This document shows, piece after piece, positions 1-64,000 of a DNA stretch of 64,000 nt (position 1 is the stretch's first letter; each line of letters opens with the position of its first letter). The DNA lies in NCBI GenBank assembly GCA_016867975.1, contig VGIC01000002.1:38648-102647 (forward strand), given 5' to 3'. This DNA comes from Betaproteobacteria bacterium. GTDB taxonomy: Bacteria > Pseudomonadota > Gammaproteobacteria > Burkholderiales > Methylophilaceae. The notes beneath the pieces are model-generated. The model saw only the letters and a program-made list of their open reading frames with translations, made no database searches and was not told the DNA's origin. The position numbers and the translations under genes are program-made.

Positions 1-342
1 CGAATAGACCCTTTTAGTGGCAACAAGGCTTTTCATGAAGGTTTGGATTTTACTGCATCCACAGGTGCGCCCATTTATGCAGCGGCTGAAGGGATCGTTT
101 CTTCCGCAGAAGTGACACCCGATTATGGTAGAATCATCAAGGTTGATCATGGGGCTGGTTTGGAAACGCGCTATGCACATGCCTCAAGGTTGCTGGTGAG
201 TGCTGGTGAGCGCGTGAAAAAAGGTCAGAAAATCGCGGAAGTAGGCAGCACAGGACGTTCCACAGGACCTCATCTGCATTATGAGATCAGATTGCATGGC
301 AGTCCACTAGACCCAAGAAAATATCTTGGCGCGAGAAAGTAG
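1..342 (+). CDS. M23-family peptidoglycan metallopeptidase, C-terminal part (5' end outside window)
   Basis: Frame open from base 1 (RIDPFSGNKAFHEGLDFTASTGAPIYAAAEG...); LytM/M23 motifs GLDF and GPHLHYEI. Confidence 0.88.
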   Translation, partial: RIDPFSGNKAFHEGLDFTASTGAPIYAAAEGIVSSAEVTPDYGRIIKVDHGAGLETRYAHASRLLVSAGERVKKGQKIAEVGSTGRSTGPHLHYEIRLHGSPLDPRKYLGARK

Positions 343-516
343 AGTTTTTTAGTTGTTGGCATTGAAAAGTGCTATGGTAGCCCCCAATTCAGTAAAGTTT
401 ATGGATCCTTCTTGAGTATTGGCAATACGGCAGATTATTCTTCCAAGTTTATTACATCCTCGTCCTCCATTTTTATTCAAAAGCAATTTGACCTTTAGCG
501 GAAAGTCTTTCATTTC

Positions 517-3243
517 ATGATATCCACGTTGTTTAAAAAATTATTCGGTAGCCGTAATGAAAGGCTCGTTAAGCAATACATGCAAAAAGTCCAGCAGATT
601 AATGCGCTGGAGCCATCAATGCAGATGTTGAGTGATGAGCAGTTGCGCGAGAAAACGGCAGAATTCAAGCAACGCTACACCAATGGTGAGTCGCTGGATA
701 AGCTGTTGCCAGAAGCTTTTGCTGTAGTGCGTGAAGGTGGTATTCGCGCGCTGGGGATGCGCCATTTCGATGTGCAGCTGATTGGCGGGATGGTGCTGAA
801 TGCGGGCAAGATTTCAGAGATGCGTACCGGTGAGGGTAAGACGCTGGTTGCTACCTTGCCGGTATATCTGAACGCGCTGACTGGCAAGGGTGTTCACGTG
901 ATTACTGTGAATGATTATCTGGCTAAGCGCGATGCGGAATGGATGGGTAAACTTTACAATTTCTTGGGCTTATCCGTTGGTATCAATCTGTCGCAAATGC
1001 AACATGAAGCCAAACGTCTTGCGTATTCAGCAGATATTACCTATGGCACTAACAATGAGTATGGTTTCGATTATCTGCGCGACAACATGGTATACAGCCG
1101 TGAGGAGCGCGTGCAACGCGGGTTAAGTTATGCATTAATCGATGAGGTGGATTCGATCCTCATCGATGAGGCCCGCACGCCTTTGATTATTTCAGGTCAG
1201 GCTGATGACAGCGTGGCGCTCTACAAGCAGATCAACGAGGTGGCGGCAAAGTTAACGCGTCAGCAGGAAGAAGAGGGTGAAGGTGATTACTGGGTGGATG
1301 AGAAAGCCCAGAATGTTGTCATGTCAGAGCAGGGGCATGAGCATGCGGAGCAAGTGCTCATTGAGGCTGGCTTGTTGGTCGAGGGGTCAAGCCTTTATGA
1401 AGCCTCTAATATTACTTTGGTACACCATTTGTATGCCTCGTTGCGCGCACGTAATTTGTATCAGCGTGATCAACACTATGTGGTGCGCAATGGTGAGATT
1501 GTAATCGTGGATGAGTTTACTGGCCGTATGATGGCGGGTCGCCGTTGGTCAGATGGTTTGCATCAGGCGGTTGAAGCTAAGGAGGGTGTTGAAATTCAGA
1601 AAGAGAATCAAACACTTGCATCGATTACGTTCCAGAACTATTTCCGTATGTACAGCAAACTGTCTGGGATGACGGGGACTGCGGATACTGAGGCCTATGA
1701 ATTTAACCAGATTTATGGATTAGAGACTGTAGTGATTCCGACGCATCGCACGATGCAGCGCGTAGATGCCATGGATAAGGTCTATAGAACTGCCCGAGAA
1801 AAGTATGAGGCAGTGATTTTAGATATTAAGGAGTGCCAGGGTCGTGGTCAGCCGGTGCTGGTGGGGACTACTTCGATCGAAAACTCTGAATTAATCTCCA
1901 ACTTACTTAAAGAGGCAAAATTAGATCACCAAGTCCTAAATGCCAAGCAGCATGAGCGTGAGGCACATATCATTGAGCAGGCAGGGCAGCCAGGAATGGT
2001 CACGATCGCAACCAATATGGCGGGGCGAGGCACGGATATTGTACTGGGCGGCAATCCTGAATCCGATATCCACTTGGTACAGACCGATGTCGCATTGAGT
2101 GATACAGAAAAAGAATCGCGCATTGCGGCAATTAAAACGGAGTGGAAAGTGCGCCATGACGCGGTACTGGCGGCGGGAGGCTTGCATATCGTAGGTACTG
2201 AACGGCATGAGTCGCGGCGTGTCGACAATCAGTTGCGCGGTCGTTCTGGGCGTCAGGGGGATGTGGGCTCTAGTCGTTTCTATCTGTCCTTGGAAGATCA
2301 GCTGTTGCGTATATTTGCATCGGACCGTGTGTCAGTGATTATGGAAAAACTCAATATGCCGGATGGTGAGGCTATTGAGCATCCTTGGGTGACGCGTGCA
2401 ATCGAAAATGCACAACGCAAAGTTGAGGGGCGTAACTTTGATATCCGTAAACAGTTACTTGAGTTCGATGATGTGTCGAATGATCAGCGTAAGGTAGTGT
2501 ACGAGCAGCGCAATGAATTGCTGGACGCGACAGATATTGGTGAGACCATCAAGGCGATGCGTGAAGATGTGCTCGTGACGATGATGGCGACACATATCCC
2601 ACCTGACAGTGTTGAGGAGTTATGGGATGTGTCAGCGCTAGAGCGTGAACTGAAGTCTGAAATCGGTTTGGATATTCTGCTACAAAAAATGCTGGAAGAT
2701 AATCCGGATCTGCATGAGGAAACGCTGCGTCAGCGTATTCTTGATGCAGCCAATGCTACATATCAGGCGAAAGAGGATCTCGCCAGCGCTGATATCTTGC
2801 GTCAATTCGAGCGGTCCGTCATGTTGCAGAGCTTGGATGTCCATTGGCGTGAGCATTTGGCGGCTTTGGATCATTTGCGTCAGGGGATTCATTTGCGTTC
2901 TTACGCACAGAAGAATCCTAAACAGGAATATAAGCGTGAAGCGTTCGAGCTGTTTGAAGCGCTATTAAATACGGTGAAGCGTGAAGTCACGAAAGTGACT
3001 ATGTTGGTGCAGGTGAGGACTGAGGCGGATGTAGAAGCGGTAGAGAGGCCTGCCGACGTCGAGAACGTACATTATCAACATGCAGACTATGATGAGGCCT
3101 TGGCCAACCCAACGGATGAAGAGCAAGTATTATTGGCTCAAGGTCGACCTGTTTTTCGCGAGGGAGCTAAAGTTGGCCGTAATGACCCTTGTCCGTGTGG
3201 CTCTGGCAGGAAATACAAGCAGTGCCACGGCGCTTTAAGTTAA
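517..3243 (+). CDS. secA: Preprotein translocase subunit SecA
   Basis: 908 aa; [34 protein letters not shown]-terminal SEC-C zinc motif [14 protein letters not shown]. Confidence 0.98.
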
Positions 3244-3536
3244 TCAATAAATTCAATGTTATTAAGTTTTCTTAACGTGATATATTGTTGTCCAATTGTT
3301 ATGCTATTGGGCAACATGGCTGGCGAGTTAGGTGGAGTTAGGCAGCGAACATAGTGAGCTGTTAGAAGGCGGTGACGTGCTGTTGTTTAGTCGTGACGGC
3401 ATTTTCAGGTCCGTGGTGTAGCATTCGCTATGCTGTCCTTTACCTTGGTTGGCGCAGGTTGATTGAGCCCCTACTCCGACAGCGATGCTCGCCGCTGCTT
3501 TTGGAGTTGCGCATCAACAATTAAGGTTGCATAGCC

Positions 3537-4703
3537 TTAATCGTTATTGTTGATAGGCTGGGGGCGTTTGCCAATGGTCACCATGATGTTGATGACTTTC
3601 TTTGTGCGAGCAATCTGTAGAGTGGCTGGTTGGTTGGGCTTCAAAGCAGCAATCAAATTGAGCATGCTACTGCTGTCGGCGACAGTCTTCCCTTCGATGC
3701 TTAATAAAATATCGCCAGGGAGTATGCCGGCATTGTGCGCAGGTCCTCCGCGTAATACACCTGCAATCAGCGCCCCTCTCACATGACCTAGCTTGAAAGA
3801 TTCAGCGAGTTCAGGCGTGATGTCTTGCGCCTCTATGCCTATCCATCCGCGCGTAACAGCGCCTTGGCTGATAATCTGCTCCATTACTTGGCGTGCCAGT
3901 GTTGCTGGAATGGCGAAACCAATGCCCATAGATCCGCCATCGCGTGAGTATATGGCACTGTTAATTCCGACAAGGTCACCATTGACATCAATTAAAGCGC
4001 CACCTGAGTTGCCTGGGTTAATAGAAGCATCTGTCTGGATGAAGTTCTCAAAGATATTAATGCCAAGGTGATTGCGTCCCAGAGCGCTTACGATGCCTTG
4101 CGTGACGGTCTGCCCCACACCAAATGGATTGCCGATAGCTAGCACCACATCGCCTACATTGAGTTGATCTGAGCTTGAAAAAGAAATAGCGGGCAAGTGT
4201 TCGGTCTCTACTTTGATGACAGCCAAGTCTGTATCAGGGTCGGTGCCAACAATCTTGGCAGACAATTTTCTACCATCTGAAAGTGCGACCTCGATTTGAT
4301 CGGCGGCGGCGATAACGTGGTTGTTAGTGAGTACGAATCCCTGCTCGCTGACAATGACGCCTGAACCCAAGCTGCTCTCGGGTTGTGAGGAGGGGGTGTT
4401 ATCAAACTGCTCGCCAAAGAAATGGCGAAATATCGGATCATCCCAATATTTTTGATACGGGCTGACCGTTGGTTTGTTGCTTGTGAAGATATTAACAATG
4501 GCGGGCATCGCCTTTTTTGCTGCAACACGATATGAGCCTGATGCCGATGATGTTGGGGAGGTCACTTGTTTGATGACTACAATGGACTCTTTTTTATCCA
4601 GAAAATCCGGATAAAAAATGTGTAACACGAACAGTAGCCCTAGGCAGGCAGTGGTGGCTTGGGCAAAGGTAAGCCATAATTTTTTGGGAAGTGAAAGATT
4701 CAT
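3537..4703 (-). CDS. HtrA/DegS-type periplasmic serine protease with one PDZ domain
   Basis: 388 aa; N-terminal hydrophobic anchor, TNNHV, DPDTDLAV, INPGNSGGALID catalytic motif, single C-terminal PDZ. Confidence 0.92.
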   Translation of the reverse strand: MNLSLPKKLWLTFAQATTACLGLLFVLHIFYPDFLDKKESIVVIKQVTSPTSSASGSYRVAAKKAMPAIVNIFTSNKPTVSPYQKYWDDPIFRHFFGEQFDNTPSSQPESSLGSGVIVSEQGFVLTNNHVIAAADQIEVALSDGRKLSAKIVGTDPDTDLAVIKVETEHLPAISFSSSDQLNVGDVVLAIGNPFGVGQTVTQGIVSALGRNHLGINIFENFIQTDASINPGNSGGALIDVNGDLVGINSAIYSRDGGSMGIGFAIPATLARQVMEQIISQGAVTRGWIGIEAQDITPELAESFKLGHVRGALIAGVLRGGPAHNAGILPGDILLSIEGKTVADSSSMLNLIAALKPNQPATLQIARTKKVINIMVTIGKRPQPINNND

Positions 4704-4843
4704 TCTGTTCAGTCAATGTGATTCAAAATTTAAATGGTCAAGCTAAAGTAAAGCCGCTTCTTATCAATTCAGTGGAAACTGATTTAATATTAAGGGTGTT
4801 AGGCAGAAATACAATGTCAGTCCATCATTAAGGTAGCAATAAA

Positions 4844-5593
4844 ATGGTAAAAATCAATGAATTATCTCATTATACACAACAACTTATGCAGGCAGAGAGA
4901 TTCAAAGATTATTGCCCGAATGGATTGCAAGTTGAGGGGCGGGAGGAGATTAGAAAAATTGTGACAGGTGTTACAGCAAGTATGGCATTGTTAGAGGCAG
5001 CCCATCGGGCAGAGGCGGATTTGATTTTGGTGCATCATGGTTATTTTTGGCGTAATGAAGACGCGAGAATCATCGGCATCAAGCGCAACAGAATTCACTT
5101 TTTGTTGAGCAATCACTTAAATCTTATGGCCTATCATCTGCCGTTGGATGCCCATCCAGAGTTGGGAAATAATGTGCAATTCGGTCAATTGTTGGGTTTA
5201 ACCCCGGTTGATTATTTGGGGGAAGCAAGCCTTGTTGCAGTCGGAGACTTGGGTCAGGCAATCCCTTTGTCTAGTTTGGTCGAAAAATTAAAAGTACAAT
5301 TAGAACGTCAGCCCATGCTTATAGGGGACCCTCAGCAGATGGTTCGTCGCGTGGCTTGGTGTACAGGCGCAGCCCAAGGGTATATGGATGTGGCGATCGC
5401 ATCGGGTGTGGATGTGTATATCAGTGGTGAAGTTTCAGAGCAAACGACGCATCAGGCGCTGGAGAGTGGGGTGTCGTACATCGCGGCTGGACATCACGCC
5501 ACAGAGCGTTATGGTATACAGGCGCTCGGTCATCATTTAGCTGAGAGGTTTGATTTGGAGCATGAGTTTATAGACATTAAAAATCCCGTTTAA
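4844..5593 (+). CDS. Nif3-like dinuclear metal centre hexameric protein (YbgI family)
   Basis: 249 aa; DYCPNGLQVEG, LILVHHGYFW, GHHATERYG motifs. Confidence 0.9.
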   Translation: MVKINELSHYTQQLMQAERFKDYCPNGLQVEGREEIRKIVTGVTASMALLEAAHRAEADLILVHHGYFWRNEDARIIGIKRNRIHFLLSNHLNLMAYHLPLDAHPELGNNVQFGQLLGLTPVDYLGEASLVAVGDLGQAIPLSSLVEKLKVQLERQPMLIGDPQQMVRRVAWCTGAAQGYMDVAIASGVDVYISGEVSEQTTHQALESGVSYIAAGHHATERYGIQALGHHLAERFDLEHEFIDIKNPV

Positions 5594-5732
5594 TCTTTTC
5601 ATTTCAGTCACTTATAAAATAACCCTTTAATTTAACATTTGAAAATTGTATAATTCCTGCTTTTAGAACGATGAAATTGCTCCCAAAAAAAGCGAGATCA
5701 TTTTTAAATAATCCTTTATGCATGGGGAAAAC

Positions 5733-6371
5733 ATGTCAGATAAGCAGAACAGTCAGCACCAGGCGGTTTCGCCAGTATGCTGCGCCAGTCAGGTAGATTT
5801 TGAAAAGCGTAATTTTTTGATTGCGACATCGGCGGTGGGTGCTTTGGGGTGCGCGGCGGTGGCTGTGCCGTTCGTTAAGAGTATGACGCCAAGTGAGCGT
5901 GCAAAAGCGGCTGGTGCGCCGGTGGAGGTGGATATCAGCAAGCTTCAGCCAGGCACCATGATGACAGCTGAATGGCGTGGACAGCCGGTTTGGGTGATCA
6001 ATCGCACCGATGAGATGACGGCGGAACTTGCTAAGCATCATGATCAGCTATCTGATCCCGCTAGCGAAGTGACTTCACAACAACCCGGATATTGTAAAAA
6101 TGCCAGTCGATCAATTAAGCCGAACATTGCGGTTGTTGTGGGAATCTGCACACACTTGGGTTGTTCACCAACTGAAAAAATGCAACGCGGTGGTGATATG
6201 GGTGAGAGCTGGATGGGTGGGTTCTTCTGTCCGTGCCATGGCTCTAAGTTTGATCTGGCTGGCCGAGTGTTTAAGGGGTCTCCTGCCCCGATTAATTTGG
6301 TTGTGCCACCGCATAAGTATCTGAGTGAGACTACCTTACTCATTGGCGTTGACTCTGAAGACAAGGCTTAA
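5733..6371 (+). CDS. petA: Ubiquinol-cytochrome c reductase iron-sulfur (Rieske) subunit
   Basis: Rieske motifs CTHLGCSP and CPCHGSKFD; followed by cytochrome b and c1. ORF track start 5718; 5733 (MSDKQ) is the likelier start. Confidence 0.95.
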   Translation: MSDKQNSQHQAVSPVCCASQVDFEKRNFLIATSAVGALGCAAVAVPFVKSMTPSERAKAAGAPVEVDISKLQPGTMMTAEWRGQPVWVINRTDEMTAELAKHHDQLSDPASEVTSQQPGYCKNASRSIKPNIAVVVGICTHLGCSPTEKMQRGGDMGESWMGGFFCPCHGSKFDLAGRVFKGSPAPINLVVPPHKYLSETTLLIGVDSEDKA

Positions 6372-6376
6372 TCATC

Positions 6377-7663
6377 ATGACGGATAAAAATCAAAACAAA
6401 TTGGATTGTGTGCTGAATTGGGTGGATGAGCGTTTTCCGCTCACCAGCAATATTAAGGCTCATCTAACGGAATATTACGCACCTAAAAACTTTAACTTTT
6501 GGTATTTCTTTGGATCACTTGCGCTATTGGTGCTGGTCTTGCAGATACTAACGGGTATTTTTCTGACGATGCACTATAAGCCAGATGCTGATTTAGCGTT
6601 CGGTTCGGTTGAGTACATCATGCGTGACGTACCTTGGGGTTGGCTCATTCGTTATATGCACTCTACGGGGGCTTCCATGTTCTTTGTAGTGGTGTATTTG
6701 CATATGTTTCGCGGTTTGCTTTATGGGTCGTATCGTCAGCCACGAGAGTTGATTTGGCTGTTTGGCGTGGCGATTTTCTTGGCGCTTATGGGCGAGGCGT
6801 TCTTTGGATATTTGTTGCCTTGGGGGCAAATGTCCTATTGGGGAGCTCAGGTGATTGTGAATTTGTTTTCGACGATTCCTTTTATTGGTCCCGATGTTTC
6901 AGAGTGGCTACGAGGTGATTATCTGGTTTCTGATGCAACGTTGAACCGCTTCTTTGCGTTTCATGTGATTGCTTTGCCATTCGTTTTGGTGGGTTTGGTA
7001 GTGGCGCACTTGATTGCATTGCATGAAGTTGGCTCGAACAATCCAGATGGAATCGAAATTAAGAAGTTAAAAGATAAGGATACGGGCATCCCATTGGATG
7101 GCATTCCTTTTCATCCATACTATACGGTGAAAGATCTGGTGGGAGTGTCAGCGTTCCTGATCGTATTCTCCGCGATTATGTTCTTTGCGCCCGAGATGGG
7201 GGGGTATTTCCTGGAAGCGAACAACTTCATTCCAGCTGATCCCCTTAAAACGCCAGCGCACATTGCGCCAGTTTGGTACTTCACGCCTTATTACTCTATA
7301 TTGCGGGCTGTTCCACCGATCCTGAATTCTCAGTTTCCTGGCGTTGCGGCCATGGGCTTGTCTGTTGTTGCATTCGCATTCTTGCCTTGGTTGGATAAGA
7401 GTCCGGTGAAGTCAATACGCTATCGTGGCACATTGTATAAAGGCTGGTTGGTTGCATTTGTAGTGAGCTTCCTTGTGCTGGGTTATTTGGGGACCGTTCC
7501 ATCCAATGTTTGGGGGCAGTTTGGCCCAGTGTTGGGCGGAGCTGACCGTGCTACAGTTGTTGCACGTACCTTTACAATTATTTACTTCTTGTTCTTTATC
7601 TTGATGCCTTGGTACACCAGGAAAGATAAAACCAAGCCAGTGCCAGAAAGAGTAACGGGGTAA
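6377..7663 (+). CDS. petB: Cytochrome b of the bc1 complex
   Basis: 428 aa; GYLLPWGQMSYWGAQVI, PEMGGYFLEANNF, multiple TM segments. Confidence 0.96.
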   Translation: MTDKNQNKLDCVLNWVDERFPLTSNIKAHLTEYYAPKNFNFWYFFGSLALLVLVLQILTGIFLTMHYKPDADLAFGSVEYIMRDVPWGWLIRYMHSTGASMFFVVVYLHMFRGLLYGSYRQPRELIWLFGVAIFLALMGEAFFGYLLPWGQMSYWGAQVIVNLFSTIPFIGPDVSEWLRGDYLVSDATLNRFFAFHVIALPFVLVGLVVAHLIALHEVGSNNPDGIEIKKLKDKDTGIPLDGIPFHPYYTVKDLVGVSAFLIVFSAIMFFAPEMGGYFLEANNFIPADPLKTPAHIAPVWYFTPYYSILRAVPPILNSQFPGVAAMGLSVVAFAFLPWLDKSPVKSIRYRGTLYKGWLVAFVVSFLVLGYLGTVPSNVWGQFGPVLGGADRATVVARTFTIIYFLFFILMPWYTRKDKTKPVPERVTG

Positions 7664-7668
7664 TTAAC

Positions 7669-8379
7669 ATGAAATCTCTAACAAAAATGAAGAAAGTTTT
7701 ATGGCTTTTGGTGTTAATGCCTTTGGTCGCCTTTGCTAGCCAGGAGGTGCATCTAGATAAAGCGCCAGTGGATGCTTCGAATCATGAGTCGTTGCAGCGT
7801 GGTGCACGCACTTTTGTTAATTACTGTTTGAATTGCCATAGTGCAAACTACATGCGTTATAACCGTTTGTTGGAAATTGGTTTGACAGAAAAGCAGATCA
7901 AGGAAAATCTGCTTTTTGCGGGTGACAAAGTAGGGGACACCATGAAGGTTGCTATCAATAAAAAAGATGCTGCCAAATGGTTTGGTGCAGCGCCTCCTGA
8001 CTTGTCAGTTGAGGTGCGCGCGCGCGGTGCTGACTGGGTTTACACCTATATGCGCGGTTTTTACCGTGACTATTCTCGCCCGTCTGGATGGAATAATACG
8101 GTGTTTGATAAAGTGGGGATGCCTCATGTGCTCTATGCGTTGCAAGGTGAGCAGGAGCTTGATCACGAAACGCACCAGTTAAAGCTGGTGAAGCCTGGCG
8201 CGCTCTCCGTTGATGAGTATGATGCCTTGGTGGCTGATTTAACTAATTTTATGGCTTATATGGCTGAGCCAGCTAAACAGCAGCGTCATCAATTGGGCTG
8301 GTTTGTTTTGGCGTTCCTGGGCTTGTTGCTTGTGCTGACATATAAACTGAAGAAAGCCTACTGGAAGGAAGTGCATTAA
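7669..8379 (+). CDS. petC: Cytochrome c1
   Basis: 236 aa; signal peptide, CLNCH haem motif, C-terminal TM; third gene of petABC. Confidence 0.94.
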   Translation: MKSLTKMKKVLWLLVLMPLVAFASQEVHLDKAPVDASNHESLQRGARTFVNYCLNCHSANYMRYNRLLEIGLTEKQIKENLLFAGDKVGDTMKVAINKKDAAKWFGAAPPDLSVEVRARGADWVYTYMRGFYRDYSRPSGWNNTVFDKVGMPHVLYALQGEQELDHETHQLKLVKPGALSVDEYDALVADLTNFMAYMAEPAKQQRHQLGWFVLAFLGLLLVLTYKLKKAYWKEVH

Positions 8380-8381
8380 TT

Positions 8382-8981
8382 ATGATGACGTTATATTCTG
8401 GGACGACTGATCCCTATAGCCATCGTTGCCGCATCGTGTTGTTTGAGAAGGGAATGGACTTTCAGGTCATTGACGTGGACTTGGCAAACAAGCCAGAAGA
8501 TTTGGCGGTAATTAATCCGTATAACCATGTGCCAGTTTTGGTGGAGCGTGACTTGGTGTTGTCTGAGGCGAATATTATCAATGAATATATCGACGAGCGT
8601 TTCCCTCATCCTCAGTTAATGCCGCCTGATCCTGTGATGCGCGCGCGCGCGCGATTGTTCTTGCATGGCTTTGAGAAGGATTTATTCAGTCACATTGCAG
8701 ACATTGAGTCTGGTGATGAAGAGCGGGCTTCTAAAGCGCGTGTAATCATTCGTGACAACTTGACACAGCTGGTTCCGATTTTTTCCAAGCAGAATTATTT
8801 GTTAGGTGACGATTATTCGATGCTGGATGTAGCGGTGACACCGCTATTGTGGAGGCTGGGTCATTATGGGATTGAATTGCCAAATCAGGCAGCGCCCATC
8901 TTGAAGTATGCCGAGCGTCTATTTTCAAGACCTTTGTATGCTGATGCGATGACACCATCGGAAAAAGCAATGCGTAAATAG
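8382..8981 (+). CDS. sspA: Stringent starvation protein A (GST fold)
   Basis: 199 aa; YSGTTDPYSHRCRIVLFEKGMDF; adjacent sspB. Confidence 0.93.
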   Translation: MMTLYSGTTDPYSHRCRIVLFEKGMDFQVIDVDLANKPEDLAVINPYNHVPVLVERDLVLSEANIINEYIDERFPHPQLMPPDPVMRARARLFLHGFEKDLFSHIADIESGDEERASKARVIIRDNLTQLVPIFSKQNYLLGDDYSMLDVAVTPLLWRLGHYGIELPNQAAPILKYAERLFSRPLYADAMTPSEKAMRK

Positions 8982-9018
8982 TGAATCATTGCCTGATAGT
9001 GCTCTGAATCACGCGTAA

Positions 9019-9435
9019 GTGGTCAATATGTCCAATCTGATCTCAACGAAACCTTATTTGATACGAGCCATTCATGAGTGGTGTGTAGATAACAATCTCA
9101 CACCGCATTTGGTTGTGGCAGTAAATGCACAGACCATGGTGCCCATGGCTTATGTCAAAGAAGGTGAAATCGTACTGAATATCAGTTATGGAGCAACCAA
9201 AGATTTGCATATCGACAATCAATCCATCGTGTTCTCAGCGCGATTTGGTGGAGTTTCGCAAAATTTGTTTATCCCGATGGGAGCAGTTGGGGGTATTTTT
9301 GCGCGCGAGAATGGGCAGGGGATGTTCTTTGAGGGGTCCTTGCCTGAGGAAAGTTTGCATCAGGAGCCGCTGGCAGGTGCTTCAGCAGAGAAAGTACAGG
9401 CCAGCAAGAAGCCGACTCTTACTGTCGTTAAATAA
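9019..9435 (+). CDS. sspB: ClpXP protease specificity-enhancing factor SspB
   Basis: 138 aa; STKPYLIRAIHEWCVDNNLTPHL, FSARFGGVSQNLFIPMGAV. Confidence 0.93.
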   Translation: MVNMSNLISTKPYLIRAIHEWCVDNNLTPHLVVAVNAQTMVPMAYVKEGEIVLNISYGATKDLHIDNQSIVFSARFGGVSQNLFIPMGAVGGIFARENGQGMFFEGSLPEESLHQEPLAGASAEKVQASKKPTLTVVK

Positions 9436-9456
9436 GTGAACTTTTTATAAAATCAC

Positions 9457-9484
9457 TTAACATTTTCTAAAATCTCAGTATAAT
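9457..9484 (+). promoter_or_regulatory. Putative sigma70 promoter of the tRNA-tuf operon
   Basis: TTAACA - 16 nt - TATAAT, 18 nt upstream of tRNA-Thr. Confidence 0.6.
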
Positions 9485-9501
9485 ACGCAACTCAATTTAA
9501 C

Positions 9502-9577
9502 GCCGGATTAGCTCAGTTGGTAGAGCAGCGCACTTGTAATGCGAAGGTCGTCAGTTCGATTCCGACATCCGGCACCA
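9502..9577 (+). tRNA. tRNA-Thr (TGT)
   Basis: Cloverleaf GCCGGAT...ATCCGGC, anticodon TGT, T-loop TTCGATT, encoded CCA. Confidence 0.97.
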
Positions 9578-9652
9578 AATTCTTGAACTTTATCCTATTC
9601 ATTTTTATTTGACGGTCTGTTGAATATTAATCAATAGACACGGGTTCGGTTT

Positions 9653-9737
9653 GGAGGGGTGGCCGAGTGGTTAAAGGCGACGGACTGTAAATCCGTTCTC
9701 TCAGAGTACGAAGGTTCGAATCCTTCCCCCTCCACCA
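9653..9737 (+). tRNA. tRNA-Tyr (GTA)
   Basis: 85 nt class II tRNA; GGAGGGG...CCCCTCC acceptor, anticodon GTA, long variable arm, CCA. Confidence 0.97.
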
Positions 9738-9796
9738 ATGTATTTAGTGTATTTAGTTTTGAGCTGTAAGCGTGGGCTTTAAGTTTGTATCGGTGC

Positions 9797-9872
9797 GCGG
9801 GTGTAGCTCAGCTGGTAGAGCACTTGCCTTCCAAGCAAGATGTCGCGAGTTCGAACCTCGTCGCCCGCTCCA
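9797..9872 (+). tRNA. tRNA-Gly (TCC)
   Basis: GCGGGTG/CGCCCGC acceptor stem, anticodon TCC, TTCGAAC T-loop, CCA. Confidence 0.97.
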
Positions 9873-9894
9873 ATTGGCTGGGTAGCATTTGAAT

Positions 9895-9969
<75 letters not shown>

Positions 9970-10050
9970 TAAATTTGATGGTAATTTGAGCAAGTTTTAT
10001 TAATTTTAATAAAACTTATGGTTAATAAAATATTGTAAAGGACTTGAGTA

Positions 10051-11241
10051 ATGGCAAAAGGTAAATTTGAACGGACCAAGCCGCACGTTAACGTAGGCAC
10101 GATTGGCCACGTAGACCACGGTAAGACAACACTGACAGCGGCGATCACCACTGTATTGACGAAGAAATTTGGCGGCGAAGCGAAAGCCTACGACCAAATT
10201 GACGCGGCTCCAGAAGAAAAGGCACGTGGTATTACCATTAACACAGCCCACGTAGAATACGAAACAGCCACCCGCCACTACGCACACGTAGACTGCCCAG
10301 GCCACGCTGACTATGTTAAAAACATGATTACTGGCGCAGCGCAAATGGACGGCGCCATCTTAGTATGTTCAGCCGCTGACGGCCCAATGCCACAAACACG
10401 TGAACACATCCTGTTAGCACGTCAAGTAGGCGTACCCTACATCGTGGTATACCTCAACAAAGCAGACCTGGTTGACGACGCAGAGCTGCTAGAACTCGTA
10501 GAAATGGAAGTGCGAGACCTGCTCAGCAAATACGACTTCCCAGGTGACGACACCCCAATCATCAAAGGCTCAGCACGTCTAGCCCTTGAAGGCGACCAAT
10601 CAGAAATCGGCGAAGCCTCAATCTTCCGATTGGCAGAAGCCCTAGACACCTACATCCCAATGCCAGAACGCGCCATTGACGGCACATTCCTGATGCCAGT
10701 AGAAGACGTATTCTCAATCTCAGGTCGTGGTACCGTAGTCACAGGACGTATTGAGCGCGGCATTGTCAAAGTCGGCGACGAAATTGAAATTGTAGGCATC
10801 AAACCAACCCTGAAAACCACCTGTACTGGTGTAGAAATGTTCCGCAAACTGCTCGACCAAGGTCAAGCAGGCGACAACGTAGGCGTATTACTCCGTGGTA
10901 CAAAACGTGAAGAAGTAGAACGTGGTCAAGTATTGGCTAAAGCTGGCTCAATCAAACCACACACCAAATTCACAGCAGAAATCTACGTATTGGGTAAAGA
11001 CGAAGGTGGACGTCACACCCCATTCTTCCAAGGCTACCGCCCACAATTCTACTTCCGTACCACAGACGTTACGGGCGCAGTAGAATTGCCGGCAGGCACA
11101 GAAATGGTAATGCCAGGTGACAACGTTTCTATCACTGTGACATTGATTGCACCGATTGCGATGGAAGAAGGCTTACGCTTTGCGATTCGTGAAGGCGGCC
11201 GTACTGTTGGTGCGGGTGTCGTAGCTAAAATTATCGAGTAA
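10051..11241 (+). CDS. tuf: Elongation factor Tu (copy 1)
   Basis: 396 aa EF-Tu; [23 protein letters not shown]; same protein as the ORF at 26873. Confidence 0.99.
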
Positions 11242-11250
11242 TTTAGTATT

Positions 11251-11285
11251 AAAAAAGCCGCGCCAGCAACCCGGCGTGGCTTTTT
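11251..11285 (+). terminator. Rho-independent terminator after tuf copy 1
   Basis: aaaaaaGCCgCGCCagcaacccGGCGtGGCttttt. Confidence 0.8.
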
Positions 11286-11320
11286 AACTTTAAGGTTCAG
11301 CGTATTGTTCCTTAAATGAT

Positions 11321-11396
11321 AGGCCAATAGCTCAATTGGTAGAGTATCGGTCTCCAAAACCGAGGGTTGGGGGTTCGAGACCCTCTTGGCCTGCCA
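11321..11396 (+). tRNA. tRNA-Trp (CCA)
   Basis: AGGCCAA/TTGGCCT acceptor stem, anticodon CCA in TCTCCAAAA, encoded CCA. Confidence 0.97.
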
Positions 11397-11524
11397 AAAT
11401 TATAGTAGTAAGGATCTGACTATGTGAAATGACTGGAAGTTTTGAGCTTCCAGTCTTTTTTGCTTGTTTAAAATCTATTGGAATGATAGTCACTGGTACT
11501 TCAGTGTTTATTTTTAAGTGAATT

Positions 11525-11872
11525 ATGGTCAACAAAATTAAAATGCTTGCGGCGGTGTTGCTGCTAGTGGCCGGGTTGGCAGGATTTTACCTGCTGGCAG
11601 ATAAGGCGCTAGTGTTACGTATATTGGCGGTTATGGCTGGTTTGGTTGCTGCTATTGCCGTGCTTCGCACCACGCCGTTAGGGCAGCAGGCGCTGAGTTT
11701 TGTCGGGGACGCTGTTTTAGAGGCTCGTAAAGTGGTATGGCCCACGCGCAAGGAGACGATTCAAACGACCTTAGTCGTGTTTGCGTTGGTGGTGGTGATG
11801 GCCGCATTTTTGGCTGTTGTTGATATTGGTTTTGCCTACATGGTGAAATCGTTAATGGGACGAGGCGCGTAA
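11525..11872 (+). CDS. secE: Preprotein translocase subunit SecE
   Basis: 115 aa, three TM segments, [20 protein letters not shown]. Confidence 0.95.
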
Positions 11873-12408
11873 TGAGTATGAAGTGGTACGCGGTGCAGGC
11901 TTTCTCTGGATTTGAGAAGTCCGTGCAAAAGGGTTTGGAAGAGCGTGTGGCTCGTGCGGGCTTGCAGGATCAGTTTGGTCAGATTCTGGTTCCAATCGAG
12001 GAAGTTATTGAAATGAAGGCGGGGCAGAAAACTATTTCTGAGCGCAAGTTGTACCCAGGGTATGTGCTTGTTCAGATGAATATGTCTGATGAGACTTGGC
12101 ATTTGGTTAAGAGTACGCCGCGCGTCACAGCCTTTATTGGAGGTAGTGCACAGAAGCCTACGCCAATCAAAGACAAAGAGGTGGATATTATCTTGCAGCG
12201 TATTGACGACAGCAAGAGCAACCCGACTCAGAAACTTACCTTTGATAAGGGTGAGTCTGTTCGCATCACTGATGGACCATTTAAAGATTTCTCTGGGGGT
12301 GTCGAAGAAGTTAATTACGAAAAAAGCAAGTTGCGTGTTTCCGTGGTTATATTTGGTCGTTCTACTCTGGTTGAGTTGGAGTTCAGTCAAGTAGAGAAGG
12401 AAGTTTAG
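11872..12408 (+). CDS. nusG: Transcription antitermination protein NusG
   Basis: 178 aa; [27 protein letters not shown] domain. Confidence 0.97.
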
Positions 12409-12471
12409 TAGTAGTGTTTATCAACGGGGAGCTTATTTTTAAGCGTTTGGACCCATTTTAGGAGTAATAGC

Positions 12472-12903
12472 ATGGCAAAGAAAGTTATTGGCTATATCAA
12501 GCTGCAGATTCCTGCAGGTAAGGCTAATCCAAGTCCTCCAGTTGGCCCAGCGTTGGGTCAGCGTGGTTTGAATATCATGGAATTCTGTAAGGCATTTAAT
12601 GCTGCGACACAGGGTGTAGAGCCAGGTCTGCCAATTCCAGTAGTGATTACAGCATTTGCTGATAAGAGCTTCACTTTTGTGATGAAGACGCCTCCAGCCA
12701 CAATTCTAATTAAGAAAGCGGCTGGTCTCACCAAGGGTTCTTCACGTCCACATACAGATAAAGTTGGAAAGATTACACGTAAGCAAGCTGAGGAAATCGC
12801 GACCACCAAGAAGCCTGATTTAACGGCGGCAGATATGGATGCTGCGGTACGTACTATCGCTGGTAGCGCTCGTAGCATGGGTATTGAAGTGGAGGGGGTG
12901 TAA
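12472..12903 (+). CDS. rplK: 50S ribosomal protein L11
   Basis: 143 aa; [35 protein letters not shown]. Confidence 0.99.
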
Positions 12904-12904
12904 C

Positions 12905-13591
12905 ATGGCTAAAAGAATCAATGCGTTACGTGCAAAAGTAGATCGCAACAAATTGTATCCAGTTGCCGAAGGTTTGGCGCTGGTGAAAGAGAATGCCACA
13001 GCAAAATTCAATGAATCAATTGATGCGGTTGTTAACTTAGGTATCGATGCACGTAAGTCGGATCAACTCGTGCGTGGTGCTTTGGTGTTGCCAAACGGGA
13101 CTGGTAAAACAACACGTGTGGCTGTGTTCGCGCAAGGAGCCCAAGCCGAGGCGGCAAAAGCGGCGGGTGCTGACATCGTTGGTTTTGAAGACTTGGCTGA
13201 GCAAGTTAAAGCTGGTCAAATGGATTTTGATGTTGTGATTGCAACGCCAGATGCAATGCGTATTGTGGGTGCTCTAGGTCAAGTGTTGGGTCCTCGTGGT
13301 CTGATGCCAAACCCGAAGGTGGGTACTGTGACACCTGACGCAGCAACAGCGGTTAAAAACGCTAAAGCGGGTCAAGTGCAATATCGTACAGACAAGGGTG
13401 GTATCGTGCACTGTACGATTGGCCGCGCATCTTTTTCAGTAGAGCAGTTGCAAGGTAACTTGACTGCGTTGGTGGAGGCTTTGAATAAAGCGAAACCAGC
13501 TTCAAGTAAAGGGATTTATCTGAAGAAGTTGTCAGTATCTAGCACCATGGGTGCTGGTGTACGCGTAGATCAAGCGAGCTTGACTGCGTAA
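12905..13591 (+). CDS. rplA: 50S ribosomal protein L1
   Basis: [13 protein letters not shown]..., [15 protein letters not shown] track starts 22 codons too early at 12839. Confidence 0.98.
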
Positions 13592-13600
13592 TTGGATGTT

Positions 13601-13626
13601 GAACAAGGCGGCTTGCCGCCTTGTTC
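13601..13626 (+). other. Strong perfect hairpin after rplA (attenuator or mRNA-stability element; no T tract)
   Basis: GAACAAGGCGGC-tt-GCCGCCTTGTTC, 12-bp inverted repeat, followed by A-rich sequence. Confidence 0.7.
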
Positions 13627-13674
13627 AAAAAGAGCTTTGGGCTTGCTTTGCTGATGAATGTTTAGTTTGTCCGT

Positions 13675-13905
13675 GAAGTGAGGTTGTCAAAGACCGTAGG
13701 TGCCGTATTGGTTTAATGTAAGTGATTTAAATGGGTAGACCGTGTTTTTCTTCTCACTTGATTCAACTTAGACCTACGCAGATGGCGTATCCCTAGACAG
13801 GATTGATTCCTGATGACAGGTCGCCGAAAAAGTGGCTTGTACGATTGATTAATTGTATGAGCTGATTCCGACTTAGCAATAAGTCGGAGATTTTAACGGA
13901 GGGAG
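13675..13905 (+). ncRNA. Ribosomal protein L10 leader
   Basis: Position between rplA and rplJ; AAAGACCGTAGGTG ... CTTAGACCTACGCAGATGGCGTATCC resembles L10(L12)4 leader motifs; hairpin TCCGACTTAgcaaTAAGTCGGA at 13867-13888. Confidence 0.75.
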
Positions 13906-13912
13906 AGAGACC

Positions 13913-14404
13913 TTGAGTCTAAATCTTACAGAGAAAAAAGAAGTCGTTGCTGAAGTGAGTGCGCAAGTTGCACAAGCACAGGCAATTGTTCTTGCTGAGT
14001 ACCGTGGCATAGGCGTGGCTGACATGACTACACTGCGTGCAGATGCTCGAAATGCAGGTGTTTACCTGCGTGTGTTGAAAAACACACTGGTGCGTCGTGC
14101 AGTGGAGGGCACGCCATTTTCAGCATTAGCTGACAGTATGGTAGGTCCTCTGGTGTTCGGTATTTCTACAGACCCAGTGGCAGCAGCAAAGGTAATGAAT
14201 AATTTTGCAAAAGCCAATGACAAGTTTGTAATCAAAGCAGGTGCAGTGCCTAATCAGTTGATGGATGTTGCTGGCGTTCAAGCGTTGGCATCTACATTGG
14301 GTCGTGAAGAGCTGCTCGCTAAGTTTGCGCGTACGCTCAACGAAGTGCCAACCAAGTTCGCACGTGCGATGGCGGCAATTCGTGATGCGAAAGAGGCTGC
14401 TTAA
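13913..14404 (+). CDS. rplJ: 50S ribosomal protein L10
   Basis: 163 aa, TTG start; [30 protein letters not shown]. Confidence 0.98.
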
Positions 14405-14449
14405 CTCAACTTAATTCAGTAACATTTTTAATTTTAGGGAATATTCAAA

Positions 14450-14824
14450 ATGGCAATTTCAAATGCAGATATTTTAGACGCAGTTGGTGCAATGTCAGTG
14501 TTAGAGCTGACAGCATTTATCAAAGAAATCGAAGAGAAGTTCGGTGTTTCAGCTGCAGCGGTAGCAGTTGCAGCTGGGGGTGCAGCGGCTCCTGCAGCGG
14601 CAGCTACTGAGCAAACAGAATTCAACGTGGTTCTGCTGAGCGCTGGCGAACAAAAAGTTGGTGTGATTAAAGCTGTGCGTGAGTTGACTGGTTTAGGCTT
14701 GAAAGAAGCTAAAGACTTGGTTGATGGCGCACCAAAAACAATCAAAGAAGGTGTTTCTAAAGCTGACGCTGATGCGGCACTGAAGAAATTGATTGAAGCT
14801 GGCGCAACTGGCGAAATCAAATAA
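14450..14824 (+). CDS. rplL: 50S ribosomal protein L7/L12
   Basis: 124 aa; [29 protein letters not shown]. Confidence 0.99.
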
Positions 14825-14846
14825 TACATTGACTAATGTATGAAAT

Positions 14847-14870
14847 AGGCTGACGGGAAACCGTCAGCCT
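14847..14870 (+). terminator. rplL-rpoB intergenic attenuator-like hairpin
   Basis: AGGCTGACGG-gaaa-CCGTCAGCCT; weak T tract downstream. Confidence 0.6.
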
Positions 14871-15076
14871 TATGCATTTTGTAATGCGGTGTATATGTAA
14901 CGAGTTGTAATTGTTTTGTTTTTAGGGCGCCGCAAAAGAATGTATTGATAGAAGTGCCCTTGTAGTAGTTAAGACCTTCAGTGGAACGTGACTGAGGTTA
15001 GAGGTGAAAATACTTACGTAGTGGATGTAGTGCAAAAAAGTATTTTAATTTCTGCCCTCAAACATTAGGAGACGCA

Positions 15077-18000
15077 ATGAGCTATTCCTTTACCGAAAAA
15101 AAACGCCTTCGTAAAAGTTTCGCTAAACGCGAAAAAGTGCAAGACATTCCCTATTTGCTAGCGATGCAATTGGAGTCTTACAAGGCCTTTTTACAAGCAG
15201 ACATTCCTGCGGATAAACGTAAGAATGATGGTCTGCAATCAACTTTCAATTCCGTCTTTCCAATGGTTAGCCATTCAGGCAATGCGCGTTTGGATTATGT
15301 GAGCTATCAACTGGGTGCCGAACCTTTCGATGTGAAGGAATGTCAGCAACGTGGTCTTACCTATGCGGCGCCTTTGCGCGTCAAAGTGCGTTTGACCATT
15401 ATGGATAAAGAAGCCTCTAAGCCGACTGTGAAAGAGGTTAAAGAGCAAGAAGTTTACATGGGCGAGTTGCCTTTGATGACAGAGAATGGCTCGTTTGTGA
15501 TTAATGGTACTGAGCGTGTGATCGTATCTCAGCTACACAGAAGTCCAGGTGTTTTCTTTGAGCATGACCGCGGTAAGACTCATAGTTCAGGCAAGCTGCT
15601 GTTCTCTGCACGCATCATTCCTTATCGTGGTTCGTGGCTTGATTTTGAATTTGATCCGAAAGATTATTTGTATTTCCGTATAGACCGTCGTCGCAAGATG
15701 CCGGTGACTATCTTGTTGAAAGCGTTGGGTTACACGCCAGAGCAGATCATCTCAACCTTTTATGATTCCGATACCTTCCATATCAGTAATAAGGGGGTTG
15801 AGTTTTCTGTGGTGCCCGAAAGGCTGCGTGGCGAAGTGGCTAAGTTTGATATTCTGGGCAAAGATGGCTCAGTGATCATAGCCAAGGACAAGCGCATCAC
15901 AGTGAAGCACATACGCGACATGGAAAAAGCGGGAGTGAGTGAGGTTGCTGTACCACAGGATTTCATTCTCGGTCGTGCGGTTGCTAATGCCATCGTCGAC
16001 AAAGAATCCGGTGAAGTGCTTGCTAACGCGAACGATGAAATGACCGAATCACTGTTGGGCAAATTAATCGACGCCGGTGTTACAACGGTCAAGACGCTAT
16101 ACTCTAACGACTTGGACCATGGCGATTATATTTCACAGACCTTACGCATCGATGAGATTCCTGATCAGTACAGTGCACGCGTAGCAATCTACCGTATGAT
16201 GCGCCCAGGTGAGCCACCAACAGAGGAGTCAGTAGAGGCGCTGTTTCAAGGTTTGTTCTTCAGCGAAGAGCGATATGACTTGTCTCGTGTTGGACGTATG
16301 AAGTTTAACCGTCGAGCTTTCCCACAGAAAGCTGAAGAGCGTCAATCTGAGTGGATCAAGCGTTTTTATGAATCAGTGGGCGCGCAGGGCGATGAGGGCG
16401 CTAACGTGCTCTCAAATGATGACATTTTATCGGTGATTGCCGTGTTGCTCGAATTGCGCAATGGCCGTGGCGAAATCGATGATATTGACCATTTGGGGAA
16501 TCGTCGTATCCGCTCTGTAGGTGAGTTGGCAGAGAATCAATTCCGTACAGGCTTGGTGCGTGTAGAGCGTGCTGTGAAGGAGCGTCTGTCTCAGGCTGAG
16601 TCAGACAATTTGATGCCGCATGACTTGATCAATTCTAAGCCAGTATCTAGCGCGATTCGAGAGTTCTTTGGCTCGAGTCAACTGTCACAGTTTATGGATC
16701 AAACTAACCCGTTGTCAGAAATTACGCACAAACGCCGCATTTCCGCACTCGGTCCAGGGGGGCTGACTCGTGAGCGTGCTGGTTTTGAGGTGCGTGACGT
16801 TCATTCCACGCACTATGGTCGCGTATGTCCAATTGAGACTCCTGAGGGACCGAACATTGGTTTGATCAATTCACTGGCACTGTATGCCCGTACCAATGAA
16901 TATGGCTTCTTAGAAACACCATATCGTCGTGTGGCTGGCAATAAAGTGTCTGACACGATTGACTATCTTTCTGCTATTGAAGAAAGTCAATACATGATTG
17001 CGCAGGCGAATACAGATGTAGATGCGAAGAATGTATTCGTGGATGATTTGATTTCTTCTCGTCACCACAATGAATTTATGATGACTCAGCCTGAGCGTGT
17101 TCAATACATGGACGTTGCGCCAGGTCAGATCGTATCTGTCGCGGCATCGCTAATTCCGTTCTTGGAGCATGATGATGCAAACCGTGCGTTGATGGGTGCA
17201 AACATGCAACGTCAAGCTGTACCATGCTTGCGTGCAGAAAAACCAGTGGTGGGTACCGGTATTGAGCGTACCGTTGCGGTTGACTCCGGCACTGTAGTGA
17301 TTGCCCGTCGTGGTGGTGTTGTGGATTACGTCGATTCCGGTCGTATCGTGATTCGTGTGAATGATGAAGAGGCGAAAGCTGGTGAAGTCGGTGTGGATAT
17401 CTACAACCTGACCAAATACACGCGCTCTAATCAGAATACCAACATCAATCAGCGTCCTTTGGTTAAAGTGGGTGACAAGCTCTCTCGCGGTGATGTGATT
17501 GCGGATGGCGCTTCAACTGACATGGGTGAATTGGCACTCGGCCAGAATATGTTGATTGGCTTTATGCCATGGAACGGCTATAACTATGAGGACTCTGTAC
17601 TAATCTCAGAGCGCGTAGTAGCGGATGACCGTTACACATCAATTCACATTGAAGAGTTGTCAGTGGTGGCGCGTGATACCAAACTCGGACCTGAAGAAAT
17701 TACTCAAGATATCTCTAATCTCAGCGAGCGTATGCTGGCGCGTCTGGATGAGGTGGGTATCATTCATATCGGCGCAGAAGTGGAAGCTGGTGACGTTCTG
17801 GTAGGTAAAGTCACGCCAAAAGGCGAAACACAACTGACCCCTGAAGAAAAATTGCTGCGTGCGATTTTTGGTGAAAAAGCATCGGATGTTAAGGATACTT
17901 CACTGCGCGTGCCTTCTGGCATGAGCGGCACGGTGATTGATGTTCAAGTGTTTACGCGTGAAGGTATCGAGCGTGATGCACGTGCGCAACAAATCATTGA

Positions 18001-19249
18001 TGATCAATTGGCGCATTACAAGCAAGACTTGGCTGACCAGATGCGTATCGTTGAAGATGACGCGTTCGGTCGTATCCGTCGCTTGATTGAAGGTAAGGTG
18101 GCTACCGGTGGTCCTAACAAGCTAAAAAAAGGCGAGACATTAACTGCCGAGTATCTAGATGCAGTAGGTCGCTATGATTGGTTTGATATTCGCTTGTCTG
18201 ATGAAGAGACTGCAGTTCAACTGGAACAGTTGAAAGACAGTTTGTCACAAGCACGTGTTGAGTTCGATACACGTTTCGAAGAGAAAAAACGTAAATTGAC
18301 TCAGGGCGATGAGCTGCCACCAGGCGTACAGAAGATGGTAAAAGTGTACTTGGCAGTGAAGCGTCGTATCCAACCAGGTGACAAGATGGCGGGCCGCCAT
18401 GGTAATAAAGGGGTGATTTCAAAAATCTGCCCGGTAGAAGATATGCCACACATGGCGGATGGAACCCCATTGGATATCGTGTTGAATCCGCTGGGCGTTC
18501 CCTCTCGTATGAATATCGGTCAGATTCTGGAAGTGCACTTGGGCTGGGCGGCTAAGGGCTTGGGTCTGCGTATCGAAGAGATGTTGCGTCAAGAAGTGAA
18601 AGTGGCTGAGCTGCGTAAGTTCTTAAACAAGATTTACAACGACAGTACGGGTAAGAAAGAAGATATCAAGTCTTACTCTGATGTGGAGATTGTGGATCTG
18701 GCACAGAATTTGACCAGTGGCGTGCCATTTGCCACTCCTGTGTTTGATGGTGCGGCAGAGTCTGATATTAAAGCGATGCTTGATCTTGCGTACCCGGATG
18801 ACGATGCACGTACAAAACAATTGCAGTTCCATGCAGGCAAGACACAGGTGACCTTGTTTGATGGTCGTACCGGAGAGGCGTTCGAACGTCCAGTGACAGT
18901 GGGTTACATGCACTTCTTGAAACTGCATCACTTGGTCGATGATAAGATGCATGCGCGTTCAACAGGGCCTTATTCATTGGTTACACAGCAGCCATTGGGC
19001 GGTAAAGCCCAATTTGGTGGCCAACGTTTCGGTGAGATGGAGGTTTGGGCGCTGGAAGCTTATGGTGCTTCGTATACCTTGCAAGAGATGTTGACAGTGA
19101 AGTCTGATGACGTCACTGGCCGTACCAAAGTGTATGAAAATATCGTCAAGGGCGAACACAAGATTGATGCAGGCATGCCTGAATCATTCAACGTGCTGGT
19201 GAAAGAAATCCGTTCGCTCGCTATCGACATTGACCTAGACAGAAACTAA
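15077..19249 (+). CDS. rpoB: DNA-directed RNA polymerase subunit beta
   Basis: 1390 aa; [53 protein letters not shown]. Confidence 0.99.
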
Positions 19250-19260
19250 GGATCATTCAC

Positions 19261-22200
19261 ATGAAAGCTCTATTAGACTTATTTAAACAGGTAACGCAAG
19301 AAGAAGAGTTTGACGCGATTAAGATTGCGTTGGCTTCACCTGAAAAAATCCGTTCATGGTCATATGGCGAAGTGAAAAAGCCAGAAACCATTAACTATCG
19401 TACTTTCAAGCCAGAGCGGGATGGCTTGTTCTGTGCCAAGATCTTTGGCCCAATCAAAGATTACGAGTGCTTATGCGGCAAATACAAACGTTTGAAACAC
19501 CGTGGTGTCATTTGCGAAAAATGTGGCGTTGAAGTGACCTTGTCAAAAGTGCGTCGTGAGCGCATGGGTCACATTGATTTAGCGTCTCCAGTCGCGCATA
19601 TCTGGTTCTTGAAATCATTGCCGAGTCGTCTTGGCATGGTGTTGGATATCGCCTTGCGTGATATTGAGCGTGTGCTTTACTTTGAAGCATTCATCGTAGT
19701 TGACCCGGGCATGACACCGCTGACGCGTGGTCAACTGTTGACCGAAGATGATTATCTAGCCAAGGTTGAAGAGTACGGTGATGAATTTAACGCTGTGATG
19801 GGCGCGGAAGCGATTCGCGAGCTGTTGCGTACTATGGACATCGAGCGTGAAATCACCAATTTACGTCAAGAGTTGGGCGCTACTGGTTCTGAAGCCAAAA
19901 TCAAGAAAATTGCTAAACGTCTGAAAGTGTTGGAAGCCTTCCAGAAGTCTGGCATCAAACCCGAGTGGATGATTTTGGAAATACTGCCAGTATTGCCACC
20001 AGAACTACGTCCATTGGTGCCATTGGATGGTGGTCGTTTTGCGACTTCCGATTTGAATGATTTGTATCGTCGTGTAATCAATCGTAACAACCGGTTGAAG
20101 CGTTTATTAGAGTTGAAAGCACCGGAAATTATCGTGCGCAATGAGAAACGTATGCTGCAAGAGGCGGTAGACTCATTGCTGGACAATGGCCGTCGCGGCA
20201 AGGTGATGACGGGCGCAAGCAAGCGTCCATTGAAATCACTGGCTGATATGATCAAGGGTAAAGGCGGTCGTTTCCGTCAGAACCTACTCGGTAAGCGTGT
20301 GGACTACTCAGGTCGTTCGGTGATTGTGGTGGGGCCACAATTAAAGCTACATCAGTGCGGCTTGCCTAAGAAAATGGCGCTGGAATTATTCAAGCCATTC
20401 ATTTTCCATAAACTGGAAGTGCTAGGTTTGGCGACCACGATTAAAGCCGCGAAGAAAAAGGTTGAAGAAGAAGGACCAGAAGTATGGGATATCCTTGAGG
20501 ACGTGATTCGCGAGCATCCGGTGTTGCTGAACCGTGCGCCTACATTGCACCGCTTGGGTATTCAAGCGTTCGAACCTATCCTGATTGAAGGTAAGGCGAT
20601 TCAGCTACATCCGTTGGTTTGTGCGGCGTTTAACGCCGACTTCGACGGTGACCAGATGGCGGTGCACGTCCCATTAAGTCTGGAAGCACAAATGGAAGCT
20701 CGGACCTTGATGCTGGCATCTAATAACGTGTTGTCCCCAGCGAACGGTGAACCTATCATTGTGCCCTCACAAGACATTGTGTTGGGTCTGTACTACATGA
20801 CCCGCGAGAAAGTGAACGCGCGTGGTACAGGTATGCGCTTTGCTGATGTGAAAGAAGTGCAACGTGCTTACGATCAAAATCTAATCGATTTGCATGCGCG
20901 TATCACAGTGCGTATCAAAGAGTTCGACATTGACCTGAATGGCGTGAAAACGGAGAAAGTTACACGTTACGAAACGACAGTAGGTCGTGCGCTGCTGTCA
21001 GACATCTTACCAGCAGGCTTGTCATTCAGCACGATTGATAAGGCATTGAAGAAAAAAGAGATTTCCAAGTTGATCAATGCTTCATTCCGAAAAGTAGGCA
21101 TTCGTGAAACCGTGATTTTTGCTGATAAGTTGATGTATACAGGGTATTCCTACGCAACAAAAGCAGGGATCTCAATCAGTATTAACGACATGTTGGTGCC
21201 GCCAGAGAAGGAGCAATTGATTGCTGCAGCAGACGCTGAAGTGAAAGAGATTGAAGGTCAGTATGTCTCTGGTCTGGTAACGCAAGGTGAGCGCTACAAT
21301 AAAGTGGTCGATATCTGGGGTCGTGCCGGTGATAAAGTGGCTGATGCCATGATGAAGCAGCTACGCGAAGAAGCCGTACTGGATAGCGATGGTAATCCAC
21401 TTAAAGGCGCTGATGGAAAAGCAGTGCGTCAAGAGTCATTCAACGCCATTTACATGATGGCTGACTCAGGTGCGCGTGGTTCTGCAGCGCAGGTGCGTCA
21501 GTTGGCTGGCATGCGTGGTCTGATGGCGAAACCGGATGGCTCTATCATCGAAACGCCAATTAAGGCGAACTTCCGTGATGGCCTGAACGTGTTGCAATAC
21601 TTTATTTCAACCCACGGTGCGCGTAAGGGTCTAGCTGATACGGCGTTGAAAACAGCGAACTCTGGCTACCTGACACGTCGTCTGGTTGATGTAACACAAG
21701 ACTTGGTTGTGACCGAGCATGATTGTGGCACGGCTGAGGGGTTGGTTACTAAAGCATTGGTTAAGGGCGGCGAAGTAATTGAGCCGTTGCACGATCGTAT
21801 TCTAGGTCGTACGGCTGCTTTGGATATTCTGAATCCTGAAACGCAGGAAGTGATTTACCCAGCGGGGACATTGCTGACAGAAGACGAAGTTGAGCGCATC
21901 GATGCCTTGGGTATTGATGAAGTTAAAGTGCGTACAGCGCTGACGTGTGATACGCGTTACGGCATCTGTGCCAAGTGTTATGGTCGTGACTTGGGTCGTG
22001 GTAAATTGATTAGCCAAGGCGAGTCTGTTGGGGTGATTGCTGCGCAGTCTATCGGTGAACCAGGTACTCAGTTGACCATGCGTACATTCCACATTGGTGG
22101 TGCGGTGTCTCGTGCTGCCTCAGTGTCTCAAGTGGAAAGCAAGTCAAACGGCGTGTTGAACTTTACATCAACCATGCGTTATGTGACGAATGCGCGCAAT

Positions 22201-23517
22201 GAACAAGTGGTGATTTCACGTAATGGTGAAGTGGTTATCGTTGATGATAATGGCCGTGAACGTGAGCGTCATAAAGTACCATACGGTGCGACCTTGCAAA
22301 TTACTGACGGTAAAGCGGTAAAAGCGGGTCAGGCAATCGCAACGTGGGATCCGCACACTCGTCCGATCATTACGGAATATGCCGGCTTCGTTAAGTTCGA
22401 GAACGTAGAAGAAGGCGTTACCGTAGCAAAACAAATTGATGATGTGACAGGCTTGTCATCATTGGTAGTGATTGATCCTAAGCAACGTGCAGGTCAGACC
22501 AAAGGTCTGCGTCCGCAAGTTAAATTGCTGGATGCCAAGGGTGTTGAAGTGAAACTTGCTGGCGGTGATCAGCCGGTCAATGTGACGTTCCAGATCGGTT
22601 GTATCATTACCGTGAAAGATGGTCAGGAAGTGGGCGTGGGTGAAGTTCTGGCACGCGTACCACAAGAATCATCTAAAACACGTGATATTACCGGTGGTCT
22701 GCCACGTGTCGCCGAATTGTTCGAGGCGCGCTCACCAAAAGACGCGGGGATGCTTGCTGAGGTAACAGGTACGATCTCATTCGGTAAAGATACCAAAGGT
22801 AAACAACGTCTCGTGATTACTGACTTGGATGGTATTTCTAACGAATACCTGATTCCAAAAGATAAACACGTGACAGCGCATGACGGTCAAGTGGTGACTA
22901 AAGGTGAGACGATTGTAGATGGTCCTGCTGATCCGCAAGACATTTTACGTCTGCAAGGCCGTGAGGCTTTGGCTCGTTATATCATCGATGAAGTGCAAGA
23001 TGTTTACCGCTTACAAGGGGTTAAAATCAATGATAAGCACATTGAAGTGATTGTGCGTCAAATGTTACGTCGCGTACGCGTGACAGATGCCGGCGACACC
23101 AGCTTCATCATCGGTGAACAAGTAGAGCGTGCAGACTTGCTGGCGGAAAATGAACAGGTAATCGCGCAAGACAAACGTCCTGCACAATTTGAGTACGTGT
23201 TGCTAGGGATCACTAAAGCGTCATTGTCCACCGATTCATTCATCTCAGCAGCATCGTTCCAGGAAACAACTCGCGTACTGACAGAGGCGGCAATTTTAGG
23301 CAAACGTGATGATTTGCGTGGTCTGAAAGAAAATGTCATCGTGGGGCGCTTAATCCCAGCAGGGACAGGTCTGGCCTATCACGAATCGCGTAAGCGTGCG
23401 GCAGTTGCAGATGGTGCCCCAGTAGTTGAATTGGCTGTAGCTGAAGAAGCTGAGGTGGCGGTAACGGAAGCTTCTGACGACTCATTGGAAGTGGGAAGTG
23501 ATGCGGTAGCGGAATAA
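19261..23517 (+). CDS. rpoC: DNA-directed RNA polymerase subunit beta'
   Basis: 1418 aa; catalytic [12 protein letters not shown]. Confidence 0.99.
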
Positions 23518-23574
23518 AATCAAGCATTTGTGGCTTGACAATAAAAGTCGACCCAAATAGAATGCCGAGTTTTT

Positions 23575-23620
23575 CAGGATGGTGTTATTGTCTTCATTGA
23601 CTTCGCCATCCTGGTTTATT
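23575..23620 (+). terminator. Putative terminator after rpoC
   Basis: CAGGATGG ... CCATCCTG followed by gtttattttg. Confidence 0.5.
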
Positions 23621-23687
23621 TTGTAGCCTGTATTAAAAATTATTTAAAGAAACATCTTTTTAGAGACTTAAGTTAGGGGTTTGGGCA

Positions 23688-24074
23688 ATGCCAACCATCA
23701 ATCAGTTAGTACGTAAACCACGCGTTAAAGTGGTTACAAAGAGCAAAGTGCCGGCACTTGAAGCTTGTCCGCAAAAACGTGGTGTATGTACACGTGTTTA
23801 TACGACAACGCCTAAAAAGCCTAACTCAGCTTTGCGTAAAGTTGCAAAAGTGCGTTTAACCAATGGTTATGAAGTCATTAGCTACATCGGTGGTGAAGGC
23901 CATAACCTGCAAGAGCACAGTGTGGTTCTGTTGCGCGGCGGTCGTGTAAAAGACTTGCCAGGTGTGCGTTACCATATGGTGCGTGGCAGTTTGGATACTG
24001 CAGGTGTTAAAGATCGTAAGCAATCACGTTCTAAATACGGTGCTAAGCGTCCTAAAGAAGCTAAAGCTAAATAA
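23688..24074 (+). CDS. rpsL: 30S ribosomal protein S12
   Basis: 128 aa; [33 protein letters not shown]. Confidence 0.99.
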
Positions 24075-24177
24075 TTTAGTTTTACCGAATTGTTATATAG
24101 CGGCTAACCAAAAGCCTTGCTGAGCAGTTGCTAGCAAAACATAAAAGATAATAGAGACCAAGAAAGTAGATATAAGC

Positions 24178-24648
24178 ATGCCAAGACGTAGAGAAGTCCC
24201 CAAGCGTAACATTTTGCCGGATCCAAAATTCGGTAGCCAAGAAGTTTCAAAATTTGTAAACGTATTGATGACAGGCGGTAAAAAGTCTGTTGCAGAGCGT
24301 ATTTTGTACGGTGCGTTTGATCAAATTACAAATAAAACAAGTAAAGATGCATTGGAAGTGTTTACAGTGGCGTTGCAAAACTTGCGTCCGCTGGTTGAGG
24401 TTAAGAGTCGTCGTGTGGGCGGTGCCAACTATCAAGTGCCTGTTGAAGTGCGCCCAAGTCGTCGCAGTGCGTTGGCAATGCGTTGGTTGCGTGATGCTGC
24501 GCGTAAGCGTGGTGAGAAGTCAATGGGTTTGCGTTTAGCTGCTGAATTGATCGAAGCTTCAGAAGGTCGTGGCTCAGCGATGAAGAAACGTGAAGAAGTT
24601 CATCGTATGGCAGAAGCAAATAAAGCATTCTCACACTTTAGATTTTAA
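24178..24648 (+). CDS. rpsG: 30S ribosomal protein S7
   Basis: 156 aa; [20 protein letters not shown]. Confidence 0.99.
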
Positions 24649-24653
24649 TAAGT

Positions 24654-24692
24654 AAATGTATCTTTCTAACAAAAGGTACATTTGTTTTTTTG
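24654..24692 (+). terminator. Putative terminator/attenuator between rpsG and fusA
   Basis: AAATGTA ... TACATTT followed by gttttttttg. Confidence 0.5.
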
Positions 24693-24745
24693 TAAGCTGT
24701 TCTTTAAGAATTTTAAGCAATAATATTTAAGCAAAGGTAATAGTC

Positions 24746-26839
24746 GTGGCTCGTAAAACCCCTATACAACGCTATCGTAACATTGGTATTTCTGCGCATA
24801 TTGATGCAGGTAAAACAACGACGACAGAGCGTATCCTCTACTACACAGGTGTGAACCACAAGATTGGTGAGGTGCATGATGGTGCAGCTACCATGGACTG
24901 GATGGAGCAAGAGCAAGAGCGTGGGATTACTATTACGTCTGCTGCAACTACCTGCTTCTGGAAGGGGATGGATAACGCTCGTCCAGAGCATCGCTTTAAT
25001 ATTATTGATACTCCGGGACACGTTGACTTCACGATTGAGGTTGAGCGTTCAATGCGTGTTCTCGATGGCGCATGTATGGTTTATTGTGCTGTGGGTGGTG
25101 TGCAGCCGCAATCAGAAACCGTTTGGCGGCAAGCTACAAAATACAAGGTGCCGCGTTTGGCATTTGTAAACAAAATGGACCGTTCAGGTGCAGACTTTTT
25201 CAAAGTGGTAGATCAAATGAAGGTGCGCTTAAAAGCGAACCCTATTCCTGTCGTTATCCCTATTGGTCGTGAAGATACCTTTACCGGCGTGGTTGATCTG
25301 ATTAAGATGAAATCCATCATCTGGGATGAGGCATCACAAGGTATGAAATTCACATACGGTGACATTCCAGCTGATTTGGTTGAGGTGGCCAACAAGTGGC
25401 GTGAGAATATGGTTGAAGCTGCAGCTGAAGCCAGTGAGGATTTGATGAATAAATACCTTGAAGAAGGTGATTTGTCAGAAGCGGATATCATTCTTGGTTT
25501 GCGCACACGTACTATTGCAACTGAAATTCAGCCAATGTTGTGTGGTACAGCATTTAAGAACAAGGGCGTTCAGCGCATGCTGGATGCGGTGATTGATTTC
25601 TTGCCATCTCCTGTTGATATTCCTGATGTTGCAGGTGAGGATGATGATGGCGAGCCGGTCACTCGTAAAGCAGACGATAGCGAAGGCTTCTCTGCATTGG
25701 CGTTCAAATTGATGACAGACCCGTTCGTGGGTCAACTGACCTTCGTGCGTGTTTACTCGGGCGTATTGAAGTCAGGCGAAACCGTACTGAACTCAGTGAA
25801 AGGCAAAAAAGAGCGTGTAGGACGTATCGTGCAGATGCATGCTAACTCACGTGAGCCAGTAGAAGAGGTTTTGGCTGGCGACATCGCGGCGTGTATCGGC
25901 TTGAAAGATGTCACAACGGGTGAAACACTTTGCTCACCGGATAAGCCAGTGATCTTGGAGCGCATGGTATTCCCAGAGCCTGTTATTCACGTTGCGGTTG
26001 AGCCTAAAACTAAAGCTGACCAAGAAAAAATGGGTATCGCTTTGGGTCGTCTGGCGCAGGAAGATCCATCTTTCCGCGTGCGTTCAGATGAGGAGTCAGG
26101 ACAAACCATTATTTCTGGGATGGGCGAATTGCACTTGGAAATCTTGGTGGATCGCATGAAGCGTGAGTTTAACGTTGAAGCTAACGTGGGTGCACCACAA
26201 GTGGCTTATCGTGAAGCGATTCGCAAGAAAGTTGAAGTTGAAGGTAAGTTCGTTAAGCAGTCTGGCGGTAAGGGTCAGTATGGTCACGTATGGTTGATCA
26301 TGGAGCCTAACGAGGCTGGCAAGGGCTTTGAGTTCGTTGATCAGATTAAAGGTGGTACCGTACCTCGCGAATTTATTCCTGCAGTTGAAAAAGGTTTGCG
26401 TGAAACAATTCCTTCCGGCGTGTTGGCTGGCTTCCCAGTGGTGGATGTAAAAGTGACACTGTTTGATGGTTCTTACCATGATGTTGACTCGAACGAGAAT
26501 GCATTTAAGATGGCAGCCTCTATCGGCTTCAAGGATGGTATGCGTAAGGCAGACCCCGTCTTGCTTGAGCCTATGATGGCGGTTGAAGTCGAGACGCCTG
26601 AAGACTACATGGGTGATGTGATGGGTGACTTGTCATCTCGTCGTGGCATCATTCAAGGTATGGAAGATATGGCAGGTGGCGGTAAAGCTATCCGTGCTGA
26701 AGTTCCGTTGTCAGAAATGTTCGGTTACTCTACTGTGGTGCGCTCGCTGTCTCAAGGTCGTGCAACTTACAGCATGGAGTTCAAGCATTATTCTGAAGCA
26801 CCAAGAAATGTGGCTGACGCCATCATTAACAAGAAATAA
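24746..26839 (+). CDS. fusA: Elongation factor G
   Basis: 697 aa; [44 protein letters not shown]. Confidence 0.99.
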
Positions 26840-26872
26840 TTGTATTTAAGATATTGATAAAGGAAGAAGATC

Positions 26873-28063
26873 ATGGCAAAAGGTAAATTTGAACGGACCA
26901 AGCCGCACGTTAACGTAGGCACGATTGGCCACGTAGACCACGGTAAGACAACACTGACAGCGGCGATCACCACTGTATTGACGAAGAAATTTGGCGGCGA
27001 AGCGAAAGCCTACGACCAAATTGACGCGGCTCCAGAAGAAAAGGCACGTGGTATTACCATTAACACAGCCCACGTAGAATACGAAACAGCCACCCGCCAC
27101 TACGCACACGTAGACTGCCCAGGCCACGCTGACTATGTTAAAAACATGATTACTGGCGCAGCGCAAATGGACGGCGCCATCTTAGTATGTTCAGCCGCTG
27201 ACGGCCCAATGCCACAAACACGTGAACACATCCTGTTAGCACGTCAAGTAGGCGTACCCTACATCGTGGTATACCTCAACAAAGCAGACCTGGTTGACGA
27301 CGCAGAGCTGCTAGAACTCGTAGAAATGGAAGTGCGAGACCTGCTCAGCAAATACGACTTCCCAGGTGACGACACCCCAATCATCAAAGGCTCAGCACGT
27401 CTAGCCCTTGAAGGCGACCAATCAGAAATCGGCGAAGCCTCAATCTTCCGATTGGCAGAAGCCCTAGACACCTACATCCCAATGCCAGAACGCGCCATTG
27501 ACGGCACATTCCTGATGCCAGTAGAAGACGTATTCTCAATCTCAGGTCGTGGTACCGTAGTCACAGGACGTATTGAGCGCGGCATTGTCAAAGTCGGCGA
27601 CGAAATTGAAATTGTAGGCATCAAACCAACCCTGAAAACCACCTGTACTGGTGTAGAAATGTTCCGCAAACTGCTCGACCAAGGTCAAGCAGGCGACAAC
27701 GTAGGCGTATTACTCCGTGGTACAAAACGTGAAGAAGTAGAACGTGGTCAAGTATTGGCTAAAGCTGGCTCAATCAAACCACACACCAAATTCACAGCAG
27801 AAATCTACGTATTGGGTAAAGACGAAGGTGGACGTCACACCCCATTCTTCCAAGGCTACCGCCCACAATTCTACTTCCGTACCACAGACGTTACGGGCGC
27901 AGTAGAATTGCCGGCAGGCACAGAAATGGTAATGCCAGGTGACAACGTTTCTATCACTGTGACATTGATTGCACCGATTGCGATGGAAGAAGGCTTACGC
28001 TTTGCGATTCGTGAAGGCGGCCGTACTGTTGGTGCGGGTGTCGTAGCTAAAATTATCGAGTAA
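26873..28063 (+). CDS. tuf: Elongation factor Tu (copy 2)
   Basis: 396 aa, same protein as copy 1; follows fusA as in the str operon. Confidence 0.99.
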
Positions 28064-28080
28064 TTTTTGTAGTTAAATCA

Positions 28081-28104
28081 AACGGCAGGGTGAACCCTGC
28101 CGTT
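28081..28104 (+). terminator. Hairpin between tuf copy 2 and rpsJ (terminator/attenuator-like)
   Basis: AACGGCAGGG-tgaa-CCCTGCCGTT followed by tcgctctttt. Confidence 0.6.
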
Positions 28105-28127
28105 TCGCTCTTTTGAAAGGCAGTAAA

Positions 28128-28436
28128 ATGACAAACCAAAAAATCCGTATCCGTCTTAAAGCTTTTGACTATCGTTTGATTGATCAATCAGCTCAAGAAA
28201 TTGTAGAAACTGCCAAACGTACTGGCGCAGTAGTTAAAGGTCCAGTGCCTTTGCCAACTCGTATCGAGCGCTTTGATATCTTGCGTTCACCACACGTCAA
28301 TAAAACATCACGTGATCAGTTCGAAATTCGCACACACCAACGTTTGATGGATATTGTGGATCCTACCGATAAAACAGTGGATGCATTGATGAAGTTAGAT
28401 CTGCCAGCAGGGGTTGATGTAGAGATTAAGCTTTAA
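28128..28436 (+). CDS. rpsJ: 30S ribosomal protein S10
   Basis: [37 protein letters not shown] track start 28113 is 5 codons early. Confidence 0.98.
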
Positions 28437-28460
28437 ATCTAGCGATGATTAGATAAAAGA

Positions 28461-28492
28461 ATCCAGTGATATTTTCCTCACTGGATTTTTTT
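28461..28492 (+). terminator. Rho-independent terminator directly after rpsJ
   Basis: ATCCAGTGA-tattttcc-TCACTGGAT followed by TTTTTT. Confidence 0.85.
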
Positions 28493-28678
28493 ACATTTGG
28501 AGCAATAGGAGTGTTGGCGCGCAATTGATTGCGCGAAACAGCCCATTAGCTGGCGTAGTGCGTCCCCGTTAACAGTGCACCGTATGTTTCCTCCAGCGCA
28601 CTGCTAGGCGAGTGCGCCCTCCATGGGCTAATGAAGATTTTTACGCGGTAAATGATTTAAGAGGAATTTTAGTATGCT

Positions 28679-28710
28679 CTCCTCATTCCCGCCTTCGCGG
28701 GAACGAGGAG
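28679..28710. repeat. REP-like palindrome
   Basis: CTCCTCATTCCCGC-cttc-GCGGGAACGAGGAG, 14-bp arms with one mismatch, in the rpsJ-rplC gap. Confidence 0.55.
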
Positions 28711-28839
28711 CGAGGGTTTTTTCGCTGAGAAATTTAGTTTTTTAAGCGTTTTGCAAAGGTCTCAGTACAATAACAATCCAAAAAATCCATATGCCAACAC
28801 GTATTGAGCGAGAACCCAAAAAAAAGAAATTAAAAAAGT

Positions 28840-28869
28840 TTGGCATGTTTTTATTTTATTAGGTATAAT
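28840..28869 (+). promoter_or_regulatory. Putative sigma70 promoter upstream of rplC
   Basis: TTGGCA - 18 nt - TATAAT (perfect -10), 65 nt upstream of the rplC ATG. Confidence 0.7.
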
Positions 28870-28934
28870 CGCGCCTCTTTCACAGAAGTCGGTCAATTGT
28901 AATCGACTTTTTAACTAACTATAAGGAAACGATC

Positions 28935-29603
28935 ATGAGCTTAGGGCTTATTGGTCGCAAGGTGGGGATGACCCGCGTATTTACCGAGGATGGCGCAAGC
29001 GTTCCGGTAACTGTGCTGGAAGTTGTGCCTAACCGCGTGACACAGATCAAGACGACCGCAAGCGATGGCTACAATGGCCTTCAAGTTGCTTACGGCACGC
29101 GTCGTGCTAGCCGTGTAAACAAGGCTTTGACTGGGCATTACGCCAAGTCAGGTGCTGCTGCAGGGGCTGGTATTCAAGAATTTTCAGTAGATGCTGACGC
29201 TTTGGCTAATTATGCTGCTGGTGCAAATATCACTGTAGATATTTTCCAGCCTGGCCAAAAAGTTGACGTAACCGGCACTTCTTTGGGTAAAGGTTTTGCT
29301 GGTGCAATTAAGCGTCACCATTTTAGCTCAAACCGTGCATCTCATGGTAACTCACGTTCACATAACGTTCCTGGTTCTATCGGTATGGCGCAGGATCCTG
29401 GTCGAGTATTCCCAGGTAAGCGCATGCCAGGTCACTTAGGTGCGGTTAAAGTCACCACGCAAAACCTCGAAGTGGTGCGTGTGGATGTTGAGCGCAACTT
29501 GTTGTTGATTAAAGGGGCTATCCCTGGCTCTAAAGGCGGAGACGTGGTTGTGCGTCCAGCTATCAAGACCAAGGCTAACAAGGCGCAGGGAGGTTCTAAA
29601 TAA
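28935..29603 (+). CDS. rplC: 50S ribosomal protein L3
   Basis: 222 aa; [20 protein letters not shown]. Confidence 0.99.
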
Positions 29604-30229
29604 TGGAACTTAAATTAATAGACAAAAACGGCAAAGCTGCTAAAAAAGGCGTGACGGTATCTGAAGGTACATTTGGTCGCGCGTTTAACGAGGCTTTGGT
29701 GCATCAGGTTGTGGTGGCTTATATGGCCAATGCCCGCACTGCAACACGTGCGCAAAAAGGTCGTGATACTGTAGCGCATACCACACACAAGCCATACGCG
29801 CAAAAAGGTACTGGTAATGCCCGTTCAGGGATGACCTCAAGCCCAATCTGGCGTGGAGGTGGTCGTGCATTTCCTAACTCACCAAGCGAAAACTTCAGCC
29901 ATAAGGTGAACCGCAAGGCTTACCGTGCTGGTATGCAAACAATCTTATCAGAGTTGGTGCGTCAAGATCGCTTGAGTGTTGTGGAAGATTTTTCAGTAGA
30001 CACCCCCAAAACCAAAGCTTTGGCAGAAAAAATCAAGGGCATGGGTTATGCAGGCGGTGTGTTGGTGCTGACTGATAGCTTCAATGAGAATTTGTATTTA
30101 TCTTCACGTAACCTCACCAATGTGATGGTGGTTGAGGCGCAATACGCTGATCCGGTGAGCTTGGTTCGCTTCCCGAATGTAGTGGCTACTGCTGCTGCAG
30201 TGAAGAAACTTGAGGAGATGTTAGCATGA
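29603..30229 (+). CDS. rplD: 50S ribosomal protein L4
   Basis: 208 aa; [32 protein letters not shown]. Confidence 0.98.
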
Positions 30230-30540
30230 TTAGCGCGATGACAAAGACTCAAGATCGTTTGTTGCAAGTGATTTTAGCTCCGCAAATCACAGAAAAAGCG
30301 ACTTACATTGCTGATAAACATCAACAAATCGCATTCAAAGTGCGCACTGATGCTACTAAACCTGAAATTAAAGCAGCTGTTGAGCTTGTGTTCAAGGTGG
30401 AAGTAGCCAGCGTAGCTGTGATCAATGTTGGTGGTAAAGTGAAGCGTGCAGGTAAGCGCATGGGTAAGCGTAACGACTGGAAAAAAGCTTATGTGAGCTT
30501 GAAGCCAGGTCAAGAAATTAACTTCGCAGCGGGCGAATAA
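30226..30540 (+). CDS. rplW: 50S ribosomal protein L23
   Basis: 104 aa; [23 protein letters not shown]; overlaps rplD end. Confidence 0.97.
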
Positions 30541-30551
30541 GGAGAGAAGAG

Positions 30552-31385
30552 ATGGCATTAGTTAAAGTCAAACCAACTTCCCCCGGCCGTCGTGGTGTGC
30601 TTAAGGTGGTGACGCCTGATTTGCACAAAGGTAAGCCTCACGCACCGCTGTTGGAAAGTCAAAGTAAGAATGCAGGCCGTAATAACAATGGTCGCATTAC
30701 AACTCGTCATCAAGGTGGCGGTCATAAGCAACACTATCGTGTAATCGATTTCCGTCGTAACAAGACAGGAATCCCTGCGAAAGTTGAGCATATTGAATAT
30801 GATCCAAACCGTACTGCGCACATCGCTTTGTTGTGTTATGCAGATGGTGAGCGTCGTTACATTATCGCTCCGCGCGGTGTGACAGCTGGTATGCAATTAA
30901 TCAGTGGTTCTGAAGCGCCTATCAAAGTGGGTAATGCCATGCCTTTGCGCAATATTCCAGTGGGCAGCACGATTCATTGCATCGAGTTGCAGCCAGGTAA
31001 AGGTGCGCAGATTGCGCGTTCAGCAGGTACATCAGTGCAGCTGCTGGCGCGTGAAGGTAGCTATGCGCAATTGCGTTTACGTTCAGGCGAGGTTCGCCGT
31101 GTACACGTAGATTGCATGGCAACTTTGGGTGAGGTGGGTAACGAAGAGCATTCATTGCGCTCAATCGGTAAAGCTGGTGCGATGCGCTGGCGTGGTGTTC
31201 GTCCAACCGTTCGTGGTGTGGTGATGAACCCGATCGATCACCCTCACGGTGGTGGTGAAGGTCGCACTGCTGCAGGTATGAGTCCAGTGAGCCCATGGGG
31301 TATTAAAACTAAAGGATATCGCACACGTAGCAGCAAGCGTACCGATAATATGCGTATTAGTCGTCGTCCGAGAGGCGTAAGGTAA
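30552..31385 (+). CDS. rplB: 50S ribosomal protein L2
   Basis: 277 aa; [37 protein letters not shown]. Confidence 0.99.
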
Positions 31386-31388
31386 TTT

Positions 31389-31664
31389 ATGGCACGTTCA
31401 CTTAAAAAAGGTCCATTTATTGATGGTCATTTGGCAAAAAAAGTAGAGGTTGCTCAGGCGACTCGCGATCGTAAACCAATTAAAACTTGGTCACGTCGCT
31501 CCACTATTTTCCCAGATTTTATCGGTCTTACTATTGCAGTGCATAATGGTAAGCAACACGTTCCAGTGTTGATTTCTGAAAACATGGTAGGTCATAAGCT
31601 TGGCGAATTTGCGTTGACTCGTACATTCAAAGGGCATGCGGCCGACAAGAAAGCTAAGAAGTAG
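31389..31664 (+). CDS. rpsS: 30S ribosomal protein S19
   Basis: 91 aa; [15 protein letters not shown]. Confidence 0.99.
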
Positions 31665-31670
31665 GAGTTG

Positions 31671-32003
31671 ATGATGCAAGTATCTGCAATATTAAAAGGT
31701 GTTCATCTCTCTCCGCAAAAGGCTAGATTGGTGGCAGACCTTGTTCGTGGCAAGAAGGTTGATCATGCGCTTAACATCTTGAACTTTACACCTAAAAAAG
31801 GTGCAGAGATTATCAAGAAAGTGGTTGAGTCTGCGATCGCGAATGCCGAACATAATAATGGGGCTGATATCGATGAGTTGAAGGTGACTTCAATCTACGT
31901 TGATAAAGGTATTGTGTTGAAACGTATCCGTGCGCGTGCTAAAGGTCGTGCGGGTCGTATTACTAAACCAACCTGTCACATTCATGTGACTGTCGGTAAC
32001 TAA
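31671..32003 (+). CDS. rplV: 50S ribosomal protein L22
   Basis: [27 protein letters not shown]. Confidence 0.98.
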
Positions 32004-32012
32004 GGGATCGCC

Positions 32013-32735
32013 ATGGGTCAGAAAATTCATCCAATTGGTTTCCGTCTGAGCGTTCAAAAGAATTGGGCGTCACGTTGGTATGCCAATAGCAAAAACTTTC
32101 CTGAGATGTTGCAAAGCGACATCAAAGTGCGTGAGTTTTTAAACAAGAAATTAGCAAGTGCAGCAGTAAGTCGTATCTTGATCGAACGTCCAGCTAAGAA
32201 CGCTAAGATTACAATCTACAGTGCCCGTCCTGGTGTTGTGATTGGTAAAAAAGGTGAAGACATCGAATCTTTGCGCGCTTCTCTGCAAGGTTTGATGGGC
32301 GTGCCTGTGCATTTGAATATTGAAGAAGTGCGCAAACCTGAGCTTGATGCGACATTGATTGCACAGTCCATTGCGCAACAACTCGAAAAGCGTGTGATGT
32401 TCCGTCGCGCCATGAAGCGTGCAATGCAGAATGCAATGCGTTTGGGTGCACAAGGCATCAAGATTATGAGTTCAGGTCGCTTGAACGGGATCGAAATTGC
32501 ACGTACAGAGTGGTATCGCGAAGGACGAGTGCCTTTACATACACTGCGCGCCGATATTGATTACGGTGTTGCTGAGGCGTCAACCACATACGGTATTATC
32601 GGTATTAAAGTGTGGGTGTTCAAAGGCGAGATTTTTGCAGGTCAAGCGCAAGCTGCCCAGGCCTCAACTGCGCCAGCTGCTGAACCAGAAAAAAGAGTAA
32701 GAAAGCCGAGGGCTAAAGATGCTACAACCGTCTAG
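32013..32735 (+). CDS. rpsC: 30S ribosomal protein S3
   Basis: 240 aa; [24 protein letters not shown]. Confidence 0.99.
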
Positions 32736-33135
32736 ACAAAAATACCGCAAGATGCAAAAAGGCCGCAATAAGGGCATTGCAACTACGGGTAATAAAGTAA
32801 GTTTTGGTGATTTCGGTTTGAAGGCGATAGGTCGTGGTCGTTTGACAGCGCGTCAAATTGAAGCGGCACGTCGTGTGATGACGCGTCATATCAAACGTGG
32901 TGGTCGTGTTTGGATTCGTATTTTCCCAGACCAACCAATTTCTAAAAAGCCTGCAGAAGTTCGTATGGGTAACGGTAAAGGTAGTACAGAGTACTACGTA
33001 GCTCAAATCCAACCAGGCAAAATGTTGTACGAGATGGACGGCGTGAGCGAAGAGCTAGCACGTGAGGCGTTCCGTTTGGCAGCTGCTAAGTTGCCTATCG
33101 AAACTACGTTCATGACTCGCCAACTGGGTAGTTAA
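32719..33135 (+). CDS. rplP: 50S ribosomal protein L16
   Basis: 138 aa; [19 protein letters not shown]; overlaps rpsC by 17 nt. Confidence 0.99.
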
Positions 33136-33152
33136 GGAAAGGTGGGCTAAAG

Positions 33153-33347
33153 ATGAAGGCAACCGATTTAAGAGCGAAAAGCGTTGAAGAGTTAAATGCA
33201 GAGTTGGTTGAATTGCGCCGTGCGCAATTTTCACTACGTATGCAATTGGCAACTCAGCAGTTAAATAAAGTAGATCAGCTAGGTAAGGTACGCAAAGATG
33301 TAGCGCGTGTTAAGACTGTATTGGCTGAGAAAGCAAAGCAGGCATAA
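33153..33347 (+). CDS. rpmC: 50S ribosomal protein L29
   Basis: 64 aa; [31 protein letters not shown]. Confidence 0.98.
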
Positions 33348-33348
33348 T

Positions 33349-33594
33349 ATGACTGAGACAACAAAAGTAGTGCGTAGTCTGACCGGTCGCGTTGTAAGCG
33401 ACAAGATGGACAAAACAGTGACTGTTTTAGTGGAGCGTAAAGTGAAGCACCCTTTGATTGGCAAAGTTGTTCGCCAGTCCAAAAAGTTTCACGCACACGA
33501 TGAAAACAATAGCTGTAAAGAAGGTGATGTAGTGACTATCGTTGAGAGTCGTCCTATGTCAAAAACTAAAACTTGGGTAGTAAAACAAGCTTAG
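33349..33594 (+). CDS. rpsQ: 30S ribosomal protein S17
   Basis: [42 protein letters not shown] track start 14 codons early. Confidence 0.98.
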
Positions 33595-33603
33595 TTTAGA
33601 TTT

Positions 33604-33640
33604 TTGCGCAATTACCGGACAAAGTAATTGCGCAAGTGTT
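33604..33640 (+). terminator. Hairpin at the S10/spc operon junction (terminator-like)
   Basis: TTGCGCAATTAC-cggacaaa-GTAATTGCGCAA, perfect 12-bp arms, followed by gtgtttt. Confidence 0.6.
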
Positions 33641-33792
33641 TTAAGTGGTATAGAATGTTTTGTTTAGGCGAGCGTCCATGTTTGTGGACATAAAGCTCTC
33701 GCCCCAATACTGACCGTGGTCTGTCGGCCTGAATAGTTTAACTATTAAATGGCTGGTGTTGGTTTTAACGGATTAAGTTGGAGATTATTCTC

Positions 33793-34161
33793 ATGATTCA
33801 AATGCAATCTCGGCTGGAAGTTGCCGATAATACCGGTGCGCGCTCTGTGCAGTGCATCAAGGTGTTGGGCGGTTCTAAGCGTCGTTACGCTGGTATTGGC
33901 GATATCATCAAGGTGAGCATCAAGGATGCTGCGCCGCGTGGTCGCGTTAAAAAAGGCGAGGTTTATAGTGCTGTAGTTGTTCGCACTGCTAAGGGTGTGC
34001 GTCGTCCGGATGGCTCTTTGGTTAAGTTCGATGGTAATGCTGCAGTTCTGTTGAATAACAAATTGGAACCAATTGGCACTCGTATTTTTGGGCCAGTGAC
34101 TCGTGAATTACGTTCAGAAAAATTCATGAAAATCGTTTCATTAGCACCAGAAGTGTTGTAG
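33793..34161 (+). CDS. rplN: 50S ribosomal protein L14
   Basis: [33 protein letters not shown] (122 aa). Confidence 0.98.
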
Positions 34162-34169
34162 GAGCTCAC

Positions 34170-34487
34170 ATGGCTAAAATTCGCAAGGGTGATCAAGTCA
34201 TCCTAAATACAGGTAAAGATAAGGGTAAGCAAGGTACGGTTTTAAGTATTCTTGATTCTGGCAAGGTGGTTGTGGAAGGTCTTAACTTGGTTAAGAAGCA
34301 TGCAAAACCAAACCCGATGAAAGGTATTGCTGGTGGTATTGTGGCTAAAGAAATGCCTATCGATATCTCAAACGTTGCTTTATATAACAGTGCGACCCAA
34401 AAAGGTGATCGCGTAGGCTTTAAGACATTGGATGATGGTCGCAAGATTCGCGTATTTAAATCTAATGGCGAAGCGGTTGACGCATAG
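34170..34487 (+). CDS. rplX: 50S ribosomal protein L24
   Basis: 105 aa; [23 protein letters not shown]. Confidence 0.98.
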
Positions 34488-34495
34488 GAAGAATC

Positions 34496-35035
34496 ATGGC
34501 GCGTTTAAAACAATTTTATAAAGATTCAATCGTCAAGTCGATGATGGAGCAATTTGGTTACACCTCAGTGATGCAGGTGCCTCGTATTGAAAAAATCACC
34601 TTGAATATGGGTGTGGGTGAGGCTGTTGCAGATAAGAAAGTTATGGAGCATGCGGTTTCTGACATGGAGAAAATTGCCGGTCAGAAGGCGGTTGTCACAA
34701 AGGCTAAAAAGTCTGTGGCTTCATTTAAGATCCGTGATGACTATCCTGTTGGTTGCAAAGTGACTTTGCGTCGCGAGCGTATGTATGAATTCTTGGATCG
34801 TCTGGTAACGGTTTCGATTCCACGTATTCGTGACTTCCGTGGTATTTCTGCAAAATCATTTGATGGACGTGGCAATTACAACATGGGTGTTAAAGAGCAA
34901 ATCATTTTTCCTGAGATCGAGTATGACAAGATTGATGCGATTCGCGGGATGAATATCACTATCACTACAACAGCGAAAACGGATGAAGAGGCAAAGGCTT
35001 TGCTATCTGCATTTAGTTTTCCGTTCAGGGGTTAA
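34496..35035 (+). CDS. rplE: 50S ribosomal protein L5
   Basis: 179 aa; [22 protein letters not shown]. Confidence 0.99.
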
Positions 35036-35038
35036 GAC

Positions 35039-35344
35039 ATGGCTAAAACCTGTATGACAGAGCGTGAACTTAAGCGTCGCGCAACCGTGGCTAAATATGC
35101 AGCTAAGCGTGCTGCATTGGAAGCTATTGTTAATGATGAAAAAGCGGCGCCTGAGGCACGTTATGAGGCTCGTTTGAAAATTCAGGCTTTGCCGCGTAAC
35201 TCAAGTCCAGTGCGTTTGCGTAACCGCTGCTCATTGACTGGTCGCCCACGTGGTGTGTTTAGTAAATTTGGTATTGCGCGTAACAAGTTGCGCGATTTGA
35301 TGATGAGTGGCCAAGTGCCAGGCGTCACTAAAGCCAGCTGGTAA
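35039..35344 (+). CDS. rpsN: 30S ribosomal protein S14
   Basis: 101 aa; [36 protein letters not shown]. Confidence 0.99.
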
Positions 35345-35359
35345 TAAGAGGATAGAACG

Positions 35360-35755
35360 ATGAGTATGAGTGATCCGATTGCCGATATGTTGACGCGCAT
35401 TCGCAATGCGCAACTGGTCAACAAACCGGCGGTGTCTATGCCTTCTTCGAATGTTAAGTCTGCTATTGCTAGCGTGCTTAAGGATGAAGGGTATATCGAA
35501 GATTTTTCTGTGCAAAAAGATGGCAATAAAGCCACTTTAAGTATTAGTCTTAAGTATTATGCCGGTCGCCCTGTAATTGAGCGTATCCAGCGTGTAAGTA
35601 AGCCTGGTTTGCGCATCTACAAAGGTAGTCAAGAGATTCCAAAAGTAATGAATGGTCTTGGTGTGACAATTATGTCTACATCCAGGGGTGTGATGACTGA
35701 TCGTAAAGCACAAGTTGCCGGTGTCGGTGGTGAAGTGTTGTGCGTAGTGGCTTAA
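35360..35755 (+). CDS. rpsH: 30S ribosomal protein S8
   Basis: 131 aa; [18 protein letters not shown]. Confidence 0.99.
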
Positions 35756-35765
35756 GGAGAAGCAA

Positions 35766-36299
35766 ATGTCACGTGTTGCTAAAAATCCTGTTGCTATTCC
35801 TGCTAAGGTTGACGTTTCATTGAGCGCAAGTGCTATTGATGTGAGCGGTCCTTTAGGTAAATTAAGTCATCCATTGACTGGTGCGGTTGTACTTAAGCGC
35901 GATGGTGATGCGATTACATTTGCAGCTGCGAATGATGATCAGCATTCACGAGCGATGTCAGGTACGATTCGTGCGTTGGTTGCTAATATGGTGAAGGGTG
36001 TGTCAGAAGGCTTTACCCGCAAATTAACTTTGGTAGGTGTTGGTTATAAGGCTGCAGCTCAAGGTCAGATGTTGAATCTTGAGTTGGGCTATTCACACCC
36101 TATTAATTACAAAATGCCTGCTGGCATTGCGGTGCAAACACCGTCTCAAACAGAAATCGTGTTGACGGGTGTTGATAAACAAGTGCTTGGTCAAGTGGCA
36201 GCGGAGATTCGCGCTTATCGTGCTCCTGAACCTTATAAAGGTAAGGGTGTTCGCTATGCGGATGAGGTTGTTGTGATTAAAGAAACCAAGAAGAAATAA
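35766..36299 (+). CDS. rplF: 50S ribosomal protein L6
   Basis: 177 aa; [31 protein letters not shown]. Confidence 0.99.
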
Positions 36300-36309
36300 G
36301 GCTGAAAAA

Positions 36310-36663
36310 ATGAACAACGTAAATAATCGCTTGCGTCGCGCACGTAAAACCCGTGCCAAAATTGCAGAGCTTAAAGTTACTCGCTTGACTGTGCACCGTA
36401 CTAATACGCACATTTATGCGCAAATTATTGCTGAAACAGGCGATAAGGTAATTGCTAGTGCTTCTACAGTCGAGGCAGATGTTCGTAAAAATATCAAGAA
36501 TGGTGGCAATGTTGATGCTGCTGCTGCAATCGGTAAGAGAATTGCAGAGAAGGCTAAGGCTGCTGGTGTAACCAGCGTTGCTTTTGACCGTTCTGGTTAT
36601 AAATATCATGGCCGTATCAAAGCGTTGGCAGAGGCTGCCCGCGAAAACGGCTTGTCCTTCTAA
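36310..36663 (+). CDS. rplR: 50S ribosomal protein L18
   Basis: 117 aa; [32 protein letters not shown]. Confidence 0.98.
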
Positions 36664-36690
36664 TTGGTCTGATTGCTAAAGAGGTTAATG

Positions 36691-37203
36691 ATGGCAAAAG
36701 AAATGGAACAGCAACAGCAGCAGACTGATGGTTTGCGCGAAAAGATGATCTCAGTCAACCGTGTTAGTAAAACGGTTAAAGGGGGTCGTATTATGAGTTT
36801 TGCCGCACTTACAGTGGTGGGTGATGGTGATGGCGCAGTCGGTATGGGTAAAGGTAAAGCACGTGAGGTTCCGGTTGCTGTGCAAAAGGCAATGGATGAA
36901 GCTCGTCGTGGCATGCTGAAGATTAATTTAACAAACGGTACATTGCATCATGCTGTTACAGGGGTGCACGGCGCGGCTAAAGTGTTTATCCAGCCTGCGT
37001 CAGAAGGTACAGGTATCATCGCGGGTGGCGCAATGCGTGCGATCTTCGAAGTGATGGGTGTGACTAACGTTGTTGCTAAATGTATCGGTTCTACCAATCC
37101 ATACAACTTGGTTCGCGCAACTTTAAATGGCTTGGAATCCATGAGTACGCCAGCAGAAATTGCGGCTAAGCGTGGTAAGACGGTCGAAGAAATCAGAGGC
37201 TAA
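36691..37203 (+). CDS. rpsE: 30S ribosomal protein S5
   Basis: [48 protein letters not shown]. Confidence 0.98.
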
Positions 37204-37205
37204 TC

Positions 37206-37403
37206 ATGGCTAAAGCAAAAAAAGAAGCATCAACTATCAAGGTAACGTTAGTAAGAAGTGTTATCGGTCGTATTGAAGCACATAAGGCTACTGTAAAGGG
37301 CTTGGGTCTGCGTCGTATGCACCACACAGTTGAGTTACAAGATACACCAGCAATCCGCGGCATGATTAATGCTGTTGGCTATCTCTTAAAGGTAGAAGCA
37401 TAA
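37206..37403 (+). CDS. rpmD: 50S ribosomal protein L30
   Basis: 65 aa; [33 protein letters not shown]. Confidence 0.98.
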
Positions 37404-37843
37404 TGCAATTAAATTCTATTAAGCCTGCAGAAGGCGCAAAAAAAGAACGTCGTCGCGTTGGTCGCGGCATCGGTTCTGGTTTAGGTAAAACGGCTGGCCG
37501 TGGTCATAAGGGTCAGAAATCGCGTACTGGTGGTTTTCATAAGGTAGGTTTTGAGGGCGGTCAAATGCCGATTCAACGTCGCTTGCCAAAGCGTGGCTTC
37601 AAGTCATTGACTCAAGCTGATACAGCACACGTGCGCACCAGTGAGCTAGCTTTGATTCCAAATGAAGTGATTGATTTGTTGGCTTTGAAAGCTGCAAATA
37701 TCGTTTCTGGTACAGTGAGGGCGGCTAAGATCTACCTATCTGGCGAAGTGACTAAAAAGTACAATATCCAGGGTTTGCTTTTGACTAAAGGCGCTCGCGC
37801 TGCAGTTGAGGCAGCTGGTGGTAAAGTGCTAGAAGCAGCTTAA
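37403..37843 (+). CDS. rplO: 50S ribosomal protein L15
   Basis: 146 aa; [28 protein letters not shown]. Confidence 0.99.
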
Positions 37844-37854
37844 GAGTTGACATC

Positions 37855-39171
37855 TTGGCACAAGAAGGTCTATTAAAAACTGCAGCAAAAATGGGCGAGC
37901 TGAAAAGTCGCCTATTTTTTGTTTTGGGTGCTTTGATTGTGTATCGTTTAGGTGCACATATTCCTGTTCCCGGTATTGATCCGGTTGTCTTGGCAAAGCT
38001 TTTTGAGTCGCAAAGTGGTGGCATTTTGGGGATGTTTAATATGTTCTCAGGTGGAGCGCTTTCGCGATTCACAGTCTTTGCATTAGGGATTATGCCGTAT
38101 ATCTCTGCTTCAATTATTATGCAATTGTTGGCCGCAGTTTCCCCACAGTTGGAGCAGTTGAAGAAAGAGGGTGAAGCGGGTCGACGTGCGATCACCAAAT
38201 ACACGCGTTACGGTACGGTGCTGTTGGCAACATTTCAGGCGCTAGGTATTGCAATCATGTTGGAAGCTCAGCCTGGTCTGGTGTTGGATCCTGGCATGAC
38301 GTTCAGGTTGACGGCTGTCATCACCTTGGTTTGTGGCACGATGTTCCTGATGTGGTTGGGTGAGCAGATTACGGAGCGCGGTATCGGTAATGGTATTTCG
38401 ATCATTATCTTTGCTGGTATCGTTGCAGGCTTGCCTAGAGCAATCGGCTCTACCGCTGAGATGGTCAATACGGGTGCATTTAGTATACCTTTGGCGTTCT
38501 TCTTGTTGGTTGCTACAGTGCTAGTAACCGCGCTGGTGGTGTTTGTTGAGCGTGGTCAACGTAAGATTACGGTCAATTACGCTAAGCGTCAGGTGGGTAA
38601 CAAGATTTATGGTGGTCAAACAACGCATTTGCCACTGAAGCTCAATATGGCTGGCGTGATTCCACCTATTTTTGCATCGAGCATTATTTTGTTCCCTGCA
38701 ACATTAGCTGGCTGGTTTGGTGGTAGTGAGCGGATGTACTGGCTGAAAGATGTTGCGGCTGCATTGTCTCCAGGGCAGCCAATCTACATTTTCCTGTTTG
38801 CGGCAGCGATTGTGTTCTTTTGTTTCTTTTATACTGCCTTGCAGTTTAATCCAAAGGATACTGCAGACAATTTGAAAAAAAGTGGTGCTTTTATTCCTGG
38901 TATTAGACCAGGTGATCAGACGGCGAAATACATAGATCGTATCATGGGGCGATTGACTCTTGTTGGGGCTACCTACATCACGCTAGTGTGCTTATTGCCA
39001 GAGTTTTTGATCTTGAAATTCAATACACCATTTTATTTTGGGGGCACATCGCTGTTGATTATTGTGGTAGTGACCATGGACTTTATGGTGCAGGTGCAGT
39101 CTCATTTGATGTCTCATCAATATGAGGGATTGCTTAGGAAAGCTAACTTTAAAGGTAACGCGTTGCGTTAA
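37855..39171 (+). CDS. secY: Preprotein translocase subunit SecY
   Basis: 438 aa, TTG start; [15 protein letters not shown], multiple TM segments. Confidence 0.98.
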
Positions 39172-39182
39172 GTAGTTTTAGC

Positions 39183-39401
39183 ATGGCTAAGGAAGATAGA
39201 ATTGAGATGCAGGGGGAGATTCTAGAGAATCTTCCAAATGCAACATTTAGGGTGAAGTTGGAAAATGGTCACGTTGTATTAGGCTATATATCAGGCAAAA
39301 TGCGTATGCACTACATTCGTATATTGCCTGGTGACAAAGTGACCGTAGAAATGACCCCTTATGATTTATCACGCGCGCGAATCACTTTCCGTGCTAAGTA
39401 G
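39183..39401 (+). CDS. infA: Translation initiation factor IF-1
   Basis: 72 aa; [48 protein letters not shown]. Confidence 0.99.
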
Positions 39402-39445
39402 ACATAAGCGTGGTTGAAAACAGTTTGGTAGCAATGGAGTGAAAT

Positions 39446-39559
39446 ATGAGAGTTCGTGCATCAGTAAAGGCTTTGTGCCGTAATTGTAAGGTTGTTCGTC
39501 GTCGTGGCGTAGTGCGTATTATTTGTACTGACCCACGTCACAAGCAACGTCAAGGTTAA
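39446..39559 (+). CDS. rpmJ: 50S ribosomal protein L36 (not in ORF track)
   Basis: Read directly: [37 protein letters not shown] (37 aa). Confidence 0.97.
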
Positions 39560-39652
39560 TTGATTCATATCAATAACTTGGGTTAATTAGTAACAGTATC
39601 AAAGTTACTAAGAGTTGGTCAAAGAGGTTATTTGATCAGAAGATTTTTTAAT

Positions 39653-39681
39653 TTGATAAAGAATGGTTTTCCTGATAAAAT
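39653..39681 (+). promoter_or_regulatory. Putative sigma70 promoter of the alpha operon (upstream of rpsM)
   Basis: TTGATA - 17 nt - TAAAAT, 52 nt before the rpsM ATG. Confidence 0.65.
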
Positions 39682-39733
39682 CTGCGGCTTTTTCGAAGTT
39701 GCCGATTTGGGCAAGCCTGGTTTGGAGTAGAGA

Positions 39734-40096
39734 ATGGCGCGTATTGCTGGGGTAAATATCCCAAATAACAAACATGCGGAGATCGCGTTGACAGCGATTT
39801 ACGGAATTGGTCGTGATACAGCACAGAAGATTTGTGCTGCAGCTGGTGTGGAGCCAACTGTAAAAATGAAAGATTTGAATGACGCAGATGTTGATAAGCT
39901 GCGTGATGAAGTTGGCAAATACAAAGTTGAAGGTGACCTGCGTCGCGAAGTGTCTATGAACATCAAGCGTCTGATGGATTTGGGTTGCTACCGCGGTATT
40001 CGTCACCGCCGTGGTTTGCCAGTGCGCGGACAGCGTACCAAAACAAATGCCCGTACTCGTAAGGGTCCAGTTAAAGCGATTAAACAGTCTAAATAA
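39734..40096 (+). CDS. rpsM: 30S ribosomal protein S13
   Basis: 120 aa; [26 protein letters not shown]. Confidence 0.99.
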
Positions 40097-40156
40097 TTAA
40101 GTTTAGTTAGATTGCTTGAAAATTTTTGTAAGATTTATCGGTAAGGAAACTGCAAC

Positions 40157-40546
40157 ATGGCAAAAGCTAATGTACGCGTAAGAAAGAAAGTTAAAAAGAA
40201 CATTGCAGAGGGCATCGCTCACGTGCACGCGTCTTTTAACAATACCATCATCACTATTACTGACCGTCAAGGCAATGCTTTGTCATGGGCAACTTCAGGT
40301 GGTCAAGGTTTTAAGGGTTCACGTAAGAGTACACCATTTGCTGCTCAGGTGGCAGCAGAGGTGGCTGGTAAGTCAGCACAAGAAAGTGGAGTTAAGAATT
40401 TAGAGGTGCGTATTAAGGGCCCAGGACCAGGTCGTGAATCTGCTGTGCGCGCACTGAATGCAGCTGGATTTAAAATTACCAGCATTACTGATGTGACGCC
40501 TGTTCCGCATAACGGATGCCGTCCACCCAAAAAACGTCGCATTTAA
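40157..40546 (+). CDS. rpsK: 30S ribosomal protein S11
   Basis: 129 aa; [18 protein letters not shown]. Confidence 0.99.
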
Positions 40547-40572
40547 GCGCAAAAGATTACTGGAGAATTATC

Positions 40573-41202
40573 TTGGCTAGAAATTTAGACCCTAAATGCC
40601 GTCAGTGCCGTCGCGAAGGCGAGAAGCTTTTCTTGAAAGCTGAAAAATGTTTCACTGACAAATGTGCTATTGAAAAACGCAACTTTGCTCCTGGACAACA
40701 TGGTCAACGTCGTAATCAGCGCTTGTCTGACTATGGTGTGCAGTTGCGTGAGAAGCAAAAGGTGCGCCGTATCTATGGTGTGTTAGAGGCGCAATTCAGA
40801 AGCTACTACGCAGAGGCGGATCGTCAAAAAGGCATTACAGGTGAGAACCTTTTGCAATTGTTGGAATGTCGTTTGGATAACGTAACGTACAGAATGGGCT
40901 TGGGCGGTTCACGCACAGAAGCTCGTCAAATCGTGCGTCACAACAGCATCTTGGTTAATGGTAAGCGCGTTAACATCCCTTCATATCAAGTGAAGGCTGG
41001 TGATGTGGTCAGTGTTGCTGATGCAGCTAAATCACAGTTACGTATTAAGAGTGCAGTTGAAGCAGCTGCTCAGCGTGGTTTCCCGGAATGGCTTGATGTT
41101 GATGTTAAAGCTTTAAAAGGGACATTCAAAGCTAAACCTCAGCGCGACGAGTTGTCCCCAACCATCAATGAGTCTTTGGTGGTTGAGCTTTACTCTAAGT
41201 AA
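40573..41202 (+). CDS. rpsD: 30S ribosomal protein S4
   Basis: (TTG)[25 protein letters not shown], 209 aa; ORF track start 40516 overlaps rpsK and is too early. Confidence 0.97.
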
Positions 41203-41303
41203 TTACGATATAGCTTGTGAAGTTAGTGGGCCGTATGGCGGTTCGCTAACTTATGCATTTTGTGGATAAGGTCCACTGTAAATCCAATATAAAAGGTATC
41301 ACT

Positions 41304-42290
41304 ATGAAAAACAGTCCTACCGAATACTTAAAGCCACGCGTTGTTGATGTTGAGGTGTTGTCTCCATTGCGCGCGCGCGTGACACTCGAGCCTATGGAGC
41401 GAGGTTTTGGGTATACGCTTGGCAATGCCTTGCGCCGAGTCCTGCTTTCCTCTATTCCTGGTTATGCAATTACAGAAGTTAAAATTGATGGTGTTGTGCA
41501 TGAGTATTCAACCATTGATGGCGTTCAAGAAGATGTTGTTGATATCCTGCTTAATCTTAAGGGTGTTGCGTTGAAGCTCAACACAAAATCTGAAACGATT
41601 CTTAAGTTGAATAAATCGGTTGAGGGTGTTGTGACAGCAGGTGATTTTGAAACAGGTCATGATGCTGAAATTGTAAATCCTAATCATGTGATTGCACACC
41701 TGACAAAGGGCGGCAAGCTCAATCTGGAAGTTAAAGTAGAGATGGGTCGTGGCTATCAGCCTGTACCTTCGCGTCAGAAGACTAACGACGAAGATCGCGT
41801 TTTAGGCTTTATTATGGTAGATGCATCGTTCAGTCCAATCAATAAAGTTAGCTACTATGTAGATAGCGCTCGTGTTGAGCAACGTACTGACTTGGATAAG
41901 TTGGTGATGGATGTTGAAACGAACGGCATCATTGAACCTGAACAAGCAATCCGTGATGCGGCACATATCCTGATGGGTCAATTATCTGTCTTTGCTGACT
42001 TGGAAGGTGCTCCGAGCGAGGTTGAAGTTAAAGCTGCGCCACAAGTGGATCCGATTTTGTTGCGTCCCGTTGATGATTTAGAGTTGACAGTGCGTTCAGC
42101 AAACTGCCTGAAAGCAGAAAACATATACTACATTGGGGATTTGATCCAACGTACTGAGAATGAGCTGTTGAAGGCTCCAAACTTGGGCCGTAAGTCACTG
42201 AATGAAATTAAGGATGTATTGGCATCACGTGGCTTGACATTGGGTATGAAATTGGAAAATTGGCCTCCAGTTGGCCTCGAAAAAGCTTAA
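41304..42290 (+). CDS. rpoA: DNA-directed RNA polymerase subunit alpha
   Basis: [53 protein letters not shown]. Confidence 0.99.
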
Positions 42291-42326
42291 TTTAAGCTAA
42301 TTAATTAGGATAGATAAGGAATTACT

Positions 42327-42716
42327 ATGCGTCACGGTAATAGCAATCGCAAATTAAATCGTACTAGCAGCCATCGCGCAGCCATGTTTCGTAACATGAC
42401 CGTGTCTCTGCTGAATCACGAAGTTATCAAAACAACTTTACCTAAGGCAAAAGAGTTGCGTAAATTCGTTGAGCCGTTAATTACTTTAAGCAAAACAGCG
42501 ACTTTGGCTAATCGTCGATTGGCCTTCGATCGCACACGTGATCGTGATATCGTTGGCAAACTGTTCAATGAATTGGGGCCGCGTTACAACACACGTAATG
42601 GTGGTTATCTGCGCATTCTGAAATGCGGTTTCCGCAATGGCGATAATGCACCTATGGCTTTCGTAGAGCTGGTTGATCGTCCAGAGACGGCAGCGGAAGT
42701 TGTATCAGCAGAATAA
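42327..42716 (+). CDS. rplQ: 50S ribosomal protein L17
   Basis: 129 aa; [24 protein letters not shown]. Confidence 0.99.
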
Positions 42717-42737
42717 ATGAATTACCAGCAGTAAAAG

Positions 42738-42764
42738 AAGCCAGCTAAACGCTGGCTTTTTTGT
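42738..42764 (+). terminator. Rho-independent terminator after rplQ
   Basis: AAGCCAGC-taaac-GCTGGCTT followed by ttttg. Confidence 0.85.
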
Positions 42765-42785
42765 TTGTCGACAGGGGTTCGCCAT

Positions 42786-43025
42786 CTAAGTGCTAGTGAA
42801 AGCTTCTAAATCGGCATATGAGAATGGCCAGTTTAATTCTTTGAGGTTGCCCATATGGAGTACCACGGGAATGGTTAAGCCGTAGCGTTCAATTAGTTCA
42901 TTCTGTTCGCTAATTTCGACTATTTGCCATTGGATGTCATATTTGTCTGCTAGCTTATTAAGCATGACTTCCGCTTGTTCGCATAAGTGGCAGTGTGTAG
43001 TGGAGTAAATGGTGAGTTTTACCAT
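42786..43025 (-). CDS. Glutaredoxin-like family protein
   Basis: 79 aa; VKLTIYSTTHCHLCEQAEVML (CxxC), IPVVLHMG cis-Pro. Confidence 0.85.
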   Translation of the reverse strand: MVKLTIYSTTHCHLCEQAEVMLNKLADKYDIQWQIVEISEQNELIERYGLTIPVVLHMGNLKELNWPFSYADLEAFTST

Positions 43026-43171
43026 GGCGCTACAGGATCTATGCAGATGTTACATTGGTAAATTTTTAAAGAAATGTTGGTCAAACGTTTCGATTTTAAA
43101 GCTAAATAAATCATAATGTCATCTTCGACTCAGGTTGTAGCTACAACGGTTAAATAATAATACGATACATC

Positions 43172-44608
43172 ATGACAGACATCCAAGAAACTAAAGAGAG
43201 TTTAAGTGCAAGCTTGCAACAGGTGATTGCGCTTTTGGATAAGCACAAGTTGGTAGAGCAACTGGTGCACAATCAGGATATGCCAAAGCATGATTTGGTT
43301 GAATCATTGGGGCATAGAAAAAATCTGGTTGAGTTACAAAGAAAGTTGGATTCATTGCATCCTGCTGATGTGGCTTATATTCTTGAGGCATTGCCACTAG
43401 AGCAGCGCCTAGATGTCTGGGAGTTAGTCAAGGCAGAGCGCGATGGTGATATTCTGCTTGAAGTGTCTGATGCGGTACGGCAGACGTTGATTGCAGACAT
43501 GGACTCCGAAGAGCTGCTGGCAGCTGCTGAGCAACTCGATACGGATGAATTGGCTGATCTTGCCCCTGACCTACCTAAGGATGTGTTTCAGGACTTGCTG
43601 GATAGTCTTGATGCACAAAACCGTGCCCGCCTGCAATCCGCATTGTCTTATTCGGATGATTCGGTTGGCTCAATCATGGATTTTGATATCGTTACTATAC
43701 GTGAAGATATTACACTGGAAGTTGCATTAAGGTATATGCGGCGTTTGGGTGAATTGCCCGACCATACCGATAAATTATTCGTAGTAGATAGAGATGATGT
43801 TTTGCATGGTGTTCTGCCATTAAAGCGATTGGTGGTTAGTGATTTGGATGCGAAAGTCGCGGATGTGATGTCAGAAGATGCCGTGGTTTTTCATCCAGAA
43901 GATATTGCAGATGAGGCAGCAAAGGCTTTTGAACGGTATGATTTGGTGACAGCACCAGTGGTGGATGAGCATCATAAATTGGTTGGTCGTGTGACAGTTG
44001 ATGCGGTGATGGATCTGATTCGTGAGGAAGTCGAAAGTGAGATGCTCTCCATGGCGGGTTTGCGCGAAGAAGAGGATTTCTTTGCGTCGGTATGGAAATC
44101 TGTGCAAAACCGTTGGGCGTGGCTGGCAATCAATCTCGTGACAGCATTGGTTGCATCCCGTGTGATTGGTCTGTTTGAGGGTTCTATAGAAAAAATCGTC
44201 GCGCTGGCAGCGCTCATGCCGATTGTGGCAGGGATAGGTGGCAACTCTGGGAACCAGACCATCACTATGATCGTACGAGGATTGGCATTGGGGCAGGTGG
44301 CTTCGCATAATATGCACTCATTGATTATTAAGGAAATGGGTGTGTCTTTGCTCAATGGGCTGTTATGGGGAGGGGTGCTAGGGGGCATTGCTTATGCGCT
44401 TTATGGCAATTATCAGCTAGGTATCGTGATGATGGCCGCGATGACGCTAAACCTGCTCTTGGCCGCGCTTATGGGAGTGATGATTCCTCTGGTGTTGAAT
44501 AAGGTTGGTCGAGATCCTGCTGTTGGTTCAAGTGTGCTTATTACCGCTGTGACAGATAGTGGGGGCTTTTTTATTTTCTTAGGATTAGCAACTATCTTTC
44601 TTGTTTAA
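43172..44608 (+). CDS. mgtE: Magnesium transporter MgtE
   Basis: 478 aa; MgtE N domain, two CBS domains, GIGGNSGNQTITMIVRGLALG. Confidence 0.95.
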   Translation: MTDIQETKESLSASLQQVIALLDKHKLVEQLVHNQDMPKHDLVESLGHRKNLVELQRKLDSLHPADVAYILEALPLEQRLDVWELVKAERDGDILLEVSDAVRQTLIADMDSEELLAAAEQLDTDELADLAPDLPKDVFQDLLDSLDAQNRARLQSALSYSDDSVGSIMDFDIVTIREDITLEVALRYMRRLGELPDHTDKLFVVDRDDVLHGVLPLKRLVVSDLDAKVADVMSEDAVVFHPEDIADEAAKAFERYDLVTAPVVDEHHKLVGRVTVDAVMDLIREEVESEMLSMAGLREEEDFFASVWKSVQNRWAWLAINLVTALVASRVIGLFEGSIEKIVALAALMPIVAGIGGNSGNQTITMIVRGLALGQVASHNMHSLIIKEMGVSLLNGLLWGGVLGGIAYALYGNYQLGIVMMAAMTLNLLLAALMGVMIPLVLNKVGRDPAVGSSVLITAVTDSGGFFIFLGLATIFLV

Positions 44609-44641
44609 GATCGCTAATAATTTCAAGGCGTGACATTTGCA

Positions 44642-45907
44642 ATGATTAAAGACGAGATTCAACTGATTTGGCAGAAAATACTTGCTGATGTCTCTTCAGA
44701 AGCTGCGATGTGGCAACTTCTGATAGTTTTCGCATCATGCTTTGTTGCATGGCTCATCAATGGTGCTTTGCGTTCCTATGTGATGCATAATGCACCGGAG
44801 AGTTGGAAACTCGGCATAGGGGGTATTAACCGCGTGTTGTTTCCATTATCAACACTTGTCTTTGTATGGGTTGGTAAGGTCATGCTGGCGCAATGGCAGC
44901 ACACTGGCTTGTTGTTGTTGGCGATTAAATTGTTATTGGCTATGGCTCTGATCCGACTCTTAGTCTATGCCGTGCGCTATATCGTGTCGCCAGGAGGTTT
45001 TCTTAAGACCTTGGAAAGCAGTGTGGCAGGGTTGATTTGGATGCTCATGGCTCTACATTTAAGCGGATTGCTTCCCGAAATATTCAATACCTTAGAAGCC
45101 ATCAAGTTTAATATAGGGAAGAACCCAGTCAATCTGATGTTGGTGCTACAGGCCATCATGACCATCATTGTGACGATATTTATCGCACTTTGGTTGAGTC
45201 GTTTGGTGGAGAATCGTCTGATGCGCGCACAGGATATCAATATGAATGTGCGTGTGGTGTTATCGAAACTGCTGCGTGTGTTTTTATTGTTTATAGCAAT
45301 TCTTATTGCCCTTTCTGCAGTTGGTTTGGATATTACGATGCTCTCAGTCTTTGGAGGTGCGCTGGGGGTCGGGCTTGGTTTTGGCCTTCAGCGCATAGCG
45401 AGCAATTATGTGAGCGGCTTTATTATCCTGATGGATAAGTCCATGCAAATAGGCGACGTTGTGACTGTCGATAATCATTATGGTGTTGTAGATGATCTGC
45501 GTACACGCTATCTTGTATTGCGTAAGTTAGATGGAACTCAGGTAGTGATTCCAAATGAGACGCTTATCATTAACTCAGTAATTAATCACTCATTTGCAGA
45601 GCATAAAGCTAGAGTGCAGATGCCGATTCAGATTAGCTACGATAGCCCACTCGAGCTTGCGATGCGTTTAATGGCAGATATAGCCAAACACCATCCTCGT
45701 GTGCTGGCGGATCCGGAAGCCAGTGTCCATATCAGAGGTTTTGGGGAAAGTGGAGTTGACCTGATGTTTTCGGTATGGATCCCGGATCCGGAAGAGGGTT
45801 CTGCCTCATTGCAATCTGAATTATATTTGGAAATATGGCGTGCATTTAAGGCGAATAATATTTCTATTCCATTTCCGCAGCGTGAGGTGAGAATCTTGGA
45901 ACGCTAA
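44642..45907 (+). CDS. MscS-family mechanosensitive ion channel
   Basis: FGGALGVGLGFGLQRIASNYVSGFIILMDKSMQIGDVV; ORF track start 44630. Confidence 0.92.
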   Translation: MIKDEIQLIWQKILADVSSEAAMWQLLIVFASCFVAWLINGALRSYVMHNAPESWKLGIGGINRVLFPLSTLVFVWVGKVMLAQWQHTGLLLLAIKLLLAMALIRLLVYAVRYIVSPGGFLKTLESSVAGLIWMLMALHLSGLLPEIFNTLEAIKFNIGKNPVNLMLVLQAIMTIIVTIFIALWLSRLVENRLMRAQDINMNVRVVLSKLLRVFLLFIAILIALSAVGLDITMLSVFGGALGVGLGFGLQRIASNYVSGFIILMDKSMQIGDVVTVDNHYGVVDDLRTRYLVLRKLDGTQVVIPNETLIINSVINHSFAEHKARVQMPIQISYDSPLELAMRLMADIAKHHPRVLADPEASVHIRGFGESGVDLMFSVWIPDPEEGSASLQSELYLEIWRAFKANNISIPFPQREVRILER

Positions 45908-45914
45908 ACTGACA

Positions 45915-45956
45915 GGCAATAAAAAAGCTCACAATTTAGTGAGCTTTTTTATTGCC
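45915..45956. terminator. Bidirectional terminator between convergent mscS-type gene and rpmG
   Basis: GGCAATAAAAAAGCTCAC-aattta-GTGAGCTTTTTTATTGCC, perfect 18-bp arms with T/A tracts on both sides. Confidence 0.9.
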
Positions 45957-45968
45957 TAAAATAATTGC

Positions 45969-46124
45969 TTATTTCAGTTTTGTTTCTTTGTACATCACGT
46001 GTTTGCGAGCAACTGGATCAAACTTCATGATCTCTAGTTTGCCAGGCATAGTGCGTTTGTTTTTAGTAGTGGTGTAAAAATGACCTGTACCAGCACTAGA
46101 TTCTAATTTGATTTTTTCGCGCAT
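45969..46124 (-). CDS. rpmG: 50S ribosomal protein L33 (not in ORF track)
   Basis: Read directly: [51 protein letters not shown] (51 aa). Confidence 0.97.
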
Positions 46125-46136
46125 GATGATCTATCC

Positions 46137-46373
46137 TTAGATTTTCTCGCCAGCAGCGCGCAAGTCAGCTAAAACAGCATCAATACCGTTTTTGTCGATT
46201 GTACGCAAAGCAGCGTTAGTAATACGTAAACTTACCCAACGATTTTCGCTTTCAACCCAAAATTTGCGGTTTTGCAAATTAGGCAGAAAACGACGTTTTG
46301 TTTTGTTTTGTGCGTGAGAAACATTGTTACCCACCATTGGCTTTTTGCCTGTTACCTGACATACACGTGCCAT
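46137..46373 (-). CDS. rpmB: 50S ribosomal protein L28
   Basis: [35 protein letters not shown] track start at 46442 is too early. Confidence 0.98.
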
Positions 46374-46508
46374 GGTTATCTCCATAGAGCTCTGTTTTTG
46401 AGAAAGAGCGCAATTATAGACTATAACGATTACTTCTTTCAAGTTAAATATGCAGTTAAATATGCGATTAATTAGTTAGGGTATCTCTATAAATTCTCGA
46501 TTTATTCA

Positions 46509-46535
46509 CCCCATCCTCTTGGGATGGGGATTTTT
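46509..46535 (+). terminator. Terminator-like hairpin in the rpmB-pyrC gap
   Basis: CCCCATCC-tcttg-GGATGGGG followed by attttttc. Confidence 0.55.
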
Positions 46536-46718
46536 TCGCACGCGACGCAAAGATTCGGTGTGCGAGTGCTATTGACGAACTGTATATGGACACCCTTTTG
46601 TAGGTGGACACATGCTACGCGATTTCCTACGCCACGGAGACAGCGCTAGTATATACCAAGGTAGCATAGCTGCTATTTCAATCTAATCGACAAGAAATCC
46701 GCTTTCTTCCTCGCCACG

Positions 46719-47783
46719 TTACATCATCCTCCAATGCACCATCTGCCCCGCCCGAAGCGGCACCAGCACATCCCCATCAAAAGGCAAACTTTCTGGCACC
46801 TTCCACTCAGCTTTGATCAACTGAATCTTCTCGGTGTTTCTTGGCAGGCCATAGAAATCTGCTCCGTAATGACTTGAAAAGCCTTCCAACTTATCCAGCG
46901 CATTGACCGTCTCAAAGGCTTCCGCATAAAGTTCCATCGCCGTGTGTGCAGTGTACATGCCGGCGCATCCGCAGGCCGCCTCTTTTGTATGTTTAGCATG
47001 CGGCGCACTGTCTGTACCTAAAAAGAATTTTGGATTGCCAGAAGTGGCGGCCTTAACCAGAGCTAGCCGATGTTCTTCGCGCTTCAAAATGGGCAGGCAA
47101 TAATGATGCGGCTGAATGCCACCTTTAAACATATCATTACGGTTCATCAGCAAATGATGCGCCGTCACTGTTGCGGCAACATTGGCCGACGATGTTGTCA
47201 CAAAATCAGCCGCATCTTTTGTGGTGATGTGCTCGAACACGACTTTAAGATTTGGAAATTTTTTCAGCAACGGAATCATGTTGCGCTCAATGAACACACG
47301 CTCACGATCAAACACATCCACATCTCCATCCGTTACTTCGGCATGCGCAAGTAAAGGCATCCCGACTTTCTCCATCATTTCCAGCGCTTTAACACAATGC
47401 CCCAGATTGGTGACCCCGGAATCACTATTGGTAGTCGCACCGGCCGGATATAACTTCACTCCGTGAATGAATCCGGATTGTTTAGCCCGAACAATCTCAT
47501 CTGCGCTCGTATTATCTGTCAGATACAAGGTCATCAATGGCTCAAACTGAGCCCCTGCAGGCAACGCCTGCAATATCCTCTCGCGGTAAGCAAGTGCCAA
47601 CCCCGTTGTGGTCACGGGTGGGCGAAGATTAGGCATGACGATTGCCCGTGAGAACTGCCGCGCGGTATCAGGAAGAACGGACCGAAGCGCTACACCATCC
47701 CGCAAATGCAAATGCCAGTCATCTGGACGGGTGATTGTGATCTGGTCATGATTTTTATCCATATTTTCCCTCATAATATTCAT
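46719..47783 (-). CDS. pyrC: Dihydroorotase
   Basis: 354 aa; [48 protein letters not shown]. Confidence 0.96.
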
Positions 47784-47786
47784 GCA

Positions 47787-48653
47787 CTACTTCGACTCAT
47801 CTTTCAATTGCAATGCATATTCATATAAATCATTCTTCTTAAGCTGCGTGATTTCTGCCGACAACTTGACCGCCTGCTTTAATGGTAACTCCAGCAACAA
47901 CAACTTGAGTATGCGCTGTGCCTCCTCAGGTAGTACATCGGTCTGCGCCATCTTGACCGTCTCCACCAACAATACAAATTCACCACGTTGCTGATTGGCA
48001 TCCGCCTTTAACCGGCGCTCAGCCTCACCCAAGTGGCAGCTAAAAATCGTTTCAAAAGTCTTTGTCAATTCGCGCGCAAAGGTAATTCGACGCTCTGGAC
48101 CTAGCACTGCACTCAGGTCTGCGATGCAATCCAAGATCCGGTGTGGTGCTTCATAAAACACAATGGTCACTGCCTGAGACCGCAATGTCTCCAGCACTTT
48201 ACGCCGAGTGCCTCCACTCGCAGGGAGAAATCCAAAGAACAAGAATCCATTCTGGACAATCCCAGACACTGACAAGGCCGCGATTACCGCACTCACTCCA
48301 GGAACGGGCACCACTTTGATATTGGCTTGACGTACTTGATTCACCACAACCGCCCCGGGATCACTGATCCCCGGCGTTCCAGCATCCGTCACCAGCGCGA
48401 TACGTTGCCCCGCTTTCAACAGTAACAGTAACTTCTCAGCTGACTGATGCTCATTATGTTCATGCACTGCGATCAATTTTTTGCTGATACCAAAGTGACT
48501 CAGCAAGCCAGCTGTGTGCCGAGTATCCTCGGCTGCTACTGCATCTACGCTTTTCAGCACATCCAAGGCGCGCAAGGTGATATCTTGCAAATTTCCAATT
48601 GGCGTGGCGACCACATATAATACGCCTACAGAATACTCTATTGAATGAATCAA
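47787..48653 (-). CDS. rsmI: 16S rRNA (cytidine(1402)-2'-O)-methyltransferase
   Basis: 288 aa; LYVVATPIGNLQDITLRAL, AAEDTRHTAGLL, VTDAGTPGISDPGAVVV. Confidence 0.96.
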   Translation of the reverse strand: MIHSIEYSVGVLYVVATPIGNLQDITLRALDVLKSVDAVAAEDTRHTAGLLSHFGISKKLIAVHEHNEHQSAEKLLLLLKAGQRIALVTDAGTPGISDPGAVVVNQVRQANIKVVPVPGVSAVIAALSVSGIVQNGFLFFGFLPASGGTRRKVLETLRSQAVTIVFYEAPHRILDCIADLSAVLGPERRITFARELTKTFETIFSCHLGEAERRLKADANQQRGEFVLLVETVKMAQTDVLPEEAQRILKLLLLELPLKQAVKLSAEITQLKKNDLYEYALQLKDESK

Positions 48654-48671
48654 AATTAAATCGCCCTAAAG

Positions 48672-50303
48672 ATGTTTGCACACATTTTAGCAATATGCCT
48701 GATTTTTGGCAGTCTATATTTGCCTACACAAGCGGCAGAGGTTCCTGCCCCTGTCCCATCTAGCGCCTCCATCAAGAAAACGCCATCCTCGGAAGCCATC
48801 TATCTTGAAGGTCGCAATTGCTTGACGCAAAATGATCCCGCTTGCGCCGCACTTGCACTGGCCAAGATTTCCAGTCTATCGTCTTATGCAAAGCTGCTAC
48901 AAGGTGCACTTGCACTGCAAGATGGGCGCATTGATGCCGCTCTGCAGTCACTACTCCCCCTGCAAGCAGAGCAAGCTCTTTCCAGTGAAGCAAAGATTCA
49001 CTTACATCAGGACTTGGCCGCGGCCTTCTCAGCACTGGAAGACACGATGCAGGCAACCGAACATCTCATCCAAGCCCAGCATACGGCCATCCACACTACG
49101 GTACCCAACGAGAATGTCATTGAATCCATACAACAAAAAATCTGGGCACTACTCAACAAACAGACATCAAGCCTACTAATTACCATACGCGGCCATACGA
49201 CCAGTGATGAGATTCAAGGTTGGATCGACCTGTGTTTAGCGTCGAAAAACGTCGACACCAAAACCAGTATCCGAGACTGGGCGACTCATTATCCAGACCA
49301 CAGTGCCATGAGGATGGCAGCTGCATGGCCTTCCAATAACAACCCGACTCAGCATCAAGCAAAGCTCCTTGATGATGGCGCTATTGCGCTCATCCTACCC
49401 GCCACCGATGAGGCGCAAGTAGCCAAAGCTGAGGCTTTCTCCGAAGGCGTGAAAGCAGCCGTTCATCAACGTAGCCTTGCAAATTCCATCAGGACTTATA
49501 TCAGTAACGGAACAGCCCCCCATTTTGCAACCTTGTACACACAGGCAAAACATGAAGGCGCCACTCATGTCATGTCACCTGATCTCAGCATGTTTAAAGA
49601 AGATTCCCCCAGTATCGACAGCGGCATGGAAGATGTCCTGATGGCTGGGTTGGTCATAGATGACGAAATACAACACATGGTAGATTTCGCCTCCAGTCAT
49701 GCGATACAACGCGTCCTGCTTATTGAGACTGACCATGTACAATCCAGCAGAATCAGCCACTTATTCAAAGAGGCATGGCTGAGAACCAATCATGCCAGTG
49801 AAGCCAATGATTATCTCCATGTCGTTACGCTACCCGAAGGATTGCAATCAGGTGACTTTAAGCTACTGGACATCAGAGATCAAATCGTATCGATTCCCCA
49901 TGATATGGTATTACTTGCGACAACTGCCAAGGTCGCAAGAATACTCAAACCGTTACTGAATGTCAGTACCCCTACGGTGGCATTTTCTATCATACATGAC
50001 GCTTTTGAACCGACCCCGCTACTCAATGCCATTCGGTTTACAGACATCCCATTCCTGCTGCCGACAACGGATGAGCGCCTAAAGCAATACCGAGCACTAG
50101 ATAAACAAGCCTCTAGCGAACTGTCCCGCTACTTTGCACTTGGCGTTGATGCACTTGATCTGCTGATTGCCCGCCAAGCCGGTCCCCAAGGTGGCACTAT
50201 CAATGGACTAACCGGAACGCTTATAGTCCTTGAGTCGGGTGATGTGCTGCGTCGGCCGGCAATCGCCAGATTTACGTCTAACGGCATTGCTATAGAAAAA
50301 TGA
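48672..50303 (+). CDS. lpoA: Penicillin-binding protein activator, LpoA family
   Basis: 543 aa; divergent from rsmI and upstream of yraN; periplasmic-binding fold with INGLTGTLIVLESGDVLRRPAIARF C-terminus. Confidence 0.82.
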   Translation: MFAHILAICLIFGSLYLPTQAAEVPAPVPSSASIKKTPSSEAIYLEGRNCLTQNDPACAALALAKISSLSSYAKLLQGALALQDGRIDAALQSLLPLQAEQALSSEAKIHLHQDLAAAFSALEDTMQATEHLIQAQHTAIHTTVPNENVIESIQQKIWALLNKQTSSLLITIRGHTTSDEIQGWIDLCLASKNVDTKTSIRDWATHYPDHSAMRMAAAWPSNNNPTQHQAKLLDDGAIALILPATDEAQVAKAEAFSEGVKAAVHQRSLANSIRTYISNGTAPHFATLYTQAKHEGATHVMSPDLSMFKEDSPSIDSGMEDVLMAGLVIDDEIQHMVDFASSHAIQRVLLIETDHVQSSRISHLFKEAWLRTNHASEANDYLHVVTLPEGLQSGDFKLLDIRDQIVSIPHDMVLLATTAKVARILKPLLNVSTPTVAFSIIHDAFEPTPLLNAIRFTDIPFLLPTTDERLKQYRALDKQASSELSRYFALGVDALDLLIARQAGPQGGTINGLTGTLIVLESGDVLRRPAIARFTSNGIAIEK

Positions 50304-50659
50304 CCTGTCAACCATCAGCGCAACACCTCATTAGTGGCCAAATTGCAGAGCAACTAGCTGCAACTTTTCTGCAAAAGAAAGGACTTACGCTAGTTGAAAG
50401 GAACTTCAGGTGCCCATACGGCGAAATTGATTTAATCATGCGTGATCATTGTATATTAGTCTTTATCGAAGTCAGATTGCGGAAGAACGACCAGTTTGGT
50501 GGCGCGGCCATCAGCATCACTCCCGCCAAACAACAGAAACTAACGCGTACCGCTCAGCGCTACCTGCAAATTCACGGCGAGGCTCCCTGTCGATTTGACG
50601 CAATCTTGATGCAGGCAACCAAGCTGGATGCCATAGAGTGGATAAGGAATGCGTTTTAA
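50300..50659 (+). CDS. yraN: YraN family (UPF0102) nuclease-like protein
   Basis: 119 aa; GQIAEQLAATFLQKKGLTLVERNFRCPYGEIDLIMRD...LVFIEVRLR. Confidence 0.92.
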   Translation: MTCQPSAQHLISGQIAEQLAATFLQKKGLTLVERNFRCPYGEIDLIMRDHCILVFIEVRLRKNDQFGGAAISITPAKQQKLTRTAQRYLQIHGEAPCRFDAILMQATKLDAIEWIRNAF

Positions 50660-51102
50660 CCTAGATTCCCATGAGGACTTGCCAGAAGCTAATAAACCAC
50701 ATTCAGAAAACAAGTTGAAAAATGTTACAAAAATGACAACGCTGGGCATTGTGATGCCAACAATGGCTTGGGCACCTCTATAAATGCAGAGTTTGAAATG
50801 CAGTATTACCCGTACAGGGCATGTCCGTGGAATATACCGGCTTGACCGTAAAGGTTATCACCACCGATCTAACACTACTAGCAGTAGCCGAGAAGACCAA
50901 CGCTAGGCTCACATTGTGTGGCAACGTTAAGCCTCATAGCGGTGGCCGTAGTCAAAAAAACCGTGCAACGCAGTCATGCGCTCAAGTGATTTAAGCAGTC
51001 AGTCAGCGAAACGGATGCTCGAAAAAATGTATTGATAGAAGTACCCTAAACCAGTGTATAAGGCATACAATGCTCCAATAAATCACATGATAAGGATGAG
51101 AA

Positions 51103-51672
51103 ATGAACAAGATACCTAAACTCCTAGCCACATTAGCCTTGGCCTCACAAATCAGTGCATGTGTCCCTGTCGTTGTCGGAGGCGCGGCAGCCGGTGGTGC
51201 AATGGCGGCTGACAGACGCACATCAGGCATGTACGTAGAAGATGAAAATATTGAGATCAAAACCGTCAAGAAACTTCATGACACGCTAGGTGAAGCGGCA
51301 CATGTTAACGTCACTAGTTTTAAAGCCAATGTATTACTGACTGGAGAGGTGCCTGATGCCAACGCTAAAACAAAGGCAGGCGACATCGTCATTGCCACAG
51401 AAAGTGTTCGTAGCGTGATCAACGAGCTGACCGTAGGCGCCAAAAGCTCTATCAGCTCACGCGCCAATGACACTTATTTAACCTCAAAAGTGAAGGCACA
51501 ATTTGTGATTGAAAATAAATTCCAAGCCAATCACGTGAAGATTGTCACTGAAAACAGTGTTGTTTACTTACTGGGAGTCGTAACACAAAAAGAAGCTGAG
51601 TCTGCAGCGGAAATTGCACGTAATACCAGTGGTGTTAGCAAAGTGGTTAAGGTGTTTGAGTACCTGCCATAA
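51103..51672 (+). CDS. dolP: BON domain lipoprotein (DolP/YraP-like)
   Basis: 189 aa; lipobox LASQISAC, two BON domains. Confidence 0.85.
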   Translation: MNKIPKLLATLALASQISACVPVVVGGAAAGGAMAADRRTSGMYVEDENIEIKTVKKLHDTLGEAAHVNVTSFKANVLLTGEVPDANAKTKAGDIVIATESVRSVINELTVGAKSSISSRANDTYLTSKVKAQFVIENKFQANHVKIVTENSVVYLLGVVTQKEAESAAEIARNTSGVSKVVKVFEYLP

Positions 51673-51737
51673 ATTAAGGGCAGCTAATGATATAATAACC
51701 GCCATTTTGAGGATTTACAGCAATCGATTGGTTAAAA

Positions 51738-52052
51738 ATGAGTGAACAAACAAGCGCCCCAGCGAACAACGAAATCATCATTGAAGGCAACACTCGCGCT
51801 GGAAAACCATTTCGTCCCAGTGACTGGGTAGACCGCATGTGTGCCACGTATGCAACTTTTGGTGACAATCGCAAGCTAATCTACTCACCCTACTTAAAAC
51901 CTAGAGTCATCAATGGGGTGCGATGCTTGGCAGTCGATTTGAAACTCAAAGAAGTTAATCTGGAAGGGTTCGAACAGCTCATGCACTTTGTAGGAGAAAA
52001 TCAGTTGAATGTTCTAGATGGAGCGGGAAATAGCATCCCCGTACCAAAGTAA
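51738..52052 (+). CDS. DUF3579 family protein
   Basis: 104 aa; IIIEGNTRAGKPFRPSDWVDRMCATYATFGDNRKLIYSPYLKP. Confidence 0.8.
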   Translation: MSEQTSAPANNEIIIEGNTRAGKPFRPSDWVDRMCATYATFGDNRKLIYSPYLKPRVINGVRCLAVDLKLKEVNLEGFEQLMHFVGENQLNVLDGAGNSIPVPK

Positions 52053-52099
52053 TTATCACAATCTAGATCAATTCCATTGTCCGCAATCAAGCGGGCATT

Positions 52100-52579
52100 T
52101 TATTTTGCAGCATCCCCCATCCATTGCTCGATTTGTTTTCTCGTGACGACCCCTCTCTTGACCTTGAGCAATTTACCTTGTGGATTAAAGATCCATGTCG
52201 TCGGCAGCACATCTGCAGCGCCCAGTTGCTCAACCACGCTATCATCTCCGAGTATGACGGGATAGCTGATCAACATGTCGTCCATATACGCCTCAACCTC
52301 CTTTACGTTCTTATAGTCGAACACCACGCCTAGCACCATCAGATCTTTATTTTTATGCTGATCATATAAATTCACCAAGTCTGGCACTTCCTCCAAACAT
52401 GGCGGGCACCAAGTTGCCCAATAGTTCACCAATACCCACCGGCCTTTATATTGGGCCAATGTATGGGTCATCCCCGCCATGTCTTTCAAAACAAATGGCG
52501 CTGGCGATTTTGATTCGGCAACAGCCATCTGGCTTAGTAGCAACAGTATCAAGCTTAGAACAAAGTTTTTCATAACCAC
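52100..52579 (-). CDS. TlpA-family thiol-disulfide oxidoreductase
   Basis: 159 aa; signal peptide, GRWVLVNYWATWCPPCLEEVPDL. Confidence 0.92.
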   Translation of the reverse strand: MVMKNFVLSLILLLLSQMAVAESKSPAPFVLKDMAGMTHTLAQYKGRWVLVNYWATWCPPCLEEVPDLVNLYDQHKNKDLMVLGVVFDYKNVKEVEAYMDDMLISYPVILGDDSVVEQLGAADVLPTTWIFNPQGKLLKVKRGVVTRKQIEQWMGDAAK

Positions 52580-52792
52580 ATCATTCCCACATTCACCATC
52601 AAAATCGCATCTGCTACGCGCTACAGTTCACCCCTTATATACTGCATTTAAACAACGTAATACCATACAATCATTGTCAGTTGGCTGATGAGGTGCATCA
52701 CATGGCGCTGAGTCATTCCGGCATATTTTTTTGACATTAAAACGCTCGACTGTGTCAGGATGTCGACCTGCCAGCTAGCTGGCCGACATTTA

Positions 52793-55378
52793 TCATGACT
52801 TTGAGAACACAAACTTACCTGCTTTTACATCCACTTTGACAGTGTCTTTAGCCATAAAATTCCCGCTAAGTATTTCACGTGCCAGCGGATTTTCAATTTC
52901 ACTCTGTATCGCACGTTTCAATGGTCGCGCACCGTAGACGGGATCAAAGCCCGCATTGGCGATTTCAGCGATGGCAGCATCGGTCAATTCCAGCTGCATA
53001 TCCATCGCAGCCAGGCGTTTGGCAAGATACTGCAATTGAATTGCTGCGATCGATTTGATGTTTTCCTCGCCCAACGCATGGAACACCACGACCTCATCAA
53101 TCCGATTGACGAACTCAGGTCTAAAGTGTGTTTTTACCTCGCCCATGACTGCCAGCTTCACTACCTGATAATCTTGATCAGCCATGCTCTGTATCATCTG
53201 TGAACCTAAATTGGAGGTCATGATGATGACTGTGTTCTTAAAGTCCACAGTCCGACCTTGACCATCGGTCAGGCGACCATCATCCAGCACCTGCAGTAAT
53301 ACATTGAACACATCCGGATGCGCTTTTTCCACTTCATCCAGCAGAATCACACTGTATGGCTTGCGACGCACAGCCTCTGTCAGCGTGCCTCCCTCTTCAT
53401 AGCCAACATAGCCAGGAGGTGCACCAATCATACGTGCCACAGAGTGTTTCTCCATAAACTCGCTCATGTCGATGCGAATCAGATGTTCTTCACTGTCAAA
53501 CAGAAAATTGGCCAATGATTTGCACAACTCGGTTTTACCGACACCAGTCGGTCCTAAAAATAAAAAGCTGCCGTATGGACGATTAGGGTCGCCCAAGCCA
53601 GAACGTGATCGGCGAATCGCATCTGAAATCAGACGTACCGCTTCATCTTGCCCCACCACGCGTTCATGCAGCTTGGCTTCCATGGTCAGCAGTTTTTCAC
53701 GCTCACCTGTCATCATCTTGCTGACGGGGATGCCTGTTGCACGACTCACCACTTCGGCGATTTCATCCGCGCCTACTTCCACACGCAACATCTTGTTTTT
53801 AGAAGGTGTTGCGGTTTCTTCTGAGCTGGCCGCCTGTTTTAATTGCGCTTCAAGTTGTGGCAGTTTGCCATATTGCAGCTCGGAAACTTTTTGCCAGTCA
53901 CCTTTACGCGTGGCTTCTTCCATCTCGAATTTAATCTTATCGATGGCTTCTTTAATATGCGCAGAACCTTGTACCTGCGCCTTTTCGGCTTTCCAGATTT
54001 CCTCTAAATCCGCATATTCTTTTTCAAGCTTGGTGATTTCTTCTTCAATCAACTCAAAGCGTTTTTTACTGCCTTCGTCTTTTTCACGACGCACAGCCTC
54101 GCGCTCGATTTTGAGCTGAATCAGGCGGCGCTCCAGTTTATCCATCACCTCTGGTTTGGAGTCGATTTCCATCTTGATGCGGCTTGCTGCTTCATCGATC
54201 AGATCAATCGCCTTGTCAGGCAAGAAACGGTCTGTGATATAGCGGTGCGACAATTCCGCTGCTGCCACGATGGCAGGATCCGTAATCTCTACACCATGAT
54301 GCAGTTCGTATTTCTCTTGCAAGCCACGCAAAATAGCAATAGTCGCCTCTACACTAGGCTCATCCACCAGCACCTTCTGGAATCGACGCTCCAGCGCAGC
54401 ATCTTTTTCAATGTATTTACGATACTCGTCCAAGGTTGTGGCACCTACGCAATGCAGTTCACCGCGCGCCAAGGCTGGTTTAAGCATATTTCCGGCATCC
54501 ATTGCGCCTTCTGCCTTACCTGCGCCTACCATGGTATGAATCTCATCAATAAAGACGATGGTTTGGCCCTCATCCTGTGACAATTCCTTCAGCACAGATT
54601 TCAAACGCTCTTCGAACTCGCCACGATATTTTGCCCCGGCCAACAATGCCGCCATATCTAGGGATAGTACCTTTTTATTTTTCAGAGAGTCAGGCACCTC
54701 GCCATTCACAATACGCTGTGCCAGACCTTCCACGATGGCGGTTTTCCCCACCCCGGGTTCACCAATCAACACTGGATTATTTTTGGTACGACGCTGCAAT
54801 ACTTGTATCGCGCGGCGAATCTCATCATCGCGGCCAATCACTGGGTCCAATTTACCCATACGTGCACGCTCTGTTAAATCCAGAGTATATTTCTTCAGCG
54901 CTTCACGCTGGCCTTCTGCTTCTTGACTATTCACGCCCTCGTTACCACGTACCGCTTGCACTGCGGCTTCCAAGGCAGTCTTGGTCAAGCCATGCTGTTT
55001 CAGCAGTTTTGCAGTTTCACCTTTATCATCAGCCAGCGCCAGTAGGAACATTTCACTGGCAATATAGGAGTCGCCACGTTTCTGGGCGAGCTTGTCAGTT
55101 ACATTCAGTAGGTTATTCAAGTCGCGCGAAATGGCAACTTCACCACTGGCATCCGGTGATTTTGGCAGATTGGTAATGACCGCACTCAAGCCTGCTTTAA
55201 GTTGATTCAGCTGTACGCCTGCACGTGCTAGAAGAGACGCCGTACCACCATCTTCCTGCTGCAACAATGCCATCAATAAATGCTGGGGCTCAATCGTCGT
55301 ATTGTCAGCGCCCAGTGCTAGACTTTGTGCATCATTCAGAGCTTGTTGAAACTTGGTTGTTAATTTGTCAAAACGCAT
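52793..55378 (-). CDS. clpB: ATP-dependent chaperone ClpB
   Basis: 861 aa; two AAA+ modules ([33 protein letters not shown]), middle coiled coil. Confidence 0.98.
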
Positions 55379-55418
55379 ATTTCACTCCTTATACTTAAAC
55401 ATAGTTAATCTACGTCCA

Positions 55419-55445
55419 ATATGGGGCGGTACGATTGCTTTTCAA
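55419..55445 (-). promoter_or_regulatory. Putative RpoH (sigma32) heat-shock promoter of clpB
   Basis: Minus strand reads TTGAAA - 13 nt - CCCCATAT, about 40 nt upstream of the clpB ATG. Confidence 0.8.
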
Positions 55446-55528
55446 TATATAATTGTAAGGGATGGCTGCATATCAATATCCACTTTAAATCAAGTCATTG
55501 TCAAACACATTTCCCTTGGAGTGCGCTG

Positions 55529-57850
55529 ATGCTGCCTAACGACCCCACATCTGAAGAAATTTTGTCTAATCCGGCTTGGCAGATCCTAGATACAGAAGAT
55601 CAATGGCAGGAGTTTAGTCAGTCGCTGGCTGCGAGCACGGAACAAGGAGGCATGGCAGATACGTTGGTGCAATCAAATTTACTGTTAGACGGACTGCACT
55701 GCGCCGCCTGCTCTGGCATTGTCGAGCAAGGTTTGCAAGAATTAGCCGGCATTAAGAGTGCACGTGTCAGCATGTCAAAGAAGCGCGCTGTTGTCGTATG
55801 GTCGCCACAGGTGACAAAACCATCCAAAATTCTTAAAAAGATTCATGATCTCGGCTATAGCGCTACGCCCGCAACTCGCTTAGAAAGCGACTTGGAGTCT
55901 GTCAAGAAACAACGTGAGGCCTTCTGGCGCTGGATAGTGGCGGGCTTTTGCATGATGCAAGTCATGATGTATGCAGGACCTGCTTATTTCACCGATTCCG
56001 GCGAGATCTCTGACGAAATGCTTTACCTGTTGAACTGGGCATCGTGGTTACTCAGTCTACCAGTTGTTATATTCTCCAGTAGCGTATTTCTGAGCAATGC
56101 ATGGCGTGATTTAAAGCTGCGGCAAGTGAGCATGGACTTGCCAGTTGCGCTCGGCATTATCATCACATTCGTCGTAAGTTCAGCCGCCACATTTGACCCC
56201 AGTGGCTGGTGGGGGCATGTGGTTTACTTTGACTCTCTAACCATGTTTGTGTTCTTTTTACTGTCTGCTCGTCTCATTGAAGTGAAGTTGCATCATAAAA
56301 CCTTGGGCGCACTGGAAAATATTGCTGGTCGCATTCCAGAAAACACGGAACGGCAGAATGTAGACGGCTCCTTCACTCGGGTGTTGAATACGAGACTGAA
56401 AATTGGCGACATCGTGCGCGTCGGCATCGGTGAGGCCTTTCCTGCGGATGGCAAGATCACGCATGGAAGTACGAGTGTAGACGAATCGCTACTCACGGGT
56501 GAATCAACCCCTATCCAGAAGAATCTGCATGACAACGTAATTGCCGGTAGCTACAACCTGCGCCATTCTGTGCTGATAGCACTTGAATCCATAGGTGAGT
56601 CAACACAATACGGGCAGATTGTTAAGCTCATCAATAGTGCGGCTATCGAGAAACCAAGACTGTCTCAACTAGCTGACCGCGTCGCACGCCCATTTCTCCT
56701 CTTTGTTATTCTGAGTGCCGCCATTTCAGCTGCTCTATTGTGGGAGATTGATCCTGGTCGCGCTCTGATGACCGCGGCCGCAGTACTGATTGTCACCTGT
56801 CCGTGCGCACTGTCATTGGCCACGCCAGCCGCAATGCTGTCGAGCGCCAGTGCTTTCGTCAAAAGCGGTATATTGATTAAACGACTACAGGCCATCGAAA
56901 ATATCGTGGACATCGACACGGTGATTTTTGATAAAACAGGGACGCTTACCGAAGATCAGATTGAAATAAAGGCCATTCAATGTAAGTCTGGTCTGTCAGA
57001 AGCAGATGCGCTGGCATTGGCCACTCTCTTGGCTAAACACTCATTCCATCCTATCTCGCGCGCCATCTGCACCTATCATGCCATGCGCAAAACGGCTGAG
57101 CCTCAAATACGCATCGAAGATATTCAAGAAACGCCAGGGGCTGGCATGAGCGCCAACATCTTCCCGCTTGCAGAAAGCGGTATAGCTTCAGGGCAGCTAA
57201 AACTCGGATCTGCACAATTCTGTGGCATCCCCAATGCCGAATCTCAGCTTCAACAAGTGTTTTTGTTCGACAGCCATGGTTGGTTAGCAAGCTTTGAGTT
57301 ACAAGAATCTATCAAGCAAGGGGTGTTCGAAACCATTCAGTCGTTAAAGCAAGCCGGCCTGGATGTTGAACTCTTATCTGGCGATCGAACTCAAGCAGTC
57401 ATGACGATTGCCAACAAAATCGGCATCCAGCAATTTCGGTCAGAATGTACGCCTAGTGAGAAATTACTGCACTTACAGGCGCTTAAAGTGCAAAACAAGA
57501 AAGTACTCATGGTGGGGGATGGACTGAATGACGGCCCCACCCTTGCGAGTGCCCATGTTTCTATCGCCATGGGGAAGGGCGTACCTTTGACACAAGCGCA
57601 TTCCGATTACATCTTTCTGCATGGTGATATCAGCAAAATTCCCGCACTGATCGAACACGCAAAGAAAACCATGCAAATCATCAAACAAAATATTGCTTGG
57701 GCTATTGTCTATAATGTCGTCAGTATCCCACTGGCTTTTTTCGGTGTATTGTCAGCCTGGCTGGCGGGGCTCGGAATGGCCGTTAGCTCATTAATTGTGA
57801 TCGCTAACGCATTGCGACTCACCCAGTTAATCCAATCAGAGCCCCATTAA
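55529..57850 (+). CDS. ccoI: Cation-translocating P-type ATPase for cbb3 oxidase biogenesis (CcoI/FixI)
   Basis: HMA motif GLHCAACSGIVE, TCPCALSLATPAAM, DKTGTLT, next to ccoS-ccoN. ORF track start 55421 lies inside the clpB promoter; 55529 (MLPNDP) preferred. Confidence 0.93.
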   Translation: MLPNDPTSEEILSNPAWQILDTEDQWQEFSQSLAASTEQGGMADTLVQSNLLLDGLHCAACSGIVEQGLQELAGIKSARVSMSKKRAVVVWSPQVTKPSKILKKIHDLGYSATPATRLESDLESVKKQREAFWRWIVAGFCMMQVMMYAGPAYFTDSGEISDEMLYLLNWASWLLSLPVVIFSSSVFLSNAWRDLKLRQVSMDLPVALGIIITFVVSSAATFDPSGWWGHVVYFDSLTMFVFFLLSARLIEVKLHHKTLGALENIAGRIPENTERQNVDGSFTRVLNTRLKIGDIVRVGIGEAFPADGKITHGSTSVDESLLTGESTPIQKNLHDNVIAGSYNLRHSVLIALESIGESTQYGQIVKLINSAAIEKPRLSQLADRVARPFLLFVILSAAISAALLWEIDPGRALMTAAAVLIVTCPCALSLATPAAMLSSASAFVKSGILIKRLQAIENIVDIDTVIFDKTGTLTEDQIEIKAIQCKSGLSEADALALATLLAKHSFHPISRAICTYHAMRKTAEPQIRIEDIQETPGAGMSANIFPLAESGIASGQLKLGSAQFCGIPNAESQLQQVFLFDSHGWLASFELQESIKQGVFETIQSLKQAGLDVELLSGDRTQAVMTIANKIGIQQFRSECTPSEKLLHLQALKVQNKKVLMVGDGLNDGPTLASAHVSIAMGKGVPLTQAHSDYIFLHGDISKIPALIEHAKKTMQIIKQNIAWAIVYNVVSIPLAFFGVLSAWLAGLGMAVSSLIVIANALRLTQLIQSEPH

Positions 57851-57860
57851 GGACTCAATT

Positions 57861-58001
57861 ATGGAAATTTTATACATTCTTGTCCCACTGTCAGTCATTA
57901 TGGCCATACTCTTGCTGGCTGGTTTGTGGTGGGCAGTGCATAAGGGGCAATTTGAAGATGTTGAAGATGAAGGCAAGCGGATTCTTGAACATGACGATTA
58001 A
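57861..58001 (+). CDS. ccoS: cbb3-type oxidase assembly protein CcoS (not in ORF track)
   Basis: Read directly: MEILYILVPLSVIMAILLLAGLWWAVHKGQFEDVEDEGKRILEHDD (46 aa). Confidence 0.93.
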   Translation: MEILYILVPLSVIMAILLLAGLWWAVHKGQFEDVEDEGKRILEHDD

Positions 58002-58201
58002 GAAAATTGGCTTTTCCCTCTAACAATCCCGCAATAACCTTTTTTTAAATGTGTTTTTTTTGCTGTGTCATATTGACGCAGGTCGGCTACAAAGGCACAA
58101 TGCGCGCACGGGACGTTTTTGGTTGCTATTAAAAAGTTCCGTAAAAAAATATTTATTTTCTTAATCAAGTATTTCAAGAAAATTCAGCATTTAACTTAAG
58201 G

Positions 58202-59644
58202 ATGATAGCAATGAGCGCTAACAACATAGAAACGTTTTACGACGATTGGGCCATCAGGAGGTTTACGGTGATGGCTGTCGTTTGGGGGGTGGTCGGCATG
58301 CTGGTGGGGGTGATTGTAGCTGCCCAGCTTGCATTTCCAGAACTTAACTTGGGCTTGCCTTGGACTAGCTTTGGTCGCTTACGCCCACTTCACACCAACG
58401 CGGTGATTTTTGCATTCGGTGGTAGCGCGTTGTTCGCAACATCCTATTATGTAGTACAGCGCACTAGCCAAGTCAGCTTAGCTTTTCCAACGCTCGCCCG
58501 CCTCACCTTCTGGGGCTATCAGGCAGTGATTGTCCTCGCAGCCATCACCTTACCTTTGGGATACACTTCAGGTAAGGAATATGCTGAGCTCGAGTGGCCA
58601 ATTGACCTATTGCTGACTGTGGTTTGGGTGATGTATGCACTGGTGTTCTTCGGCACGGTGGCCAATAGAAAGATCAAACACATCTACGTGGCCAACTGGT
58701 TCTACGGCGCTTTCATCATCGTGGTTGCGATCTTGCACCTCGTGAATAGTGCTGCAGTTCCTTCAGAGTGGTTCAGATCTTACTCCGCATACTCAGGCGC
58801 ACAAGATGCGATGATTCAATGGTGGTATGGTCACAATGCGGTAGGTTTCTTCTTAACGGCTGCATTTTTGGGCATGATGTATTACTTTGTTCCAAAACAA
58901 GCGCAACGCCCAGTGTACTCATATCGCTTGTCTATCGTACACTTCTGGGGCTTGATCTTCACTTATATGTGGGCAGGTCCGCATCATTTGCATTACACAG
59001 CGTTGCCTGATTGGACGCAATCTTTGGGTATGGTGTTGTCACTGATTCTGTTGGCTCCAAGCTGGGGCGGTATGATCAACGGTATGATGACAATGTCTGG
59101 CGCATGGCACAAGTTGCGTGACGATCCAGTACTGCGCTTTATGATTGTTTCATTGTCATTCTACGGCATGAGTACCTTTGAAGGCCCGATGATGGCGATT
59201 AAGACTGTAAATGCGCTGTCTCACTACACCGACTGGACTGTAGGTCACGTACACTCAGGCGCATTGGGCTGGGTTGGGTTTGTGTCTATGGGCTCACTCT
59301 ACTACTTGACACCACGTCTGTGGGGCATGAAACAAATGTATAGCGTTAAAGCGATTGAATGGCACTTCTGGCTGGCTACAATCGGCGTAGTGCTGTACAT
59401 CTCTGCAATGTGGATCTCTGGCGTAACCGCAGGTTTGATGTGGCGCGCAATCAATGAGGACGGTACATTAACCTACACATTCGTAGAATCTGTAAAAGCA
59501 ATGCATCCTTTCTACGTGATTCGTATGGTTGGCGGCTTGATGTATGTCAGCGGCATGGTCATCATGCTGTGGAATGTCATCAAAACAGTACAGTCAGGTC
59601 AGGCAGCTGAAGCTAAGATTCCAGCTGTTACGGCACATGCTTAA
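58202..59644 (+). CDS. ccoN: Cytochrome cbb3 oxidase subunit I
   Basis: 480 aa; haem-copper oxidase; [43 protein letters not shown]. Confidence 0.97.
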
Positions 59645-59649
59645 GGAAC

Positions 59650-60282
59650 ATGAAAATGGCAAATAATGAGAAAAAAGGTTTTACCCACGAGAAAATAGAA
59701 ACAAATAGTTTCTTAATGATCGTGTTAATTCTGATTGTAGTTTCTTTTGGCGGACTGGTGGAAATCGTTCCACTGTTCTTCCAGAAATCAACGACTCAGC
59801 CGATTGAAGGTCTGAAGCCATACACTGCACTGCAACAAGCAGGTCGTGACGTCTATGTTCGTGAAGGTTGCTACAACTGCCACTCACAAATGATCCGTCC
59901 GTTCAAAGCTGAAACATTGCGTTATGGGCACTACTCTGTTGCGGGTGAGTCCGTTTACGATCACCCATTCCAATGGGGTAGTAAACGTACTGGCCCTGAC
60001 TTGGCGCGTGTAGGCGGTCGCTACAGTGATGAATGGCACCGCATTCACTTGATTAACCCACGCGACTTGGTTCCAGAGTCTGTAATGCCTGCTTATCCTT
60101 GGTTAGAGAAAAACTTGGTGAACGCAGAAAAAATGCCTGCTCATCTAAGCGCATTGAAAAAGGTGGGTGTTCCATACACTGATGAAGAGATCAAGAATGC
60201 GGCCAATGATGTTCAAGGCAAAACAGAAATGGAAGCCGTCATTGCTTACATGCAGGTTTTGGGTACTTACCTGAAACAATAA
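59650..60282 (+). CDS. ccoO: Cytochrome cbb3 oxidase subunit II
   Basis: 210 aa; [18 protein letters not shown]. Confidence 0.97.
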
Positions 60283-60291
60283 GCGACTGAC

Positions 60292-60435
60292 ATGGACATT
60301 ACTGATTTACGCATCATTTCCACGGTCGGCGCACTTGTTACCTTTATAGGGATAATGATTTGGGCGTGGAGTGGGCGTAACAAAAAGGACTTTGACGAAG
60401 CGGCAAGATTGCCGCTTGAAGGAGATGAAGAATGA
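60292..60435 (+). CDS. ccoQ: cbb3 oxidase subunit IV CcoQ (not in ORF track)
   Basis: Read directly: MDITDLRIISTVGALVTFIGIMIWAWSGRNKKDFDEAARLPLEGDEE; ATGA overlap with ccoP. Confidence 0.93.
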   Translation: MDITDLRIISTVGALVTFIGIMIWAWSGRNKKDFDEAARLPLEGDEE

Positions 60436-61343
60436 GTGATTTTACGAATGGTTTTTGGCCGATTTTTATATCGGTTGTGGTACTAGGGGGTATTGCCGGC
60501 TGTTTGGCAGTGTTGTTTATAACAAGCAAGTCACACGATCCGGCACACACCGGCCAAAGCACAGGTCATGTGTATGACGAAGATATTGTGGAAATGAACA
60601 ACCCCATGCCACGTTGGTGGATGTGGATGTTCATCCTGACCTGTGTATTTGGCCTTGCTTATTTGGCACTATACCCAGGCTTGACTACTTACAGCGGTAA
60701 GTTAGGCTGGACACAAATCAAACAATACGAGCAAGAAGTCAAAGAGTCCAATGATAAGATTGCGCCTATCTACGCCCAGTATACTGCTATGGCGACTGAA
60801 GAGGTTGCGAAGGATGCTAAGGCAATGGCCATCGGGGAGCGTTTATTCATGAACACCTGTGCACAATGTCATGGTTCCGATGCGCACGGTAGTCGCGGCT
60901 TCCCTAACCTGACTGATAATGACTGGTTGGGTGCTGGTACACCTGAGTACATTAAAGAAACTATCACCAATGGTCGTCAAGGCATGATGCCGCCGATGGC
61001 GGCGGCAGTTGGCGATGCGACTGAAGTGAAAAACGTAGCACACTATGTATTGAGCTTATCCGGTAGTCAGCACGATGCCAACAGTGCAGCAGCAGGTAAA
61101 GAAAAATTTGCTGCATGTGCGGCTTGCCATGGCGCTGAAGGCAAAGGCAATCCAGCGATGGGGGCTCCAAACCTGACCGACAACATCTGGCTGCACGGCG
61201 CAGGTGAGGCTGCAATTATTGACCGTATCAACCATGGCAAAACCAGCCAGATGCCAGCGCAAGCCTCTCGCTTAACACCCGAGCAAATTCATGTGCTGAC
61301 AGCTTATGTGTGGGGTCTGTCTAACGGTGGTGCTAAGCAATAG
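60432..61343 (+). CDS. ccoP: Cytochrome cbb3 oxidase subunit III (dihaem)
   Basis: 303 aa; haem motifs CAQCH and CAACH. Confidence 0.97.
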   Translation: MSDFTNGFWPIFISVVVLGGIAGCLAVLFITSKSHDPAHTGQSTGHVYDEDIVEMNNPMPRWWMWMFILTCVFGLAYLALYPGLTTYSGKLGWTQIKQYEQEVKESNDKIAPIYAQYTAMATEEVAKDAKAMAIGERLFMNTCAQCHGSDAHGSRGFPNLTDNDWLGAGTPEYIKETITNGRQGMMPPMAAAVGDATEVKNVAHYVLSLSGSQHDANSAAAGKEKFAACAACHGAEGKGNPAMGAPNLTDNIWLHGAGEAAIIDRINHGKTSQMPAQASRLTPEQIHVLTAYVWGLSNGGAKQ

Positions 61344-61404
61344 TTGCACCTACTTTGATGTAATGAGTTAATTAGCTTATCTGCATTAATTCATACTCCA
61401 TATA

Positions 61405-61450
61405 AACGCCTGATATTTTGGCTATGCTAGAATGTCGGGCGTTTTTCTTT
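61405..61450 (+). terminator. Terminator-like hairpin between ccoP and ccoG
   Basis: AACGCCTGA ... TCGGGCGTT followed by tttcttt. Confidence 0.6.
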
Positions 61451-61494
61451 ATATAGCATCATCACTTTAGGTCGTTGCAAAGGTTGTTGTAGAA

Positions 61495-62931
61495 ATGTCA
61501 GGCAAGCATAGAAAGTCTAAAAAGACGATTCCTATTGTCGCTGATTCAGATCAGCCAGTTTCCAAGGCTCTCTATGAGGCGCATCAGAAAATTTATCCTC
61601 GTAATACCGATGGCATATACAAGAATTTACGCTGGTTGATGATTTGGGTAACTCAAATCATTTTCTATGGTGTTCCTTGGTTAACGTGGGGTGATCGTCA
61701 AGCCGTACTCTTGGACATTACCACTCACCGCTTCTACATATTCGGTCTCATTCTCTACCCACAAGATCTCATTTATTTAGTGGTCATACTGATCATCTCT
61801 GCACTGGCTTTGTTTTTATTTACTGCGGTAGCAGGCCGGCTATGGTGCGGTTTTTCCTGTCCGCAATCTGTTTATACAAAAATATTCCTTTGGATGGAGC
61901 GCACAGTAGAAGGTGACCGCGTAGCCAGATTGCGCCTGGACAAATCAAGCCTGACATTACAAAAACTCTATAAAAAAACGCTAAAACACCTGCTTTGGTT
62001 TGGTTTCTCGGCATGGACAGGCTTCACTTTTATCGGTTACTTCACCCCGATACGAGACTTGACACATAACATCGTGTTATTCAATCTAGGTCCTTGGGAA
62101 ACATTCTGGATATTCTTTTACAGCTTTGCCACCTATGGCAATGCAGGCTTCATGAGAGAACAGATATGTAAGTACATGTGTCCCTATGCACGCTTTCAAA
62201 GTGCGATGTTTGACAATGACACTTTGATTGTGACTTACGATCAGGAAAGAGGTGAGCCGCGCAGTGGTCGATCACGAAAAGCAGATGCGCAACAATCAAC
62301 TCTGGGAGACTGTATTGACTGTAGTTTTTGTGTGCAAGTTTGCCCCGTAGGGATTGATATTCGCAACGGCTTACAATATGAGTGCATCAGTTGCGGATTG
62401 TGTATTGATGCATGCAACGGCATCATGGACAAAATGGGCTACACAAGAGGATTGGTTCGCTTCTCTACAGAAAATGCGCTCAAGAACCACTGGTCTGATA
62501 AACGCATTCTGCAGCAAATATTACGCCCCAGAGTGCTGACCTATAGTGGATTATTACTCGCCTTGAGTGCAGGTCTAGTATACTCGCTCGCCACCCGCAT
62601 TCCTTTCAAGGTTGATGTGATCCGCGATCGAGGCGTCATGTCACGCATCGCACCAGGCGGAAAAATTGAAAATGTCTATCGCTTGCAAATCACCAACGCC
62701 TCTGAACACCCTGAAACCTATCATATCAAGATAGAAGGTATTGATGGCTTATCGATCGCGTCTGAGAGTCAATTCAAAGTCGATGCCGCAACATCGCGGA
62801 TGGTGCCGATCAGCCTGCAAATTGATGATGGTGCAATCAAAAGCGGCACACACCCTATCCAATTCAAGATTGCGGCAGAAGGTGTTGAGCAAACCATTTC
62901 TGAACAATCCATTTTTTACATGTCTCGCTAA
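61495..62931 (+). CDS. ccoG: Cytochrome c oxidase accessory protein CcoG (4Fe-4S)
   Basis: 478 aa; CIDCSFCVQVCPVGIDIRNGLQYECISCGLCIDAC. Confidence 0.95.
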   Translation: MSGKHRKSKKTIPIVADSDQPVSKALYEAHQKIYPRNTDGIYKNLRWLMIWVTQIIFYGVPWLTWGDRQAVLLDITTHRFYIFGLILYPQDLIYLVVILIISALALFLFTAVAGRLWCGFSCPQSVYTKIFLWMERTVEGDRVARLRLDKSSLTLQKLYKKTLKHLLWFGFSAWTGFTFIGYFTPIRDLTHNIVLFNLGPWETFWIFFYSFATYGNAGFMREQICKYMCPYARFQSAMFDNDTLIVTYDQERGEPRSGRSRKADAQQSTLGDCIDCSFCVQVCPVGIDIRNGLQYECISCGLCIDACNGIMDKMGYTRGLVRFSTENALKNHWSDKRILQQILRPRVLTYSGLLLALSAGLVYSLATRIPFKVDVIRDRGVMSRIAPGGKIENVYRLQITNASEHPETYHIKIEGIDGLSIASESQFKVDAATSRMVPISLQIDDGAIKSGTHPIQFKIAAEGVEQTISEQSIFYMSR

Positions 62932-62952
62932 CAGTGCACTAAGGTCCTTAAC

Positions 62953-63213
62953 ATGGCACAAAATCAATCAACTCAGCAAAAAAATAAATGGTGGAGAGAA
63001 CGCTATGCTTGGCTGGTCATCTCTGGGCCAGCTATTGTTGTAGTCGCCAGCTTAATCACCGTTTATATTGCCGTAGATGGTCAAGATCCAGTACTGGAGC
63101 ACTCAGACAGTGCTGGGGTTACCAGCAAAGAATTAACTGTTGAACAGAAAAATTCGCTGGAGCCCGCCATGCGTGCCCGTAACCACGCTGCCACCGGAGT
63201 GAATCAGCGGTAA
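62953..63213 (+). CDS. FixH/CcoH-like small membrane protein
   Basis: 86 aa; one TM (WLVISGPAIVVVASLITVYIAV); located after ccoG. Confidence 0.65.
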   Translation: MAQNQSTQQKNKWWRERYAWLVISGPAIVVVASLITVYIAVDGQDPVLEHSDSAGVTSKELTVEQKNSLEPAMRARNHAATGVNQR

Positions 63214-63216
63214 TCC

Positions 63217-63876
63217 ATGTTTACTGCCTTAACTTACAGTGCATTACTGATGGGGTTGGCTGGTGGACCGCACTGCGTCGCCATGTGTGGTGCTGCGTGC
63301 ACGGCGCTGACACATAGCCCGGAAAGACCCTGTGGCATTTATTTATACCATTTAGGCAGACTGGTTGGTTATGCGACGTTAGGCGCAATTGCAACCTTTG
63401 CTATTCAAAGCATTGCATGGCTTTCCGGCTACAGTAAGGCATTGCATCCACTTTGGACGTTTTTTCACATCTTGATATTTTGCTGGGGCTTATTGCTGAT
63501 TAGCTTTGGTCGTCAGCCTATCTGGGTAGACCAAGCCGGGCGAAATATTTGGGGATACATCAAAAAAATCAGTTTCCATCGTGGCGGACACTTTTATGTC
63601 GGCATGCTTTGGTCACTGATGCCTTGTGGCTTGCTTTACTCTGCACTGATCATTGCTTCATTCAATGGCAATCCATTAGATGGCGCTATCAGCATGGCCG
63701 CTTTCGCAATGGGCTCCAGTGCGTCTTTATTTTTAGCGCCATGGCTTTGGCTCAAACTGAAGTCAAAAGTACTTGAGCCCTATGGCATGCGCCTCGCTGG
63801 TCTATTACTGAGCGCAGCCAGCGCATGGGCGATCTGGATGGAGCTCACTCACAACACAAAAGTGTGGTGTAACTGA
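63217..63876 (+). CDS. Sulfite exporter TauE/SafE (UreH-like) family membrane protein
   Basis: 219 aa; GLAGGPHCVAMCGAACTAL, GMLWSLMPCGLLYSALIIA; stop codon coincides with the IS end. Confidence 0.88.
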   Translation: MFTALTYSALLMGLAGGPHCVAMCGAACTALTHSPERPCGIYLYHLGRLVGYATLGAIATFAIQSIAWLSGYSKALHPLWTFFHILIFCWGLLLISFGRQPIWVDQAGRNIWGYIKKISFHRGGHFYVGMLWSLMPCGLLYSALIIASFNGNPLDGAISMAAFAMGSSASLFLAPWLWLKLKSKVLEPYGMRLAGLLLSAASAWAIWMELTHNTKVWCN

Positions 63877-64000
63877 CCTGCCCCCAAAAGCTGGTCCAAA
63901 TTTAGGTTAGTAAAGCCCGTTTAAAAATCACTCGCCTGCCTTAACTTTTGAGCATAGATCGCAGGCGGAATTCGACCGCAACTGCTATGCGGCCTCACCT
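63874..64000 (-). mobile_element. IS3-family insertion sequence, one end (continues past the window)
   Basis: TGACCTGCCCCCAAAAGCTGGTCC IS3-type terminus plus transposase C-terminus on the minus strand. Confidence 0.85.
63921..64000 (-). CDS. IS3-family transposase OrfB, C-terminal fragment (gene continues past the window)
   Basis: Minus-strand translation ...VRPHSSCGRIPPAIYAQKLRQASDF*. Confidence 0.85.
   Translation of the reverse strand, partial: VRPHSSCGRIPPAIYAQKLRQASDF

Follow-up and report, generated by a model that had tools for sequence, protein, structure and literature searches.

Comparative analysis of the window, a 64,000-nucleotide stretch of DNA from a Methylophilaceae genome, showed that a leader hairpin with a CAAUNGNA loop has been kept by compensatory change before rplC, the gene for ribosomal protein L3, across the beta-proteobacteria and in scattered other lineages of the gamma class. 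The simplest reading of this arrangement is that an L4-type feedback site is placed at rplC instead of at rpsJ, with L4 proposed as the ligand by analogy. We assign a probability of roughly 0.6 to the reading that the rplC leader is an r-protein leader whose loop is bound by free L4, which would repress rplC and the genes that follow it. A preliminary description of the window had proposed that rplC onward forms an independent transcription unit and that any L4 feedback would act at a relocated leader, and it had tied this arrangement to a long, terminator-containing gap after rpsJ. This proposal is largely right, but it holds throughout the order, and the arrangement is not caused by the long gap.

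Structure and distribution of the rplC leader hairpin

The source genome (1.56 Mb in 44 contigs, 92.7% complete, and apparently metagenome assembled) has its nearest named relatives in Methylotenera, of the Methylophilaceae. In the window, rpsJ (28128 to 28436, + strand; the open reading frame spans 28113 to 28436, with an internal ATG at 28128) lies directly downstream of tuf and encodes an S10 protein that is 97 to 100% identical to S10 of the Methylotenera relatives. The rplC gene (28935 to 29603, + strand) is the first gene of its unit, with a ribosome-binding site, read from the sequence as AAGGA, at 28923 to 28927 (+ strand); it is followed by the second gene, rplD (L4), which starts at 29603.

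The hairpin, AGAAGUCGGU-CAAUUGUA-AUCGACUUUU, occupies positions 28884 to 28911 (+ strand), has a folding energy of −9.6 kcal/mol, and matches covariance model R1 with 34.3 bits (E = 2.7e-6). Six positions of its 8-nt loop are invariant in 51 distinct sequences, and the two variable positions can each be U, C, or A. Two-sided changes were found in all 7 of the 7 stem pairs, giving a covariation score of 0.683 versus 0.313 ± 0.021 for shuffled data (0 of 500 shuffles scored as high) and no more than 0.196 when the pairing partner was slid as a control. The covariance model had a single match in the window, and a pattern that tolerated two mismatches had a single match in the whole genome.

To define how widely the hairpin occurs, we examined eighty named public-genome loci, mainly from beta-proteobacteria, including Methylophilus, Methylobacillus, Zoogloea, Aromatoleum, Thiobacillus, Gallionella, Cupriavidus, Collimonas, Herbaspirillum, and Paraburkholderia. 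The hairpin preceded rplC in these loci with few exceptions, and when named and genus loci were combined, it was present in 109 of the 110 that could be scored. Both hairpin and loop were found in the rpsJ-rplC gap of 105 of 106 related beta-proteobacterial loci. Among scorable loci from other families of the order, the gap contained the strict hairpin in 14 of 18, and two more had a variant loop or a mismatch. Of 148 other loci of the class, mostly drawn from different families, a further 17 carried it, where dinucleotide shuffles predict 0.1. No hairpin was detected in the 250 to 300 nt upstream of rpsJ in the beta-proteobacterial, order-family, or class sets, nor in the rpsJ and rplC coding sequences used as controls, and matches of the covariance model in the class loci (E < 0.25) fell only at sites already scored as gap hairpins. 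Two features that mark r-protein leaders, an RNA structure supported by covariation and a consistent placement upstream of r-protein genes, were both found. Searches of Rfam with the window, the gap (E up to 10), and seven related loci returned no relevant family; however, the E. coli S10 leader had no Rfam match either, so this absence is weak evidence of novelty.

Some loci stand out from this pattern. Three members of the order (L079, from Nitrosomonas; L300, from G051; and L310, from G042) have no recognizable hairpin before rplC, and these natural losses should be useful for testing its role. Three class loci (L197, L215, and L253) have the hairpin within short rpsJ-rplC gaps of 48 to 63 nt; L197 and L253 have a CAU/AUG stem tip, as E. 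coli HE does. These loci are possibly intermediates between the two placements described below.

Comparison with the E. coli S10 leader and the proposed ligand

L4 is the established regulator of the S10 operon. The E. coli S10 leader, which lies upstream of rpsJ, contains the sequence CCCAU-CAAUCGUA-AUGGG, and in the predicted fold, CAAUCGUA caps a hairpin that is followed by AUUUUCGUUU. We take this to be the attenuator hairpin HE, on the basis of its position and of a published description (PMC10578931). Its apical loop is identical to a common beta-proteobacterial variant, so that the rplC leader contains a hairpin of the HE type whose loop is that of E. coli; only 25 of 20,000 shuffled E. 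coli leaders contained such a hairpin. The CAAUNGNA-type loop is present in HE in 4 of 31 Enterobacterales loci and is therefore not a strict defining feature, and because of this low count, the match between HE and the beta-proteobacterial loop could be a coincidence or a private enterobacterial trait. A second element, CUCC-CRAUNGG-GGAG, was found by strict pattern in 16 of 31 Enterobacterales and nowhere else. We take this element to be hairpin HD; stem D is reported to be necessary for L4-mediated regulation (PMC10578931). No HD with a CRAUNGG loop was found in beta-proteobacterial gaps or upstream of beta-proteobacterial rpsJ, but the loop core CRAUNG is common to the Enterobacterales HD and the beta-proteobacterial hairpin. 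The two placements never co-occur: Enterobacterales lack the hairpin before rplC, and the other loci lack one before rpsJ, with the location upstream of rpsJ that typifies Enterobacterales S10 leaders seen in 0 of 106 beta-proteobacterial loci. A scan of 369 class genomes with the E. coli HE pattern gave mostly chance matches and was set aside, and no convincing hairpin with this loop turned up in a search of E. coli 23S rRNA.

The two leaders also share their downstream context, since both precede the genes for L3-L4-L23-L2. They differ in that the E. coli leader is located before rpsJ and the beta-type hairpin before rplC, in length (172 nt versus about 60 nt in the window), and in the lack of HD here. 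The E. coli HE enters a U-tract, as does the hairpin of Methylophilaceae, including that of the window, and about one third of beta-proteobacterial loci do so by a loose criterion; most beta-type species lack a U-tract, and the hairpin is instead close to the Shine-Dalgarno sequence. The boldest point of the preliminary description, that the S10 cluster may have its leader moved to rplC, is better supported than the sequence alone could show, by a hairpin before rplC that resembles L4-responsive elements of E. coli, and we infer that L4 is its ligand from the likeness of the loop to HE and HD, the mutually exclusive placements, and the inclusion of rplD in the unit. The absence of HD from the beta-proteobacterial leaders, the low count of this loop in Enterobacterales HE, the limited spread of the U-tract, and the negative 23S rRNA search weigh on the other side. 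The comparison suggests that an L4-recognition hairpin may be more widespread than the E. coli type and differently placed.

Under the L4 reading, free L4, the product of the second gene of the unit, would bind the hairpin loop and repress rplC onward. In beta-proteobacterial loci, the stem usually ends 0 to 13 nt before the Shine-Dalgarno core, and this closeness fits a mechanism in which translation would be blocked. Premature termination may also be possible in Methylophilaceae and E. coli HE, where a U-tract follows directly on the stem; in Methylophilaceae this tract is conserved, which makes attenuation conceivable there. Expression of rpsJ would then go with tuf.

The main rival to L4 is L3, because its gene adjoins the hairpin. 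The leader may be a genuine r-protein leader that responds to L3, or else to L23, L2, L22, or S3, and we regard this as clearly less likely than regulation by L4, though worth taking seriously. In its favor, rplC always adjoins the hairpin, and proximity of a gene is among the accepted grounds for assigning an r-leader ligand (PMC7247131). The loop itself argues otherwise, as it matches that of E. coli HE and has the CRAUNG core in common with HD, an element of the L4-responsive leader; L4, moreover, is the ribosomal protein already known to regulate this operon. No L3 leader appears in the list of r-leaders consulted (PMC7247131).

Short stable 5′ hairpins can stabilize mRNA. It is correspondingly conceivable, but rather unlikely, that the hairpin has no r-protein ligand and instead shields the 5′ end of a highly expressed mRNA, adjusts its translation, or binds a nonribosomal factor. 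In Methylophilaceae, it lies near the 5′ end predicted for the mRNA, a position that would suit such a role; however, a role of this kind would be expected to keep the stem and not the loop, whereas six loop positions are fixed here while the stem varies.

Two candidates from an earlier survey offer partial parallels. Eckert et al. (2020; PMC7247131) place an L4 r-leader candidate upstream of rplC-rplD-rplW-rplB in Archaeoglobi. It resembles the present leader in preceding the same genes but is archaeal, and the two are compared here by position. An alphaproteobacterial L2 r-leader candidate in the same survey likewise lies within the S10 cluster of proteobacteria, but it precedes rplB instead of rplC and is unreported there for beta-proteobacteria.

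According to a review, L4 control of the kind seen in E. coli is restricted and late (PMC10931766). If L4 binds, a hairpin with the same loop before rplC across the beta-proteobacteria would overturn that view. We tentatively suggest, at slightly below even odds, that L4 feedback on the S10 cluster was not a late gamma-proteobacterial invention and that a CRAUNG-loop hairpin recognized by L4 dates far back within the class. It would have held one of two sites that exclude each other, upstream of rpsJ in Enterobacterales and ahead of rplC in beta-proteobacteria and other lineages, with rpsJ in the latter thereby free of L4 control and joined to the str/tuf unit. Such a history would show how a feedback site can move among the genes of one operon and explain how rpsJ might have parted from the operon. 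The hairpin also provides L4 binding studies with a minimal target of 26 nt and yields a leader model, supported by covariation, for the main ribosomal operon in a large group of bacteria.

The rplC promoter and leader in the genus

In a 2-kb promoter scan, 2.8 sites are expected by chance, so that a lone sequence match is weak; neither promoter nor terminator counts in this region exceeded shuffled expectation, and conservation was therefore needed to judge both. The promoter noted in the preliminary description, TTGGCA-N18-TATAAT, is present at 28840 to 28869 (+ strand) with 11 of 12 matches. Across the genus, its −10 box and the distance from that box to the leader are conserved, while its −35 is new: genus relatives have TTGTAA-N17-TATAAT. 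The short 5′ leader that the description placed before rplC (28876 to 28934, + strand; predicted start near 28876) is likewise near-invariant across Methylotenera. The final ~75 nt before the rplC start codon (TATAAT, GAAGTCGGTCAATTGTAATCGRCTTTTTAACT, and onward) are almost invariant in the genus and intact in the window, where just the sequence upstream of GGTATAAT has been replaced. Because this block from the −10 box to the start codon is shared with the genus relatives and only the sequence upstream of it was replaced, the rplC promoter and its ~60-nt leader, as predicted from these alignments, are old and conserved and are not a product of insertion.

These comparisons bear out the independence of rplC onward insofar as the unit has its own promoter, which is conserved in Methylotenera and similarly placed in many beta-proteobacteria. 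They do not support the long gap or the strong terminator as the cause of the arrangement, since relatives keep promoter and hairpin in gaps of ~100 to 220 bp (rpsJ-rplC spacing is 102 to 218 nt in genus relatives versus 498 nt in the window). A strict terminator scan found a strong site after rpsJ in 1 of 48 rpsJ-rplC gaps, the window's own, and in 0 of the 47 others; some relatives have weaker candidates. As nearly all relatives lack a strong terminator, transcription continuing from rpsJ probably contributes to rplC expression in these genomes, and the window genome, in which the terminator is present, should be more dependent on the rplC promoter. A literature search found no published transcription start site for rplC in Burkholderia or Neisseria. 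For rpsJ itself, the scan found no promoter-like site upstream on the + strand, and its expression therefore probably depends on the str/tuf transcript. The tuf-rpsJ interval contains a perfect 12-bp hairpin with little T-tail (28080 to 28105).

Origin of the insert between rpsJ and rplC

The strong terminator reported after rpsJ was recovered as a terminator-like 16-bp inverted repeat with a U-tract (T7) at 28454 to 28493 (+ strand; −19.3 kcal/mol), with no counterpart found in relatives. Beyond it, an inserted mosaic of ~370 bp (28495 to 28861, no strand assigned) takes the place of the ancestral −35 region. Aligning the gap across relatives thus showed that promoter and leader are kept, whereas insert and terminator are private to the window genome: when 52 genus genomes were searched, 28495 to 28861 was matched at full length only in its own genome. 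Several components that the preliminary description did not mention make up this mosaic; nor did it mention the conserved leader hairpin at 28884 to 28911. A short palindromic dispersed repeat (28510 to 28538) has 93% matches elsewhere in G021, G436, and G432. A structured dispersed repeat (28566 to 28637) has a 92% copy at G000:C22:31117-31189 and partial copies in G021. A dRS3-like palindrome, ATTCCCGC-GCGGGAA (28680 to 28710; 14-nt arms, 93% complementary), extends with its flank to 28762; it has no second exact copy in its own genome, and related elements occur in several Methylotenera. Finally, 28763 to 28810 (+ strand) is a decayed 5′ fragment of rpsJ in which the start codon ATG has become ATA and 102 nt are deleted internally in frame. 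The fragment aligns with rpsJ in two stretches, one of 30 nt (87% identity) and one of 19 nt (89%), and is nearest to the rpsJ of near relatives.

The insert is best read, from these matches, as the debris of a partial rpsJ duplication and of repeat insertions. Its arrival would have lengthened the gap, added the terminator, and swapped the −35, leaving the −10, leader, and hairpin untouched, and it may have been tolerated because these elements stayed intact and a new −35 arose. Consistent with the description of the gap as lacking a convincing ORF, none of at least 50 aa was found on either strand of 28437 to 28934. The idea that the insert encodes a short functional peptide derived from S10 (23 codons from 28790) was considered and rejected, because this stretch is private to the genome, has no S10 start codon, and appears decayed. 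It is very improbable that the ~370-bp insert is itself a functional noncoding RNA or a regulatory element of the S10 cluster: the gap is structured, as described, in that the gap, taken as 501 nt, folds better than shuffles (z = −4.1), but the terminator and palindromes alone could account for this energy, and the insert is found only in the window genome and consists of dispersed repeats together with the decayed rpsJ fragment.

The structured repeat at 28566 to 28637 (L002 1501-1573) has the sequence GTGCACCGTATGTTTCCTCCAGCGCACTGCTAGGCGAGTGCGCC and has copies in its own genome and in G021. Many beta-proteobacterial rplC −10 boxes lie inside a GC-rich palindrome, such as GGCCGG-TATAAT-CCGGCC (L056, L051, and L074); in the window, the left half of the palindrome around the −10 (28858 to 28880) was lost through the insertion.
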